Shown: piece by piece, positions 1 through 64,000 of the stretch
Position numbering within the stretch: position 1 is the first letter of the stretch
How the letters are laid out: the number at the start of each line of letters is the position of its first letter
NCBI RefSeq assembly: GCF_022770205.1
Contig: NZ_JALEIK010000038.1
Coordinates: 227,816 to 291,815, forward strand
Direction of reading: 5' to 3'
From: Helicobacter sp.
GTDB taxonomy: Bacteria > Campylobacterota > Campylobacteria > Campylobacterales > Helicobacteraceae
DNA: 64,000 nucleotides
The notes under the pieces: model-generated
Databases searched by the model: none
Told to the model about the DNA's origin: nothing
Seen by the model: only the letters and a program-made list of their open reading frames with translations
Made by a program: the position numbers and the translations under genes

Positions 1-534
1 CTGCTTTTTTAGCTTGAATTTTATTGATATTTTCAATGATTTTATCAAAGCTAGAACCCACGCGGATAGCGTCATTAACGGCGGAATTTGCGCCATCTAG
101 GCTGATTGCTATAATATCAACATTGTATTTAAAAATATCATCTATAAATTTATCTAGCCTTGTGCCATTTGTTACAAAATATTTTCTCACAGGCGTTTTA
201 TCTAAGCGTTCTAAAAATTTGCTAAAGTTTGGATTAATGGTTGGTTCTCCCCAACCAAAAAGGTAACTTCCTCGCATTTTTGTAGGACATTTTCTAGCTT
301 GTCAAGCACGCTAAGTGGGAGATAAGTTTGGTTAAACTCCGCCTCATCTCTACCGCAAAACACGCATTTAATGTTACAAGCACTAGTCATTTCTAAGATT
401 ATGCGTCTTGGGTAGGATTTTAGCAGAGTTGCTCCGTCTTCAATTTCTTTTAAGTTTAGTGCGGAGTTCTCTTGCCGTGCTTGAGTTAGGGTAGATTTAA
501 AAAGTTCTTTTGTTTTTGCGCGTAAAATTTCCAT
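1..534 (-). pseudogene. Radical SAM protein, frameshifted and cut by the window edge
   Basis: This is the N-terminal part of a radical SAM enzyme, read leftward from ATG 534 after the ribosome site AAGGAATCC. The 4Fe-4S/SAM motif CNIKCVFC (CxxxCxxC) lies near residue 55. The frame breaks at an A5 run (T5 on the coding strand) at 257-261. Adding one T restores the family motif FFGWGEP, followed by a normal SAM-barrel sequence (FVTNGT, ISLDGAN) to the window edge. The substrate cannot be told. The gene follows a nucleotidyltransferase and two glycosyltransferases with short gaps, so a role in making or modifying a surface sugar is likely but inferred. The break may be a real mutation or a homopolymer error in the assembly. 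Confidence 0.75.
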
Positions 535-558
535 TAGGATTCCTTTCTTTTGATTTTC

Positions 559-1353
559 TCATTCCCATATTTTCCACGGGGCATTGCCACTTAGCCACAT
601 TTGCGTTAAGTCGTTTTTGTCTTTTAAGGTGTCCATACACTTCCAAAAGCCGTTGTGTTGGTAGGTATAAAGCTGTCCATCTTTGGCTAGATTTCTTAGC
701 GGTTCTTGTTCAAAAATTGTAGTATCCCCTTGTGTGATGTAGTCAAAAACTCTTGGCTCACACACGAAAAATCCCCCATTAATCCAACCACTATGTTGCC
801 CGCTAGAATCGCCTTTAGGTTTTTCAGTAAAGGATTTTACGCATTTAGATTGTGTGTCAATTTCTAGTGCGCCAAAACGCCCTTCAGGCAATATAGAAGT
901 CATTGTGATTGCTTTTTTGTGAGATTTGTGGAAGTTTAAAAGTGCTTGGAGATTGATATTGCTTAATCCATTGCCATAGGTTAGCATAAAGGTTTCATCT
1001 TGGATATAGGGTTTAGCGTGTAGGATTCTGCCACCTGTCTGGGAATCTTGTCCGGTATAGAGCATTGTAACCTTCCAAGGCTCGTGGCGATTGGTATGCG
1101 CTTCTACGCGATTGCTAGCCATATCCACGCTAATATCGCTGTATTGCGTGTAGTAGTTTAGGAAGTAGTCCTTGATGATATGCCCTTTATAGCCTGTAAG
1201 GATAATAAATTCATTAAAACCATAATGGCTATAAATTTTCATAATATGCCACAAAATAGGGCGTCCCCCGATTTCTACCATAGGTTTTGGTCTAAGCCCT
1301 GTTTATTCAGATAATCGTGTGCCAAGCCCACCTGCTAAAATTAAGACTTTCAA
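559..1353 (-). pseudogene. rfbF: Glucose-1-phosphate cytidylyltransferase with in-frame stop at codon 17
   Basis: The family makes CDP-glucose from CTP and glucose 1-phosphate, the first step to CDP-linked dideoxy sugars of LPS O-chains. The start is TTG 1353, with AAGGAATCAC upstream. The N-terminus reads MKVLILAGGLGTRLSE and is followed by TAA (1303-1305), then continues in the same frame as TGLRPKPMVEIGGRPILWHI. The nucleotide-binding loop and the RPKPM motif are therefore split by one nonsense codon, where the family normally has Glu (GAA to TAA would be one base change). The full frame is 264 codons, about family length. Restart at ATG 1281 would give 240 residues lacking the catalytic loop, so it should be inactive. 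It lies 9 bases after the preceding glycosyltransferase. Confidence 0.85.
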
Positions 1354-1362
1354 TGTGATTCC

Positions 1363-2378
1363 TTATTGATTTGCTTGTAAAGTGTTTTGAAACTCTACAA
1401 GCTTTTGCATATTTGTGTTAAAAGCATCTTCTAAATCTTTAAACTCATTGATTGCTTTGCGCAACTTTTCATCTTCTTTGATAGAGTGTAGATATTCAAT
1501 GATTTTTTCTTTATTTGAGATGTATAATTGACAAGAAACTAATAAAAATATCATATATTTTTTATCAAAATATTCCCACATACTTCCCCATAAAAGTGCG
1601 TTGCTTAGGGCTTGTCCTGTGGCGCCTAGTGAGGACCACTCACCTCCGCCGTGATGGCGATATATGCAGTCAATTTTCGTGCTATGGTAGGCTTTTCCAT
1701 CGTGTAAGGAGGCGAAGTTTCTAAAGCTATCTCCGCATACGATTTTTCTAATGCCTTGTGTTTTAGGGCTTTTAATTTTACTTGGGAGTCCTTTTTTAAA
1801 AAGTGTGTTTCTAAAAATCGCGCTAGCTACGCTTCCCATAGTCGCGCCCTTTCCTTGACAAAGGCTTTGAAAATCACAAGTATGATCGACTAGATAGTCC
1901 ACATAAATGGTTTCTTTATCAGGGTGTTTAACTATGTTTTACCTTGATAGCTTGTGTAGTCTGTATGGGATTGTAGAAAATCTAGGGCATCTTGTATTTT
2001 TGTTTTACTAGTCCAATAATCATCAGGGTCTAAGGCGCAAAAATAGTCTGTTTGTGTGTGGGAGTAGAGTTTTAGGTAATTATTGATTACGCCTTCATTT
2101 TGTGGTGATTCTAGGACTTTAATTAGATTTGGATGCTTGGGCTTGATATTCCTTTGCGATTTTTAGGCTGTTATTAGTGGAAGCATTATCAGAGATTAAA
2201 ATTTGATATTTATAAGTGGTCTCCTGCATTAAGATGGAATCTAGCGCGTCTTTTAGATAATTTTCTTTGTTGTATAAAGCCATCATAATTGTCAAAAGTG
2301 GTTTGTCTGTTTTTTCTGTATGCGGGGGGGGGGGGGATTTTTAGTTGCTATTATTTTTTGATTTTTCTGCCTTGACAT
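1363..2378 (-). pseudogene. Family 2 glycosyltransferase A, poly-C phase-variable and frameshifted
   Basis: This is a GT-A fold (family 2) glycosyltransferase of a surface glycan pathway. From ATG 2378 the leader MSRQKNQKIIATKN runs into a C13 tract (2324-2336). With 13 C the frame ends shortly after; with 14 C it continues into the domain start LLTIMMALYNKENYL and the SDNAST motif. Two more single-base shifts are needed: minus one at the G3 run 2139-2141 and plus one at the T4 run 1937-1940. Net +1 gives exactly 339 codons. The rebuilt protein has the metal-binding DPDDYW and a C-terminal HHGGGEW segment. The end (1363-1902) is open for 179 codons. As read, the gene is off. It shares its leader with glycosyltransferase B upstream. 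Confidence 0.8.
2324..2336 (-). repeat. C13 homopolymer tract (coding strand) in glycosyltransferase A
   Basis: There are thirteen G on the + strand, hence C13 in the coding strand, about 14 codons after the start. Long poly-G/C runs are known slipped-strand phase switches in Helicobacter and Campylobacter surface genes. Thirteen C puts the gene out of frame; 3n+2 (for example 14) opens it through the polyproline leader. Confidence 0.9.
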
Positions 2379-2397
2379 TTTGTTCCTTTAGCGCGAA

Positions 2398-2428
2398 ATT
2401 ATTCCAAAAATTTATTAAATTTTAGCTT
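2398..2428. repeat. 31-bp direct repeat, copy 1
   Basis: This copy is identical to 3881-3911. It lies between the stop of glycosyltransferase B and the start of glycosyltransferase A, so each copy sits just upstream (minus strand) of a poly-C-switched gene. It is AT-rich and contains AATAAT and other possible -10 like words on the minus strand. It may mark an ancient duplication of a promoter/leader cassette. Confidence 0.85.
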
Positions 2429-3823
2429 TTAGCGTGGAAAATTGAATTTGGATTCCAACATTTTGATTCTCTCTTGTGCTTGAGTTAGGGCGTTTTGGAG
2501 TGCTTGGTTTTCTTGGTTTAGACGCACGATGTGGGAGTTTTCTAAATACAATAAATCTTTTACAAATTGGATTTGTCTTGCGCGCTCTTTTGATTTAATA
2601 ACGCTTGGGTTTTGTAGATCATCAAAAATGCCTTTATTGGGAATTTTTTTTAAAATCTCAAAAACTACATTGAAGCAAATGGTAAAATATTCCTCTATGC
2701 CAATGTCTGTTTGAAAAGATTGTAGAAAATAGATGAAGTTTAGGTAATTGTAAAAAAACGGCATTAGTGTTTCTTTGAAAAGATCAAGATTGGGAAAATT
2801 TGGCTTTTTCTCCATAAAGTCTTTAAGAATCCAGCAGATTGTCATCCAAGACATAGTATTATGAACTTGTCTTGCTAAATAGGGATTCTTTAGAGATTTC
2901 ACTACCCCCTGAAAGACTTTAGGGATAATCGGAGTAGGATCTTTATCGTTATGCACAGACCAAGAGCCTTCGCGGTATCTGTAGCGATAGAGCTTTTTGG
3001 GCAAAACATAGATTGTCTTTGCTTGTAAGAATAGTAGCATTCCTAGGATTCCATCTTCATAGACAATATTGGGCACAAACTTTAAATAAATAGATTTTAA
3101 AAATTTTAAAGAAATTAGCATATTCACACTACAATGGAATAAATTGTGTTGAGCTGTTTTAATGCTTTCTAGCCATTGCTTTGGGGTGATGATTTGTGCG
3201 GTGTTGTAACCTAGTATTTCGTGCAGTGTTGTGTGATTAACTTCTATGTTTCCTTCTACAATTTTATCTACATCATACCAAATAATATCAGAGTTTTGGT
3301 GTTTTAAAAGACATTCTTCTAAAAGGCTTGGATGTCATACATCATCAGAATCCAAAAAGGTGATGTAGTCTGCATCGGGTTTAGCTAGGGATTTTTCTTC
3401 TGTGTTTTTATGGATGAAGTCAATGTTATAGATATTTTCTGTGGTAATTTCAAAAATGGAAAGCTCATTTTCTTTTTTGGTGTGTTTTGCTTGGATTTCG
3501 CCTTTAAAATAACTGATTACTAGTTCTCTGCCTGTGGTTGCCCCTTCATTGATTCTTTTGTGTAAAAGAGTGATGCGAGAATCGCTACAAACATAGTCTT
3601 TTGCCATTTCTTTGCAGGCTAAATCTGTGCTTCCATTATCTACTAATAGGATTTCAAAATTTTGATTGGTTTGATTAAGGACACTATCTACGCATTCTTT
3701 AAGGTATTTTGTGGAGATGTTATAGATTAGAATTGCAACTGCGACTTTTTGTGGACTTTTTCTGTGCGGGGGGGGGGGGGGATTTTTAGTTGCTTTAGTT
3801 GCTATTACTTTTTGCTTTGCCAT
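2429..3823 (-). pseudogene. Family 2 glycosyltransferase B, poly-C leader, in-frame TGA at codon 163
   Basis: A family 2 glycosyltransferase that starts at ATG 3823 (leader MAKQKVIATKATKN, then five Pro from a C14 tract). It enters the domain with VAVAILIYN, has LVDNGSTD, and reaches the metal-binding FLDSDDV. It is then interrupted by TGA (3335-3337) where Trp (TGG) would fit (DDVWHP). The same frame stays open to 2429 and includes the late motif VYEDG (residues ~235-240) and a C-terminal coiled coil (ENQALQNALTQAQERIKML). Total frame is 465 codons. The poly-C tract is in the ON length, so the nonsense codon alone should inactivate it. Restart at 3127 would lack the donor-binding half. Confidence 0.82.
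3768..3781 (-). repeat. C14 homopolymer tract (coding strand) in glycosyltransferase B
   Basis: Fourteen G on the + strand encode Pro codons near residue 15 of glycosyltransferase B. Fourteen C is the in-frame (ON) length. Its place in the leader matches the C13 tract of the neighbouring gene. Confidence 0.9.
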
Positions 3824-3880
3824 TGTGTTCTTTTTTGGGTTTTGGTTTGATTGCTTTTAAAGATTTTAATAAAATTCTGC

Positions 3881-3911
3881 ATTATTCCAAAAATTTATTA
3901 AATTTTAGCTT
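3881..3911. repeat. 31-bp direct repeat, copy 2
   Basis: This is identical to 2398-2428. It lies between the operon start (ATG 3823, minus) and the divergent dihydroorotase-like gene (ATG 3956, plus), so it may hold promoter elements for the minus-strand operon. Confidence 0.85.
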
Positions 3912-3955
3912 GGAATTTGTAATAATTTCTAAATTTATTTCTTTCAAGGGTGCGT

Positions 3956-5206
3956 ATGATTATTAAAGGGGCGATGGTTTGTGATGCAAATGGTGAGCAG
4001 CGGGGCGATGTGCGTGTGGAGGGGGGTAAGATTGCGCAGGTGAGTCGTAGCATTTTACCAAAAGAGAATGAAGAGATTATAGAAGCGGAAAATCTTGTTT
4101 TATTGCCCGGTGCGATTGACTTAAATGTGCGTGTGAGTAATGGAATCTTAAGCAAGGAAAATCTGCTAAAACTCTCGCAAAAAGCCGCAAAAGGTGGAAT
4201 CACACAGGCGGTTTTAATGCCTGATTGTAAGCCAACTTTAAGCAGTGAGCTAGGCTTGGAGTTGCTAAATGCGATTAAAGATGAGCTAAAGGCTGAGATT
4301 ATAGGGATTACTGAAGCGGTGAATACGGAATCCAAAAACGCTTTAAATGAGCTTGCGATGCTTTATAAAAAGGGGGCGAAGGGGATTTTTGTAAAATCAA
4401 GCACGGATGGGAATTTGCTAAGGCGTGCGTGTGAGTTTGCCTTGATGTTTGATGTGCCGATGTTTTTTGCCTGTGAGGATGAGTCTTTAAGCGCAAATGG
4501 CGTGATGAATGATGGCGAACTTTCATCGGCTTTAGGACTGCCTGCGATTCCAACATTAAGTGAGACAAAAGAAGTGGCGCAAATGGCTGAAGTGGCGCGT
4601 TTTATGGGCGTTAAGGCGGTGTTTTTAGCCCTTAGCACACAAAGAAGTGTGGAGATAATTCAGCAATTAAAGGCGACTTCAAAACAAAAGGAGCAACAAC
4701 AAGAGCCGTTTTTACAAACTTCCATTCATCATTTATTGCTTACAGAAAATCTTTGTAGCAACTACAACACTGCTGCTAAAATCAAGCCCCCCTTAAAGTC
4801 AGAATCCACACGCAAGGCGTTGGTTAAAAGCGTGAAAAAGGGGGAAATCGCATTGCTTACTTCCTTACAAGCGGAAAAATCCCTAGCACAAAAGGATTTA
4901 GCCTTTGAAGAAGCGGCGTTTGGCGTGGATATGATTGAGTATTTTATGGGGCTGTGTTATACGCTTTTGGTAAAAATGGAGCGTTTAACTTTAAGTGAGT
5001 TTAGTAAAATCTTAAGTTTTAATCCAGCAAATGTGTTAGGGCTTGCAAATAAGGGGCTTATTGCACAAGGTTATGATGCAGATTTGGTGCTGTTTAATCC
5101 AAAGGCAACATCTGTGGTAGATGATATAGAATCGCCTTATTATGATTCTATTATCCACGGGCAAGTTAAGCGTGTGTTTGTGGGTGGTAAAGAGATTATA
5201 TTTTAG
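3956..5206 (+). CDS. Dihydroorotase-like protein lacking metal ligands (PyrC')
   Basis: An amidohydrolase-fold protein of the multifunctional-complex dihydroorotase type, 416 aa. ATG 3956 is chosen because AAGG (3946-3949) is correctly spaced; the GTG at 3950 is too close. The zinc ligands are missing: the DxHxHxR site reads IDLNVRVSN, the HCED site reads ACEDESL, the next His motif reads VFLALST, and the DHAPH site reads TSLQAEK. It is thus probably non-catalytic. Such PyrC' proteins are known as structural partners of aspartate carbamoyltransferase; I recall HP0266 of H. pylori as the counterpart. A true dihydroorotase is encoded at 8759-9757. It begins a plus-strand run divergent from the glycan operon. 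Confidence 0.82.
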   Translation: MIIKGAMVCDANGEQRGDVRVEGGKIAQVSRSILPKENEEIIEAENLVLLPGAIDLNVRVSNGILSKENLLKLSQKAAKGGITQAVLMPDCKPTLSSELGLELLNAIKDELKAEIIGITEAVNTESKNALNELAMLYKKGAKGIFVKSSTDGNLLRRACEFALMFDVPMFFACEDESLSANGVMNDGELSSALGLPAIPTLSETKEVAQMAEVARFMGVKAVFLALSTQRSVEIIQQLKATSKQKEQQQEPFLQTSIHHLLLTENLCSNYNTAAKIKPPLKSESTRKALVKSVKKGEIALLTSLQAEKSLAQKDLAFEEAAFGVDMIEYFMGLCYTLLVKMERLTLSEFSKILSFNPANVLGLANKGLIAQGYDADLVLFNPKATSVVDDIESPYYDSIIHGQVKRVFVGGKEIIF

Positions 5207-5223
5207 AAAATCAAGGGGCTAAA

Positions 5224-6051
5224 ATGGAAGAAAAATTGCTACTGATTTGGGAGAGGTTTATTGTTTGGTTTTTTGGGTTTTTGCCAAATGTTGTGAGTGC
5301 TTTTTTTATTCTTATTATTGGCTATTATGTTGCAAGGGTTTTTTCAAAATATGTTGCAAAGTTAATCATTAAAGCAACAAAAGACGAAACACTGAGTGGA
5401 TTTTTGAAGAATGTCGTGTTTGTGGGCATATTGGTGCTAGTGATTATCACAGCATTAACAAATCTTGGCGTAAAAACAACATCTATCATTGCTGTGCTTG
5501 GGACAGCTGGCTTGGCGATTGGCTTATCGCTTAAGGATTCTTTGTCAAATCTTGCAAGTGGAATTTTAATTGTGGTCTTAAAGCAATTTAGAAAAGGCGA
5601 TATTGTTACGCTAAATTCCATTACAGGGCGTGTTAGGGAAGTGAATTTGTTCCAAACAAAAATCACAACTTTAGACAATCAGCTTGTGATTTTGCCAAAT
5701 TCTATGATTATCTCAGCACCAATTATTAATGTTAATGCAAATCCCACACGGCGTTTGGACTTAATTTTTAGCGTGTCTTACACAAGCGATTTAGAGAAGG
5801 CAAAGCGCATTTTAGAAGAGATTTTTAATGGGCAAGAGATTGTCTTAAAAGAGCCTAAGCCTTTAATTGGCGTAGATGTGCTCAATGCAAGTAGTGTGGA
5901 TTTTATGGTGCGCTTTTGGGTAAATAGTGGTGAAGTGCTTAATGCGAAATTAGACTTGCTCCAAAAGGTAAAAATGCGCTTTGATGCGGAGGGGATTGAG
6001 ATTCCTTATAATAAGCTTGATATTAACTTAAATGCACCTTTAAAGGGGTAA
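5224..6051 (+). CDS. Small-conductance mechanosensitive channel (MscS family)
   Basis: An inner-membrane channel that opens on hypo-osmotic stretch, 275 aa, E. coli MscS length. Three hydrophobic segments fill residues ~15-100. The pore helix is Gly/Ala-rich (VLGTAGLAIGLSLKDSLSN). The beta domain follows with GDIVTLNSITGRVREVN and LPNSMI, and then the C-terminal cytoplasmic vestibule. It lies 17 bases after the pyrC-like gene and 2 bases before the next gene, suggesting co-transcription. Start ATG 5224 follows an AAGGGGCTAAA site. Confidence 0.92.
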   Translation: MEEKLLLIWERFIVWFFGFLPNVVSAFFILIIGYYVARVFSKYVAKLIIKATKDETLSGFLKNVVFVGILVLVIITALTNLGVKTTSIIAVLGTAGLAIGLSLKDSLSNLASGILIVVLKQFRKGDIVTLNSITGRVREVNLFQTKITTLDNQLVILPNSMIISAPIINVNANPTRRLDLIFSVSYTSDLEKAKRILEEIFNGQEIVLKEPKPLIGVDVLNASSVDFMVRFWVNSGEVLNAKLDLLQKVKMRFDAEGIEIPYNKLDINLNAPLKG

Positions 6052-6053
6052 GT

Positions 6054-7361
6054 GTGCAAATTATTGGTGCGGATTTTATCGTTGTATGCGATGAAAAGTT
6101 TAGTGTGATTAAAAAAGGTGGAATCCTTTTTGAAGCACAGAGAATCTTAGAAGTTGGCGATTTTAGCGAGTTGTGTGCTAAGTATCAAGCTAGGAGTGAG
6201 TATTTTTGCTCCTGTGTGATTACGCCAGCTTTGGCAAATTTGCATTTGCATTTGGAGTTTAGCAAAAATGAAGGGGAGTTGAAGTTTGGGGATTTTGGGG
6301 AGTGGTTAGATAGTGTTTTGCTAAACAGGGAATTTTTAATGGGTGATGGCTTGCAAGATGCGATGCAAGAAGGGATTTTGGAGTGTCTAAAAAGTGGCGT
6401 GGGCTTTGTGGGGGCGATTTCTAGCCACGGGGCGGATTTAGAGATTTTAGCAAACTCTCCTTTGCGCGTGCTGTATTTTAATGAAGCAATTGGTTTAAGC
6501 ATAGAGGCAATAGATTTTTTATACCAAAATTTCTTAGCACGCTTAAAGGACTCTCAAACGAAGCAAAGTGAGCGGTTTATTCCAGCAGTGGCGGTGCATT
6601 CGCCTTATTCTGTGCATCCAAAATTGCTAGAAAAATTGCTAGAAGTGGCAAAAAAAGAAAAGTTGCCTTTGAGTGCGCATTTCTTAGAATCAAGGGTTGA
6701 GAGAGAGTGGTTAGAGTCAAGTGGAGGGTATTTTAAGGGATTTTATGAGAGATTTTTTAAAAAAACAATGGAATCTTTTTATAATGCTAAGGATTTTTTA
6801 AACTCATTTAAGGGCTTGGAGAATGTGTATTTTACGCATTGTTTGGAAGCAAATGCGGAGATTTTAGAGCAAATTCAAGCACAAAAGGGCAAGATTATTA
6901 GCTGTCCTAAGTCTAATCGCTTGCTCAATGGAAAATATTTGGATTTACAGGCGGTGCAAAAGGCTAGGATTCCGCTTTGTCTTGGCACAGATGGTAAGAG
7001 TTCTAATGATTCCTTATTGCTTTTAGAGGAGTTAAGAGTTGCGCTTTTTGCTTATGCGGATATGCCTTTAGAGCCTTTGGCAAGGGAGTTGTTACTAAGT
7101 GTAACACGCAATGCGTTTTTGGATTCCAACTTTTTGTTAGGCGAATTAAAGGCGGGGAATTTCGCAGATTTTGCGGTGTTTAAATTGCCTGAAAGTGCGT
7201 TTAAAAGTGGAGAGTTTTTAGCCCAACATTTAATTTTATATGCAAAAGAGGCGCATAGATTGTTTATTGATGGTGTGGAAGTGTTGCAACAAGCCTTAAA
7301 AAAGGCTAAAAGTTGGAATCCAAAATGCGAAGGAAGCAATAATAAAGGAAGTCAATGCTAG
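6054..7361 (+). CDS. mqnX: Amidohydrolase, probable aminodeoxyfutalosine deaminase
   Basis: A metal-dependent deaminase of the chlorohydrolase/adenosine-deaminase group, 435 aa. Visible site residues: NLHLHLEF (HxH, ~residue 63), HSPYSVH (~182), LSAHFLESR (His, ~204), YFTHCLEA (~262) and LGTDGKSSN (metal Asp, ~305). The H. pylori homologue (HP0267 as I recall) deaminates aminodeoxyfutalosine in the futalosine route to menaquinone and also acts on methylthioadenosine or SAH; the exact substrate here is inferred. GTG 6054 is the start, 2 bases after mscS, with AGGGG ahead. It overlaps the next gene by 7 bases. Confidence 0.82.
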   Translation: MQIIGADFIVVCDEKFSVIKKGGILFEAQRILEVGDFSELCAKYQARSEYFCSCVITPALANLHLHLEFSKNEGELKFGDFGEWLDSVLLNREFLMGDGLQDAMQEGILECLKSGVGFVGAISSHGADLEILANSPLRVLYFNEAIGLSIEAIDFLYQNFLARLKDSQTKQSERFIPAVAVHSPYSVHPKLLEKLLEVAKKEKLPLSAHFLESRVEREWLESSGGYFKGFYERFFKKTMESFYNAKDFLNSFKGLENVYFTHCLEANAEILEQIQAQKGKIISCPKSNRLLNGKYLDLQAVQKARIPLCLGTDGKSSNDSLLLLEELRVALFAYADMPLEPLARELLLSVTRNAFLDSNFLLGELKAGNFADFAVFKLPESAFKSGEFLAQHLILYAKEAHRLFIDGVEVLQQALKKAKSWNPKCEGSNNKGSQC

Positions 7362-8758
7362 CAATTTTTAGAGAATATGATATTCGTGGGATTTATGGGC
7401 AGGATTTGGTTAGGGAAAATGTTGTGCGTATTGGCTATTTGGTGGGGCAGGAGTTGCATAAGCGCAGTGGTGCTACTTTGGGAGTTGGCTTTGATGCGCG
7501 CTTGCACTCTAGGGAGATTTTTCTTTGGTTTTGTGAGGGTGTGCTAGCTAGCGGAATTACGCCTTATGATTTAGGGGAGATTCCAACGCCTGTTGCGTAT
7601 TTTGCTTTGTATTGTGAGTTTGAAAAGAATTTGCAATTAGATGGAAGTGTAATGATTACAGGATCACATAATCCGCCAGAGTATAATGGCTTTAAGATTA
7701 CACTTTTTAAAGAGCCCTTTTTTGGGGAGCAAATTTACGCACTTGAGAAGGATTTTTACGCACTTGATTGGGACTTTGTTGCACAAAAGATTCCATCTAA
7801 TATTAAGATTAAGACGCTCAATGCGCTAGATTTGTATGTGGAGTATCTTTGCAAGGAATTTGCGCATTTAAGTGGATTTAAGATTCCTTTAAGTTTGGAT
7901 TGTGGGAATGGGATTGCTGGGGTTGGGATTACAAAAATTTTAGATAGGTTAGAGATTGCGTATAATGGGCTGTTTTTAGAGCCTGATGGGAATTTCCCAA
8001 ACCATCACCCAGATCCAAGTGAGGAGAAAAATCTAAGCTTTTTGCACAAAGAAATCTGTCAAAAAGGTGGAATCGGATTTGCTTTTGATGGCGATGGGGA
8101 TAGGCTAGCGGTGGTGAAATACACGAAAGACGGGAATAAGGTGTATAAGGGTGATGAGCTAGCGATTATTTTTGCAAACACGATTCCAAATCCTGTGGTA
8201 ATTGGCGAGGTGAAATGCTCGCTTAATATGTATGAAAGCATTGATAAAATCGGCAGGGCGATAATGTATAAGACGGGGCATAGCAATCTTAAGGTAAAAT
8301 TAAGGGAAACGAATGCGCATATGGCGTTTGAAGTGAGTGGGCATATTTTCTTTAATGACCGCTACTTTGGCTTTGATGATGCCACTTATGCGGCGTTGCG
8401 TGTGCTTGAGCTTGTGCATTCTAAAGGCTTGGAGTTTGATATGATTTTAGAAGGGCTGCCTAAGCTTTATTCCACTGATGAGATTAAGATTAAAACCACG
8501 GAGGAGAGGAAGTTTAAGATTATTGAAAGCTTAAAGCAAGCTTTAAGTGGCTCTAGCTTGCCTGCTAATTTCCCTAAAATTATAGAGATTATCACCATTG
8601 ATGGGGTGAGGGTGGTTTTTGAAAAAGGCTGGGGGTTAGTTCGCGCTAGCAACACCACGCCTGTGCTTGTGACGCGCTTTGAGGCAAAAAGCAAGGGGTT
8701 GTGTGAGGCATACCAAAACGCCCTGCTAGAATTATTAGAAAACTTGAAGGAAGCTTAA
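7355..8758 (+). CDS. Phosphomannomutase/phosphoglucomutase (AlgC/ManB type)
   Basis: An alpha-D-phosphohexomutase, 467 aa, interconverting hexose 6- and 1-phosphates for sugar-nucleotide and LPS synthesis. Motifs in order: N-terminal REYDIRGIYG, catalytic phosphoserine loop TGSHNPPEYNGFK (~105), magnesium loop FDGDGDR (~245), sugar-binding FEVSGH (~328), and the C-terminal phosphate-binding RASNTTP (~430). The preceding gene overlaps by 7 bases and pyrC starts at the next base after the stop. The mannose versus glucose preference cannot be read from the sequence. Confidence 0.9.
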   Translation: MLAIFREYDIRGIYGQDLVRENVVRIGYLVGQELHKRSGATLGVGFDARLHSREIFLWFCEGVLASGITPYDLGEIPTPVAYFALYCEFEKNLQLDGSVMITGSHNPPEYNGFKITLFKEPFFGEQIYALEKDFYALDWDFVAQKIPSNIKIKTLNALDLYVEYLCKEFAHLSGFKIPLSLDCGNGIAGVGITKILDRLEIAYNGLFLEPDGNFPNHHPDPSEEKNLSFLHKEICQKGGIGFAFDGDGDRLAVVKYTKDGNKVYKGDELAIIFANTIPNPVVIGEVKCSLNMYESIDKIGRAIMYKTGHSNLKVKLRETNAHMAFEVSGHIFFNDRYFGFDDATYAALRVLELVHSKGLEFDMILEGLPKLYSTDEIKIKTTEERKFKIIESLKQALSGSSLPANFPKIIEIITIDGVRVVFEKGWGLVRASNTTPVLVTRFEAKSKGLCEAYQNALLELLENLKEA

Positions 8759-9757
8759 ATGATACAATTACAATCTCCTTATGATATGCATTTGCATTTA
8801 CGCGATGGAGATATGTTACAAAATGTAGCAAAATACACGGCTAAATACTTTAGCGGTGCGCTTGTTATGCCAAATTTAACACCACCTATTACTAGCATAG
8901 AACTTGCTTTAGGCTATAAAGAGAGAATCCAAAATGCTTGTGGGGATTGCGCCTTTAATCCCTTAATGTCGCTCTATCTTACAGAAGGGCTTGATAGAAG
9001 CGTGCTAGAGAAGGCTAAGGAAGTTGGAATCGTGTTTCTAAAACTTTATCCAAAGGGTGCTACAACAGGGAGTGAGAGTGGAGTGAGTGCTGTGTTAGAT
9101 AGGCAGGTGCTAGAGATTTTAGAAGTGGCAGAAAAGCTTGGATTTATCCTTAGCATTCACGGGGAGAGTAATGGCTTTTCGCTAGAGAGAGAAGTAGAGT
9201 TTCACCCTGTTTTTAGGGAGCTTGCAGAATCTTTTCCGCACTTAAAGATTATTTTTGAACATTTAAGCGATGCGCGCTCTGTTGCGCTTGTTGAAAAATA
9301 TGATAATCTTTTTGCCACACTAACTTTGCACCATATTGCGTTAAGTTTAGATGATGTGCTAGGTTGGGGGTTAAATCCGCATTATTTTTGCAAGCCGATT
9401 TTAAAAACACCAAGGGATAGGGATGCACTGCTTGAAGTGGCACTAAATGCGCATTGTAAATTCTCTTTTGGAAGTGATTCTGCACCACATTTAAAAGAAA
9501 ACAAAGAATGCTCTCAAGGGGCGGCGGGAATCTTTAGTGCGCCATTAGCACTCCTTGGGCTTGCGGAGTTGTTTGAAAAGTATAACAAGCTAGAAAATCT
9601 CCAAAGCTTTGTGAGTGATAATGCTAGGCGCATTTATGGTTTGCCAAAAACTGCAAAAATTGTAAAATTAATCAAAAAATCCACGCAGATTCCACAAGAA
9701 TTTGATGGAATTGTGCCGCTTTTTGCTGGCAAAACACTTTCTTGGAGCTATGTATAA
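8759..9757 (+). CDS. pyrC: Dihydroorotase (E. coli PyrC type)
   Basis: Forms dihydroorotate from carbamoyl-aspartate, the third step of pyrimidine synthesis; 332 aa. The zinc motif is intact: [11 protein letters not shown] (residues ~8-18). The metal-bridging Lys is in VFLKLYPKG (~99), further His in ILSIHGES (~133) and FEHLSD (~165), and the catalytic Asp in FGSDSAPH (~240). It therefore supplies the activity missing from the homologue at 3956-5206. It abuts the mutase gene and overlaps coaD by one base (TAATG). Confidence 0.95.
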
Positions 9758-10251
9758 TGGCAAAAATCGCCATTTATCCTGGAACTTTTGATCCTATTAC
9801 AAATGGGCATTTGGATATTATTGAGAGAGCCTGTAAGCTTTTTGATGGGCTAATTATTGCTGTGGCAAAATCTAGTGGTAAAAATCCTTTGTTTAGCCTA
9901 GAAGAGCGCGTGAAAATGGTCCATCTTGCCCTTATGGAATCGCAAAATATTGCTTTAAAAATTGATGTGTATCCTTTTGAAAATCTTATTGCAGAATTTG
10001 CTAAAGAAAAGAATGCAAAAATCCTTGTGCGTGGGCTTAGGGCGGTGAGTGATTTTGAATATGAATTGCAAATGGGATATGCAAACGCTTCGTTAAATAA
10101 AGAGCTTGAAACAATTTATTTAATGCCATCTTTGCAAAACGCCTTTATTAGCTCCACGGTGGTGCGTTCCATCCTTGCGCATAAGGGGGAGATTGCGCAT
10201 CTTGTGCCAAAGAGCGTGAAAGAGTATGTTATAAGTTTGGGTTTGGAGTAG
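9757..10251 (+). CDS. coaD: Phosphopantetheine adenylyltransferase
   Basis: The fourth step of coenzyme A synthesis, transferring AMP from ATP to 4'-phosphopantetheine; 164 aa. The nucleotidyltransferase motif is [12 protein letters not shown] (T/HxGH), with [12 protein letters not shown] and the C-terminal ISSTVVRS loop. ATG 9757 overlaps the pyrC TAA; an upstream in-frame ATG at 9742 would add five residues not typical of the family. Confidence 0.96.
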
Positions 10252-10256
10252 TTATC

Positions 10257-10823
10257 GTGTATATCGCATTAGAAGGGATTGATACAGCAGGAAAAAGCAC
10301 GCAAATTGCAAGGCTAAAAGAAGTATTGAAGGATGCGATTTTTACCTTTGAGCCCGGTGCTACACCGCTTGGAAAACGCATAAGAGAGATTTTATTAAAC
10401 ACTGAAGTCTTGAGTCTTAAAGCAGAAATGCTATTATTTTTAGCTGACAGGGCGGAGCATTTTGCAAGTGTGATTGCGCCAAATTTAGATAAACTCATTC
10501 TTAGCGATAGGAGTTTAATCTCTGGAATTGCGTATGCGAAGGATTTTGATTTTAAAATATTGGAATCTTTTAATGCCTTTGTAATGGAAAATATCCTGCC
10601 CAATAAAGCAATTTTACTAGAACTTGATAAGCAAACGCTAGAATATCGCCTAAATCAAAAGGGTAAAGATAGGATTGAGCAAAGGGGAATTACCTATCTT
10701 TTAGAATTACAAGAGAGATTAAAAGAAACAATGGAGTTTTTAAAGATAGAATCACTTGTGATTAATGCAAGCTTGCCACAAGATTCCATAACAAAGCAAA
10801 TTATGGAGTTTATCCAAAATTAA
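10257..10823 (+). CDS. tmk: Thymidylate kinase
   Basis: Phosphorylates dTMP to dTDP; 188 aa. P-loop EGIDTAGKST (~residues 5-14), the DR(S/Y) motif in LSDRSLISGIAYA (~83-95) and a LID region with RIEQRG. GTG 10257 is the start, as no ATG fits the conserved N-terminus MYIALEG. The stop overlaps the next ATG (TAATG). Confidence 0.95.
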   Translation: MYIALEGIDTAGKSTQIARLKEVLKDAIFTFEPGATPLGKRIREILLNTEVLSLKAEMLLFLADRAEHFASVIAPNLDKLILSDRSLISGIAYAKDFDFKILESFNAFVMENILPNKAILLELDKQTLEYRLNQKGKDRIEQRGITYLLELQERLKETMEFLKIESLVINASLPQDSITKQIMEFIQN

Positions 10824-11404
10824 TGCGTTGTTTATTGTGCGGAAAATTCTCATTGAAGAGTGTGTGTAGGGATTGCTATTTAGAGTTTATTATTGTTGCT
10901 CCTTTGGTTAGGGAAATGGGGGATTTTAGGGTTATAAGCTTTTTTGAGTATGCGAATATTGCGCCTCTTTTGTATGCTAAATATTCTAAGCTTGGTAATA
11001 GGATTTATTGTTTGCTAGCACAAGCTATTGTGCAGAGTTTAAAAAAACGGAATGTTAGCTTATATGGTGTGTGTGGAGTGGGAGTAGATGATAAGATTAG
11101 ACACGGCTATGCGCATAATGCGATTTTATTGCGCCATTTGAAGCAGCTAGGCTTGCAACCTCTCTATCAAACGCTACACGCTAGAAATCCTATAAGTTAT
11201 GCAGGGAAAGATTTAGCCTTTAGACAAAGGAATCCTAGGGATTTTATGATAAAGCGTGAGGTTAGGGATAAGAAAATTATTTTAGTAGATGATGTTATAA
11301 CAAGTGGTTTAACGCTTCAGCAAGCTAAGGAATGCTTAGAAACAAATGGTGCGCAAGTTTTGCACGCATTTGTCCTTGCAGATGCTAGCACAAAGGGATT
11401 ATAA
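10823..11404 (+). CDS. ComF-family phosphoribosyltransferase-like protein
   Basis: 193 aa with an N-terminal Cys4 zinc site (CLLCG...CRDC, residues 3-19) and a C-terminal phosphoribosyltransferase core with the PRPP loop IILVDDVITSGLT (~150-162). ComF/ComFC proteins act in natural transformation in several bacteria by a mechanism not well defined. It is translationally coupled to tmk by a one-base overlap and converges with metE, overlapping its stop by 6 bases. Confidence 0.88.
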   Translation: MRCLLCGKFSLKSVCRDCYLEFIIVAPLVREMGDFRVISFFEYANIAPLLYAKYSKLGNRIYCLLAQAIVQSLKKRNVSLYGVCGVGVDDKIRHGYAHNAILLRHLKQLGLQPLYQTLHARNPISYAGKDLAFRQRNPRDFMIKREVRDKKIILVDDVITSGLTLQQAKECLETNGAQVLHAFVLADASTKGL

Positions 11405-13657
11405 ATCCTTTAGAATCTCTTTTGTTGCCTCTACCATATTTTTTAGACTTGGCTTAACTTCTTCGTATTTGCGTGTTTTTAATCCGCAATCTGGGTTAAT
11501 CCATACTTGCTCTTTGGGTAAGACTTCTAAGATTGCTTGAATTTGTTCTTTTATCTCTGCAACGCTTGGGATTCTAGGGCTGTGAATATCATAAACGCCT
11601 GGTCCTATTTGCTTATCATAGCCCACTTGCTGGAAGATGTGTAAGAGTTTGTTACCATTGCGCGCAGTTTCAATGGTGATGACATCAGCGTCCATTGCTT
11701 CAATGGTTTTAATAATATCATTAAATGCGCTATAACACATATGTGTGTGGATTTGTGTTTGTGGCAAGGCTAGGGAAGTGGCAAGCCTAAAGCAATATAA
11801 CGCCCACTGCTCGTATTCTTTAATGTTTTCCTTGCGTAAAGGATAGCCCTCTTTAAATGCTGCTTCATCAACTTGAATAATGCGGATTCCAGCGTTTTGT
11901 AAGTCGTTAATCTCATCAGCAATCCCTAGTGCGATTTGCTTGCACACGCTACTTCTTGGAATATCATCGCGCACAAAACTCCAATTTAGAATCGTAACAG
12001 GTCCTGTTAGCATTCCTTTCATAATTTTTTGCGTAAGACTCTGCGCATAAACGCTCCATTGAATTGTCATTGGCTGTAACCTTGCAACATCGCCAAAAAT
12101 GATGGGGGGCTTCACGCAGCGGCTACCATAGCTTTGCACCCATCCATTTTGACTAAAGACAAATCCGCTTAATTGCTCACCAAAATACTCCACCATATCA
12201 TTGCGTTCAGGTTCTCCGTGGACTAGCACATCAAGCCCTATTTCTTCTTGGAATCGCACGCAATCTTTAATGTAGTTTTGGATATGCTCTGTGTAGGCTT
12301 CTTCTGCGATTTTACCGCTTTTATACTCTTTTCTTGTGTTTCTTAGCTCTTTGGTTTGTGGGAAAGAGCCAATTGTTGTGGTAGGGAGCAAGGGGAGATT
12401 GAAGTGTTGTTGTTGGATTTTGATTCTGTCTTTAAAGCTTGGTGTGCGTTTTGCTTCTTGTGTTGCATTTGCGCGTGCTTGGACTTCTTGATTGTGGATT
12501 TTTAAAGAGTTTTTGCGCACTTGATTGAGCGCAATGTAACGCTCCCATTGTGTTTTGTGGTTTTGGATTCCATCTTTTAAGACATTGTTTAAAAGTTTAA
12601 GCTCTTCAATTTTTTCTACGCTAAAAGATAGCCAAGAGAGAATCTCGCTATCCATTTTAGATTCCGTATTTTTAGAATAAGGCGTGTGGAGTAGGGAACA
12701 AGAAGTTGTAAGCGTGAGTTTATTTTGTGGAATCTTTTTTGTGATGTTTTGGATTAATGTTAGTTTCTCTTCTAAATTTGCAATCCAAATGTTTCTTCCA
12801 TCAATAATTCCTGCAAACAAAACTTTGCCGCTTTTTGCAAGTGTATCTAAACTTGCTAAATTTTTATTTCCATAGACAAAATCTAGCCCGATTCCATAAA
12901 TGTCTGTTTTTACAAGAATTTCTGTTAATTCGCAACTCTGTTCAAAAAATGTGCTAACAATGGTTTTAACACCTTTTTTTACGATTGTATTGTAGAAGTC
13001 TTGGATTGTTTCTGTATTGCTATAAAGAGATTCTGCTTCTAAGCCTTTTGCAAAAATTGGCTCACTAAATTCGATAAGGATTCCATTTCCCAATGTGCCA
13101 ACAAGTGCATCTATGAGTTCTAAATAAGCGGTTTGCACTTGTTTGAAAATTTCTTTTGCATCTCCGTTTGTAATGTGGCTGAGGGCAAAAAATGTAAAAA
13201 ATCCTATCAGGGCAATTTTTGGTGTGTAGCCTAATTGCACAGCTTCTTTGTATTGTTTGATGATAAAATCAGTATTCAATATGTATTTGTTATTTTTATC
13301 AAGTTCAGGGACAACGAAGTGGTAATTTGTGTTAAACCATTTTGTCATTGCGCAAGCAACACCATTTTTATGTCCTCTAGCCATCGCAAAATAGAGTTCT
13401 AAGCCTTCTAAATTTTGGAATCTTTGTGGTTTAATGCCTAGTGCGTAAGCTAAATCTAGCATATTATCATAATAGCTAAAGTCATTCACGCAGACATAAT
13501 CTAAATCTTTTTGCACTTCCCAGTGTTTTTTGCGCAAAGTCTGTGCTAGGGATTCTAACTCTTTAAGGCTAGATTCTTTTGCCCAGTAGCTTTCTAGTGC
13601 AAACTTCAATTCTCTGTGCTCTCCGATGCGTGGAAATCCTAAAATGCTGATACTCAT
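11399..13657 (-). CDS. metE: Cobalamin-independent methionine synthase
   Basis: Transfers methyl from 5-methyltetrahydropteroyl-glutamate to homocysteine; 752 aa, normal length. N-terminal half: LGFPRIGEHRELK. Catalytic half: TIGSFPQT (~428), EPERNDMVEYFGEQ (~475), zinc ligands in HTHMCYS (~632) and NPDCGLKTR (~717). ATG 13657 follows AAAGGAGAATA; the longer frame to 13687 would begin upstream of the likely transcription start (-10 at 13689-13694). Its end overlaps comF tail to tail. Confidence 0.97.
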   Translation of the reverse strand: MSISILGFPRIGEHRELKFALESYWAKESSLKELESLAQTLRKKHWEVQKDLDYVCVNDFSYYDNMLDLAYALGIKPQRFQNLEGLELYFAMARGHKNGVACAMTKWFNTNYHFVVPELDKNNKYILNTDFIIKQYKEAVQLGYTPKIALIGFFTFFALSHITNGDAKEIFKQVQTAYLELIDALVGTLGNGILIEFSEPIFAKGLEAESLYSNTETIQDFYNTIVKKGVKTIVSTFFEQSCELTEILVKTDIYGIGLDFVYGNKNLASLDTLAKSGKVLFAGIIDGRNIWIANLEEKLTLIQNITKKIPQNKLTLTTSCSLLHTPYSKNTESKMDSEILSWLSFSVEKIEELKLLNNVLKDGIQNHKTQWERYIALNQVRKNSLKIHNQEVQARANATQEAKRTPSFKDRIKIQQQHFNLPLLPTTTIGSFPQTKELRNTRKEYKSGKIAEEAYTEHIQNYIKDCVRFQEEIGLDVLVHGEPERNDMVEYFGEQLSGFVFSQNGWVQSYGSRCVKPPIIFGDVARLQPMTIQWSVYAQSLTQKIMKGMLTGPVTILNWSFVRDDIPRSSVCKQIALGIADEINDLQNAGIRIIQVDEAAFKEGYPLRKENIKEYEQWALYCFRLATSLALPQTQIHTHMCYSAFNDIIKTIEAMDADVITIETARNGNKLLHIFQQVGYDKQIGPGVYDIHSPRIPSVAEIKEQIQAILEVLPKEQVWINPDCGLKTRKYEEVKPSLKNMVEATKEILKDL

Positions 13658-13688
13658 TATTCTCCTTTGTGAAAAATTACATTGCAAA

Positions 13689-13694
13689 ATTATA
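13689..13694 (-). promoter_or_regulatory. Probable metE -10 box (TATAAT, extended TG)
   Basis: The minus strand reads TGATATAAT, an extended -10 element, about 32 bases upstream of the metE ATG. This fits a short leader and excludes the longer open frame as the start. Confidence 0.55.
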
Positions 13695-13709
13695 TCACAA
13701 AAAATTAAA

Positions 13710-13724
13710 AATACACAATGTATT
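13710..13724. promoter_or_regulatory. 15-bp inverted repeat near the metE -35 region
   Basis: AATACA-CAA-TGTATT, with 6-bp perfect arms. It begins 16 bases upstream of the metE -10, overlapping the expected -35. It could be an operator controlling metE; no regulator is encoded nearby. Short AT-rich palindromes also arise by chance. Confidence 0.3.
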
Positions 13725-13789
13725 AAGATAATTTATAAAGATTTTTACTTATTGTGCGTGATTTAAACTCAAATTGAATAAAAAGTAGA

Positions 13790-13795
13790 TAGAAT
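13790..13795 (+). promoter_or_regulatory. Possible -10 box for rplI operon (TAGAAT)
   Basis: TAGAAT about 43 bases before the rplI start in the divergent metE/rplI spacer. It is a plausible sigma-70 -10 for rplI-hslV-hslU-era-csd6, without a clear -35, as is usual in Helicobacter. Confidence 0.3.
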
Positions 13796-13837
13796 CCGCA
13801 TTTTGTTATTGAGATTTGTGAATATTTTGGAGAGATG

Positions 13838-14284
13838 ATGAAAGTTTTATTGCTACAAGATGTCAAAGGTTTAGGCAAAAAGGGCGACATTTGTGAAGTT
13901 AAAGACGGCTATGGAAAAAATTTTTTAATCGCAAAAGGATTGGCGGATTTTGCGACAAATGCTGTGATTAACCGCTACAAAGCGGAGCAAAAAAAGATTG
14001 CTGAGTTAGCGGCTGAAGAAAAAGCACTAATGGAAATGGCAGCAAAAAAGATTGAAGAAGTTACTCTAAAAATTGTGCAGCAAGTGGGTGCAAATGGCTC
14101 TTTATATGGCGCAATTACTAAAGAGGATATTGCAGAGACTTTAGCAAAAGAGCATCGCATAGAGATTGATAAAAAAACCATTGCACTGAAAAATCCTATT
14201 AAATCCACAGGCATTTATGAAGTGGAAATTAAGCTAGGACACGGAATCTATGCAACTTTAAAAGTGGATGTGGAGGCGCAATAA
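13838..14284 (+). CDS. rplI: 50S ribosomal protein L9
   Basis: Binds 23S rRNA in the large subunit; 148 aa. N-terminal signature [23 protein letters not shown], followed by a long connecting helix rich in Lys/Glu/Ala and a C-terminal domain ending TLKVDVEAQ. Two ATGs are adjacent (13835, 13838); the second is better spaced from TGGAGAG. First of five genes (rplI-hslV-hslU-era-csd6) in one direction. Confidence 0.96.
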
Positions 14285-14817
14285 TGTTTCACGCAACAAC
14301 GATTTTAGCTTATAAGAGTGAAAAGGGTGCAGTCATTGGTGGTGATGGGCAAGTTACTTTTGGAAATTGTGTGTTTAAGGGTAATGCGACAAAAATCCGC
14401 ACACTCTACCACGGCAAAGTCTTAAGTGGATTTGCAGGAAGCACGGCAGATGCGTTTAGTCTTTTTGATATGTTTGAGAGGATTTTGGAAAATAAAAAAG
14501 GGGATTTATTAAAGTCTGTGATGGAGTTTTCTAAGGAGTGGCGTAAGGATAAGTATTTAAGGCGATTAGAAGCGATGATGATAGTGCTTGATAGGGAGCA
14601 TATTTTTATTTTAAGCGGCACAGGTGATGTGGTAGAACCAGAAGATGGGAAGATTGCTGCTATTGGAAGTGGTGGGAATTATGCGCTCTCAGCGGCAAGA
14701 GCAATGGATAGATTTGGCAGTAATTTAGAGCCAAAAGATTTAGTGCTAGAATCTTTAAAAATTGCCGGAGAGCTTTGCATTTACACAAACCAAAATATTA
14801 AAATTTTAGAACTTTAG
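14284..14817 (+). CDS. hslV: ATP-dependent protease peptidase subunit HslV
   Basis: The peptidase ring of the HslUV (ClpQY) protease; 177 aa. The catalytic threonine follows a short pro-sequence ([12 protein letters not shown]). [10 protein letters not shown] and the C-terminal ALSAARA region match the family. The start overlaps the rplI stop (TAATG) and the ATPase partner follows after 8 bases. Confidence 0.96.
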
Positions 14818-14825
14818 GAAAGAAT

Positions 14826-16166
14826 GTGGAAAAACTATTTGCAATGACACCAAAAGAGATTGTAAGTTATTTAGACGAATATATTGTTGGACAAAAGGAT
14901 GCTAAAAGGATTGTAGCAATTGCTTTGCGCAATCGTTATCGCAGATTGCAGTTGCCCAAAGAAATTCAAGATGAGGTGGTGCCAAAAAATATTTTAATGA
15001 TTGGCTCAACAGGCGTTGGAAAAACGGAAATTGCAAGAAGAATGGCAAAGATTATGGGGCTACCTTTTGTTAAGGTTGAAGCTAGCAAATATACAGAAGT
15101 GGGCTTTGTAGGGAGAGATGTGGAATCTATGGTTAGGGATTTAGTAGTGGCTTCTATTAATTTAGTCAAAGAGGAGCATAGAAGTAAAAGCACGCAAGAT
15201 ATTGAAAAATATGTGTTAGATAAAATCATAGAAAAGTTGATTCCACCTTTGCCAAAGGGTGCAAGTGAGCAGAAAATTGAAGAATATGAAAAGGCAGCAA
15301 GCAAAATGCGCCAAAAGGTGCTAAATGGCGAAATGGATCATTTAAAAATTGAAGTGGAAGTGCCAAAAAAAACCTTTGAAATTGAAGATGGAAATATGCC
15401 AGCGGAGTTTGCAAAGGTGCAAGAAACCATCGCAAAAGTCTTCATTGCCTCCCCAAAAGATAGTCCTAAGAAAGAAGTAACGATTAAAGAGGCTAAAGAG
15501 CTTTTAAAGATTGAAGCAAGTGAGGCGTTGTTAGACTTAGATGCAATTAAGCACGAAGGCTTAAAGCGCGCTGAGAGTAGCGGAATCATTTTTATTGATG
15601 AGATTGATAAGGTAGCAGTTAGTGGCAATGGAGGGCAGCGTCAAGACCCTAGCAAAGAGGGCGTGCAAAGGGATTTGCTACCCATTGTGGAAGGCAGTGT
15701 GGTCAATACAAAATACGGCAGCATTAAGACAGACCATATTTTATTTATCGCAGCAGGTGCATTTAGCCTAAGCAAACCTAGTGATTTAATTGCCGAGTTG
15801 CAAGGAAGATTCCCCTTGCGTGTGGAGCTTGATAGTTTAGATGAAGAGGCATTGTATAAGATTCTAACCCAAACTAAAAATTCCATTTTGCGCCAATATG
15901 AAGCATTACTTGGCGTTGAAGATGTGCGCTTATCCTTTAGCGAGGGAGCAATTCGTGCCTTAGCGCATTATTCGCAAATGGCAAATGAAAAGACAGAGGA
16001 TATAGGAGCTAGGCGTTTGCACACGGTTGTGGAGCAAGTGATTGAAGAGATTAGCTTTGAAGCGGAGAATTATAAGGGCAAGGATGTGGAAATCACAGAG
16101 GCACTTGTGAAGGAAAAGTTGGAATCCTTAGTGGCGGATGCTGACATTGCGCGTTATATTTTATAG
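14826..16166 (+). CDS. hslU: ATPase subunit HslU of the HslUV protease
   Basis: The AAA+ unfoldase feeding HslV; 446 aa. Walker A GSTGVGKTE (~residues 59-67), GFVGRDVESMVRDL pore region (~95), a coiled I-domain (~130-240), Walker B IIFIDEID (~255), sensor/arginine region and C-terminal ADADIARYIL for docking to HslV. GTG 14826 is used, with AGGAAAG upstream. No ATG gives the conserved N-terminus. Confidence 0.97.
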   Translation: MEKLFAMTPKEIVSYLDEYIVGQKDAKRIVAIALRNRYRRLQLPKEIQDEVVPKNILMIGSTGVGKTEIARRMAKIMGLPFVKVEASKYTEVGFVGRDVESMVRDLVVASINLVKEEHRSKSTQDIEKYVLDKIIEKLIPPLPKGASEQKIEEYEKAASKMRQKVLNGEMDHLKIEVEVPKKTFEIEDGNMPAEFAKVQETIAKVFIASPKDSPKKEVTIKEAKELLKIEASEALLDLDAIKHEGLKRAESSGIIFIDEIDKVAVSGNGGQRQDPSKEGVQRDLLPIVEGSVVNTKYGSIKTDHILFIAAGAFSLSKPSDLIAELQGRFPLRVELDSLDEEALYKILTQTKNSILRQYEALLGVEDVRLSFSEGAIRALAHYSQMANEKTEDIGARRLHTVVEQVIEEISFEAENYKGKDVEITEALVKEKLESLVADADIARYIL

Positions 16167-16174
16167 GTAAAGAT

Positions 16175-17062
16175 TTGGACAAGAAGGCTGGATTTGTTGC
16201 GGTTTTAGGGCGTCCAAATGCTGGAAAAAGCACCTTTTTAAACACGCTTTTAGGGCAAAAGCTAGCCCTTGTTTCGCACAAAGCAAATGCAACGCGTAAA
16301 AGAATGAATGTTATCTTAATGGAAGGTGAAACACAAATCGTCTTTGTGGATACTCCGGGCATTCACAGACAAGAGAAATTACTCAATCAATATATGCTAA
16401 AAGAAGCAATGCAAGCCTTGCAAGATTGCGATGTGTTGCTGTTTTTAGCACCTGTAACGGATGCAGTAAGTTTTTATGAAGAGTTTTTAGAAATGGCGCA
16501 AGATAAAACACACATTTTGCTTTTAACCAAAATAGATTCCGTCTCTAAGGAAATGCTGTTTGAAGCAATGCGTAAATATGAGAAGTTTAAGGATTATTAT
16601 GAAGCCTTAATTCCTGTTTCTATTAAGGATTTAGGAAGCTTAAAGCGTGTGGTTGAAGTGCTCTCTCAGCTTATGCCACAAAGCCCCTATTATTATTATG
16701 ATCCTGAGATTTTGAGTCCAAACACAACAAAAGAGATTGCAAAAGAGTTAATCCGTGAGGCTGTGTTTGAAAATCTAAGCGAGGAGTTGCCCTATGAAAG
16801 CGATGTGCAAATCACGCAGTATAGAGAAAAGCCAAATTTGCATTCCATTAAAGCGACAATTGTTGTGCATAAAGAGAGTCAAAAGGGAATGGTAATAGGC
16901 AAGGGTGGTGCGACTTTAAAGCGCATTGGTAAGGAAGCAAGAGTGAGTATTGAAAACTTTGTGCGTCAAAAGGTTTTTTTAGAACTTTTTGTAAAAGTTA
17001 TGCCAAGTTGGAGTAAAGAGCGTGAAAACCTTAAGAAAATGGGGTATAATTTTGAAAATTAA
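16175..17062 (+). CDS. era: GTPase Era
   Basis: A ribosome-assembly GTPase that binds 16S rRNA; 295 aa. G1 GRPNAGKST (~12), G3 DTPG (~59), G4 TKID (~122), and a C-terminal KH domain with GMVIGKGGATLKRIG (~232-246). TTG 16175 is the start, 8 bases after hslU, with AGGTAAAG ahead. Csd6 follows 13 bases after the stop. Confidence 0.95.
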   Translation: MDKKAGFVAVLGRPNAGKSTFLNTLLGQKLALVSHKANATRKRMNVILMEGETQIVFVDTPGIHRQEKLLNQYMLKEAMQALQDCDVLLFLAPVTDAVSFYEEFLEMAQDKTHILLLTKIDSVSKEMLFEAMRKYEKFKDYYEALIPVSIKDLGSLKRVVEVLSQLMPQSPYYYYDPEILSPNTTKEIAKELIREAVFENLSEELPYESDVQITQYREKPNLHSIKATIVVHKESQKGMVIGKGGATLKRIGKEARVSIENFVRQKVFLELFVKVMPSWSKERENLKKMGYNFEN

Positions 17063-17075
17063 AATAAGGAAATGT

Positions 17076-18050
17076 ATGAATATTTTTAAAGTTGTTAGTT
17101 TGTGTTTAGTTTTGAGTTTTGCAAATGCAAGCGATTTAGAATGGGTGGAGCTTTATAAAAAAGGCGGCGTAAGTGCCATTGAGCAAAAAATAGATTCTAT
17201 GATGCAAACGCGCGATTTTTGGGATGCGGCATTAAAGACACAAGACACGCGTTTTGGATATTATGAGGAGCTAGAATATCTTTTTATAGCAACTAAAGAT
17301 GCGCCAACTCTAAGGCTTTATGCCCTAAATGATGGCAAATGGGATGAAAGATTAAATGTGGAGAGTATAGTTGGTTCAAAGGGTGGGCATAAAGAAAAAG
17401 AGGGAGATTTAGCAACTCCTATTGGCGTTTATGCTCTAAATGCGCGTTTGGTTAATTTGGATCAATTTTACGGACCGCTTGCATTTACTACAAATTATCC
17501 AAATCTTTATGATCGCTTACAAAAGCGCACGGGATATGGAATCTGGATTCACGGAATGCCTTTAGATGGGAATCGTGAAGATCTTAATACGCGTGGCTGC
17601 ATTGCCATTGAAAACGATAAGTTAAGAAATGTAGATGCAATAGTGGATTATAGGAAGTCTTTATTGATCACTTATGAAAAAGGTGTCAAGGAAGTCAAAA
17701 AAGAAGATTTAGGCATTCTGTTAGCAGATTTATATGTATGGAGAGATGCTTGGAAAGAGAGCAATGCGGATAAATATTTGGAATTTTATAGTAAAGATTT
17801 TATCCGTTTTGATGGAATGCGATACGATGAGTTTGAGAAAAATAAACGCAGAATCTTTTCTAAAAAGGAAACAAAAGAAATTCTGTTCTCTAAAATTAAT
17901 ATCTCCCCTTATCCCAATGATGCAAATAAGGATTTATTTAGAATCTCTTTTTATGAAGATTACAAAGCTCCAAGTTATAAATTCAGTGGCGCAAAGGAAC
18001 TTTATGTGGAGTTGAAAGATTCTAAAATGCAAATTCTAGCAGAGAGATAA
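17076..18050 (+). CDS. csd6: Periplasmic L,D-carboxypeptidase, Csd6-like
   Basis: 324 aa. It trims tetrapeptide to tripeptide stems in peptidoglycan, a step needed for helical cell shape in H. pylori (Csd6) and C. jejuni (Pgp2). It has a signal peptide (MNIFKVVSLCLVLSFANA), then a YkuD domain with IHGMPLDGN and the catalytic TRGCIAI (~residues 165-185), then an NTF2-like domain to the end. The start is ATG 17076 after AAGGAAATGT; the longer frame to 17022 overlaps era and masks the signal peptide. Its place after era matches the H. pylori order. Confidence 0.93.
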   Translation: MNIFKVVSLCLVLSFANASDLEWVELYKKGGVSAIEQKIDSMMQTRDFWDAALKTQDTRFGYYEELEYLFIATKDAPTLRLYALNDGKWDERLNVESIVGSKGGHKEKEGDLATPIGVYALNARLVNLDQFYGPLAFTTNYPNLYDRLQKRTGYGIWIHGMPLDGNREDLNTRGCIAIENDKLRNVDAIVDYRKSLLITYEKGVKEVKKEDLGILLADLYVWRDAWKESNADKYLEFYSKDFIRFDGMRYDEFEKNKRRIFSKKETKEILFSKINISPYPNDANKDLFRISFYEDYKAPSYKFSGAKELYVELKDSKMQILAER

Positions 18051-18057
18051 TCTTTGC

Positions 18058-18444
18058 TTAGAATTTAATGTATTTTAGTGCATCTTTTGCACTTTGGCAA
18101 TTCCTATCCATTTTGCACACCTTTATACCTCTTTCATTAAAGACTTTTGCTGTATTTTGACAAGCCTTTTTAACAAGCACTACGGCGCAATCGTGGATAA
18201 TCTCACCTAGCACATTGTGTTCATTTTTATGCGCGATTTGCTCTTCTTCGCTCATTTGCTCATCTTTATGTGCGCAACCCCTATTAGCATTTTCATCGCC
18301 GCGTGGGTTTTTGCGCAATTCAATGTAATCAATTTTTTTAAACATTCCGTTTCCACTTTGTTCAAAAATGGCAAAAAATGGAGTGTGTCCGGTGTTGTTA
18401 AACACTTTTAAGCTTTCATCAAAAACAGGGATTGCAATTTTCAT
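18058..18444 (-). CDS. NifX/NifB dinitrogenase-cofactor-domain protein
   Basis: 128 aa, a stand-alone domain related to proteins that bind iron-molybdenum cofactor precursors. MKIAIPVFDESLKVFNNTGHTPFFAIFE is the typical start, and ILG-like HDCAVVLVKKACQNTA is the core. It carries seven Cys/His-rich positions in the middle (RGCAHKDEQ), possibly for a metal. No nif genes are present, so nitrogen fixation is not implied; function unknown. It overlaps the upstream gene by 4 bases (ATGA) and is the last of a minus-strand run from fbp. Confidence 0.75.
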   Translation of the reverse strand: MKIAIPVFDESLKVFNNTGHTPFFAIFEQSGNGMFKKIDYIELRKNPRGDENANRGCAHKDEQMSEEEQIAHKNEHNVLGEIIHDCAVVLVKKACQNTAKVFNERGIKVCKMDRNCQSAKDALKYIKF

Positions 18445-19517
18445 AAGTATTCCTTTGTGTAGTCAAATAAATTTGCTTCTGTGGTTTGGTTTGTAAATCG
18501 TGTCTCTAGCGTATGTGTATCTATTCCTAAAATGAGTGCAAAGTTATATTTCTCTTTTATAAGTGCTGTAAAAAGTATCGCATTATCTGTATAGGGAATA
18601 GCCTTTGCATAGGGCGCATAAAGCTCTTGGTAAACTTTTGGAACAAAAAGCATTAAATGCGCCCATTTTGCATACATTCTAAAATAAGCTAAATATTGCT
18701 CATACAATTTGGAATCTTGGCAGGTTAGTAGGACTTTATTTGTTGTGCCGGGCTTTGCAATCACTCCGCGTTCATCTAAATAGAGTGGCTTAAAGTTGGT
18801 TAAAGTGGAAAAATTCTCTAGTTGAACATTGATGGAATAGTCTTCGCAGAATTGCAACACGCGAGCTAGCGGTTGCAAAAAGAGTTTAGGAAGTGGTATC
18901 TCATAATCTGTGCTTTTGTAAAAGAGTTTTATTCCAAAAAGGGAATAAGAATTTAATGCAAAGGGAAGTTTATTATCTTGGATTTTTTCTTGTAAAAGTA
19001 TTTTAATTTCTTGTTGATTTTTTGGTAATGTACTTAAGTCTAGGCTTGTGTTACAATATAAAAAAAACCCTGCATCACTTTCAATAATATTATGGATAAG
19101 TCCGCTTATGCTTCCGCAAAAATGACCTAGTGTTTTTTTGTGTGTGGCAATTTGTGTGGCAATTTCATATTCTTCTTTGTTGAGTAAAAATAAAATCTTA
19201 TTTTTTATTAGTAGATAATGGCGTAGAATCCGCATTAAAGATTGCTCCAAATCTTCTACGCTAATCCAAGCTACTTCTTTATCGTTCATTGCGATGTTTC
19301 CGCTAAAAAGGATTCCAAATGCACCTTTTTGGACAGCTTCTTCTATGTCTTTTTGGGCTTGCATATTATTTTTATTGGTAACGACAAATAAATCGCCTTT
19401 ACGCACGCTACTACTTTGGTCGCAAATTTGATAAAAAAAAGAAATGCTAGGCTTGTTAAGTAGTGTTCCAAAAGTAATTTCTACAATTTCATTAACACCA
19501 ATTTGTATTCCCTTCAT
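18441..19517 (-). CDS. Protein with Mur-ligase-N-terminal-like region, function unknown
   Basis: 358 aa. Residues ~15-85 resemble the UDP-substrate domain of MurE/MurF: FGTLLN, SSSVRKGDLFVVT, A/GAFGILFSG. No ATP P-loop (GTxGKT) is visible, so it is not a complete ligase. The rest has no motif I recognise. A hypothetical gene follows metG in H. pylori (HP0418 as I recall). Start ATG 19517 is 9 bases after metG with AAAGGAATAGT; it couples to the NifX-like gene by a 4-base overlap. Confidence 0.6.
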   Translation of the reverse strand: MKGIQIGVNEIVEITFGTLLNKPSISFFYQICDQSSSVRKGDLFVVTNKNNMQAQKDIEEAVQKGAFGILFSGNIAMNDKEVAWISVEDLEQSLMRILRHYLLIKNKILFLLNKEEYEIATQIATHKKTLGHFCGSISGLIHNIIESDAGFFLYCNTSLDLSTLPKNQQEIKILLQEKIQDNKLPFALNSYSLFGIKLFYKSTDYEIPLPKLFLQPLARVLQFCEDYSINVQLENFSTLTNFKPLYLDERGVIAKPGTTNKVLLTCQDSKLYEQYLAYFRMYAKWAHLMLFVPKVYQELYAPYAKAIPYTDNAILFTALIKEKYNFALILGIDTHTLETRFTNQTTEANLFDYTKEYL

Positions 19518-19526
19518 ACTATTCCT

Positions 19527-21461
19527 TTAGCTAATTTTGCTTCCATTTTTCCTTTTATTTTGTGGTGTGATAAAGCTTAGTCCTTCATTATCACTTGTTA
19601 CTAAAAGCATTCCCTCGCTTATCTCTCCTATAAGCTTTGCAGGCTTTAAATTTGCTAGCACACAAACTTGCTTGCCTAGCAAATCTTGCGGTGTGTAGTG
19701 TGCTTTAATCCCAGCTAAAATTTGGCGTGGGCGTGCTTCACCTAAATCCACTTGAAGTTTTAAGAGCTTTTCACTCTTAGGCAAAACTTCTGCATTTATA
19801 ATCGTGCCTATGCGCAAATCAATCTTTGTAAAATCCTCTTTGCTAATAGGATTTGTTATCTCTAAAGGCTCAAGTTTTGTGCATTCTATCTTTATATCTT
19901 GCAATAACTTCTCTTCAATGCGCGGAAAAAGTGCCGGAGTTGGCTCTAAAATTATGGAATCCAAAATCTCCCCTTGCGTGATGAAACGCTTAAAATTCTC
20001 CGCATTTGCACTCAAACCAAAAACTTTTAGAATCTTATTAGCACTTTTTGGCATACAAGGCGATAAGAAAAGTGCGGCTTTTAGCAAGATATTGGTAATT
20101 AACAGCAACAATTGTGCCACTTCTGCGTGTTTATTTGCCTTTATCAGTTGCCACGGCTCTTTTTTTGCAATGGTTGCATTGCCTAGACTAAAGAGCTTCC
20201 AAAGCTCTTCTAAATAGCGGTGGGTTTGCACTTCGTTCATATAGGATTCTAGGCTGTTTAAGAGTGCTTGGATTTGTGCAAGTTCCTCACAATATGTAGT
20301 TTTTAACTCTGATAAATCCGCTTTTAGTGTGTTGTTAAAATACTTTGCTCCCATTCCCAAAAGGCGGTTGAGTAAGTTTCCTAAATCATTGCCTAAATCT
20401 GCATTAATGCGTTCAATTAATGCGTTTTGTGAGAAATCCCCATCCTGTCCAAAAGGCACTTCGCGTAAGACAAAATATCTAAATGCATCAAGCCCATACG
20501 CATCTACCACTTCTTTAGGATTGACAACATTGCCGACACTCTTACTCATTTTAGCCCCATCTTTTGTCCACCAGCCGTGTGCGGCAATGTGTTTTGGAAG
20601 CGGTAAATCAAGGCTCATTAAAAAGGCAATCCAATAGATGGCGTGGAAGCGTAAAATGTCTTTGCCTACAATGTGATAATTTGCAGGCCAAAAGTCCATT
20701 TTATTTTCTAAATCATTATGGAATCCAAGCGCACTTAGATAATTAACAAGTGCATCAAGCCACACATACATCACATGTTTTTGATTGCTTGGATGATTTT
20801 CTAAAAGTTCTTTAGGAAGTTTAATTCCCCAATTAAAGCTTGTGCGTGTGATGGATAAGTCTTCTAATCCACTTTTTACAAAGTTTATCACTTCATTGCG
20901 TCTTGATTTTGGTAGGATAAAATTTGGATTTTCATCATAAAATTTTAAAAGTTTATCTGTGTATGCACTGAGTTTGAAAAAATAACTCTCTTCTTTAAGA
21001 AGTATTGTTTCTTTGCTGCAATCTGGGCAACTCTTTTCGCCTGCTAATTGGGATTTTGCAAAAAAGGATTCACAAGATATGCAATAATTTCCCTCGTATT
21101 CTCCCTTATAAATATCCCCCTTTTTATACATTTTTAAAAACACATATTGCGCACTTTGTTGGTGTGTGGAATCTGTGGTGCGGATAAAATAATCATAGTT
21201 TATTCCAAATGCGTCCCAAAGGCTTTTAAAACGCTCCGCAATCGTATCTACATAGTCTTTTGGATTCTGCCCTTTTTTTTGCGCACTTTGTTCAATCTTT
21301 TGCCCGTGTTCGTCTGTGCCTGTTAGGCAAAACACGCTCTTGTCTTTTAAGCGGTGGAATCTTGCAAGGGTATCAACGATGATTGTTGTATAGGCGTGTC
21401 CAATGTGTGGAATATCATTCACATAATAAATTGGCGATGTGATATAAAATTTAGAATTCAA
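19527..21461 (-). CDS. metG: Methionyl-tRNA synthetase
   Basis: Charges tRNA-Met; 644 aa. HIGH motif at residues 19-22, a zinc knuckle CISCESFF...CPDC (~127-147), KMSKS (~305), an anticodon-binding helical domain, and a C-terminal tRNA-binding (Trbp111/EMAP) domain with DLRIGTII...LLKLQVDLGE and QVCVLANLKPAKL. The ATG overlaps the preceding Cys-rich gene by 11 bases. Confidence 0.97.
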   Translation of the reverse strand: MNSKFYITSPIYYVNDIPHIGHAYTTIIVDTLARFHRLKDKSVFCLTGTDEHGQKIEQSAQKKGQNPKDYVDTIAERFKSLWDAFGINYDYFIRTTDSTHQQSAQYVFLKMYKKGDIYKGEYEGNYCISCESFFAKSQLAGEKSCPDCSKETILLKEESYFFKLSAYTDKLLKFYDENPNFILPKSRRNEVINFVKSGLEDLSITRTSFNWGIKLPKELLENHPSNQKHVMYVWLDALVNYLSALGFHNDLENKMDFWPANYHIVGKDILRFHAIYWIAFLMSLDLPLPKHIAAHGWWTKDGAKMSKSVGNVVNPKEVVDAYGLDAFRYFVLREVPFGQDGDFSQNALIERINADLGNDLGNLLNRLLGMGAKYFNNTLKADLSELKTTYCEELAQIQALLNSLESYMNEVQTHRYLEELWKLFSLGNATIAKKEPWQLIKANKHAEVAQLLLLITNILLKAALFLSPCMPKSANKILKVFGLSANAENFKRFITQGEILDSIILEPTPALFPRIEEKLLQDIKIECTKLEPLEITNPISKEDFTKIDLRIGTIINAEVLPKSEKLLKLQVDLGEARPRQILAGIKAHYTPQDLLGKQVCVLANLKPAKLIGEISEGMLLVTSDNEGLSFITPQNKRKNGSKIS

Positions 21462-21759
21462 AATTGCCTCCGTTTCCTTTATTCATACTTAAATACACAG
21501 CACTAACATAGTTGTTTCTAGTATCGCATTCTAGGATTTCTGTGCAATTTAAACAACTCTTTAAGCCCTTAGATTCTTGGCAGGCTTTGAGTGTTTCTTG
21601 CTTTTGGTTTAGATTTTCTTGTGTTTTATTGGCAAAGTCTTTTTTTTGGTTGCAAGTTTGTGCGTGCTTGCATAAAATACAATTGGCTACACCTTCACGC
21701 TGTTGGCATTCTTTTAAGGCTTTTAATGCGCTTTCAATTTCAACTCTATCGGCTAACAA
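21451..21759 (-). CDS. Small cysteine-repeat protein between fbp and metG
   Basis: 102 aa with an internal duplication: residues ~14-45 and ~56-88 share the pattern LKxCQ-x7-C-x2-C-x5-C. Eight Cys in two equal sets suggest a metal or disulfide-bound small domain; function unknown. A hypothetical gene of similar size sits between fbp and metG in C. jejuni as I recall, so it is conserved. TTG 21759 is inferred as the start (GGGAG ahead within the fbp 3' end); it overlaps fbp by 14 and metG by 11 bases. Confidence 0.65.
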   Translation of the reverse strand: MLADRVEIESALKALKECQQREGVANCILCKHAQTCNQKKDFANKTQENLNQKQETLKACQESKGLKSCLNCTEILECDTRNNYVSAVYLSMNKGNGGNFEF

Positions 21760-22645
21760 AATCTATCTCCCAAATGCTTCCAAAATGACAAGGTGTGGTA
21801 TCGTGCAAATGTTTAGGTTGCAATTTTAAAAGGGGCGTGGTTTTGGATTCCAACGCATCAATTAAAACTGCCTCATCAACAAAAACCGCTTTGCCACCGG
21901 CTCTTTCAAAGATAAAAGCAAAGGGAAAGACCTCAAAAAGCATTCTAAGCTTTCCCTTTGGTGCATCACTTGTTGCAGGATAGGAAAATAAGCCACCGCC
22001 TTTAACTAAAATGTGGTGCAAATCTGGCACCATTGCGCCACTATAACGCAAGCGGTAGCCTGCATCAAAAAGCGATTCCATCTTTGCTTTATGCGCTTTG
22101 CTCCAGTTTTTTTGTGTGCCACCTGTGGCGTTTAGCTTGCCCTTGCTTGCGAGTTTTAAGCATTTTTGTAAGCCAAATTTCTCTCCATCATAAGTGAAGT
22201 AATTCACACCTTCTTTTAAAAGTGAAGCAAATCCAATTCCAACTACCATTCCATACACGACATACGCACTTGCAACTAAGTTTTGTGGGAGAAAATCGCC
22301 CTGATAGATTCCAAAAATACTTCCCACACTTAAATTTGCTCCCATTAAAGATGAGCCATCAAGGGGATCATAAGCGATAGAATAAAGCCCATTTTCGCAA
22401 AGTGGAATCGCATTTTCTTGCTCTTCGCTACAAATTTGCTTCACGCAAGAGAGTGTTTTAAACGCATTTTGCACGATTAAATCTGCTTGCACATCAGCTT
22501 GTAATTGTGTATCGCCTGTGGCGTTGGTGCTTTGTGTGTATTCGCCTAAGTTTTTTTGTAAGATGGTGTAGATTGCTAAACTTGCTTGCTTGATACTTGT
22601 TAAAATGGAATCCAAATCTTTTGCTAGATTGGCGTTTGTTTGCAC
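21746..22645 (-). CDS. fbp: Fructose-1,6-bisphosphatase class I
   Basis: The gluconeogenic hydrolysis of fructose 1,6-bisphosphate; 299 aa. The metal/phosphate motif is YDPLDGSSL (~residue 94), with the substrate-binding RLRYSGAMVPD (~203) and FERAGGKAV (~257). First gene of the run fbp, Cys-repeat gene, metG, Mur-like gene, NifX-like gene. Confidence 0.95.
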   Translation of the reverse strand: MQTNANLAKDLDSILTSIKQASLAIYTILQKNLGEYTQSTNATGDTQLQADVQADLIVQNAFKTLSCVKQICSEEQENAIPLCENGLYSIAYDPLDGSSLMGANLSVGSIFGIYQGDFLPQNLVASAYVVYGMVVGIGFASLLKEGVNYFTYDGEKFGLQKCLKLASKGKLNATGGTQKNWSKAHKAKMESLFDAGYRLRYSGAMVPDLHHILVKGGGLFSYPATSDAPKGKLRMLFEVFPFAFIFERAGGKAVFVDEAVLIDALESKTTPLLKLQPKHLHDTTPCHFGSIWEIDFVSR

Positions 22646-22673
22646 GCATAACTCCCTTAAGAAAAATTTTTTA

Positions 22674-22679
22674 ATTATA
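22674..22679 (-). promoter_or_regulatory. Probable fbp -10 box (TATAAT)
   Basis: The minus strand reads AGTATATAATT, about 29 bases upstream of the fbp ATG. It would drive the minus-strand run to 18058. Confidence 0.45.
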
Positions 22680-22721
22680 TACTAAATAATGCTATTTAGG
22701 GCAATATTAGTGTTATTTTGC

Positions 22722-22727
22722 TAGAAT
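22722..22727 (+). promoter_or_regulatory. Probable rpe -10 box (extended TGCTAGAAT)
   Basis: TTTTGCTAGAAT is an extended -10 about 33 bases before the rpe ATG. Confidence 0.45.
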
Positions 22728-22760
22728 TTCTGCTTAATTTTCATTGTGAAAGGAATCTAA

Positions 22761-23396
22761 ATGCTAGTGGCTCCTAGTATTCTCTCAGCAGACTTTGGAA
22801 GGTTAGAAAAAGAAGTGCAGGCAATTTGTGAGGCAGATTGTGATTTTGTGCATATTGATGTGATGGATGGACATTTTGTGCCCAATTTTACTTTTGGTCC
22901 TATTGTTTTAGAAGCTGTGGCAAAGGCTGCTACAAAACCTCTTGACATTCATTTAATGGTGCAAAACAATTCCTTTTTTGTGGATTTATTTGCGCCTTTT
23001 AAGCCAGAGTTTTTATCCTTTCACATTGAAGAAGAAAAGCACGCAAACCGCCTAGCGCAAAAGATTAGGGATTTAGGGATTAAGCCTGCTGTTGTGTTGA
23101 ATCCACACACAGGGATTGAGAGCATTGAATACTTGCTAGAGTGCATTGATATGGTGCTTGTGATGAGTGTAAATCCTGGCTTTGGCGGGCAGAAGTTTAT
23201 CCCAAATGTGATTGAAAAAATCAAACGCTTAAAAGAGAGGATACAAAGGCGGAATCCAAAATGTTTAATTGAAGTTGATGGGGGTGTAAGTGGCACAAAT
23301 ATTGAGCTTTTAAGAGAAGCAGGAGTGGATATTGTAGTGGCTGGAAGCTATGTTTTTAGCGGGGATTATGCGCAAAAAATTGCATCTTTAAAATAG
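22761..23396 (+). CDS. rpe: Ribulose-phosphate 3-epimerase
   Basis: Interconverts ribulose 5-phosphate and xylulose 5-phosphate; 211 aa TIM barrel. Motifs: APSILSADF (start), HIDVMDGHFVPN (metal His/Asp), LDIHLMV, MSVNPGFGGQ phosphate loop and EVDGGV. ATG 22761 follows AAAGGAATCTAA. The next gene starts 8 bases after the stop. Confidence 0.96.
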   Translation: MLVAPSILSADFGRLEKEVQAICEADCDFVHIDVMDGHFVPNFTFGPIVLEAVAKAATKPLDIHLMVQNNSFFVDLFAPFKPEFLSFHIEEEKHANRLAQKIRDLGIKPAVVLNPHTGIESIEYLLECIDMVLVMSVNPGFGGQKFIPNVIEKIKRLKERIQRRNPKCLIEVDGGVSGTNIELLREAGVDIVVAGSYVFSGDYAQKIASLK

Positions 23397-23404
23397 GGGT
23401 TAAT

Positions 23405-25231
23405 ATGCTAGATAAGGCGCAAATGTGTTATTTTAATGGGGATTATCAAACAAGCTTTAATGTGTGCGTGCAGGCTTTGCAAGATTTAGACAAGCAAGAG
23501 ATTAACAAGTTGGAATCTAAAAATAAACTCATAGAGCTCGCTGCTTTAAGTGCACTAAAGCTAGGGATTTCTGAGGCTTTAGAATTCTGCGCGCAAAGCT
23601 ACAATTACCATCAAGATTCTGTATTTTATGCGCTAAATTTAGCAAAAGCCTTGTTTTTAGCTAAAAATTACCAAGAAGCTACAAGGCTTTTAGAAGCCTT
23701 AATCAACGCGCAACATTCCTTGCAGTTAGAGTGTTTGCAGTTGCTTTTAGAAGTGTATAAAGCCCAAAACTTGCTAGAAAATGCAGAGAGTGTGTATCGG
23801 GTTTTATTGCAAAACACGCCTAAAGATTGGCAGAAGTGGCTAGAATGTGGTGATATGTATTTTGATGCTGCCCCAAAAAAAGCGTTAGAAATTTATGGTG
23901 CGTGCCATAAAATCGCTAAAGAAACGCTAAGTGAGCTTCAAAGCAATGCGCCCTTTGTAGAGATTCCACAAACTTTTGAGCCAAACTCACTTACAGAGAG
24001 ATTAAATGCTTTAAAAACTCCCAAGCAAGTGAAAGAAAATCCAGAGATTACGCATTTAAAAGCTTTTTTACACACAACATTAGAAGTAAGAATTGCGCAA
24101 AGTTTTTTGCAAATTTTTGAAAATCCTATGCAGGAGGCGCAAAGGGCGTTAGAGATTCTTTTGCCTTTACAAGAACAAAATGCAAATAATGGAAGGTTTT
24201 GGATATTTTTTGCGCGTGCTTTAGAATACACAGGATATTATGCACAAGCGGAGCAGGCTTACAAAAAGGTTTTTGCCATTCCAAATATTCCAGAGCGTTC
24301 TTTGCATATGGCAAAATTTTGGTTGGCGTATTTGCTAATGCGCCAAAATCGCTTTAGTGAAGCCCTAGAGTCCTATGAATACCGCTTGCATTTTGCAGGG
24401 AGTGCGACTTTCTCAATCTTGCATTATAATTTAGTTACAGAGGCTTTTTACAAAGATTCTAATGCTTTTAAGGATAAAGAAATTTTCGTGTATTGCGAGC
24501 AGGGGTTTGGGGATACTTTAATGTTTTGTCGCACTTTAGAAGCCCTTTGTGCGGTGGCAAAGAGGGTATATTTCGCTCCACAAAGTGCACTGTATTCTTT
24601 GTTTAAGACAAGGCTATCCCAAGAGGATTGTTTTAAAAATTTAGAGATTTTAGACACGATTCCAACGCATTTTGATTTTGCATTACCTTTAACTTCTTTG
24701 CCTTACTTTTTAGGGCTTGATAGCCTTGAAAAAATGATTAACTTAAAAACTCCCCTTGCAATTAGAAAAAAGAAATCAAAAAATATAGTAAAGAGGATTG
24801 GATTTTTCTGGCATACCAATTTTGCACTTAAAGAAGATAATACGCGTAATTTTAGCTTGGAATTTTTCTTAAACTTTTTATTGGAATTAAAAAATGTGGA
24901 GCTTGTGTCTTTGCAGGTGGGGGAGTTTGAGCTTCCAAAGAATGTGGAAAATGTGGGGAGAGACTTTAAAGGCTGGCTTGATACTTACAAGGCGATGGAA
25001 GGCTTGGATTGTGTGGTTGGGATTGATAGCTCTCCTGCGCATTTAGCTTTGCTTTGTGGAATCCCAACGCTGATAATTTTACAACCTAGATTTGATTGGC
25101 GCTTTGGCTTGTATGAAGCACCAAAGGCTAAGTTTTATGGAGAAAATGCGCATTTGTTTGTGTCAAATCCTAATGATTTAAATAGCAAAAAGGGGATTTT
25201 AGAGAAAATGCAACAAATCTTAGAATTGTAA
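23405..25231 (+). CDS. TPR protein with glycosyltransferase-like C-terminus
   Basis: 608 aa. Residues ~1-330 are helical repeats of TPR type (for example YQEATRLLEALI, ALEYTGYYAQAEQAYKKV). Residues ~350-600 resemble the GT-B fold seen in family 9/41-type transferases: YCEQGFGDTL, IGFFWHTN, and VVGIDSSPAHLALLCGIPT near the C-terminus. Proteins of this layout may glycosylate proteins or surface sugars, but acceptor and donor are unknown. It follows rpe by 8 bases. Confidence 0.65.
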   Translation: MLDKAQMCYFNGDYQTSFNVCVQALQDLDKQEINKLESKNKLIELAALSALKLGISEALEFCAQSYNYHQDSVFYALNLAKALFLAKNYQEATRLLEALINAQHSLQLECLQLLLEVYKAQNLLENAESVYRVLLQNTPKDWQKWLECGDMYFDAAPKKALEIYGACHKIAKETLSELQSNAPFVEIPQTFEPNSLTERLNALKTPKQVKENPEITHLKAFLHTTLEVRIAQSFLQIFENPMQEAQRALEILLPLQEQNANNGRFWIFFARALEYTGYYAQAEQAYKKVFAIPNIPERSLHMAKFWLAYLLMRQNRFSEALESYEYRLHFAGSATFSILHYNLVTEAFYKDSNAFKDKEIFVYCEQGFGDTLMFCRTLEALCAVAKRVYFAPQSALYSLFKTRLSQEDCFKNLEILDTIPTHFDFALPLTSLPYFLGLDSLEKMINLKTPLAIRKKKSKNIVKRIGFFWHTNFALKEDNTRNFSLEFFLNFLLELKNVELVSLQVGEFELPKNVENVGRDFKGWLDTYKAMEGLDCVVGIDSSPAHLALLCGIPTLIILQPRFDWRFGLYEAPKAKFYGENAHLFVSNPNDLNSKKGILEKMQQILEL

Positions 25232-25314
25232 AATGAATGTTGCAAATTAGTATGGCAAAATGGATTTTACAGGTTGTTTTAGATATTTAAAGTGTAAATT
25301 TTGTCTTTGTGCGT

Positions 25315-25320
25315 TAGAAT
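25315..25320 (+). promoter_or_regulatory. Possible sodB -10 box (TAGAAT)
   Basis: GCGTTAGAAT about 48 bases upstream of the sodB ATG. It lies inside the longer open frame from 25260, arguing for the downstream start. Confidence 0.35.
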
Positions 25321-25367
25321 CTTTTTACAAAACTCTTAAGTTTTGGATTAAATTTAAAAGGATTACA

Positions 25368-25988
25368 ATGTTTAAATTACGCACATTGCCATTTACAGAA
25401 ATAGCGGGATTGATTAGCAAAGAAACCTGTGAGTTTCATTATGGAAAGCATCATCAAACCTATGTGAATAATCTTAATAATCTTATTAAAGGAACAGAAT
25501 TTGAAAATAAAAGCCTTTTTGAGATTGTAACAAAGGCGCAAGGTGGGCTATTTAACAATGCTGCTCAAGTGTATAACCACGATTTTTATTGGGATTGTGT
25601 AAGTCCTAGTGCAACTGCTAGAAGTGTGGAGTTAGATGAAGCAATCAATGCGACATTTGGAAGTTTAGAGAAGTTTAAAGAAGCGTTTTTAAATGCTGCA
25701 ACAACTTTATTTGGTTCTGGCTGGTGCTGGCTTGTGTATCACAATGGCAAATTAGAAATCAAGCAAACAAGCAATGCGCAAACCCCTGTAACAGAAGGTG
25801 CGATTCCATTACTTGTTGTAGATGTGTGGGAACACGCTTATTATATTGATCATAGAAATGCGCGCCCGGCATATTTGGAAAAATTCTTTAACCACATTAA
25901 TTGGGAATTTGTTTCAAAATCATTAGAATGGGCAAAAAAAGAAGGGATTAATTCTGTTGATTTTTATATGAACTCCCTGCACGCATAG
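25368..25988 (+). CDS. sodB: Superoxide dismutase, iron type
   Basis: Removes superoxide; 206 aa. Metal ligands: His in EFHYGKHHQ (~26), His in VYNHDFYW (~75), Asp and His in DVWEHAYY (~158-162). The active-site pattern is Fe-type. Start ATG 25368 follows AAAAGGATTACA; the longer frame (25260) adds 36 non-conserved residues. It converges with ftsZ over 16 bases that hold a small GC hairpin (25987-26001). Confidence 0.95.
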   Translation: MFKLRTLPFTEIAGLISKETCEFHYGKHHQTYVNNLNNLIKGTEFENKSLFEIVTKAQGGLFNNAAQVYNHDFYWDCVSPSATARSVELDEAINATFGSLEKFKEAFLNAATTLFGSGWCWLVYHNGKLEIKQTSNAQTPVTEGAIPLLVVDVWEHAYYIDHRNARPAYLEKFFNHINWEFVSKSLEWAKKEGINSVDFYMNSLHA

Positions 25989-26004
25989 GCGCAATGCGCT
26001 TATG

Positions 26005-27171
26005 TTAGTCCATTTGACGACGCAAAAACGCAGGAATATCTAAAACTTCGTCGTTTGTAAATTCTCCGCCACTAACTTTTTTTCTAGCAGCACTTAGAGT
26101 TTCTTGTTGGTTGATTCTTTGACTCATATCTTTGGGATTAACAAGCTTTAATGTGGAATCGTTATTGTTTTGTGTTTGCGTTAAAGTTGATTCTGCGGGA
26201 GTGCGATCAAAGCCTGTGGCTATGATTGTAACTCTTACTCTATCGCGTTCTATTCCCACATCTGTTGTTGTGCCGAAGATAACATCAGCATCTTCATCAA
26301 CATTTTCGTGAATAATATCCATTGCGTCAGAAAGACTGCTAAGAGGATATTCTGGACTAGTGTAGAAATGCACAAGCACACCTTTTGCGCCGTGGATAGA
26401 CATATTATCAAAAAGCGGAGACTCAATTGCCATTTTAATAGCCTCTTTAGCAGCATCAGCCCCTGTGGATTCTCCAATTCCCATTAATGCCATTCCTTTA
26501 TGGCTCATTGCTGTTTTGACATCGGCAAAATCAACATTAATATCGTTTTCTCCGCAGGATAAAATCACGCCACTCATTCCATTAACGGCAGAAACAAGGA
26601 CATCATCTACAATTCTAAAGCTATCTTTTATGCCTAGATTTTTATCAATAATAGCAAGGAGCTTTTCATTGGGAATCACAACAATGGAATCGCTTTCTGC
26701 TTTAAGCTCTCTATAACCTTCTTCAGCAAGTTTAGCGCGTTTTCCGCCTTCCCAACGGAAGGGCTTTGTTACAATAGATACCGTTAGCGCACCAACTTCT
26801 TTTGCGGCTTTTGCAATCACTGGTGCAGCTCCTGTTCCTGTTCCGCCACCAAGCCCTGCAGAAATAAACACAATATCTGTATTCTCTAAAAATTGCTTTA
26901 ATTCTTCATAGCTTTCAAGCGCCGCATCTTTTCCTACTTGAGGACGCATTCCTGCGCCAAGCCCCTTTGTTAGCCTTGCTCCAAGTTGGATTCTAACAGG
27001 CGCACTTGAAGTGCTGATTGCTTGTGCGTCTGTATTTGCAACTGCAAGAGAAATTCCCTCGTGTGTTCCTGTTTGGATTAGGTGTTCAATCATATTACTT
27101 CCACCACCACCAACGCCTATGACTTTAATCTTTGCTCCAGCACTTAAATTTGCTTCTTGAATGTTTAACAT
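26005..27171 (-). CDS. ftsZ: Cell division GTPase FtsZ
   Basis: The tubulin-like ring protein at mid-cell; 388 aa. GTP-binding: GVGGGGSNM (~20), signature GGGTGTGAAP (~107), then the T7 loop region (NVDFADVKTAM). The C-terminal peptide EVLDIPAFLRRQ is the conserved binding site for FtsA and other partners. It follows ftsA by 28 bases. Confidence 0.98.
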   Translation of the reverse strand: MLNIQEANLSAGAKIKVIGVGGGGSNMIEHLIQTGTHEGISLAVANTDAQAISTSSAPVRIQLGARLTKGLGAGMRPQVGKDAALESYEELKQFLENTDIVFISAGLGGGTGTGAAPVIAKAAKEVGALTVSIVTKPFRWEGGKRAKLAEEGYRELKAESDSIVVIPNEKLLAIIDKNLGIKDSFRIVDDVLVSAVNGMSGVILSCGENDINVDFADVKTAMSHKGMALMGIGESTGADAAKEAIKMAIESPLFDNMSIHGAKGVLVHFYTSPEYPLSSLSDAMDIIHENVDEDADVIFGTTTDVGIERDRVRVTIIATGFDRTPAESTLTQTQNNNDSTLKLVNPKDMSQRINQQETLSAARKKVSGGEFTNDEVLDIPAFLRRQMD

Positions 27172-27199
27172 TACCTTTGCTCCTTCTAAAATTTAATCT

Positions 27200-28636
27200 T
27201 TAAAACATTTGGGTGAGTTTATTCCATAATTGTCTAAGGACATTATCATTTTGCACGGGGATTTTCTTAATCTCTGTGATATTGCTTAAATCTTGTTTAA
27301 TGTCTGCTGCACTTTTTGGAACGCTATTAACCGGACTTGTAAGAGTTGGTGATTTATCTTGTAGAGGGTTCATTAAGGGGATATTTTTGTGAAAGTGCAA
27401 GGTCTCATCTTCTAATCTTTCGTTGCAATAACGGATTCTTTTTTCAGAATCAATCTCGTAATTTGTGTATCTTCCAGAAGCATAAAGAATAAGCCCGATT
27501 CCAGTTGAGCAATCTGGTCCTTTTAAATCTGTGAATAATCCACCAACTTCTATGGGTTTTGCAAGGCGCACAGGCATATTAAAGAGTGCTGCTGCTAAAT
27601 CTCTGATACCATCAAGTTGCACCATTCCTCCTGTTAGCACCACCCCACTGCCTAATTGCTCTCTTAATCCACTGCGTTCTAACGATTTTGCTAAAATCAT
27701 TAGAGTTTCTTCTACGCGTGCATAAACTACATTATACACGGTTGCCAATGCAACTTGATGTTTGCCGCTATCTTCTCCGCCAATGCTTGGAATCTCAATG
27801 AGATTTTCTGTGTCTTCAAAAGTTTTTGGAAAGCCTCCGTATTTAACCTTGACTTGTTCAGCGATTCCTTGTGGCGTGTGCAAAGCCATTGCTAAATCAT
27901 TTGTAATATGGTTTGATCCAACGCCTAAAAAGTCATTGTAACGCAAAGAATTTCCTACATGAATCATTAGTTCACAAGTGCTTCCACCCATATCAATGCA
28001 GGCCACTCCTAGATTTTTTTCATCTTCGCTTAACACGGCAATGGAAGACGCATAAGAAGCTAGCACAATGTTTTCTATCTCAATGCCTGCACTCTTAATG
28101 GCTTTTTTAAGATTGCCTAGACTTGATTTCTGTGCAGTGATGATACGCACAGAAACTTCTAAGCGACTGCCACTCATTCCCATAGGATCATCAATGAAAT
28201 CTTGGTCATCAAGCTTAAAGTTATAAGGTAAAATATGGATAACTTCGTATTCGCTTGGGATTGAAGCGTTATATAACGCAGTTTGGATGACTCGGTTAAT
28301 TTCTTTGATTCCAATTTCGTTATTAGGAATATTGACAATCCCCGAGCTATCAGTGCTTTTTGTATAAGCTCCAGAGATTGAAATCACTGCTCTATTGACA
28401 TTTGTCCCAGCTACACGCCTTGCGTCATTGAGCGCATCTTTGATGGCGCGACTGGCTTGTTCAATATTTGTAATAGAGCCTTTCTTTAAACCTGATGATT
28501 TGTGAAATCCTGTCCCAATGATGTGCGGAGTCCCATCTTTGCAATTTGCAATGATTGCACAAATTTTTGTAGAACCGATGTCAATGCCTAAGATGGTTTG
28601 TTCCAAACTCTTACCCCTTTTATAATTTTCTTCCAT
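27200..28636 (-). CDS. ftsA: Cell division protein FtsA
   Basis: The actin-like protein that tethers FtsZ to the membrane; 478 aa. Phosphate loop GIDIGSTKICAII, domain 1C with the INRVIQ region, second phosphate loop CIDMGGSTCE (~210), and adenosine loop VLTGGMVQLDGI (~335). The C-terminus (LRQLWNKLTQMF) fits an amphipathic membrane helix. ATG 28636 follows GGGAGAAT; the longer frame to 28666 overlaps the preceding gene. Confidence 0.95.
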   Translation of the reverse strand: MEENYKRGKSLEQTILGIDIGSTKICAIIANCKDGTPHIIGTGFHKSSGLKKGSITNIEQASRAIKDALNDARRVAGTNVNRAVISISGAYTKSTDSSGIVNIPNNEIGIKEINRVIQTALYNASIPSEYEVIHILPYNFKLDDQDFIDDPMGMSGSRLEVSVRIITAQKSSLGNLKKAIKSAGIEIENIVLASYASSIAVLSEDEKNLGVACIDMGGSTCELMIHVGNSLRYNDFLGVGSNHITNDLAMALHTPQGIAEQVKVKYGGFPKTFEDTENLIEIPSIGGEDSGKHQVALATVYNVVYARVEETLMILAKSLERSGLREQLGSGVVLTGGMVQLDGIRDLAAALFNMPVRLAKPIEVGGLFTDLKGPDCSTGIGLILYASGRYTNYEIDSEKRIRYCNERLEDETLHFHKNIPLMNPLQDKSPTLTSPVNSVPKSAADIKQDLSNITEIKKIPVQNDNVLRQLWNKLTQMF

Positions 28637-28649
28637 ATTCTCCCGCACC

Positions 28650-30107
28650 TTAGATTTTTCTAACAACTTTATAAAGATTTAATAAATGTTCCATAAAGAT
28701 AATTTCATTCAGTCTTGATTTAACCTGCATTCCATTGCGTTTTATGAAGTCCAAATTTTGTGTCATTATATCAGAATTTTCTAATCTTTGGTCAAGGATT
28801 TCGTATAAAATTGCTTTATCTTTTAATAAAATGTAGCCTTTTGCTTCGGTTTTGTTAAAGAGTTGTGCAATAAAATCTTGACTTTCTTGCGTGTTTAATC
28901 CGCTTAGTGTTGCTTTGTTTTCGCGTGAAATATAGCCAACATCTGTGCCTTTAAAATCCGCAAGCAGTGTGGTTGCTTGCTCTTGCAGTAGTTGAGTTTT
29001 TTTAAAAGCTATAAAATCTTCTGTGGCATCGTTTTTAGCATCTTCATAGTTTTTGGTTTCACTTGGGATAATTTTTTGGATTTTAAGAGTGATAAATCCT
29101 TCTTCTGTTTTAATGGGTTTTAGGGTTTCTTGCTCTTTAGCTTGGCTTAGGAGATTGAAAAATTCTGTGTCATAGTTGGAATCCCCTTCATAGATTGTTA
29201 GGGATTCCGCCTTTTTATTCTCTCCTTTGCGCAAGGAAATGTATTCCTTTAAAGATTCCTTTTCAGCTTGAGAAGATTTATAATGCGTGATAACCTTATC
29301 TTTTGCTTTGCTAAAAGGCAGCAATTGTCCGCTTTCGTCTAAGAATTGGTTTTTAAAATCTTCATAATGTTTTCTTAATGCTTCTGTATGGACAGAGATA
29401 GAATCGGAATTAACAGAAACTTTTAAAAGCTCATAGCCACGCTCTGTTTGGTAAATGTCTTTATTTTCTTCCCAGTATTTTTTCACTTCTTCTTCTGTAG
29501 GGTTAAAGGTGATTGTAGATTGGTTTAGAATTTGAATTTTTAGATGGTCTTTGCTGAATATAGCATTACTGATAGTTTGAATTTCCAAAGGGGTAAGTGG
29601 AATTTCTAGCAGTGCATCAAGCTTTTGGAGCAAAATTCCTTCGCTTAGTTCTTCTTCAAAGTCTTTTGGGTGCATTTGATTATCTGCTAGCAAGCGTTTA
29701 TAAATAGTTTCATCAAATTTTCCATTGCTTTGAAAAGTATCCATTGCAGTTAGTGTGTGGATAATTTCTTCTTGACTAACGCGTAAACCTACATCGTGTG
29801 CATAATTTAGCATCAAAGCGCGTGAGATTAAGGTGTTTAATGCTTGTTCTTCAATGCCTAGTTTTTTAGCTTGTTCATCATCTAAAGTTCCATTAAAAAG
29901 TTGATTATACACATTATAAAGTCTTGCATATTCGCGTTGTAGTCTATCAATACTAATTTGGCGATCACCAACAACTGCTGCTGCACCACTTGCGCTTGAG
30001 AAGCTATAAGTTCCCCAGCCAACAAATCCAGCAGCTAAAAATGCAAAGGAACTAATCCAAACGACAACCATTAAATATTTTTTGTGTTTTTGCATAAAAC
30101 CAATCAT
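28650..30107 (-). CDS. SurA/PpiD-like periplasmic chaperone
   Basis: 485 aa with one N-terminal membrane anchor (KYLMVVVWISSFAFLAAGFV, residues ~10-30), then a SurA-N-like helical domain (NQLFNGTLDDEQAKKLGIEEQALNTLI) and a long periplasmic part where a parvulin-type domain would be expected (~residues 260-350, YDTEFFNLLSQA). The PPIase motifs are poorly conserved, so chaperone activity without isomerase activity is possible. A similar gene precedes ftsA in H. pylori (HP0977 as I recall). Confidence 0.75.
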   Translation of the reverse strand: MIGFMQKHKKYLMVVVWISSFAFLAAGFVGWGTYSFSSASGAAAVVGDRQISIDRLQREYARLYNVYNQLFNGTLDDEQAKKLGIEEQALNTLISRALMLNYAHDVGLRVSQEEIIHTLTAMDTFQSNGKFDETIYKRLLADNQMHPKDFEEELSEGILLQKLDALLEIPLTPLEIQTISNAIFSKDHLKIQILNQSTITFNPTEEEVKKYWEENKDIYQTERGYELLKVSVNSDSISVHTEALRKHYEDFKNQFLDESGQLLPFSKAKDKVITHYKSSQAEKESLKEYISLRKGENKKAESLTIYEGDSNYDTEFFNLLSQAKEQETLKPIKTEEGFITLKIQKIIPSETKNYEDAKNDATEDFIAFKKTQLLQEQATTLLADFKGTDVGYISRENKATLSGLNTQESQDFIAQLFNKTEAKGYILLKDKAILYEILDQRLENSDIMTQNLDFIKRNGMQVKSRLNEIIFMEHLLNLYKVVRKI

Positions 30108-30203
30108 TTAAAACTCCAGAATCCTAAATATCTCCAACACAACACCTAAAAATGTTTGCGATTCTACTCAAAAAACCTTTAAAAGCGGTAAATTTTTGAC
30201 TTC

Positions 30204-31316
30204 TTATTCTTTAAAAAGCGATGAGAGAATGTCTATATTGTTTTTTGGTGCTTCCTGTGCGTTGTGGTTTGGGCTTTGTTGCGCTCCGTGGTTAATTTCT
30301 TTTAATGTGATTTCATAGCCTGTTAGCATTGATGCTAGTCGGATGTTGATTCCGCTTTTGCCAATGGCTTTTGGTTTTTGTTCACTTGTGATGCTAACAA
30401 TTGCTTTTTTGTCTTCTAGGGCAACGCTAATGACAAGCGCAGGAGATAAAGCGCGTGCAATGTAAATTTCAGGTTGGGTAGAGTATTCTATGCAATCAAT
30501 GCTTTCATTTTTTAATTCTTTGGAAACTGCATTAATTCTAACGCCTTTTACGCCTACGGTTGCACCTACTGGATCAATTTTTGTGGAATCTGTTTTTAGG
30601 GCAACTTTTGCTCTCTCTCCTGGGATTCTAGCAGAATTTACAATTGTAACATCACCATCTTTAATCTCTGGAACTTCTAGTTTTAAAAGTTCTTCAAGCA
30701 TTTTTGGTGTAGTGCGACTAAGCTCAATCATAATGCCATTTTGGCGGTCAATCCCAACATGCTTTAACACTGCTGAAACAATTTGTCCTACATTAAATTC
30801 TTCCCCTTTGATGCGATTCTTTTTAGATAAAATTGCACGGATTTCATCAATTTCAATGTAGGTATTGCCTAAATTATCTGTGCGCACAACATTGCCGCTA
30901 ACAATTTTTCCAACTTGGGATTTGTATTTATCAAAAAGTTGTGTTTCAATGAGGCGTTGGATTTTAAATTCTAGTTCTTTAAACAGCGCATTAACTGCAC
31001 TTCTGCTCATATCCTCCAAACTTAACTCATAGCGCAATTCATCTCCCACTTTAATGTCATTATCGTGTTTTTTAGCTTCACTTAGGGGGATTGTATTTTT
31101 CGTATCTAGTGCATTAGAGTCTTCACAAACGCTGATAACTTGGTAGAGATGTAGGGTTTTATTTTTTTTATCAATTTCAACATCATAATGGATTGCAGAA
31201 TCTAAACTTTCTTTGGCGACTTTTATCACCGCATTTTTAACTGTATCTGCTACACTTTCAATAGGAAGCCCTTTTTCATAAGCGATTCCTTCAATAATAT
31301 CTAGTATTTTTTCCAA
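30204..31316 (-). CDS. nusA: Transcription factor NusA
   Basis: Binds RNA polymerase and modulates pausing and termination; 370 aa. N-terminal polymerase-binding domain, S1 domain (VGKIVSGNVVRTDNLG, ~135), then KH1 and KH2 (VGATVGVKGVRINAV ~250; AIGKSGINIRLAS ~318). It lacks the acidic C-terminal repeats of E. coli NusA, as in other Campylobacterota. First of the run with the SurA/PpiD-like gene, ftsA and ftsZ. Confidence 0.95.
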   Translation of the reverse strand: MEKILDIIEGIAYEKGLPIESVADTVKNAVIKVAKESLDSAIHYDVEIDKKNKTLHLYQVISVCEDSNALDTKNTIPLSEAKKHDNDIKVGDELRYELSLEDMSRSAVNALFKELEFKIQRLIETQLFDKYKSQVGKIVSGNVVRTDNLGNTYIEIDEIRAILSKKNRIKGEEFNVGQIVSAVLKHVGIDRQNGIMIELSRTTPKMLEELLKLEVPEIKDGDVTIVNSARIPGERAKVALKTDSTKIDPVGATVGVKGVRINAVSKELKNESIDCIEYSTQPEIYIARALSPALVISVALEDKKAIVSITSEQKPKAIGKSGINIRLASMLTGYEITLKEINHGAQQSPNHNAQEAPKNNIDILSSLFKE

Positions 31317-31478
31317 AATATATCCTTAAAAATTTTGTGGGTGAAGAATCTTTAGTAATGCTTTGCGCATTCTAATTGAAATTTTCTTTATAAGGGCTTA
31401 CTTAATGGCATTCTCTTTTAAAAATTACGCAATCTAAAACAATGGGATGTTGAAATTATTTTTTAAGCAAAAAGTCTT

Positions 31479-31484
31479 TATAAT
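31479..31484 (+). promoter_or_regulatory. Probable -10 box (TATAAT) for HP0268-like/miaB run
   Basis: TCTTTATAATAG lies about 31 bases before ATG 31515. It is a consensus sigma-70 -10 box in the divergent nusA spacer (31317-31514), which otherwise holds nothing I recognise. Confidence 0.6.
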
Positions 31485-31514
31485 AGCCCATTTTTCTAAA
31501 GTTAAAGGTAAAAA

Positions 31515-31757
31515 ATGGATATTAAATTAGCACGCACACACATTAATGAAAAACCAGTAAAAATCACAGCAAAAAAGTTAGAAGAGATGCTAGAGGAAAA
31601 GAAATTTGACATTTTTTATTGCGACAAAGAAAACTCCCACAAAGATATGCAAGCCTTGTTAGAATATTTTGAAAAAAAGGGTAGGCGTGCATATTTCAGA
31701 GAAGTGCGCTACGGATTGGATGAGGGCGATTATATGTATGAAATCCATATTTTATGA
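31515..31757 (+). CDS. HP0268-like small protein
   Basis: 80 aa, same length and neighbour (miaB) as H. pylori HP0268, for which nicking-endonuclease and ribonuclease activities have been reported. The sequence is compact and charged ([34 protein letters not shown]). Role in the cell unclear. Its stop overlaps the miaB start (ATGA). Confidence 0.8.
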
Positions 31758-33076
31758 ATATGACAAAAAAGCTTTATATTGAAACACTAGGCTGTGCAAT
31801 GAATGCGCGTGATAGTGCGCATATTATTGCAGAGCTTGAAGAAAAGGAATCCTATCATCTAACAGAAAATCCACAAGAAGCGGATTTGATTTTAATTAAC
31901 ACTTGCTCTGTGCGTGAAAAGCCTGAAAAAAAGCTTTTTTCAGAGATAGGGCAGTATGCAAAGATTAAAAAGCAAAGTGCAAAAATTGGCGTGTGTGGTT
32001 GCACAGCAAGCCATTTGGGGGATAAGATTTTAAAGCGTTCTCCTGCAGTGGATTTTGTATTAGGCGCACGCAATGTGTCAAAGATTTCACAAATTATCCA
32101 CCAAAAGCGTGTGGCTTGGGTGGATATTGATTATGATGATAGCACCTATGTGTTTAGTCAAAATCAACATTCTACACTCAAAGGAATGATTAATATTTCC
32201 ATTGGCTGTGATAAGAAATGCACCTATTGCATTGTGCCACACACACGTGGAAGTGAGATTTCAATCCCAACAGACTTAATTTTAAAAGAAGCAAGGCGTT
32301 TGGTAGATAATGGCACAAAAGAGATTTTGCTACTTGGACAAAATGTCAATAATTATGGTAGGCGTTTTTCAAGCACACATCGTGCGATAAACTTCACGCA
32401 ACTCCTTAATGAGATTTCTCAAATTAATGGGTTAGAGAGAATCCGCTTTACTTCGCCACACCCTTTGCATATGGACGATGAGTTTATCTTAGAATTTGTA
32501 CGGAATCCAAAAATTTGTAAGGCTATCCATATGCCCTTACAAAGCGGTTCTACTGAAATTTTGCGCAAAATGAAGCGGGGATATAGCAAGGAATGGTTTT
32601 TAAATCGCGTGGAAAAAATGCGCCATTTAATCCCTGAACTTAGCATTGGCACGGATATTATTGTGGGCTTTCCAACAGAGAGTGAAGAGAATTTTTTGGA
32701 CACTTTAGATGTGCTAGAAAAGGTGCGTTTTGATACGCTGTATAGTTTTATTTATTCTAGTCGTCCGCATACTGAAGCACACCATTGGTTAGAAGAAGAG
32801 CAAGTGCATTTGGTGGATGAAGAGATTGCAAAAGAGCGATTAATGCGTCTAAAAGATAGGCATAAAGAGATTTTAGCACAAGATAATGCAATGCAAATTG
32901 GAAAAACCCATAAGGTTTTAGTAGAGAGTTATGACGCACAAAATCTGTGGTTAGAGGGACGCAGTGATACCAATAAACTTGTGCGCATAAGAGCGGGTAG
33001 GGATCTTGTAGGTGAGCTGTGTGATGTAAGAATCACAGAAGTTAAAGGCGCGCAACTAATGGGCGAATTAGCGTGA
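31754..33076 (+). CDS. miaB: tRNA-2-methylthio-N6-dimethylallyladenosine synthase
   Basis: A radical SAM methylthiotransferase acting on i6A37 of tRNAs; 440 aa. The UPF0004 domain holds three Cys ([26 protein letters not shown]). The radical SAM motif is [11 protein letters not shown] (~150), and a TRAM domain ends the protein ([13 protein letters not shown]). Start ATG 31754 overlaps the preceding stop; ATG 31760 is an alternative. Confidence 0.95.
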
Positions 33077-33090
33077 TAAGTTAGGCTAAA

Positions 33091-33744
33091 GTGAGAGAAA
33101 ATTTTAGGGGGCTTAAACACAAGGTTTTAGCAAGAATTTTACCCTTTCTTCTTATTGGAATCCTTCGTGCTTTGGCTACCTTTTTGCGTTTTGAGTTTAG
33201 GGTATCTCAAAAGGCACTACAAAAGGTTAGCAATAATGAGCCTTTTTTGGTTGCGTTTTGGCACGGGGAGTTGTTCCTTCAACCCTTTTTGGTTCAAAAA
33301 TATGGGGATAAAAAGAAGTTTTGGGTGCTAATTAGTAAGCATTTTGATGGGGAGATTATCAGTAGCGTTGTGCGTTATTTTGGCATTGGCGCATTAAGGG
33401 GTTCAAGTTCAAAGGGTGGAATTAGGGCGTTGTATCAAGCGATTAAAAAAATAGAAAGTAAAGAATATGTTGTAATAACCCCTGATGGTCCGCGTGGTCC
33501 TTATCATAGTGTTGCTGATGGTGTGGTGCTTTTAGCGCAAAAGGCGGGTGTTCCTGTGGTGGTGTCTAGGGTTTTTTATAGCAATGCGTGGGAGCTTAAA
33601 AGTTGGGATAGATTTAGAATCCCAAAGCCCTTTAGTAAGGTGGTGTTTGTGTTAAAAGATCCATTTTTTTTAGAAACACTAGAATTAGAAGCTGCTAAGG
33701 CATTGGTTAAAGAGAAAATGGAAGAGGATAAATGCGTTTTTTAG
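33091..33744 (+). CDS. DUF374 lysophospholipid-acyltransferase-like protein
   Basis: 217 aa with an N-terminal membrane segment (LARILPFLLIGILRALATFL). Acyltransferase-like blocks are FWHGELF (~52-58) and TPDGPRGP (~130-137). Family members resemble LPS/lipid acyltransferases; substrate unknown. GTG 33091 is used, with only a weak ribosome site. It overlaps the next gene by 13 bases. Confidence 0.75.
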   Translation: MRENFRGLKHKVLARILPFLLIGILRALATFLRFEFRVSQKALQKVSNNEPFLVAFWHGELFLQPFLVQKYGDKKKFWVLISKHFDGEIISSVVRYFGIGALRGSSSKGGIRALYQAIKKIESKEYVVITPDGPRGPYHSVADGVVLLAQKAGVPVVVSRVFYSNAWELKSWDRFRIPKPFSKVVFVLKDPFFLETLELEAAKALVKEKMEEDKCVF

Positions 33745-34199
33745 CGGTTGGGATTATTCTTTTATGCGTGCTAGTTGGAATCGTTTTTTTCTCACCTTCT
33801 TATAAGCTAGGGAGAGAAGCAAATAGGGAGCTAGAAAGGGGGAATTTTAAAGAGGCGCATAGTCTTGCAACACAAGCCTTGCAAAAAGATCCTTATAATC
33901 GTCTAGCTTATGGAGTTGAGAGTCAAGCAAAACAGCGTTTAAACATCCAAAAATTCTTAACAGATTCCAAAGAAAATCAAGAAAGTGCATTTAAAGTTTT
34001 AAAAGATGGAAGTTTAAGCCCAGAAGAATTTTTGCGATTAGAATGGATGGTAGAGGAGTTTCAAAGGAGCTATCGGATGCTTTTTATTTTAAATCAGCCA
34101 AATGATTGGGAAAAGGAGCAGTTGCATCAGTATAAGCAATGGTTTGATAGCTTAAAGAAGCGTTTAGAGGAAGTTAAGCAAGTAAAAAATGCAAAGTGA
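33732..34199 (+). CDS. Small membrane-anchored helical-repeat protein
   Basis: 155 aa with an N-terminal hydrophobic anchor (residues ~3-22), then a TPR-like helix pair (REANRELERGNFKEAHSLAT, ALQKDPYNRLAYGV) and a charged helical tail. Function unknown. It is coupled to both neighbours by overlaps (13 and 11 bases). Confidence 0.6.
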   Translation: MRFLAVGIILLCVLVGIVFFSPSYKLGREANRELERGNFKEAHSLATQALQKDPYNRLAYGVESQAKQRLNIQKFLTDSKENQESAFKVLKDGSLSPEEFLRLEWMVEEFQRSYRMLFILNQPNDWEKEQLHQYKQWFDSLKKRLEEVKQVKNAK

Positions 34200-35277
34200 G
34201 AATTTAAGTTTATATTTGCACATTCCTTTTTGTGATAGTAAATGTGGATATTGTGCTTTTAATTCTAAGATTAATAAGAATCATTTGCAGTCCATTTATA
34301 TGCAAAAGTTAGCTGTGTATTTGCGCGATAAGTTAAAGAATTTACAACAAAAGTGTAAGGTGCAAATTGCTTCAGTGTATATTGGTGGGGGGACGCCAAG
34401 TGTTGTGGAATCGCATTTGTATGCAGATGTTTTTAAGGAGTTTTTGCCTTTTTTAGAAAATGGGGCAGAGATTAGCATTGAAGCCAATCCGAACCATTTA
34501 AGCCTAGATTGGTTGCGTGCAATGCGAGCTTTTGGCGTGAATCGCTTAAGCCTTGGTGTGCAAAGCTTTAATAGACAAAAGCTTGCTTTTTTGGAGCGAG
34601 AACATAGGAATGAAAACACATTTTTAGCCATTGATTATGCACAAAAAGCAGGATTTGAGAATTTAAGTATGGATTTAATCTATGGCACACCTTTGTGCGA
34701 TGAAGCACTTTTAGAGCAAGAGTTAAAAACTGCCTTAGAACTTCCTTTATCGCACATTTCTGCATACCATTTAAGTTTAGATCCGGGCAGTCGTTTTTAT
34801 AGGCAAAAGGAGCAAGTGTATGTGGAATCCCAAAAGCGTTTTGAAGGGGAGTTTGGTGGGTTTTTAAGCATTGGGCATTTTATAAAGGCGCATTTAGAGA
34901 AATTTTTACATTATGAAGTGAGTAATTATGGAAAAATTTCTACACACAATTTGCATTATTGGAAGGGGGGAGATTATATTGGAATTGGTGCTGGAGCGGT
35001 AGGTTGCATTGGGGGTGTGCGCACAAGTATGCCAAAGAGTATTGAGAGATTTTTAGAAGGCTTTAGTGAGCAAAAAGAGATTTTAACGCAAGAGGACAGA
35101 GAGTTAGAGCATTTATTTTTAGGGTTTCGTTCCTGTGTGGGTGTGGAGAGAAAAAAGATTCTAAACCAAAAGCATTTAGAGATTCTTTTACAAGAGGGAA
35201 TCCTATTCCAAAAAGATGAGCGTGTGTTTGCAAAGGATTATTTTTTAGGGGATGAGATTGCGTTATTTCTTAGCTAA
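34189..35277 (+). CDS. hemW: HemW/HemN-like radical SAM protein
   Basis: 362 aa. The iron-sulfur motif HIPFCDSKCGYCAF lacks the fourth Cys (CxC) of true HemN, which places it with HemW, a haem chaperone-like protein, rather than coproporphyrinogen dehydrogenase. YIGGGTPS, EANPNHL and SLGVQSFN follow as in the family. It overlaps the preceding gene by 11 bases and the convergent PilO-like gene by 8. Confidence 0.85.
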   Translation: MQSENLSLYLHIPFCDSKCGYCAFNSKINKNHLQSIYMQKLAVYLRDKLKNLQQKCKVQIASVYIGGGTPSVVESHLYADVFKEFLPFLENGAEISIEANPNHLSLDWLRAMRAFGVNRLSLGVQSFNRQKLAFLEREHRNENTFLAIDYAQKAGFENLSMDLIYGTPLCDEALLEQELKTALELPLSHISAYHLSLDPGSRFYRQKEQVYVESQKRFEGEFGGFLSIGHFIKAHLEKFLHYEVSNYGKISTHNLHYWKGGDYIGIGAGAVGCIGGVRTSMPKSIERFLEGFSEQKEILTQEDRELEHLFLGFRSCVGVERKKILNQKHLEILLQEGILFQKDERVFAKDYFLGDEIALFLS

Positions 35278-35788
35278 AATATGCATCTAAGCGGAAGGAA
35301 AAGATGATGTTATCCTTTTCTCTTTCAATGTGAATAGGAAAATTAAAGCGTGCAATTCCGGGCAATGTTTTGGTTAAAATAAGAGCATCTTTAAGCTTGG
35401 CAATGTTTTCTAGTTTTCCGCTAATAATGTAGCGTTGTTTGAAATACTTTCCTTCTTGTATGGGGCTTCCATCAGGAACAACGCCGGCATTCTCAAAGAT
35501 GATTTTAAGTTTTTCTTCAATTTCATTTTGTGTAATTTTGTGTTTAAAATGCTCTAGGCTTTGTGCGTTTTGCTCTTGATAGTCTTGGAGGTTTTTAAGC
35601 TCTGCATCTCTTTGCGCTTGGATTTGTTTTTGGACATAAATTTCTTTGCGGTATTTTGCATTGGTTTTGCGAAAAGTATCCAGAGCGGGCTGGATGACGC
35701 TTAAGAAAATAATAATTATTAAGAAGAAGTAAAAAACAAAGAAAAAAGTGTTGCGAATCCAATCAATTTGTGCGAAAAATGCTTTCAT
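35270..35788 (-). CDS. PilO-like membrane protein
   Basis: 172 aa: one membrane helix (residues ~14-33), a coiled coil (~45-90, rich in Gln/Glu/Lys) and a C-terminal alpha/beta domain (YIISGKLENIAKLKDALILTKTLPG). This layout is that of PilO/GspM in type IV pilus or type II secretion platforms. It overlaps the PilN-like gene by 4 bases (ATGA). Identification rests on topology, size and order rather than strong motifs. Confidence 0.6.
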   Translation of the reverse strand: MKAFFAQIDWIRNTFFFVFYFFLIIIIFLSVIQPALDTFRKTNAKYRKEIYVQKQIQAQRDAELKNLQDYQEQNAQSLEHFKHKITQNEIEEKLKIIFENAGVVPDGSPIQEGKYFKQRYIISGKLENIAKLKDALILTKTLPGIARFNFPIHIEREKDNIIFSFRLDAYFS

Positions 35789-36297
35789 TGCTCAGTTTCC
35801 TCAAGTTTGCTGACAGAAACGAAATTATACCAGCCATTAGGTAGCATATAAAAATCTGCGCGACTTTGGTGAAAAATTGAACGCAAGGGAACTTCTAGTA
35901 AGAAAGTGTAGATTTGCTTAGAGGGTGTTGTGCCATAAAGAATGAGTTGGTATTGCTCCATTTGGATTTTATTAAGTGTGATTTGCTCTGGGATTAAATC
36001 AAAGAGATTTTCCACACTTTCTTTTAAGAGCATATTTTGGTGTGTGATGTACTCTGTAAATTGCACCTTTTCTTGCTCAACTATTAATTGTTCTTGGAAT
36101 CCTTTGATCTCTTCTAATAGGATTTTTTGCATTTGGGATGCAGTTTCTGCATTTTTTTGCATATAATGCCCTTGCACTTTTAAAATTGCCACAAATCCTG
36201 TAAAAATAAAGAGTGTTAATAGGATATAGCCCCACCAAATGCGTGAAACTTTTCTTAGAAATGTTTTTTTTCCGGGCTGGGTAAAGCTATAATTCAT
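35785..36297 (-). CDS. PilN-like membrane protein
   Basis: 170 aa: one membrane helix near residues 21-41, a coiled coil, then a PilN-like domain (LIPEQITLNKIQMEQYQLILYG). In PilN proteins the corresponding segment follows the coiled coil. It overlaps PilM-like and PilO-like genes by 4 bases on each side, so the three are translated together. Confidence 0.65.
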   Translation of the reverse strand: MNYSFTQPGKKTFLRKVSRIWWGYILLTLFIFTGFVAILKVQGHYMQKNAETASQMQKILLEEIKGFQEQLIVEQEKVQFTEYITHQNMLLKESVENLFDLIPEQITLNKIQMEQYQLILYGTTPSKQIYTFLLEVPLRSIFHQSRADFYMLPNGWYNFVSVSKLEETEQ

Positions 36298-37337
36298 ACT
36301 TCCCCTCTACTTTCAAACACTTCATAGGAGTCATAACCTAGATTTGCTAGCTCTTGTGCAATATCACAATTAAAAATACTAATTTCAAGCATTGTGATTT
36401 GTTCAATTTGTTGCAAAGTTTCTTGTCTGATGTTGTGCGGATTAAAAATCACTATCTCACTGATAAACTCACTATTGTATAAGGGATTGCTGTAAAATTC
36501 ATTGAGTGCAGATTGTATAAATTTTGCAGTTGTATTCACGCGTGAGAAATCATCTAAATCTTCATTGTTCTCGGTTTCTGTGTGTAGTTTTATGCCATCA
36601 TCTTCACTATCGCCTTTGAGCATTTCAATGAGCTTTTCATCATTTGCATCATTGTTTAAATCTACCTCTTCAATGTCGCTTAACTCTTCTTGCAAGTCTT
36701 TTGTAATATCTTCTTGTTGGATATCATCAACATCTTCGCTTAGGGAATTCCTAACAACTGCAAGCTCTGCGTCAATTTCGCTTTCAAGGACATAATACCC
36801 ACCAAATAATGCACCACAATTTTTTTTAGTGATTAGCATTGTGATATTAGAGTGTTGGAAGAGCACATAAAGTTTGCAATTCTCTTGAAAAGTATCTTTA
36901 GCAAGACGATAAAGGAGCAAAAAAGGTGAGATGATAAAATCTGCTCCTAGTTTTAAAAAACGCTTTTTAGTTTCTGCGATTCCTTCATTAGCAATAAAGA
37001 CAGACCAGTTATTGTCAAAGCGTTTATAAGTAATTTCAGAGCAATTTACACCAAAGTTTTTAAACTCACTTTCCTTATCAGTGCTTAAAACCCCTTGTAT
37101 GATAGAGCAAGGAAGGACAGAGGTGTAGGTAAAGGGATTTTTTGCGCGGATTTTTTGGATAAAGCGCACTGCCTGCATAGGAAGCTCGCCGGGGCTTGTG
37201 CGAAACTCTTTGCGTTGGCTAGAGATGAGTCTTCCGCTTTTGTAGAAATGTGTTGCAACATTGCAGGTTTTATGATCAATTGCAATGCCAACAATCACGG
37301 TTGAAAAAAGTGGGCGGATAAGCCTGCTAAGATTCAT
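36294..37337 (-). CDS. PilM/GspL-like protein with acidic insertion
   Basis: 347 aa, in the first position of an M-N-O-like trio. The N-terminal half begins VGIAIDHKTCNVATHFYKSG, resembling an actin-fold PilM. Residues ~195-260 form a very acidic stretch (for example DVDDIQQEDITKDLQEELSD), and the C-terminal part (SEIVIFNPHN) may close the fold. ATG 37337 follows GGGAGTTATT. PilM is the cytoplasmic partner of PilN; transformation (Cts) or pilus functions are possible but not shown here. Confidence 0.55.
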   Translation of the reverse strand: MNLSRLIRPLFSTVIVGIAIDHKTCNVATHFYKSGRLISSQRKEFRTSPGELPMQAVRFIQKIRAKNPFTYTSVLPCSIIQGVLSTDKESEFKNFGVNCSEITYKRFDNNWSVFIANEGIAETKKRFLKLGADFIISPFLLLYRLAKDTFQENCKLYVLFQHSNITMLITKKNCGALFGGYYVLESEIDAELAVVRNSLSEDVDDIQQEDITKDLQEELSDIEEVDLNNDANDEKLIEMLKGDSEDDGIKLHTETENNEDLDDFSRVNTTAKFIQSALNEFYSNPLYNSEFISEIVIFNPHNIRQETLQQIEQITMLEISIFNCDIAQELANLGYDSYEVFESRGEV

Positions 37338-37445
37338 AATAACTCCCAAGCTAAACTAGGTGCAATGATAAGCAATTTTGGCTTAAATAACAGACTTTTA
37401 CGCATAAATTCTAAAAAGCTCTATTTTAGATTCCATATTTTGTCC

Positions 37446-38213
37446 TTAATGGTGGTGGTGCATATTAGAGTGGTTATGGCTAGGATGAGTTGCGTCAATT
37501 TCCATATGTGCTTTATTAGCTATTTGAGGGTTTTGCAGAACTTCTATGCCCATTTGTATCATTAATATCCCAAACACGATGATTGCAAGGGCAGCAAGAT
37601 TCATTAAGATTTTTCTAAACTTTGGCTTATAAAACGCTGTGTTTGCAAGTAAGCCAAAAAGAAACACAGATGGCAATGTGCCAAGCCCAAAAACTAGCAT
37701 AATTAGCATTGCTTTTGGAATGCTAGCAAATCCGATTGTGCTAAAAAGGAAGGTATATACAAAGCCACAAGGGAGTAAGCCATTTAACACTCCTAGTAAA
37801 TACAAGCTAAAAGGCGTTTTAAGGCTTAGGGCTTTTTGGAATCTATTTTGATACCATTTAGAGTTTTGCAGGGAATGTTCCCAATGCTTTAAAAATGTAA
37901 TTCTTCCAAGCAAGGATAGCCCAGCTAGAATTGTCGCAACCCCAGCAGTTATAAAAAGCACTCCTTGTAGTGTGGCATTAAGATTAAACATATTGCCTAA
38001 CGCTCCAACAATTGCCCCTAAAAGCACATAAGTAGTAATCCGCCCTAGGCTATAAAGTGTGTGGTAAGCGATGAGTTGCCCCTTTTTTATAATGCTATGG
38101 TTTGTTAGCTTGCTGCTATAGGCTAACACGATTCCGCCACACATTCCAATGCAATGTCCAAAACCCCCTAAAAGGGCAATCATAAAAAGTCCAATTAAAT
38201 CTAAATGTTGCAT
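37446..38213 (-). CDS. TauE/SafE-family membrane protein with His-rich tail
   Basis: 255 aa, about six or seven membrane helices. Two half-repeats carry GHCIGMCGG (~residues 20-28) and NGLLPCGFVYTF (~144), the paired GxC/PCG pattern of the DsbD-like/SafE superfamily. The C-terminus is HPSHNHSNMHHHH, a likely metal-binding tail. Relatives are linked to copper/nickel handling and cytochrome oxidase assembly, but the substrate here is unknown. It lies 27 bases after cysS. Confidence 0.72.
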   Translation of the reverse strand: MQHLDLIGLFMIALLGGFGHCIGMCGGIVLAYSSKLTNHSIIKKGQLIAYHTLYSLGRITTYVLLGAIVGALGNMFNLNATLQGVLFITAGVATILAGLSLLGRITFLKHWEHSLQNSKWYQNRFQKALSLKTPFSLYLLGVLNGLLPCGFVYTFLFSTIGFASIPKAMLIMLVFGLGTLPSVFLFGLLANTAFYKPKFRKILMNLAALAIIVFGILMIQMGIEVLQNPQIANKAHMEIDATHPSHNHSNMHHHH

Positions 38214-38240
38214 ATTTTCCTTAATTTCTCAAATTAGATT

Positions 38241-39644
38241 CTATATTTTTTCCCACACACAGCCCTTTGGTGTATCCATTATGGCAATTCCTTTGTTGCG
38301 TAGTTCTTCTCTGATTTTATCTGCATTTTGAAAATCTTTTGCTTTTTTAAATTCTAATCTTTTTTCAATTAATTTTTCAATCTCTGTTTTTAAGTCCTCA
38401 CTTACACCAAGTTTAAAATATTCAAAGCAATCTTTAAGCCCGATTCCTAGCACCCTTCTTACAAGCTCTAAATTCCCATAGATTTGTGGAATCTTATCCT
38501 TTTGCTTAGAATCTAATTGCTCATTAGCACTTGTTATAAAATCATCTAGCACGCTTAGGGCTTTTGAAATATTTAAATCATCGTTTAACGCCACCAAAAA
38601 CGCTGTTTTAAACGCATTATCTAAGGAAGTTGGAATCTTTTTTAAAGAAAGCATAGCAAGGCGTTTTTTTAAGCGATACAAGCGGTCAAGCCGCTTTTTA
38701 GACGCTAGCAAATCCTCTTCAGCAAAGTTTAATCCAGCCCTATAATGCGTGCTTAAAAGGTAGAATCGCAAAACTTCTCCGTCATAATTTGCAAGAGCGT
38801 CTTTAATAAAAAAGCTATTGCCCAAAGATTTTGCCATTTTTTCGCCATTGATGGTAACAAAGCCATTGTGCATCCAATATTTTGCTAGTGTTTGATTCTC
38901 TGCACAGCGCGTTTGACAGGCTTCATTTTCGTGATGGGGAAAGAGTAAATCCGCCCCCCCTCCGTGAATATCAATAGCATAATCCCCTTTAAGTGCTAAA
39001 TGCTCTTTAATCATCGCACTGCATTCTATGTGCCAGCCCGGACGCCCCTTGCCAAAAGGGGAATCATAGCCTATATCACCGATTCCTTTGTAGCTTTTCC
39101 AAAGTGCAAAGTCTTTGCCATCTTGTTTTTGTTCGCTATTTTGCACGCGACTTTGGGATTCTAACTCTGCAATTCTGCCGCTTAAATTGCCATATTCTCT
39201 ATCTTTGCTAACAGAGAGATACACATCGCCATTTGGCGTTTGGTAGGCGATTTTCTTGTCTAACAAGTTTTGAATCATTGCAAACATTGCTGTAAGATTC
39301 TCTGTTGCTTTTGGTTCAATATCAGCGCGCATTACGCCAAGTGCTTGCATTTCATCTAAATAACGCTTGGTGTAAGTTTGCGTGATTTCTTCAAGGGAGC
39401 AATTGCTTTGTGTGGCTTTATTAATGATTTTATCATCAATATCAGTGAAATTTTTTGCAAAAATAACTTTATAACCATTTTCTCTTAACACACGGCGGAG
39501 CAAATCAAAGACAATCGCACTTCTTGCGTGTCCTAAATGGGAGTCATCATACACGGTTGGTCCGCACACATAAATCCGCACTTCATTGGGAATTATAGAT
39601 TTAAATTCTACCTTTTCTTTTTTGTGGCTATCATAGATTTTCAT
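38241..39644 (-). CDS. cysS: Cysteinyl-tRNA synthetase
   Basis: Charges tRNA-Cys; 467 aa. CGPTVYDDSHLGHAR (HIGH site ~30-45), zinc ligands Cys in VYVCG, CSAMI and the HHENE pair, and KMAKS (KMSKS site ~267). Two adjacent ATGs (39647, 39644) follow AAAGAGAA; the second is better spaced. Confidence 0.95.
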   Translation of the reverse strand: MKIYDSHKKEKVEFKSIIPNEVRIYVCGPTVYDDSHLGHARSAIVFDLLRRVLRENGYKVIFAKNFTDIDDKIINKATQSNCSLEEITQTYTKRYLDEMQALGVMRADIEPKATENLTAMFAMIQNLLDKKIAYQTPNGDVYLSVSKDREYGNLSGRIAELESQSRVQNSEQKQDGKDFALWKSYKGIGDIGYDSPFGKGRPGWHIECSAMIKEHLALKGDYAIDIHGGGADLLFPHHENEACQTRCAENQTLAKYWMHNGFVTINGEKMAKSLGNSFFIKDALANYDGEVLRFYLLSTHYRAGLNFAEEDLLASKKRLDRLYRLKKRLAMLSLKKIPTSLDNAFKTAFLVALNDDLNISKALSVLDDFITSANEQLDSKQKDKIPQIYGNLELVRRVLGIGLKDCFEYFKLGVSEDLKTEIEKLIEKRLEFKKAKDFQNADKIREELRNKGIAIMDTPKGCVWEKI

Positions 39645-39675
39645 CATTTCTCTTTTTTGCAAAAATAAAGTCTAA

Positions 39676-39681
39676 AGTATA
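39676..39681 (-). promoter_or_regulatory. Probable cysS -10 box (extended TGCTATACT)
   Basis: The minus strand reads TTGCTATACT about 32 bases before the cysS ATG. It may drive cysS, the TauE-like gene and the PilMNO-like trio together. Confidence 0.45.
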
Positions 39682-39737
39682 GCAAAATTTAAATTTAGTA
39701 ACATTTGCTTATAAAATTAAATTAAACATTAAAGCGA

Positions 39738-39743
39738 TAAAAT
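39738..39743 (+). promoter_or_regulatory. Possible hisD -10 box (TAAAAT)
   Basis: AGCGATAAAATAC about 22 bases before the hisD ATG, giving a short leader of roughly 15 bases with AAAGGATT in it. Confidence 0.35.
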
Positions 39744-39764
39744 ACACAGCCTAAAGGATTTAAA

Positions 39765-41081
39765 ATGATTGCCCTATTAAAGAGTAATGATAGTGATTTT
39801 GCAAAAAGTTTTGAAAGACTTTTAATGCGTGGCGCAATGGATATTAGCAATGTAGAAGGGCGTGTTAAAGAATTGCTTAATGCGATTAAAACGCAAGGGA
39901 GTAAAGCAGTGATTGCGCAAGTGGAACGCTTTGATAATTGGAATCCAAAAAGCTTTTTGGAGCTTAAAATGACGCAACAAGAAATGGAATGTGCGTACCA
40001 TCATTTAGATTCCAACTTAAAGCACGCATTAGAGCTTGCATACCAGCGCATTTACGCCTTCCACGCAAAGCAAAAGCCAAAAACTTGGCTAGACTTTGAA
40101 GAAAATGGTAACATTTTAGGGCAAAAAGTTACTCCAGTGGAGCGTGCAGGGCTTTATATCCCCGGTGGAAAAGCGGCTTATCCTAGCTCGCTTTTAATGA
40201 ATGCCATTCCAGCACTTGTAGCAGGAGTTAAAGAAATCGTTGTTTGCACGCCAACCCCAGAGAATAAGCCCAATACACTTTTGCTTGCAGCAATGTATCT
40301 TTGTGGGATTAAAGAAGCGTATAAAATCGGCGGGGCAAGTGCGATAGGCACGCTTGCTTATGGAGTTAGTGGAAAAGATGGAATCCAAAAAGTAGATGTG
40401 ATTACAGGACCAGGGAATATCTATGTGGCGACTGCAAAAAAACTTGTGTTTGGAGAAGTTAATATTGATATGATTGCAGGACCAAGTGAGATTGGAATCT
40501 TGCATAGTAAGGGGGGAAATGTGGATTATGTTGCGTGGGACTTGCTCTCACAAGCTGAACACGATGAGATGGCAAGCTCGCTTTTAATCACTACAAATGC
40601 AGAGTTTGCAAATGCTGTTGCAAAGCGTATTGATGAGCTTTTAAAAGACTTGCCACGCAAAGACATTGCAGAAAAATCCATTAAGGAGCGTGGTGCAATT
40701 ATCATCGCCAAAGACTTAGAGGAGGCAGTGGAATTAATGAATAAAATCGCCCCAGAGCATTTAGAAGTGCTTGTGGAGAATCCTTTAGAGATTTTGCCAA
40801 AGATTAAGCACGCAGGGGCAATTTTCATCGGCGAAAACACGCCTGAACCCATAGGGGATTATATTGCAGGACCAAATCATACTTTGCCAACAGGTGGCAG
40901 TGCGAAGTTTTTCTCTCCGCTATCCACAGAGCATTTTATGAAAAAGAGTTCTATCATTTCTTTTTCAAAACTTGGCATCACACAATTAGGCAGAGAATGT
41001 GGAATCCTAGCTCATACAGAAGGGTTAGATGCGCATAAAAATGCAGTCTTAGTGCGATTAAATTTAAACAACAAGGAATAA
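39765..41081 (+). CDS. hisD: Histidinol dehydrogenase
   Basis: The last two oxidations of histidine synthesis; 438 aa. RAGLYIPGGKAAYPSSLLM (~127-145), DVITGPGNIYVATAKK (~212), GPSEIGILHS (zinc/active site ~240), and LPTGGSAKFFSPL near the end. The rest of the his pathway is not clustered here apart from hisIE at 49927. It is followed after 2 bases by the DUF2018-like gene. Confidence 0.96.
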   Translation: MIALLKSNDSDFAKSFERLLMRGAMDISNVEGRVKELLNAIKTQGSKAVIAQVERFDNWNPKSFLELKMTQQEMECAYHHLDSNLKHALELAYQRIYAFHAKQKPKTWLDFEENGNILGQKVTPVERAGLYIPGGKAAYPSSLLMNAIPALVAGVKEIVVCTPTPENKPNTLLLAAMYLCGIKEAYKIGGASAIGTLAYGVSGKDGIQKVDVITGPGNIYVATAKKLVFGEVNIDMIAGPSEIGILHSKGGNVDYVAWDLLSQAEHDEMASSLLITTNAEFANAVAKRIDELLKDLPRKDIAEKSIKERGAIIIAKDLEEAVELMNKIAPEHLEVLVENPLEILPKIKHAGAIFIGENTPEPIGDYIAGPNHTLPTGGSAKFFSPLSTEHFMKKSSIISFSKLGITQLGRECGILAHTEGLDAHKNAVLVRLNLNNKE

Positions 41082-41083
41082 AA

Positions 41084-41350
41084 ATGGATCATCTTTTAGA
41101 AGGTTTGCCGCAAGAAAAATGGATAGATATTATTTTCAATGCTTCGCGTGGGCTTGCAACAAGGGAGCTTACAAAAATGCTAGAAAAACAAGCAGCGATG
41201 GAGGTGTTGCTAGAAAAGCGCTTAGGGGAAATGTGGGAAGAGGAACTTGCATATCTCCAAAAGAGTGAAGAATGCTCTGAGGAAATCCATCGCAAAACAC
41301 AGGATTTAGCCATTATTTCTATGCAAGATATTTTGACGCAAAACGAGTAG
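41084..41350 (+). CDS. DUF2018 (HP0242-like) helical protein
   Basis: 88 aa, all-helical, acidic. It matches H. pylori HP0242 in size and in order (before an HP0241-like gene and the prenyl synthase). HP0242 forms an intertwined four-helix dimer of unknown role; that is recalled, not visible here. It begins 2 bases after hisD. Confidence 0.75.
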   Translation: MDHLLEGLPQEKWIDIIFNASRGLATRELTKMLEKQAAMEVLLEKRLGEMWEEELAYLQKSEECSEEIHRKTQDLAIISMQDILTQNE

Positions 41351-41351
41351 T

Positions 41352-41810
41352 ATGCGCATTATTGTTACGCTAATTTTTACTTCATTTTTTAGCGCAATTT
41401 GTGGAATCGCATTGCTTTTTGCACCGCCTGAGTGGAAGGCGCAAAAGTTTATTGAGCTTAAAAAAGATGAGTTTTATGTCTTAACACTTCAAGCAGATGC
41501 TACACAAAAGACATTGTTTTTTCGCTGGACTTTGTTAAAAAATAAAGGTTTAGTGGTGCATTTAAATTACGATTCTTTTCCCCATCAATTCATTCTTTAT
41601 CAAGATTATCAGCGTGCTTGCTATGAGATTCCTTTATGGAAGGCAGAGCAGCGTTATTACACAAGAGAGCCGTTTTTTATGCTGTGTTTTAAGGATTATC
41701 ATCGTGCAAAAAAGATTGCAACGCTGAAGTTTTATATTTATGAAGGAAGCAGGGATTTTAAGATTATAAATGAAAGGAAGGTGTTAAATGGTGGCTTTAA
41801 CACATATTGA
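41352..41810 (+). CDS. HP0241-like protein, possible periplasmic
   Basis: 152 aa with a hydrophobic N-terminus (residues ~3-25) that looks like a signal anchor, then a beta-rich sequence with paired aromatic residues (YVLTLQADATQKTLFFRWTL). No known motif. It overlaps the next gene by 23 bases and follows the DUF2018-like gene by one. Confidence 0.6.
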   Translation: MRIIVTLIFTSFFSAICGIALLFAPPEWKAQKFIELKKDEFYVLTLQADATQKTLFFRWTLLKNKGLVVHLNYDSFPHQFILYQDYQRACYEIPLWKAEQRYYTREPFFMLCFKDYHRAKKIATLKFYIYEGSRDFKIINERKVLNGGFNTY

Positions 41811-42708
41811 AGCAAAGGTGCAAGAGTTTTTAAAAGAACTAGATTCTCCTTTGGTTTTAAATCTTAGCAAGCATCTCCAAAGGGGTAAAATGCTCCGCTC
41901 AAAACTTGCTTTAAACATTGCTGGGGAGAGTGAAGAGAGTGTGCGATTGTGTGCGATTATTGAGATGATACAAAGTGCAAGTTTGCTGCACGATGATGTG
42001 ATTGATGGCGCAACCACAAGGCGTAATAAACCCTCTATCAATGCGCTTTTTGGTAATAAAAATGCGATTATGTTGGGCGATGTGCTGTATTCTAAAGCAT
42101 TTAGCGAACTCACTTATTTTGCAAAGGATTATCCACAAATCCCACGCATTGTAGCAAATGCAGTCACTACGCTTGCAATAGGTGAGATGGAAGATGTGGC
42201 ATTAACAAGTGCATTTAATTTTGATGAGGGAAAATATTTAACAATGATAGAACACAAAACCGCAGCCCTTATTGAAGCCACAGCCTATGCGGCGGCATTT
42301 TTAGCAGGCAAAGATAAAAAAGACGCAAAAGGATTCCAAGTTTATGGACGAAGTCTTGGGGTTGCGTTTCAAATTATTGATGATGTGCTAGATATTGTTT
42401 CAGATTCTAAAACACTAGGAAAGCCAACCTTAAGTGATTTTAAAGAGGGAAAAACAACGCTACCTTATTTGTATTTGTATCCTACCTTAGATGAAGTAGG
42501 AAAGGCACGCTTATGCAATGCCTTTGGTAAAGATTTAGAAAAAGAGGAACAAGAGTGGATTTTGACGCAATTGCAAGCAAGTGGTGCGGTTCAAAAGAGT
42601 CTAGAGCTTGCAAGGCATTTTGGCAAAATGGGTGTTGAAGCAATTGCTAATCAATCTTGTGATACACTCATTGAAATTATGCACGCAATGATAGAGCGAG
42701 ATTTTTAG
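41788..42708 (+). CDS. ispB: Polyprenyl diphosphate synthase
   Basis: Builds the long isoprenoid chain (quinone side chain); 306 aa. The first Asp-rich motif LLHDDVIDGATTRR (~65-78) and second LGVAFQIIDDVLD (~190-203) are intact. Small residues ahead of the first motif (IQSASLLHDDV) suit long products. ATG 41788 follows AAGGAAGGTGTTAA. Product length cannot be read from sequence. Confidence 0.9.
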   Translation: MVALTHIEAKVQEFLKELDSPLVLNLSKHLQRGKMLRSKLALNIAGESEESVRLCAIIEMIQSASLLHDDVIDGATTRRNKPSINALFGNKNAIMLGDVLYSKAFSELTYFAKDYPQIPRIVANAVTTLAIGEMEDVALTSAFNFDEGKYLTMIEHKTAALIEATAYAAAFLAGKDKKDAKGFQVYGRSLGVAFQIIDDVLDIVSDSKTLGKPTLSDFKEGKTTLPYLYLYPTLDEVGKARLCNAFGKDLEKEEQEWILTQLQASGAVQKSLELARHFGKMGVEAIANQSCDTLIEIMHAMIERDF

Positions 42709-42728
42709 TAAGATTGTTAGGCGGAAGT

Positions 42729-44060
42729 ATGGAATATTATCTTTTAAGTTATTCTCATAAAAATACGGATATTAGCACGCGTGAGAAGTTGAGTTTAGAT
42801 ACAAAAAACCCAAAAACTGCAAAGTTTTTAAAAGATTTAGTGGAAAATAAGTGCATTACAGAAGCAGTGATTTTATCCACTTGTAATCGCATAGAATTTA
42901 TTTTAAATGTCCAAAATACGCAACAAGCAGAAGCATTTTTATTAGAGAAGTTAAGTGTTTTATCTGGGATTGCAATAGAGAGCTTAAAGAAGCGCGCAGA
43001 TAGCTATGAAAATCTAAGTGCTATCCATCATCTCTTTAGTGTGGCAAGTTCATTGGATAGTCTAGTTGTAGGAGAAACACAAATTGCAGGGCAGCTTAAA
43101 AATGCGTTTAAATTTTCTTATGAAATTGGCTGTTGCGGGTTGTATCTTTCGCGTGCGATGCATTATGCTTTTCGGTGTGCTGCAAGTGTGAGAAATTCTA
43201 CAAGCATTTCACAAAATTCTGTGTCTGTGGCAAGCACAGCAGTAGCAAAGGCAAAGGCTATTTTAGGCAGTCTTGATGGTAAAGAAGCATTAGTGATTGG
43301 GGCTGGGGAGATGAGTGCGATTTGTGCAAAACATCTAGTGAGCGCAAATTGTGCAGTGGTTTTAATGAATCGTGATTTGCAAAATGCAGAAAATGTTTGC
43401 AAGAGTGTGCTTGAAGTCAATCCGTATGCTAAGATTAGGGCGGAGAGTTTTAAAGATGTGGGCAAATACATCAATACGATTTCGCTTCTCTTTAGTGCCA
43501 CAGGTGCTCCCCACACAATTATCACTGCAGATATGGTGGAGCAAAAAGATTCCAAGCGTTATTGGTTTGATTTAGCAATGCCGCGTGATATTGCGCCTAA
43601 TATTGCTAAAGAGCATAGGAATGTGCAAATTTTTGCTGTGGATGATTTAGAAGATATTGTGCGCAAAAATCTAGCCTTAAGAGAGGAGCAGGCACGCATT
43701 GCTTATGGAATTGTAGGGCGTTCTACGCAAGAGTTTTTTAGTTGGTTGCAAACACTAAATGTGGAGCCGCTTATTAAAACTATCCGCACTCTAGCAAAAG
43801 ATTCCGCTTTAAAAGAGTTGCAAAAAGGAATCACTAAGGGTTATTTGCCAAAAGATTATGAAAAGAATATTGAAAAGACTTTGCATAATGCTTTTAATGT
43901 GTTTTTGCACGATTTAACATTGAATTTAAAATCTGTGGCAAACACTCCAAAGGCTGATAGTGTTGTTGAGAGTTTGCGTTTTTTATTTGGTTGGGATTCT
44001 GAAGATAAAATGTTAGAATCCTATAAATGCGAATACGCACAAGATAAAGCCCTATCTTAA
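42729..44060 (+). CDS. hemA: Glutamyl-tRNA reductase
   Basis: Starts tetrapyrrole synthesis by reducing Glu-tRNA; 443 aa. Catalytic Cys in [10 protein letters not shown] (~residue 50), [17 protein letters not shown] region, NADPH site [10 protein letters not shown] (~185). ATG 42729 is used after GGCGGAAGT; the frame opens 15 bases earlier. hemC lies two genes downstream in the same run. Confidence 0.95.
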
Positions 44061-44074
44061 GCTTAAGGAAAACT

Positions 44075-45826
44075 ATGCGATTTTCAAAAATCTTTATTCC
44101 CACCTTTAAAGAAGCCCCAAAAGATGTGGTGTTAAAAAGCCACGAATATTTAGTGCGTGGTGGATTTATTCAGCAAATTGGAAGTGGGATTTATCATTTT
44201 TTGCCGCTTGGAAAGCGCGTTTTGGATAAAATTAAAAGCATTGTGAAAGAGGAAATGGACAAAGCTGGAGCAAATGAAGTGGCTTTAGGCTTTGTAACGC
44301 CTGCTAGCCTTTGGCAAAAGAGTGGGCGCTATCAGCGTTATGGCAAGGAATTATTGCGCTTTAATGACAGAAAAGATAATGCCTTTGTGCTAGGTCCAAC
44401 GCACGAAGAATCCGTTACAGAGCTTGTTAGAGCAAATGTTAAGAGTTACAAGCAATTGCCCTTGCATCTCTATCAAATGAATATTAAATTCCGTGATGAA
44501 ATGCGCCCACGCTTTGGGCTTATGCGTGCGCGTGAGTTTATTATGAAAGATGGATATAGTTTTCATTCTAGTTTTGAAGATTTAAAGCGTGAATTTGATT
44601 TGATGGAACAAACTTATAGCAAGATTTTTTCAAGGCTTGGATTAGATTTTCGTGCTGTGTTTGCAGATAGTGGTGCCATTGGTGGAAGTGGAAGCAAAGA
44701 ATTTATGGTGCTTGCAAAGAGTGGCGAGGATACGATTTGCGTGTGTGATACTTGTCAATATGGAGCAAATTTAGAAGCAGCAACGCGCAAGCAAGTGATG
44801 CCAAGCACTGATGCGCCACAAGCAGAATTTGCTAAGTTTCATACACCGGGCATTACAAGTATAGAAGCTCTAGCAGATTTTTTTAAAATCACTCCGTTTT
44901 GGACATTAAAGGCAGTGGTAAAAAGAGCGATTTTTGATGAAGGAAGAAGTGCATTGGTGTATTTTTTCTTGCGTGGAAGTGATGTGCTAAACCCAATAAA
45001 GGCTCTAAATGCCATTGTAGGAGCAAATGAATTGGTAGAAGCTAGCCAAGAAGAGATTAAGGAAGTGGGATTGATTCCGGGCTTTATTGGTCCTTTTGCG
45101 TTGCGGAATCTCACAAATAGTCCTTACATTTACTTTGATAAAGAATTGCAAGATGCAAAGAGTCTGATTTGTGGAGCAAATGCGTTAGATTATCACTTTG
45201 TGGGTGTGGATTTAAGCACTTTTGAAGGCTTGGAGTATAAAGATTTAATAGAAGTGCAAGTGGGGGATTTATGCCCTGTGTGCGGAGTGAGTAAGGGGGG
45301 GGAGTTGTATTTTACTAAAGGCATTGAGGTGGGGCATATTTTTCAGCTAGGTACAAAGTATTCTAGTGTGATGGACGCAACATTTTTAGATGAAATGGGT
45401 AAGGCGCAACCCTTTGTTATGGGCTGTTATGGGATTGGAATCTCAAGGCTTCTCTCGGCTATCATTGAACAGCATCACGATGAAAAGGGAATGCTTTGGA
45501 CGCAAGCAACAACGCCTTTTAGCGTGGATATTATGGTATCAAATATTAAAGATTCCGCGCAATTAGAAATGGGTGAAAAAATTTATACAGCCCTAAGTGC
45601 AGAAGGGATTGAATGCTTGCTTGATGATAGGGGGGAACGCTATGGGGCAAAGATTGCAGACTTTGAATTAATCGGCTTGCCTTTTGGAATTATTGTTGGA
45701 AAAGGACTTGAAAAAGGTGAGATTGAGTTTGTAAGGCGTAAGGATTTAAGTAAGCAAGTGCTAAAGGTTTCAGATTTTAGGGCACTTATTGCAGGGCTTA
45801 AAGAATGGATTAGCAAATGCCATTAA
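44075..45826 (+). CDS. proS: Prolyl-tRNA synthetase
   Basis: Charges tRNA-Pro; 583 aa, with the long editing insertion. Class II motif 1 [20 protein letters not shown], motif 2 [20 protein letters not shown] editing domain (~225-380), motif 3 [11 protein letters not shown] (~450) and a C-terminal anticodon domain. An eight-G run (45295-45302) lies in frame and does not disturb it. It overlaps fxsA by 10 bases. Confidence 0.96.
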
Positions 45827-46236
45827 TTCTAGGCTTTTTATATCTTTTCTTAGAAGTGCTTGCAAGCTATGAGGTTATTGGAATTATTGGCGTTTTAGGT
45901 TTTGTGCTAGAGATTATTGTTACAGCGTTTTTTGGATTCTTTATTTTGGTCAATTTTCGTTTATTTTTAGGCGATGCTCTAATGCGTGTTAGAGATAGGC
46001 AGTTAAGTTATGAAGCCTTTGTGGGTTCAAATCTTTTTAGAATTTTAGGGGCAATTTTATTAATTTTGCCCGGAGCTTTGACAGATATTATTGGAATCTT
46101 AATGCAGTTTAGCGCAATTGGTTTTTTATTTGTTAAGCCTTTTGTTAGAACAATGGAATCCAATGCTTCAAGCAATCAAGAGTTTAGGAGAAGTGAAATT
46201 ATAGATGTGGAAGTGGTTGAAAAGGATAAAAAATAA
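45817..46236 (+). CDS. fxsA: FxsA-family membrane protein
   Basis: 139 aa with several hydrophobic segments filling residues ~1-110 ([29 protein letters not shown]) and a polar tail. FxsA is associated with phage exclusion in E. coli when overproduced; its normal role is unclear. It overlaps proS by 10 and hemC by 1 base. Confidence 0.85.
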
Positions 46237-47168
46237 TGCAAAAACTCACCATTGGCACGCGTGGAAGTGTGCTTGCACTTTGGCAGGCAAATCATATCAA
46301 AAGCCTTTTAAAAGCGCAGTATCCAAAACTTGAAGTGGAGTTACGAATTGTTAAAACAAAGGGGGATAAGATTTTAGATGTTCCCTTAGCTAAGATTGGT
46401 GGCAAGGGGCTTTTTACAAAAGAACTTGAAATGCTATTGTTAAATGGAAGCATAGATGTAGCAGTGCATAGCTTAAAGGATGTCCCTGTGGAGCTTGTAG
46501 AAGGACTTGAGCTTGTAGCAATGACAAGGCGCGAAGATGTGCGCGATAGTTTTTTAAGTTTTCAATATGCAAGTTTGGAATCTTTGCCAAAGGGGGCTAG
46601 AGTTGGCACAACTTCGCTTAGGCGTGCAATGCAGATTAATGTTTTAAGGAATGATTTGGATTGTCAAAGTTTGCGTGGAAATGTCCAAACACGCTTGCAA
46701 CGCCTTGAAAATGGAGAATTTGATGCGATTATCCTAGCGCAAGCAGGAGTGAATCGCTTGGAATTAAAAGGGATTCCTTATATCACTCCGCTTGATTTTA
46801 TGATTCCAGCAATGGGGCAGGCGGCACTTGGGATTGAATGCAGACGGGATAGTGAGTGTGTAGGATTTTTAAGTTTTTTAAATGATAAAAATGCAGTGTT
46901 TGAAACACATTGTGAAAGGGCTTTTGTGCGCGCATTAAATGGTGGCTGCCAAGTTCCTATTGGGGTTAATGCGCAATTTGAAAATGGAAATTTAAAGGTG
47001 CGTGCAATTTTAGGATTGCCCGATGGGAGCGAAGTCTTGCGTGAGCATTTAGAGGCTAAGGTGTCTGATGTTAAAGATTGTGAAGACATTGGAATGGGTT
47101 TAGCAAAATCTTTTTTAAAGCAAGGGGCAGAGAGGATTCTACAAAAAGTGCAAAACTGGAAGTTTTAA
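46236..47168 (+). CDS. hemC: Porphobilinogen deaminase
   Basis: Polymerises four porphobilinogens to hydroxymethylbilane; 310 aa. [12 protein letters not shown] start, HSLKDVP (~78), TTSLRRAMQ (~127), cofactor Cys in [11 protein letters not shown] (~235). ATG overlaps the fxsA stop (TAATG). Confidence 0.96.
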
Positions 47169-47176
47169 TGGAGGGA

Positions 47177-47199
47177 TTTACTAGGATTATCCTAGTAAA
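47177..47199. other. 10-bp stem inverted repeat between convergent genes
   Basis: TTTACTAGGA-TTA-TCCTAGTAAA, a perfect 10-bp stem with a 3-base loop, placed 8 bases after hemC and 19 after the convergent small gene. It lacks an immediate U-run, so it is a weak terminator candidate; it could act on either strand or be a protein-binding palindrome. Confidence 0.6.
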
Positions 47200-47218
47200 A
47201 ACTTAGAGTCTTTTTGGA

Positions 47219-47458
47219 TTAAGATTCCATTTTTTTCTTGTGCTTACTAAAGTTAAAGTTCTTTTTTGCAAAATTGTGAAAGTTGCTGTAACTTGTCTTT
47301 ATGTTGTATTCTTCTTGTAAAAATCCATAAATATTTCTTAAAGAAGTCCCTAGCTTTAACATATAACTAATTTGTTCAGTGTATTGGTGCAGTTCACTTT
47401 TGTTGAGTGATTTTTTTTCTAAATAGCTTAAAATTTTCTTTTCTGTTGCTTTGTCCAT
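47219..47458 (-). CDS. Small basic helical protein, function unknown
   Basis: 79 aa, Lys-rich, predicted mainly helical: KKILSYLEKKSLNKSELHQY then LKLGTSLRNIYGFLQEEYN and SYSNFHNFAKK. The second half has the spacing of a small DNA-binding helix-turn-helix (short helix, IKTSYSNF recognition-like helix), as in small mobilisation or repressor proteins, but this is weak. ATG 47458 follows AAAGGATTTC. The 208 bases upstream are very AT-rich and lead to the tRNA-Pro gene. Confidence 0.5.
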   Translation of the reverse strand: MDKATEKKILSYLEKKSLNKSELHQYTEQISYMLKLGTSLRNIYGFLQEEYNIKTSYSNFHNFAKKNFNFSKHKKKMES

Positions 47459-47666
47459 TTGAAATCCTTGTAAAGATTAAGTTTATTTATCTTGTGTAAA
47501 AACACGATTCAGTTAGGCAATTATATTATTATTTCTTTATAATTTTTTTAAACATTTTACAAAAATAAAATATTAATATTTTTAGTATTTTCTTTTTATC
47601 TTTTTTTGTATAGAATAGCATTGCAATTTTATTTTGTCATTTTGCAATTCTTATATTCTTATTGTG

Positions 47667-47744
47667 CGGAGTATAGCGCAGTCTGGCTAGCGCACACCCT
47701 TGGGGTGGGTGAGGTCGTGGGTTCAAATCCCGCTACTCCGACCA
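47667..47744 (+). tRNA. tRNA-Pro, anticodon GGG
   Basis: Cloverleaf built by eye: acceptor CGGAGTA/TACTCCG (7 bp), D stem GCGC/GCGC, anticodon stem CACCC/GGGTG with loop TTGGGGT (anticodon GGG), T arm containing GGTTCAAATCC, and ACCA at the 3' end with CCA encoded. It reads proline codons CCC/CCU. A TATATT word at 47652-47657 could be its -10. Confidence 0.93.
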
Positions 47745-47787
47745 TTAACACTTACTAACTTACAATTTAATAAGCTAATATCATTGG

Positions 47788-47810
47788 CTTTAGGTTGCCA
47801 AGTCCTAAAG
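47788..47810. other. 7-bp stem hairpin downstream of tRNA-Pro
   Basis: CTTTAGG-N9-CCTAAAG lies 43 bases after the tRNA and about 105 before ilvE. There is no U-run. It may help end the tRNA transcript or belong to the ilvE leader. The rest of 47745-47914 has nothing I recognise. Confidence 0.4.
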
Positions 47811-47914
47811 GTATAAATAACCTTTTAAGAAAGTTTTTGTTATATTTCTGCGTTTTTGCGCTAAATTTTAGTGGTTTATCCCTAGAAAGTGCGTCTATGG
47901 AATGGAGATTTATT

Positions 47915-48832
47915 ATGAATGAAGCAAAATCAATTTGGATGGATGGAAAATTGATTCCTTGGAGGGAAGCAAAGGTGCATATTTTAACCCATACCTTACA
48001 TTATGGAAATGGCGTTTTTGAAGGCGCTAGAGCTTATAAGACAGGTAAGGGAATGGCAATTTTTCGCTTAAAAGAGCATACAAAGCGACTTTTAAATTCT
48101 GCAAAAATTGTAGCGATTGATGTGCCTTATACGCAAGAGGAATTAGAAAAGGCGCAAATTGAAGTTTTAAGGGATAATGCTTTTAGTAGCAATGCTTATT
48201 TGCGTCCTTTAATTTATCTAGGCTATGGTGTGATGGGCGTGTATCACAAAAAAGCTCCGGTTAATGTAGCCATTGCTGCTTGGGAATGGGGTGCATATTT
48301 AGGTGATGAAGGCTTGGAAAAAGGGATTTGCGTTAAGACTTCTTCTTTTGTTAGAAATTCTACAAAATCTCTTTTTGGTAAAGCAAAGGCTACTGGGAAT
48401 TATTTAAACTCGCAAATGGCAAAATTTGAAGCGATTGAATGCGGATATGAAGAAGCCTTGCTTTTAGATGATAGTGGAATGGTAGCAGAGGGAAGTGGGG
48501 AGTGCTTTTTTATTGTGCGTGATGGTGTGATTATAACGCCCCCAAGTGATAGTGCACTAGAGTCGATTACGCAGCATTCTGTAATCACCATTGCAAAAGA
48601 TCTTGGTTACCAAGTGGAGCGGCGTAATATCACGCGCGATGAAGTGTATATTGCTGATGAAGCGTTTTTTACAGGAACTGCCGCAGAGGTTACACCTATT
48701 AGAGAGCTTGATGCGCGTGTTATTGGAAATGGTAAGCGTGGAGAAATTACGCATCAATTACAAAATGCTTATTTTGATGTTGTGCAAGGACGGAATCCAA
48801 AGTATGCACACTGGCTAACTTATATTAATTAA
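47915..48832 (+). CDS. ilvE: Branched-chain amino acid aminotransferase
   Basis: Transfers the amino group for Ile, Leu and Val; 305 aa, PLP fold type IV. SIWMDGKLIPW start, HYGNGVFEGARAY (~37), the PLP Lys in KATGNYLNSQMAK (~157), EGSGECFF (~190). ATG 47915 follows TGGAGATTTATT; the frame is open for 40 more codons upstream, but those residues are not conserved. Confidence 0.95.
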   Translation: MNEAKSIWMDGKLIPWREAKVHILTHTLHYGNGVFEGARAYKTGKGMAIFRLKEHTKRLLNSAKIVAIDVPYTQEELEKAQIEVLRDNAFSSNAYLRPLIYLGYGVMGVYHKKAPVNVAIAAWEWGAYLGDEGLEKGICVKTSSFVRNSTKSLFGKAKATGNYLNSQMAKFEAIECGYEEALLLDDSGMVAEGSGECFFIVRDGVIITPPSDSALESITQHSVITIAKDLGYQVERRNITRDEVYIADEAFFTGTAAEVTPIRELDARVIGNGKRGEITHQLQNAYFDVVQGRNPKYAHWLTYIN

Positions 48833-48844
48833 AAGGAATCTTTT

Positions 48845-49918
48845 ATGCCAATTGATTTAAACGAACATTTAAGACGCAAGAATAAAGGTTATACTCCTGA
48901 TGAAAATAGAAACAATGGCAATCCTAACCCAAATCCAAATCGCGGGTTTCAATCCCCTAAAATGCCAAATTTTACAATGCCAAGTGGCAAGAAAATGGCT
49001 GGAGTTTATGTTGTTATTATTTTGGCTGTTTTATTTTTCTTGCTTAAGCCCTTTACAATCATTAATAGTGGTGAAGTAGGGGTTAAAATTACAACAGGGG
49101 AGTTTGATCCGATACCTTTGCAGCCTGGAATCCATTTTTTTATTCCCGGAATCCAAAAAATCATTGCTGTGAATACAAAGGTTAGGATTGCTGAATTTAC
49201 TAGCGGTGAGACATTGAATTTGCGTGCTCGTGATGAGGGGAGCTTGAGAAATCAAGCCATTAGTGTGCTTGATTCTAGAGGTTTGTCTGTGTCTGTGGAG
49301 CTTGCAGTGCAGTATCGCCTAGATCCTTTAAGTGTCCCACAAACCATTGCAACTTGGGGACAGAATTGGGAAGAGAGGATTATTACTCCTGTAATTAGAG
49401 AGATTGTGCGCAATGTTGTAGGAAGCTTTCCAGCTGAAGAGTTGCCAACTAAGCGCAATGAAATTGCAACTTTAATTGATGAGCGTTTTAGAGAAAACAT
49501 TAATGGTCTTGAAAATCGTCCTGTGGAGCTTGTATCTATTCAGTTAACAGAGATTGTTTTGCCCCTTGCGATAAAAGAGCAAATTGAGCGCGTGCAAGTA
49601 GCACGCCAAGAGGCAGAACGAGCAAGATATGAAGTGGAGCGTGCTAAGCAAGAGGCGGAGAAAAAAGCAGCCCTTGCAAAAGGGGTTGCTGATGCAACAA
49701 TTATTGAGGCAGATGCGCAAGCAAAGGCTAACCGACTAATTAGCCAAAGTTTAAATAGTCCCTTGCTGCAATTGCGTCAAATTGAAGTGCAAGGCAAATT
49801 TAATGAAGCCTTACAAAATAATCGCGATGCTAAGATATTCTTAACACCCGGTGGTGCGACTCCTAATATTTGGTTGGATTCTAAAGATGCTCAGCGTGCA
49901 AGTTCCATCCAAAATTAA
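48845..49918 (+). CDS. SPFH/prohibitin (HflK-like) membrane protein
   Basis: 357 aa. An N-terminal Asn/Pro-rich stretch, one membrane helix (~52-73), an SPFH domain (IINSGEVGVKITTGEFDPI, TKVRIAEFTSGE), a long coiled coil rich in Ala/Glu/Arg (RQEAERARYEVERAKQEAEK), and a C-terminal tail. SPFH proteins form membrane rings linked to FtsH control or membrane microdomains. No HflC partner is adjacent, so it is a single prohibitin-like protein. Confidence 0.85.
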   Translation: MPIDLNEHLRRKNKGYTPDENRNNGNPNPNPNRGFQSPKMPNFTMPSGKKMAGVYVVIILAVLFFLLKPFTIINSGEVGVKITTGEFDPIPLQPGIHFFIPGIQKIIAVNTKVRIAEFTSGETLNLRARDEGSLRNQAISVLDSRGLSVSVELAVQYRLDPLSVPQTIATWGQNWEERIITPVIREIVRNVVGSFPAEELPTKRNEIATLIDERFRENINGLENRPVELVSIQLTEIVLPLAIKEQIERVQVARQEAERARYEVERAKQEAEKKAALAKGVADATIIEADAQAKANRLISQSLNSPLLQLRQIEVQGKFNEALQNNRDAKIFLTPGGATPNIWLDSKDAQRASSIQN

Positions 49919-49926
49919 GGATTGTA

Positions 49927-50622
49927 GTGCAAGCAATTTTAGAGCAGATTTTATGGGAGAAATGCGGGGGATTGATTCCAGCTATTGCGCAGGATTACCA
50001 AACGCAAGAAGTTTTAATGCTAGGCTTTATGGATAAAGAAGCTTTAGAGTTAAGTTTAAAGAGTGGTTTTGTGCATTATTTTTCGCGCTCTAAAGGGCGC
50101 ATTTGGAAGAAGGGTGAGCAAAGCGGACACACGCAAAAAATCCATACAATTGCACTTGATTGCGATAAGGATTCCATTTTAATCGGTATAGAGCAAATTG
50201 GCGTGGCTTGCCACACAGGGAAAAAGAGTTGCTTTTTTAATACAATCAACATAAAAGAAGGTAAATTGGATTCTAATATGGAATCTAAAAGGGATATGCG
50301 TGCGATTTATGGGGCAGTAGATGTGCTATATCATACCTTACTAGAGCGTAAATGCAGTGATCCTAAGACTTCTTACACAGCAAAGCTTTATCAAAAAGGT
50401 GAGAATACCATTGCGAAAAAAATTGTAGAAGAAGCTTCTGAATTAGGATTTGCTATCAAGGATGGTGTGCGCGAAGAGATAATCTATGAAGCAGCGGATT
50501 TGCTTTATCACTCTCTTGTGGGTTTAGCTTATAAGGACATATCTCCAGATTTGATTAAGCAAGAGATTTTAAGGCGTTTTGGGTTAAGTGGCATTGATGA
50601 GAAGAATGCAAGAGAAGAGTAA
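49927..50622 (+). CDS. hisIE: Bifunctional HisI/HisE
   Basis: Two steps of histidine synthesis in one chain; 231 aa. HisI (residues ~1-110): KGRIWKKGEQSGHTQ and a zinc-binding VACHTGKKSCFF. HisE (~125-230): KLYQKGENTIAKKIVEEASEL and AADLLYH. GTG 49927 is the start, 8 bases after the SPFH gene. Confidence 0.95.
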   Translation: MQAILEQILWEKCGGLIPAIAQDYQTQEVLMLGFMDKEALELSLKSGFVHYFSRSKGRIWKKGEQSGHTQKIHTIALDCDKDSILIGIEQIGVACHTGKKSCFFNTINIKEGKLDSNMESKRDMRAIYGAVDVLYHTLLERKCSDPKTSYTAKLYQKGENTIAKKIVEEASELGFAIKDGVREEIIYEAADLLYHSLVGLAYKDISPDLIKQEILRRFGLSGIDEKNAREE

Positions 50623-50630
50623 GCGCAGAA

Positions 50631-51164
50631 ATGGACGGATTAAAAGGATATTTATTAAGACTCCTAGATGTTGAGCGTTTTTTTGCGCTCACAGATTATT
50701 TGGTATTAATAAGCCTTTTTTTAATCATTCTTTTAATGTTTTTATTAAGCATTGCATTACGCAAATATGCTATTCCCTTTGTGATATTGTTTTTGTCTAG
50801 TGGGGGATTGATTCTTGTGTCGCCTTTTATCTATCAATGGATTATGGAATCGTATTTGAAGAAAATAGAATTTACTCTTACACACAATGCGAGCTTGCAA
50901 TATGATGCTGTGTATTTTGTGGAAGGTAGCCTTAAAAATCTAGGGTATTTAGACTTTAGGGGCTGTGTGGTGGAAGTAAATTTCATTCCAAAGGGTTTAA
51001 AACAGCTCCAACGCATAAAATACAAAATAAAACCTAGATATTTACACACAGAGATTTATAAAACTCCTTTAAAAAAGCAAGAATCTATGGATTTTAAGTT
51101 TGTCATTCCCTCGCCTAATCCTGCATTGAATTTTGATTTAAACACAAAGGGTGCGTGTTATTAA
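50631..51164 (+). CDS. DUF2393-type membrane protein
   Basis: 177 aa with two hydrophobic segments (~24-42, ~48-70) followed by a periplasmic beta-rich part (EFTLTHNASLQYDAVYFVEGSL). It resembles the DUF2393 family found in Campylobacterota, of unknown role. Starts 8 bases after hisIE. Confidence 0.65.
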   Translation: MDGLKGYLLRLLDVERFFALTDYLVLISLFLIILLMFLLSIALRKYAIPFVILFLSSGGLILVSPFIYQWIMESYLKKIEFTLTHNASLQYDAVYFVEGSLKNLGYLDFRGCVVEVNFIPKGLKQLQRIKYKIKPRYLHTEIYKTPLKKQESMDFKFVIPSPNPALNFDLNTKGACY

Positions 51165-51165
51165 A

Positions 51166-52137
51166 ATGAAAATTGCAATCAGCATTGGTGATCCAAATGG
51201 TGTGGGTTTAGAGATTTTATTAAAAAGCCATAAAAAAATCTGTAAATTTTGTAATCCTGTGTATTGTGTGGATAAGGGTTTGCTAAAAAGGGCAGCTAGG
51301 ATTTTAAACCTTAAACTTCCAAAAGATTTAAAATGTATTTCTCTTGAAAGAAGGATTCCTAAGATTGTCCCGGGAGACATTAATAAGGAAAGTGGGGCGT
51401 ATGCTTATGCGAGTTTTTTACAGGCTTTAAATTTAACATTGGAAGGGAAAACGAAAGCATTGGTAACTTTGCCCATTCACAAAAAAGCGTGGCAACTTGC
51501 TGGGATTTCCTATGTTGGGCATACAGAAGCTTTAAGAGAAGTTTGTAAATTTGACAAATTAGAATCTAAAAAGTTGGAATCCAAAAAGAGATTCCAAAGT
51601 CAAAAAGCCATTATGATGTTAGGTTCTCCAAAGCTTTATATTGCGCTCTTTAGCGATCATATTCCCTTAAAAGAAGTGCCGTTGCTCATTAACTTAGAAT
51701 CCCTAAAGGAGTTTTTATTAAATCTTGCTCCACATATTTTAAAAACACCTTGTGGAGTGCTTGGGTTAAATCCACACGCTGGGGATTTTGGCGTTTTGGG
51801 TGATGAAGATGTTGTGATTAAAGAAGCAATAAAGCTTGCTAATGCAAGTTTGGGCAAGGAAGTCTTTATTGGACCACTTGTGCCTGATACTGCTTTTATT
51901 GGTAAGCATTTGCGCTATTATGTGGCGATGTATCACGACCAAGGATTGATTCCGCTAAAAACTTTGTATTTTAAAGAGAGTATTAATATTACACTTAATC
52001 TCCCTATTATTCGCACTTCAGTAGATCACGGCACGGCTTTTGATATTGCTTATAAAAATAAGGCGGAATCTAAAAGTTATGTTAATGCAATTAAAGAAGC
52101 AATTTTGCGTGTCAAGTCGCAAGCATTAGTGCGCTAA
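51166..52137 (+). CDS. pdxA: 4-hydroxythreonine-4-phosphate dehydrogenase
   Basis: Pyridoxal phosphate synthesis; 323 aa. IGDPNGVGLEI start, YVGHTEAL (metal His ~130), NPHAGDFG (~205), PDTAFIG (~242), YHDQGLIPLK (~262), RTSVDHGTAFDIA. ATG 51166 begins the conserved region; a GTG at 51151 is upstream but too close to its site. Between ~residues 138 and 147 there is a duplicated KLESK (15-bp tandem repeat, 51559-51588, 13/15 identical). Confidence 0.94.
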   Translation: MKIAISIGDPNGVGLEILLKSHKKICKFCNPVYCVDKGLLKRAARILNLKLPKDLKCISLERRIPKIVPGDINKESGAYAYASFLQALNLTLEGKTKALVTLPIHKKAWQLAGISYVGHTEALREVCKFDKLESKKLESKKRFQSQKAIMMLGSPKLYIALFSDHIPLKEVPLLINLESLKEFLLNLAPHILKTPCGVLGLNPHAGDFGVLGDEDVVIKEAIKLANASLGKEVFIGPLVPDTAFIGKHLRYYVAMYHDQGLIPLKTLYFKESINITLNLPIIRTSVDHGTAFDIAYKNKAESKSYVNAIKEAILRVKSQALVR

Positions 52138-52234
52138 GTTCTCTTTATATTTTATATTAATTTAAGCTAGGGTTTTAAAAGTAAGATGTTTGGTTAATTT
52201 ATTTTTAATTAAAAGAAAAGTTGTCAAAAAATGC

Positions 52235-52240
52235 TATAAT
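52235..52240 (+). promoter_or_regulatory. clpS -10 box (extended TGCTATAAT)
   Basis: ATGCTATAAT is a consensus extended -10. It lies inside the longer open frame that begins at 52190, so the clpS start must be downstream; this supports TTG 52271, giving a leader of about 24 bases. Confidence 0.6.
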
Positions 52241-52270
52241 TTGCGCTATCTTAACATTTCAAGGAATACC

Positions 52271-52576
52271 TTGCCAAGAGATGCACAATTTGATCCAACC
52301 ACAGAAATACTAGAGAAAATTCAAGAACCTATCCGCTACCGCGTGATTTTATTAAATGATAATTATACGACGCAAGAATTTGTGATGGAAGTGTTGCAGA
52401 TTATTTTTCATAAAAATTTTGAAGAATCGCTCAATTTAATGCTACAAATTCACCACAATGGACAGGGCATTTGCGGAATCTATCCTTATGATATTGCAGA
52501 GATTAAGGCAGCCCAAGTGCGTAAGATGGCAAAAGAGAAACAATATCCCTTGCGTGCAATTTTAGAAAAAATATAA
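52271..52576 (+). CDS. clpS: ATP-dependent Clp protease adaptor ClpS
   Basis: 101 aa. It binds N-degron substrates and the ClpA N-domain. YRVILLNDNYTTQEFVMEVL (hydrophobic pocket), and a LQIHHNGQGICGIYPYDIAE segment matching the family. TTG 52271 is the start, after AAGGAATACC and downstream of the promoter. clpA follows after 10 bases. Confidence 0.92.
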   Translation: MPRDAQFDPTTEILEKIQEPIRYRVILLNDNYTTQEFVMEVLQIIFHKNFEESLNLMLQIHHNGQGICGIYPYDIAEIKAAQVRKMAKEKQYPLRAILEKI

Positions 52577-52586
52577 GAGAATTAGA

Positions 52587-54866
52587 ATGTTTGAAATTAG
52601 TAAAGAATTAAATGTTGTTTTACAAAATGCGCAAAAAGAAGCAAAAAATAAAGGACACGAATATTTAACGCTAGAACATATTTTCTATGCGCTTTTAGAA
52701 AATAAAAAGATTACCAAAGTCTTGCAGGAGTGTGGAGGTAATGTAGAGATTATGAAAAAGCAAGTGGAGCGGTATTTAAAGCAGTTTTTGCAGTCCTATC
52801 CTGAGCGTCAAAAAGAGGGTTTTATGCCTCAAGAAACGCTAGCTGTTACGCGTGTGATTGAAATAATGATAGGGCATGTGAAAGGCTCACAGCGCAGACA
52901 AGCACAAGTGAGTGATTTGCTAGCGGCAATTTTAGAAGAAGAAAAGGCGTTTTGCGCACAGATTTTAAGCGCACAAGGCATCACACGCCTAAATGTTTTA
53001 GAATACATTACTGAAAATCAAGAGAATTTTAATGGCGAGCCTTATAAGGGTGTAAAAGATGCAACAAAGGAAAGCGGAGAGAAAAAGGAATCCGCATTAG
53101 AAAATTATTGCACAAACCTTACGCAAATGGCAAGAGAAGGGAAGATTGATCCGGTTGTGGGTAGGGAAGTGGAGATTCGCCGTTGCTTTGAAGTGTTGCT
53201 TAGAAAAAAGAAAAATAATCCCCTTTTAGTAGGAGAACCCGGAGTTGGAAAAACGGCTGTTGCTGAAGGGTTAGCCTTGCAAATAATTGCTAGCCCTTTA
53301 GAAAAGACAGAAATGTATATGCTAAATATGGGTGCGCTTGTTGCTGGGACAAAATACAGAGGAGATTTTGAAAAGCGCATAAAGGCACTCACAGATGAGG
53401 TGTTAGAGCTTGGGAATGTGATTTTATTTATTGATGAGATCCATATGTTAATTGGTGCAGGTGCTACAAATAGCGGCAGTATGGATGCTAGCAATTTATT
53501 AAAGCCGATGCTTGGGAATGGGAAGTTGCGTTGTATTGGTGCTAGCACTTATGCAGAGTATCGTTCCTTTTTGGATAAGGATAAGGCACTCTCGCGCCGT
53601 TTTGCAAAGATTGAAGTCAAAGAGCCTAGCAGAGAGGAGAGCATTTTAATTTTAGAAGGGATAAAAAAACATTATGAAAAACACCATAATGTGAGTTATT
53701 CTAGCGAAGCGATTCAAACTATTGTGGATTTATCCATACGCCATTTACACGATAGATTTTTGCCAGATAAGGCAATTGATGTCTTAGATGAAGTGGGTGC
53801 GAGTTATAAATTAGAGGGTAAAAGCGGCAAGGTTAGTTTGCAAAGCATTAAAAAAATGATAGCAACAATGGCTAGGATTCCAGAAATTGAAGCCACAAAA
53901 GATGACAAAAATTTGCTTAAAAATCTTCAGAAGCGTTTAAAAAGTAGAATCTTTGGGCAAGATAGTGCAATTGTTGAGGTTGTGAGTGCATTAAAACGCA
54001 ATAAAGCGGGGCTTGGCACTCCAAATAAGCCTATTGGTTCTTTTCTCTTTAGTGGTCCTAGTGGAGTTGGGAAAACAGAGCTTGCAAAAGAGCTTGCAAA
54101 GGCATTGAACATTAACTTTGAACGCCTTGATATGAGTGAGTATATGGAGCGCATTTCAAGCTCACAATTAATCGGTGCAGCAGCAGGATATGTAGGCTAT
54201 GAAAAAGGTGGAATCCTAACAGAGATGATTAAGAAAAATCCATACACTTTACTGCTTTTAGATGAGGTAGAAAAGGCGCATCCTGATGTGTTCAATGTGT
54301 TTTTGCAAGTGATGGATTATGGAAAGCTTACGGATAATAATGGGGAGAGTGTGGATTTTTCATCGGTGGTTTTGATTCTAACTTCTAATGTGGGTTCTAA
54401 GGAAGCCCCTGTGCTTGGGTTTAAACAAGATGCAAATTTACGCTTTTCTAGTGCGATTAAGGATTATTTTTCTCCAGAATTTAGGAATCGCCTTGATGCA
54501 ATCATTGCTTTTAATCCGCTCTCACACAAAGAGATTCTAAAAATTGTGGATAAAAATATTGCAGATTTAAATGCACAAATTGTAGAAAAAGGTGTGGAAG
54601 TTATTTTAGAAAAAAGTGCAAAAGAATATTTAGCAAAAGTTGGATTTGATTTAGAACTTGGGGCGCGTCCGCTTGGATTAGTGATTCAAAAAGAGATTAA
54701 AAATGCTTTGAGTGATGCAATGCTTTTTGGGGAGTTAAGTAAGGGGGGAGCAGTGCAGTTTGCTTGCGTTAAAGAGAAATTAACGCATAAATTTTTGCCA
54801 AAAAAGTTGGAATCTAAAATCAAACCTAGCACTACAAAAAAGCCAAAAAAGGCTAAAAATGCCTAA
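52587..54866 (+). CDS. clpA: Clp protease ATPase subunit ClpA
   Basis: The unfoldase partner of ClpP; 759 aa. N-domain (residues ~1-150), AAA1 with Walker A GEPGVGKTA and Walker B LFIDEIH, AAA2 with GPSGVGKTEL and LLLDEVEKAH, and a late LGARPL region. The C-terminus ends with a basic tail (KLESKIKPSTTKKPKKAKNA). The next gene overlaps by 8 bases. Confidence 0.97.
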   Translation: MFEISKELNVVLQNAQKEAKNKGHEYLTLEHIFYALLENKKITKVLQECGGNVEIMKKQVERYLKQFLQSYPERQKEGFMPQETLAVTRVIEIMIGHVKGSQRRQAQVSDLLAAILEEEKAFCAQILSAQGITRLNVLEYITENQENFNGEPYKGVKDATKESGEKKESALENYCTNLTQMAREGKIDPVVGREVEIRRCFEVLLRKKKNNPLLVGEPGVGKTAVAEGLALQIIASPLEKTEMYMLNMGALVAGTKYRGDFEKRIKALTDEVLELGNVILFIDEIHMLIGAGATNSGSMDASNLLKPMLGNGKLRCIGASTYAEYRSFLDKDKALSRRFAKIEVKEPSREESILILEGIKKHYEKHHNVSYSSEAIQTIVDLSIRHLHDRFLPDKAIDVLDEVGASYKLEGKSGKVSLQSIKKMIATMARIPEIEATKDDKNLLKNLQKRLKSRIFGQDSAIVEVVSALKRNKAGLGTPNKPIGSFLFSGPSGVGKTELAKELAKALNINFERLDMSEYMERISSSQLIGAAAGYVGYEKGGILTEMIKKNPYTLLLLDEVEKAHPDVFNVFLQVMDYGKLTDNNGESVDFSSVVLILTSNVGSKEAPVLGFKQDANLRFSSAIKDYFSPEFRNRLDAIIAFNPLSHKEILKIVDKNIADLNAQIVEKGVEVILEKSAKEYLAKVGFDLELGARPLGLVIQKEIKNALSDAMLFGELSKGGAVQFACVKEKLTHKFLPKKLESKIKPSTTKKPKKAKNA

Positions 54867-55635
54867 AAGTTGGAATCCAAATTTACAATGGGATATGGAG
54901 AGTTGCATCGCTGGAGTGTATCGTAAAAGCGGATATATCCACGGAATTAAAGAAGTGGAAGCAAAAAGTTTAGATGCCTTTGTGGGTGTGCAAAAAGAAA
55001 TTCAGTTATTGTGCGCTAATACGGAATCTTTTTTGGTGCAGAGTTTAGGGGTTAATGTTTTATTATGGGGGGCTAGAGGAAGTGGAAAAAGCTCACTTGT
55101 TAAAGCCTTACTTTTAAGGTATGCTGCTAAGGGATTAAGGCTTTTGCAAGTGGATAAAGAGGATTTGGAGATTTTACCAGAAGTGTTTGATGCTTTAAGG
55201 GAAAAGCCTTATAAGTTCATTATTTTTTGCGATGATTTGAGTTTTGAAATCAATGAAAACTATAAGGGTTTAAAAAGTGTATTAGAAGGCAGTTTAGAGG
55301 AATTACCCAAAAACATTAGAATCTATGCAACAAGCAATAGAAGGCATTTGCTCCCAGAATTTAATGATGAAAATGAAATTTTTGGTTATGAAGGCAATGA
55401 AGATAAGATTGCCTTAAGCGATAGATTTCCCTTGTGTATTGGCTTTTATGCGCAAGGGAGTAAGGAATATTTAGAAGTGCTAAAGGGTTATTTTAATGCT
55501 GAACAATTGCCTAAAAATTGGGAGAGAATTTGTCAAAAAGCGACACAATATGCCACGCAAAAAGGCTCACGCAATCCGCGCACAGCAGCGCATTTTTACG
55601 CATTGTATCAAAGCAATTTGTGGGAATTATTATAA
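54859..55635 (+). CDS. DUF815 AAA+ ATPase
   Basis: 258 aa. Walker A LLWGARGSGKSSLVKALL (~70), Walker B FIIFCDDLSFE (~117), sensor YATSNRRHLLPE (~155) and a C-terminal helical lid. DUF815 proteins are of unknown role. It overlaps clpA by 8 bases, so it is made together with it; whether it works with Clp is a guess. Confidence 0.8.
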   Translation: MPKSWNPNLQWDMESCIAGVYRKSGYIHGIKEVEAKSLDAFVGVQKEIQLLCANTESFLVQSLGVNVLLWGARGSGKSSLVKALLLRYAAKGLRLLQVDKEDLEILPEVFDALREKPYKFIIFCDDLSFEINENYKGLKSVLEGSLEELPKNIRIYATSNRRHLLPEFNDENEIFGYEGNEDKIALSDRFPLCIGFYAQGSKEYLEVLKGYFNAEQLPKNWERICQKATQYATQKGSRNPRTAAHFYALYQSNLWELL

Positions 55636-55644
55636 GGAATGCAA

Positions 55645-56478
55645 ATGATTAAAAAATGTTTATTTCCCGCAGCAGGTTATGGGACGCGCTTTTTGCCAGC
55701 AACAAAGGCAATGCCAAAGGAAATGCTGCCCATTGTCAATAAACCGCTCATCCAATATGGTGTAGAGGAAGCAATGGAGGCGGGAATTTATAAGATGGCA
55801 ATTGTTACAGGGCGTGGAAAAAGGGCTTTGGAGGATCATTTTGATATTAGCTATGAGCTAGAGAGTCAAATTAAAGGCACAAATAAAGAAAGCTATTTAA
55901 AGGATATTCGCCATATTTTAGAGGCTTGTAGTTTCTCTTACACGCGCCAAATGGAGATGAAAGGCTTAGGGCACGCAATTTTATGTGGGGAAACACTCAT
56001 TGGCAATGAGCCTTTTGCGGTGGTTTTAAGTGATGATTTGTGTGAAAATACAGAACTTGGTGTGTTAAGTCAGATGTGTAAAATCTATGAAAAATACCGC
56101 TGTTCTATTGTGGCAGTAGAGGAAGTGGAGAGGGAGGAGGTGAGTAAATATGGTGTGATTGCTGGGCGTGTGATTGATAAGAATGTTTTTATGGTGGATA
56201 ATATGATTGAAAAGCCCTCACAAGACAAAGCTCCAAGTAATTTAGCAATTATTGGGCGTTATATTTTAACGCCGGATATTTTTGAAATTTTGCACCATAC
56301 AGCACCGGGCAAAAATGGCGAGATTCAAATTACAGATGCACTTTTAGAGCAATGCAAAAAAGGAATGGTGCTCGCTTATAAATTTATAGGCAAGCGTTAT
56401 GATTGTGGAAGTGTAGATGGTTTTGTGCAAGCAACAAATGTTTTTTATGAAAAATTCTTAAAAGGTGAAATGCACTAA
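55645..56478 (+). CDS. galU: UTP-glucose-1-phosphate uridylyltransferase
   Basis: Makes UDP-glucose; 277 aa. AAGYGTRFLPATKAMPKEMLP (nucleotide-binding loop, ~8-28), GLGHAILCG (~111), SDDLCEN (metal Asp ~134), YDCGSVDGF (~256). ATG 55645 is used, as ATG 55639 touches the AAGGA site. The last base overlaps the next start. Confidence 0.95.
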   Translation: MIKKCLFPAAGYGTRFLPATKAMPKEMLPIVNKPLIQYGVEEAMEAGIYKMAIVTGRGKRALEDHFDISYELESQIKGTNKESYLKDIRHILEACSFSYTRQMEMKGLGHAILCGETLIGNEPFAVVLSDDLCENTELGVLSQMCKIYEKYRCSIVAVEEVEREEVSKYGVIAGRVIDKNVFMVDNMIEKPSQDKAPSNLAIIGRYILTPDIFEILHHTAPGKNGEIQITDALLEQCKKGMVLAYKFIGKRYDCGSVDGFVQATNVFYEKFLKGEMH

Positions 56479-56924
56479 TGTATGATCTTACCTTCCATCT
56501 TTTTGTTTTTTTGTTCATTAGCCTTTTAATGCTCCCTTTTTTTTTACTCACAATTGTGTTTGTTGTTTATGCGCGTATTCAAGCTTATTTAGAAGAACTT
56601 AAAGGGCGAGAGCAAAAGTTTAAAAACATTGATTATTTAATCGCAATCTTTCAGGATGAAAAATCTGATTCTAGTTTGTTAGAGGAGGCACTAAATGCCT
56701 TTAATGAGCATTTTATGCGTTTTGGTAGTGCGAGTAAAGATAGCAAGGAGTATCAAGGTTGCATTGATTTTATTGCTGCGTTTTCAAAGTGTGCCAATAT
56801 GCACATTGATGATGTTGTGCGCCACAGAGAGATTTTTGTCAAGGAAAATCCAAATTATAAGAAAGAAATTGAAACAGTTATTGGTTCAGCACTTAAGAAT
56901 CGTGAGGATAAAGCGAAAAAATAA
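56478..56924 (+). CDS. HP0647-like membrane protein
   Basis: 148 aa with one long hydrophobic N-terminal segment (residues ~5-32), then a charged helical cytoplasmic part (ARIQAYLEELKGREQKFK). The place between galU and murA matches an H. pylori hypothetical gene (HP0647 as I recall). Function unknown. Confidence 0.65.
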   Translation: MYDLTFHLFVFLFISLLMLPFFLLTIVFVVYARIQAYLEELKGREQKFKNIDYLIAIFQDEKSDSSLLEEALNAFNEHFMRFGSASKDSKEYQGCIDFIAAFSKCANMHIDDVVRHREIFVKENPNYKKEIETVIGSALKNREDKAKK

Positions 56925-56971
56925 TGTTAAAAAAGTGATAGACGCTAAGAAAAGAATTAAAAGGAGCAAAG

Positions 56972-58240
56972 GTGGATTATCTAGCATTACAAGGTGGTGT
57001 GCGTCTAAATGGTGCGATTACTATTGCCGGAGCAAAAAATTCTGCATTGCCACTGATTGCCCTAACACTGCTTTCAAAAAATAAAGTCAGTTTGCAGAAT
57101 CTTCCTGATGTGGTAGATACTGAAACTTTTTTTACGCTTTTAAGAATGTTAGGATGTTGTGTAGAGCGTTTTGATAAGCATATTGTTAGTGTTGATGTAG
57201 CAGGACGCAACAGCACAAAAGCTACTTATGATATTGTGCGTAAAATGCGTGCTTCTATTTTAGTGTTAGGTCCATTGCTTGGAAGATTTGGGCATTGTGC
57301 AGTAAGCTTGCCCGGGGGTTGTGCTATTGGAGCTAGACCTGTGGATTTACACATTAAAGCCTTAGAAAAAATGGGTGCTACAATCCATATTGAAGGTGGA
57401 TATATTGTTGCAAGTGCAAAAGATGGGTTAAAGGGAGCAGTGATTAATTTTGATAAGATTACCGTAACTGGCACGGAAAATATCCTAATGGCAGCGGCAA
57501 TGGCAAAGGGTAGGACTACGCTTATGAATGCTGCAAAAGAGCCTGAAGTTGTGCAACTCTGTGAGGTGCTGCGTGATAGTGGTGTAGAGATTAGTGGCAT
57601 TGGAAGTGATAGGATTGAGATTTTTGGGACAGATAGGGAGGGCTTGGTATTGCCAAGTGTGATTGATGTGATTGCTGATAGGATTGAAGCGGGGACTTAT
57701 TTGTGTGCTGGAGCGATTACAAATTCACAAATCACGCTACACGGAGTAAATGCAAGCCATTTGAGTGCCGTGATTGCAAGATTGGAGGAAATTGGATTTA
57801 AACTCACTTATAGTCAAGATTCCATTACCATTTACCCTGCTAAAAAACGCAATGCCTTTTCTCTATCAACAACAGAATATCCGGGCTTTCCAACAGATAT
57901 GCAAGCGCAATTTATGGCATTGGCAACACAATGTGAGGGGAGCAGTATCATCCAAGAGCGTTTGTTTGAAAATCGTTTTATGCATGTAAATGAACTACAA
58001 AGAATGGGTGCAAACATTAGCTTGCGCGGAAACACAGCAACAATTAATGGTGCAAGTGCGCTAATTGGTGCAGATGTGATGGCAACAGATTTGCGCGCTT
58101 CTAGTGCTTTGGTGCTTGCAGCCCTTGTTGCAAAAGGGGAGAGTAGAATCCATCGCATTTATCATTTAGATCGCGGTTATGAAGTTTTAGAAGACAAGCT
58201 TACAAAACTTGGCGCAAATATTGTGCGTGCAAAAGAGTAG
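56972..58240 (+). CDS. murA: UDP-N-acetylglucosamine 1-carboxyvinyltransferase
   Basis: The first committed step of peptidoglycan synthesis; 422 aa. GAKNSALP (Lys of the active site, ~20), the catalytic-loop Cys in [12 protein letters not shown] (~118, fosfomycin target), and [13 protein letters not shown] (~335). GTG 56972 is the start, after AAGGAGCAAAG. rsmH follows after 15 bases. Confidence 0.96.
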
Positions 58241-58255
58241 GGAGCATAGGAAGTA

Positions 58256-59197
58256 ATGGATATTCCGCATATTCCTGTGTTGCTAGAGCAGGTTTTGGAT
58301 TCCTTTAATGCAGCTAGGATTGCAAAAGGTGGAATCCTGCTTGATTGCACACTAGGTTTTGGTGGGCATACGCAGGCACTCTTAGAAGCTTATCCAAACT
58401 TAGAGATTATAGGGATTGATCAAGATAGCGATGCGCTAGCCTTTGCCAAAAAGCGTTTAAGTGCTTTTGGTGGGCGTTTTTCTTATCAAAAGGGGCGTTA
58501 TAGCGTGGTTGTGCGTGAGTTATTAAGTCAGCAAGAGTTGCAAGCAAAAATAGTTGGAATCCTAGCGGATATCGGAGTGTCTTCTGTGCAATTTGATAAT
58601 AAAGAGCGGGGGTTTTGCTTTGATGCGCCAAATCTTGATATGCGTATGGATAGGGAGCAGCAATTAAGTGCTAAAGAGATTATAAATGGTTATACTTTAT
58701 GGGAGTTAGAGCAGATTTTTTGGGAGTTTGGAGAGATTAGAGAGTATAAGAAGTTGGCGCATTTGATTGTAGAGAAAAGAAAAAATGCTAAATTTACTAG
58801 TGCAAAAGATTTGAGCGTGTTCATTGCAAAGCATTTTAAGCACCCTAAAATTCATCCTGCAACACAAGCTTTTCAAGCCTTAAGAATTGCAGTTAATGAT
58901 GAGTTGGGTGAGCTAGAGCGATTTTTAAGGGTTTTAGGAAAGATTCCTTTAAGTCAAGGTGCTAGGGTTAGTATTGTTACTTTTCATTCGCTTGAAGATA
59001 GGCTAGTTAAGCGAGCTTTTAGAGAGTGGGAGAGGGATTGTGTGTGTGATTGTAATGTGATGCGTTGCATCTGTGGTGGTGGGCATAGGAAGGGAAAAAA
59101 ACTTTATAAAAAGCCCTTGTGTGCTGATACAAGTGAGCTAAAAAGGAATCCACGCTCACGCAGTGCAAAGCTAAGAAGTTTTGAGTTTGGGGAATAA
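58256..59197 (+). CDS. rsmH: 16S rRNA m4C1402 methyltransferase
   Basis: Methylates C1402 of 16S rRNA with SAM; 313 aa. HIPVLLEQVLDSF start, DCTLGFGGHTQALL (SAM loop ~24), IGIDQD (~50), ADIGVSSVQFDN (~103), ALRIAVNDELGEL (~207), TFHSLEDRLVKR (~240). Its position next to an FtsL-like gene matches the start of the usual cell division cluster. Confidence 0.95.
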   Translation: MDIPHIPVLLEQVLDSFNAARIAKGGILLDCTLGFGGHTQALLEAYPNLEIIGIDQDSDALAFAKKRLSAFGGRFSYQKGRYSVVVRELLSQQELQAKIVGILADIGVSSVQFDNKERGFCFDAPNLDMRMDREQQLSAKEIINGYTLWELEQIFWEFGEIREYKKLAHLIVEKRKNAKFTSAKDLSVFIAKHFKHPKIHPATQAFQALRIAVNDELGELERFLRVLGKIPLSQGARVSIVTFHSLEDRLVKRAFREWERDCVCDCNVMRCICGGGHRKGKKLYKKPLCADTSELKRNPRSRSAKLRSFEFGE

Positions 59198-59200
59198 TCA

Positions 59201-59716
59201 ATGGAATCTTATGAGGATTTGCGCTTAGAAAAAAAGGATAAGATTCTAAAACTTAGCTTTTTTGAGCGTTTGCTTAAAAGAGATAATCGTATCTCAGAGC
59301 AGAATTTAGATTTTTTAGAAGAGCGTTATCAACAAAGCGATTCCACATTGCAAAATCCACTCCAAGATATTAACAAAAATAGCAGACATTTGCAGACATC
59401 TTTACAGGAGGAAAATGCGCAAATGTTAATCCATACAGGCTTAAATGTGGAGGAGCGTGAGGCGATATTAAAGGGTATGGATTTAAACACAAAAGAGATT
59501 CCTTTTAAAATGGTGGTGGTTACATTTTGTTTGATGGCGTTTGTTTTGGTGCTTTTTATCCCTAAGATTTATATGCGTAATAATATCTATTATGCAAGCC
59601 GTAACATTATTCAGCTACAAGCGCAAATTGATTCTTTGAGAGAGGAAAATAAACACATTAAAAAACAACTAGAGGATATTAAGTTTAAAAACCTAACACA
59701 AGAGTTAGATTTCTAA
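59201..59716 (+). CDS. FtsL-like single-pass protein
   Basis: 171 aa: a long charged cytoplasmic N-terminus (~1-103), one membrane helix (VVVTFCLMAFVLVLFIPKIY, ~105-124), and a short coiled coil (IIQLQAQIDSLREENKHIKKQLEDIKF). The coil and place after rsmH resemble FtsL of division clusters; the N-terminus is longer than usual. Starts 3 bases after rsmH. Confidence 0.6.
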   Translation: MESYEDLRLEKKDKILKLSFFERLLKRDNRISEQNLDFLEERYQQSDSTLQNPLQDINKNSRHLQTSLQEENAQMLIHTGLNVEEREAILKGMDLNTKEIPFKMVVVTFCLMAFVLVLFIPKIYMRNNIYYASRNIIQLQAQIDSLREENKHIKKQLEDIKFKNLTQELDF

Positions 59717-59725
59717 GGAGAGAGA

Positions 59726-61127
59726 ATGAAAGTTTTAATTTATGGATTTGGTTGGAGTGGAAAAGCGATTTTAGATTTATGTGAGAATATGGGCTGTGTT
59801 TGTAGGGTTATAGATGATGCGTTGGATTCTATAATGCTTGATGATGAAAGATTTATGACTTATGCAATGTTGGAGGATAAAATCGTTGCTGGAGATTCCT
59901 TTGATGTGTATTGGATAGCAGTGAGTGGGAAGCCTGCAATCACACAAAAGATTAAAAATAAGCTACTATTGTGCGGGGGGGGGGGGGAATATTGTAGAAA
60001 ACTTAATTTGTGAAAAAGCATTAAACGGATATTATGAAAAATATTTAATGATTATTAAAGAAAAATATAGGAATCCAAAAACCTTTATTGGAAGTTTGTT
60101 AGCAAAAGAGTTTGTTTGGGAGCAGATTTTAAAAGAATATAGGCAAAGGAAGCAAGAAAGACTATTGCAGGATATGCAAACACATAAAAGTGTGGAAGAG
60201 CAATGTAAGGATTTAACCATTTTTGCAAAACTTTTTAAATATGGCACGCGCAATAGTGCTCTAATGTATTATCCCGGAATTGCTTTGCCGATTGATTTAA
60301 CTAAACAGGACAAAAATTTTTTCTTTAAGCATCCAGTGGAGTTTAAAGCTTTGCAACAAAGAGAGTCGCAAAAGCAAATCGTTGCGCTTTTTGGTCCAAG
60401 CACAATGCAAGAAAGTTATGTGGATAATGAGAGTGATACATTAGTTTTTAAATTGCAAGCATTACAAAAAGCGCATAAAAATCCTAGAATCCTTTTAAAT
60501 TTTGGAATTAGTGGCTATACACTTTATGAACAATTTATGCTTTATACCTCTTTGATTTATCCCTTAAAGCCTGAAATTGTTATAGCAGTTTTCTTTGGGG
60601 TGGATATTTTTTCAGGCAGGATAAGTTGTGAAAAATTATTGGAGCAGCACGCAATCTTTTATGGAGGAGGTTTGTTGGAAAAAGATTATAGGGATTTAAC
60701 GCAAAGTATTCTTCCAATGAAATATCAACTTTTACAAGCAGGGGAAAAGCCTACGCTAAATACTGATACAGCAATTTTAGAAGCCCTACAAACGCGCTTA
60801 GAGCAATTTAATGCAATGGTGAAAAGTTATGGAGGGAAGTTTTATCCTATTATTACGCCTTTGCTTGCTTGCAAAAAAGAATGGAGTAGAGAAGAGAAAG
60901 AAAATTATTCTGCAACATTAAAAGACTTTAAAAACATTGCATACGAGGATACAAAGCGGGAAATCTCTTTGATTGAAGCTTTTAAAGCAATGCCAAGAGA
61001 TTTTACTCTTTATGATGGAAATGCAGCGATAAAGGAATCCAAAGAAACACTTTTTATGGATTTTATCCACCTAACACCAAAGGGAAACGCAGAATTTGCT
61101 AAATACATTAGCAATCTTGTGCGTTAA
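59726..61127 (+). pseudogene. Phase-variable Rossmann/SGNH-like protein, poly-G off state
   Basis: ATG 59726 reads a Rossmann-like N-terminus (VLIYGFGWSGKAIL; RVIDDALDS), reaching a G13 tract (59975-59987) and then stopping at residue 95. With 12 G the frame would continue into the downstream reading frame to 61127, giving 466 residues. That part has an SGNH-like domain: FGPSTMQES (block I position, ~residue 216), NFGISGY, FFGVDIF, and the C-terminal Asp/His pair in DFIHLTPKGN (~448). The N-terminus resembles PglD_N-type sugar-modifying domains weakly. Function unknown; surface-glycan modification is a guess. Restart at ATG 60048 could give the C-terminal part alone. Confidence 0.75.
59975..59987 (+). 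repeat. G13 homopolymer tract, phase switch
   Basis: Thirteen G within codons for four Gly. Twelve (3n) joins the two frames of the surrounding gene, thirteen breaks it. Similar tracts at the left edge (2324-2336, 3768-3781) are in glycosyltransferases. Confidence 0.9.
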
Positions 61128-61139
61128 AAATCTTTTGAT

Positions 61140-61145
61140 TATAAT
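61140..61145 (+). promoter_or_regulatory. Probable mnmG -10 box (TATAAT)
   Basis: TTGATTATAATTG lies about 31 bases before the mnmG ATG. It suggests transcription separate from the phase-variable gene upstream. Confidence 0.5.
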
Positions 61146-61176
61146 TGCATAAAATTTGGAATCTTTAAGGGTTAAG

Positions 61177-63066
61177 ATGGAATATGATGTAATTGTCATT
61201 GGTGGCGGACACGCAGGGATTGAAGCTTCTATTGTGGCGGCAAAAATGGATTGTAAAACCTTGCTTTTAACAATGCTTGTAGAGCAAATTGGAGCAGCAA
61301 GTTGTAATCCCGCTGTTGGTGGGCTTGGCAAAGGGCATTTGGTCAAAGAAATTGACGCACTTGGTGGAGTTATGGGTTACATTACAGATAAAAGCGGAAT
61401 CCAATTTAGAACCCTTAATGCTTCAAAAGGTCCTGCTGTGCGTGGAACGCGTGCGCAAATTGATATGGACAGATACAAAATTCTTGCTAGGGATATTTGC
61501 TACCGCACAAAAAACCTAGAAATATCCCAGCAAATTGTGGAATCGCTAGTGTTAGAAAAAGATTCCATAATTGGCGTAAAAACAGCCATTGGCAAGGTTT
61601 ATCGCGCAAAAAAAGTGGTGCTAACAACAGGCACATTTTTGCGCGGGAAAATCCACATTGGAGAAAACACTTCTAGCAATGGACGCGCAGGGGAGCCACC
61701 AGCAATGGAGCTAGGAGAGAATTTAAGGGAATTAGGGCTTGATGTTGGGAGATTAAAAACAGGCACTTGCGCGCGTATTAAGGCAAGCAGCATTAATTTT
61801 GAGATTTTAGAGAAGCACTATGGTGATACGCCTGCTCCATTTTTTAGCAAAAAAACCCAAAAAGAACTTGGAGAAAATCCCTTTAATCCCGTGCAACTCC
61901 CTTGTTATGTAACTTACACAAATGCAAAAACACACGCAATTATTAGAGAAAATTTTCATCGCGCGCCAATGTTTACGGGGCAAATTGAAGGGATAGGTCC
62001 TAGATATTGTCCTAGCATTGAAGATAAGGTGAATCGCTTTAGTGATAAAGAGCGGCATCAGCTGTTTTTAGAGCCACAAACGCTAGAAGCAAATGAGTAT
62101 TACATTAATGGTTTAACAACTTCCTTGCCCTTTGATGTGCAAGAAGCGATGATTCATAGCATTGAGGGTTTAGAAAATGCAGAGATTGTGCGTTATGGTT
62201 ATGCCATTGAGTATGATTATATTAATCCCACAGCATTAAAACACACGCTAGAAACTAAGAAAATACGGAATCTTTATTGTGCAGGGCAAATTAATGGCAC
62301 AACAGGCTATGAAGAAGCCGGCGCACAGGGGATAATTGCCGGAATTAATGCGGCTTTGAGTGCGCAAGGTAATGAGGAGGTTGTATTAAAGCGCAACGAA
62401 GCCTATCTTGGTGTAATGATAGATGATTTGGTTACAAAAGGCACAAAAGAGCCTTATAGAATGTTTAGCTCGCGTGCGGAATACCGCTTGCTTTTGCGTG
62501 AAGGAAATGCGATTTTTAGGCTTGGTGAGCTTGCGTATTCTTTAGGATTAATGGAGGAAGAGGAGTATAAAGAGTTGCAAAAAGATAAGATAGCTATTAA
62601 AGAAGGTTTAAAATGGCTAAAGCACACATCTGTAACGCCAAGTGCTTTGGTGTTGAAATTTTTAAATGCTATTGGTGAGGATAGAATTAGCGATAAAACA
62701 CATTGGGGAACGATTGTTGGTCGCCGTAGTTTTGATGTGTCTAAACTTTTAAAGATTCAAGAAGTGGAGAATTGCCCCTTTGCAAACTATTCAGAGCGTG
62801 CATTAGAGGAGATTTTAGTCGAAGCAAAGTATTGTAACTATATCCAAAAACAACAAGATATGATTGATAATATGGATGAGATGTTAAGCATTGAGATTCC
62901 GCAAGATTTTGTATTTGATGGACTTCCGGGGTTAAGTTTAGAAGTGGTTGAAAAACTTAAAAAATTTAATCCTAAAAGTTTATTTGAAGCAAGTGAGATT
63001 AGCGGTGTAACGCCTGCTAGTTTGGAAGTTTTGCAATTGTATATCCATTTGCACCATAAAAAATAA
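61177..63066 (+). CDS. mnmG: tRNA uridine-5-carboxymethylaminomethyl modification enzyme
   Basis: An FAD-dependent subunit of the MnmEG complex modifying U34 of tRNAs; 629 aa. FAD site [12 protein letters not shown] (~8), [17 protein letters not shown] (~45), TTGTFLRG (~150), [13 protein letters not shown] (~370). ATG 61177 follows AAGGGTTAAG; the frame opens 7 codons earlier at 61156, upstream of good spacing. Confidence 0.96.
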
Positions 63067-63089
63067 TCTTTATTTTATTAAGATTGCGC

Positions 63090-63095
63090 TAAAAT
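63090..63095 (+). promoter_or_regulatory. Possible ctpA -10 box (TAAAAT)
   Basis: TTGCGCTAAAATC, about 29 bases before the ctpA ATG. No good -35. Confidence 0.35.
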
Positions 63096-63123
63096 CTAAA
63101 AATTTTAAACTTAGGTTGTAACA

Positions 63124-64000
63124 ATGAATAAACTAGGCTTCAATAAGATGTTTTTGCTTGTTAGTGTGGCTTTAATTGGTGTGCAAAGTGCTCTTTTTGC
63201 GCAAGATGAGTCACGGCTTGATGCGTATAATAAATTGCGCAAAGTTATTGGAACGGTGGAGAAGTATTATGTTGATGAGCTAACACTCAATGAGATTGTG
63301 GATAAGGCAATTGATGGAATGCTTTCCAATCTTGATGCACACTCAGCGTATTTAGACGAAAAGAAGTTTGAAGATTTAAAGATTCAAACTGATGGGCAAT
63401 TTGGCGGCATTGGAATCACAATTTCCCTAAAGGATAATGCGCTAACAATCGTTGCGCCTATTGAAGGCACTCCGGGCGATAAGGCGGGGTTAAAAAGTGG
63501 GGATATTATTCTAAAAATAGATGATGAAAGCACGCTTAGTATGGGGATTGATGATGCGGTTAATAAAATGCGTGGTGCGCCAAAAACAAAGGTTACTCTA
63601 ACCATTGTGCGTAAAAATGAACCAAAACCCTTAGTGTTTGAAATTGTGCGCGATAATATTAAAGTGGAATCGGTGTATTCTAAGCAAATCATAGATACAG
63701 ATTATGTGTATTTGCGTATAACTTCTTTTGATAAAAACATTACACAACGCGTTGGTGAAGAGCTAAAAAAATACAAAAAAATTGATGGAATTGTGCTTGA
63801 TTTGCGTAATAATCCGGGAGGACTTTTAAATCAAGCAGTTGGACTTAGTGATTTATTCATCAAAGATGGCATTATTGTGTCTCAAAAAGGGAGAATTAAG
63901 GATGAAAATATTGTGTATCGCGCAACAGGTAATACGCCTTATGCTACGATTCCGCTTGTTGTTTTAATTAATAATGGAAGTGCGAGTGCAAGTGAGATTG
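63124..64000 (+). CDS. ctpA: C-terminal processing protease (CtpA/S41), cut by window end
   Basis: A periplasmic S41 serine protease, truncated at the right edge after 292 codons. Signal peptide (MFLLVSVALIGVQSALFA), an N-terminal helical part (DAHSAYLDEKKFE), a PDZ domain (GGIGITISLKD ... AGLKSGDIILKID, ~100-160), then the protease core VLDLRNNPGGLL (~225) and the Ser nucleophile in NNGSASASEI (~283-292). The catalytic Lys lies beyond the window. It probably acts on cell-wall or envelope proteins. Confidence 0.93.
   Translation, partial: MNKLGFNKMFLLVSVALIGVQSALFAQDESRLDAYNKLRKVIGTVEKYYVDELTLNEIVDKAIDGMLSNLDAHSAYLDEKKFEDLKIQTDGQFGGIGITISLKDNALTIVAPIEGTPGDKAGLKSGDIILKIDDESTLSMGIDDAVNKMRGAPKTKVTLTIVRKNEPKPLVFEIVRDNIKVESVYSKQIIDTDYVYLRITSFDKNITQRVGEELKKYKKIDGIVLDLRNNPGGLLNQAVGLSDLFIKDGIIVSQKGRIKDENIVYRATGNTPYATIPLVVLINNGSASASEI

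What the first reader, a model, noticed from the sequence alone, without database searches (positions are those of the whole stretch)
59726..61127. Poly-G-switched Rossmann-SGNH fusion inside the cell-wall/division cluster
A G13 tract splits one gene into an N-terminal frame ending at residue 95 and a downstream SGNH-like frame. Removing one G gives a single 466-residue protein. The combination of a PglD_N/Rossmann-like N-terminus with an SGNH-like domain is unusual and I do not recognise it as a named family. It sits between an FtsL-like gene and mnmG, so a switched envelope modifier may be placed in a cell-wall locus. Poly-G phase switching is well known in this group; the substrate is not.
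Basis: partly seen in the sequence, partly recalled or inferred. Interest (0 to 1): 0.62.

Follow-up and report, generated by a model that had tools for sequence, protein, structure and literature searches.

The report
Poly-G switched Rossmann–SGNH glycan-modifier gene
A Helicobacter gene is interrupted by a run of 13 G's that probably slips to turn it on and off; it belongs to an unnamed, multi-copy bacterial family, most likely enzymes that add or remove acyl groups on surface sugars, and its place beside a cell-division gene looks incidental.

Summary
In detail: G13 at 59975-59987 separates a 95-residue Rossmann-like frame from an SGNH-like frame, offset by one base, with no other lesion. 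It is one gene: naturally intact one-ORF relatives exist, including the mnmG-linked orthologue of a sister species (476 aa, G11). The H. canadensis orthologue is split (G9). Those two copies have dS 0.02 against 0.34 in adjacent mnmG, yet differ in tract length: strong comparative evidence for a hypermutable switch and for recent exchange between species. The family (12 of 19 genus genomes, 1 to at least 5 loci each, plus a few other Campylobacterales) bears poly-G tracts at four or five different positions. Models show an SGNH-like C-domain (Z 19 to CgnD) and a Rossmann-like N-domain; PglD_N membership is unproven and no Pfam/NCBIfam model passes its cut-off. The division-cluster placement is uninformative: relatives have ftsL-mnmG without the gene. 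Paralogues lie in glycan clusters (often overlapping asnB) or beside flagellin, Maf and an AMP-ligase. Best explanation: a phase-variable, probably cytoplasmic acyl-esterase or acyltransferase on glycan precursors. Switching of glycan genes is known; I found no description of this two-domain family.

The parts
59726..60013 (+). First frame: 95-aa ORF, Rossmann-like N-terminal half-domain (GxGxxG at its start); ends soon after the tract
59975..59987 (+). G13 homopolymer, the presumed slippage site
59988..61127 (+). Second frame: helical linker and SGNH-like domain, open for 379 codons to the stop
60393..60404 (+). Block I motif Gly-Pro-Ser-Thr; the Ser (60399-60401) is the presumed nucleophile
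   Evidence: Ser in 22, Cys in 4 of 26 relatives
60498..60515 (+). Block II motif NFGISG (conserved Gly)
   Evidence: Gly in 22 of 26
60591..60605 (+). Block III region FFGVD; the canonical Asn is absent (Val here, Thr/Val in most relatives)
61059..61070 (+). Block V motif Asp-Phe-Ile-His, presumed catalytic Asp and His
59715..59720 (+). AAGGAG, likely ribosome binding site, overlapping the stop of the upstream FtsL-like gene: expression probably from the upstream operon
   Evidence: sequence
59201..59716 (+). FtsL/DivIC-like gene upstream (neighbour, not part of the system)
61177..63066 (+). mnmG downstream (neighbour; the one flank shared with the H. canadensis-type orthologues)

Best explanation
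The locus is a translationally phase-variable gene. Slippage in the poly-G tract moves the downstream frame in or out of register: out of register (as assembled) gives a 95-residue Rossmann fragment with no active site; in register gives one protein of about 470 residues. That protein has an N-terminal Rossmann-like nucleotide- or substrate-binding domain, a helical linker and a C-terminal SGNH-like domain with a Ser-(Asp)-His site. It probably works in the cytoplasm, moving or removing an acyl group (O-acetyl or another ester/amide acyl) on a sugar precursor of a surface or flagellar glycan, so that switching makes cells display two glycan forms. The split, the natural intact relatives, the fold and the tract differences are shown; switching within a population, enzyme activity, cellular location and substrate are inferred.
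For: Single lesion in an otherwise open gene. Natural intact one-ORF relatives. Orthologous tract lengths 13 (window), 9, 11, 11 and 10. The H. canadensis and G005 copies: dS 0.02 in the gene against 0.34 in adjacent mnmG, but G9 against G11. Tracts at four or five different positions within the family. One family paralogue in H. canadensis, HCAN_0660/0661, has reads with 11-16 G in PMC2823697 (match to locus L031). SGNH-like fold: 8a2n Z 19.3 over 257 residues, carbohydrate esterase 7toh Z 16.2 over 196. Ser/His conserved. Rossmann-like N-domain, pLDDT 91. Paralogue neighbours: overlapping asnB, DegT aminotransferase, sugar formyltransferase, methyltransferases, DUF354, and flagellin, Maf, AMP-ligase.
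Against: No reads for this gene. The canonical block III Asn is missing. The window copy has no obvious glycan-modification cluster around it, so the function is carried over from paralogues at roughly 30-40% identity. Four relatives have Cys in place of Ser. No cellular location was predicted; cytoplasmic is judged from the N-terminal sequence alone.
Confidence: 0.6

Rival explanations
1. The window copy is a decaying pseudogene; the frame break is a dead-end mutation and the tract no longer matters.
For: The copy is frame-broken as assembled; the related copy in G001 carries further lesions; a relative (G012) shows only a scar of the gene.
Against: No second lesion in the window copy; the presumed catalytic Ser, Asp and His are kept; near-identical copies in two species differ in tract length; tracts recur at other sites in the family.
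Confidence: 0.12
2. The tract length is mis-assembled and the gene is simply intact (or fixed) in this strain.
For: Long homopolymers are error-prone; PMC2823697 itself notes the sequencing caveat.
Against: A G-run of about 13 in coding DNA is far beyond chance and is expected to be hypermutable whichever length is right; orthologues differ in length.
Confidence: 0.1
3. Two proteins are made: a short Rossmann protein and, by internal start, a free SGNH-like protein; the tract decides fusion or separation (the reading PMC2823697 gave for HCAN_0660/0661).
For: The second frame is open and contains possible internal starts; PMC2823697 proposed this for a paralogue.
Against: No relative was found as two separate clean genes; in most paralogues the tract cuts within the SGNH-like domain, separating Ser from His, so the pieces cannot be two working enzymes; a 95-aa N-piece lacks part of the Rossmann sheet and the long helix.
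Confidence: 0.08
4. The protein acts on peptidoglycan or division, as its neighbours suggest.
For: Position after rsmH and the ftsL-like gene; some SGNH proteins (PatB, OatA) act on peptidoglycan (PMC12148441, PMC5697884, abstracts).
Against: Neighbourhood not conserved; relatives have ftsL-mnmG with no gene between; paralogues are in glycan clusters; no export signal evident by eye.
Confidence: 0.06

Closest known systems
Simple-sequence-repeat contingency genes of Helicobacter and Campylobacter, in particular HCAN_0660/0661 of H. canadensis (PMC2823697)
   Same: Poly-G in coding sequence, frame-shifted halves; HCAN_0660/0661 (L031) is a paralogue of the same family with reads of 11-16 G
   Different: The paper left it hypothetical and read it as a possible protein fusion; the window orthologue has its tract at the Rossmann/linker junction. 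The H. canadensis mnmG-linked orthologue (G9 at G003:C1:111230) does not seem to be in its tables: HCAN_0115, also G9, fits the AMP-ligase gene at 103828 instead
SGNH/GDSL hydrolase fold (CgnD 8a2n; carbohydrate esterase PbeAcXE 7toh; TesA)
   Same: Fold; Ser nucleophile motif, Gly of block II, His near the C-terminus
   Different: Block III Asn absent; Pfam cut-off not reached; extra Rossmann-like domain and helical linker
PglD/NeuD-type sugar acyltransferase N-domain (4eaa, 4m99)
   Same: Rossmann-like N-domain with GxGxxG; Z 7.2-7.5 over about 80 residues
   Different: No left-handed beta-helix acetyltransferase domain; match no better than to many other Rossmann proteins
NeuA of group B Streptococcus, bifunctional CMP-sialate synthetase/O-acetylesterase (PMC8319020)
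   Same: Precedent for an esterase domain fused to a nucleotide-sugar enzyme, setting glycan O-acetylation (analogy only)
   Different: No cytidylyltransferase domain here; homology not shown

Membership tests
SGNH/GDSL hydrolase superfamily | alpha/beta/alpha SGNH fold | tested here: met
   model of the intact orthologue; best hits are SGNH proteins, Z 14-19
SGNH/GDSL hydrolase superfamily | Ser in block I (G-x-S) | tested here: met
   GPS in the window; Ser 22 of 26, Cys 4 of 26
SGNH/GDSL hydrolase superfamily | Gly in block II | tested here: met
   22 of 26
SGNH/GDSL hydrolase superfamily | Asn in block III (GxND) | tested here: not met
   Val in the window; Thr 15, Val 6, Asn 1 of 26. Hence called SGNH-like, not a canonical SGNH enzyme
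SGNH/GDSL hydrolase superfamily | Block V DxxH | tested here: met
   DFIH in the window; the His is seen in nearly all C-terminal domains detected (not in the damaged G001:C74 copy), the Asp varies
SGNH/GDSL hydrolase superfamily | Pfam Lipase_GDSL curated cut-off | tested here: not met
   19.2 and 23.4 bits against 23.6
PglD_N domain | Pfam cut-off and Rossmann-like fold | tested here: inconclusive
   14.4 v 23.4 bits; Rossmann-like fold, 4eaa Z 7.5, tied with other Rossmann proteins
Translational phase-variable (repeat contingency) gene | Long homopolymer inside the coding frame, separating two frames of one gene | tested here: met
Translational phase-variable (repeat contingency) gene | Tract length differs between close relatives | tested here: met
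   G9 v G11 in copies with dS 0.02
Translational phase-variable (repeat contingency) gene | Mixture of lengths in one population; reversible expression | not testable with these tools
   no reads; only the paralogue HCAN_0660 has published read ranges
NeuA-type bifunctional synthetase/esterase | Cytidylyltransferase domain | tested here: not met
   no such Pfam domain in the window halves or in 12 relatives
Periplasmic SGNH acyltransferases (PatB, OatA, DltD type) | Export signal or membrane anchor, and a membrane acyl carrier partner nearby | not tested
   no signal predictor run; N-terminus begins directly with the Rossmann strand; no MBOAT or AT3 gene recognised among the neighbours read

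The most novel reading that the evidence does not exclude
A previously undescribed family of phase-variable two-domain enzymes, Rossmann-like plus SGNH-like with a Ser or Cys nucleophile, that transfers diverse acyl groups (possibly from an AMP-ligase/acyl-carrier supply) to activated surface or flagellin sugars in the cytoplasm, spread as single accessory cassettes among Helicobacter species, with switch tracts gained repeatedly at different sites.
Probability: 0.25. Interest if true: 0.62.

Novelty: new variant of a known kind. Interest (0 to 1): 0.42.

Why it matters
Poly-G switching of glycan genes is well known, but this family is unnamed, occurs in several copies per genome, seems to pass between species, and carries switch tracts at four or five different sites in the gene: a natural replicate suggesting selection for switching of one enzyme type. 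It also re-explains HCAN_0660/0661, published as a possible switch between one and two proteins, as the ordinary on/off break of an SGNH-like enzyme.

Tried and rejected
The G9 gene HCAN_0115 of PMC2823697 was first taken for the orthologue and rejected: an AMP-binding ligase gene with a G9 tract lies at G003:C1:103828 and fits its description. A first scan of genome contigs with the C-part alone found nothing; the alignment scan found eight loci. Sequence search of the PDB gave no hit. Fold search of the N-domain gave generic Rossmann matches, none decisive. NCBIfam gave no family at cut-off for the window halves; among relatives the best, acetylxylan esterase AxeA1 in 4 of 12 at E 4e-6, may reflect the shared SGNH fold. 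Promoter and terminator scans were at chance. Literature searches found no paper on this architecture. The dN/dS of the gene between the two closest copies (0.47 on 18 differences) is too weak to show constraint. An acyl-carrier-like gene downstream of one paralogue is below Pfam's cut-off.

Full report
Observation. The window (part of a 1.61 Mb, 38-contig genome) holds G13 at 59975-59987. The frame from ATG 59726 ends at 60013 after 95 residues; the frame after the tract is open to 61127. Shuffles expect 0.31 matches to eight G per window. The frames are offset by one base. I did not write or fold the joined window protein; naturally intact relatives served instead.

One gene, not two. Both halves match relatives in order. 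Intact single ORFs of 463-478 aa occur in several genomes, among them the mnmG-linked orthologue of genome G005 (476 aa, G11). G003, whose 1,623,845-base size I recall as that of H. canadensis NCTC 13241 and whose tracts fit the published table, has G9 there and is split; G013 has G11 and is split; G001 has G10, at another locus, with further lesions.

A hypermutable and travelling gene. Between G003 and G005 the gene has dS 0.02 and adjacent mnmG has dS 0.34; identity is 97-100% across the gene and about 92% over the surrounding region. The simplest reading is recent exchange between the two species (inference). In that short time the tract changed length (9 against 11), which is what slippage predicts.

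The family. Twelve of 19 genomes of the genus and a few others in the order carry it, 1 to at least 5 loci each. Tracts lie near residue 87 (the window group), 205, 248 or 365; in the copy on contig C12 of the window genome the tract lies about 25 residues before the last of these, so there may be five sites, although the tree run pooled it with the 365 group. On a tree of the SGNH-like core the labels need five changes, the least possible being four. Some members have no tract. One paralogue, at G003:C1:684819, matches HCAN_0660/0661 by its 382-aa length, G13 and 14 residues after the tract. PMC2823697 reports reads with 11-16 G there, with a caveat on the 454 method. HCAN_0115 is not the orthologue.

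Structure. AlphaFold of the intact G005 orthologue (7 sequences, pLDDT 74) gives an SGNH-like domain from about residue 180: CgnD 8a2n Z 19.3, rmsd 3.6 over 257; esterase 7toh Z 16.2, rmsd 2.8 over 196. CgnD is a hydrolase that releases the crocagin core from its leader (PMC10070186), so the fold match does not fix the reaction. The N-domain of a paralogue, folded alone (16 sequences, pLDDT 91), is Rossmann-like with a long helix; best match 2g6t Z 8.8, then RCK, Rex, 3nkl and the N-domains of perosamine N-acetyltransferase and PglB (Z 7.2-7.5), among many similar scores. Ser (22 of 26; Cys in 4), Gly and His are kept; the block III Asn is not.

Context. In four relatives rsmH or the FtsL-like gene runs on to mnmG without the gene; in one of these, G012, the intergenic DNA resembles the 3' end of the window gene, a probable deletion scar. 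In G003 and G005 a different gene lies upstream; in G004 the same upstream gene meets mnmG with nothing between. So the gene is accessory and its neighbours say little. The AAGGAG before its ATG overlaps the upstream stop, so it is probably expressed from that operon (sequence, inference). Paralogues sit in glycan clusters, commonly overlapping asnB and near DegT, formyltransferase, methyltransferase, DUF354 and oxidoreductase genes, or, in this same genome (C12), between an AMP-ligase/aspartate decarboxylase pair and a methyltransferase, flagellin and Maf gene set. In genome G007 members lie singly among housekeeping genes.

Mechanism. Shown: split frame, intact relatives, fold, motif conservation, tract differences. 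Inferred: switching in a population, cytoplasmic place, acyl chemistry, glycan substrate. The bifunctional NeuA O-acetylesterase of group B Streptococcus is a functional precedent (PMC8319020), not a relative shown here.

Verdict. A real, probably phase-variable gene of an unnamed two-domain family; a new variant of a known kind, of moderate interest. The cell-wall placement should be dropped as evidence for function.

Noticed in passing
window 2324-2336 and 3768-3781: Two more long G runs (G13, G14) inside or beside minus-strand ORFs 2429-3823, which look like a split family-2 glycosyltransferase (recognised by eye).
   Followed up: no
L067 (G000:C13:1-20000): About 13 G runs of 9 or more in 20 kb across radical-SAM-like, methyltransferase and aminotransferase-like genes: a dense, probably phase-variable glycan cluster.
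   Followed up: no
L024 and L033 (G007:C6, G000:C12): In these paralogues (one beside an acyl-carrier-like gene, one beside flagellin and Maf) the presumed nucleophile is Cys instead of Ser (FGAC). One of the tandem copies in G190/G229 also has Cys.
   Followed up: partly
L060 8836-10484 v L061: The gene is about 99% identical between H. canadensis and G005 while the surrounding region is about 92%: recent exchange between species.
   Followed up: yes
L121 about 1383-1480 (G012): Apparent scar of the 3' end of the gene between the FtsL-like gene and mnmG, suggesting deletion.
   Followed up: partly
L061 12295-14406 and L060 4312-6318: Large proteins (703 and 668 aa) without a Pfam match at cut-off; the G005 one has a G11 tract near its start and a GGSNS motif.
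   Followed up: no
L066 4300-6160 (G000:C12): An aspartate decarboxylase (panD-like) and an AMP-ligase directly downstream of a family paralogue, near flagellin: possibly a beta-alanine-derived glycan modification.
   Followed up: no
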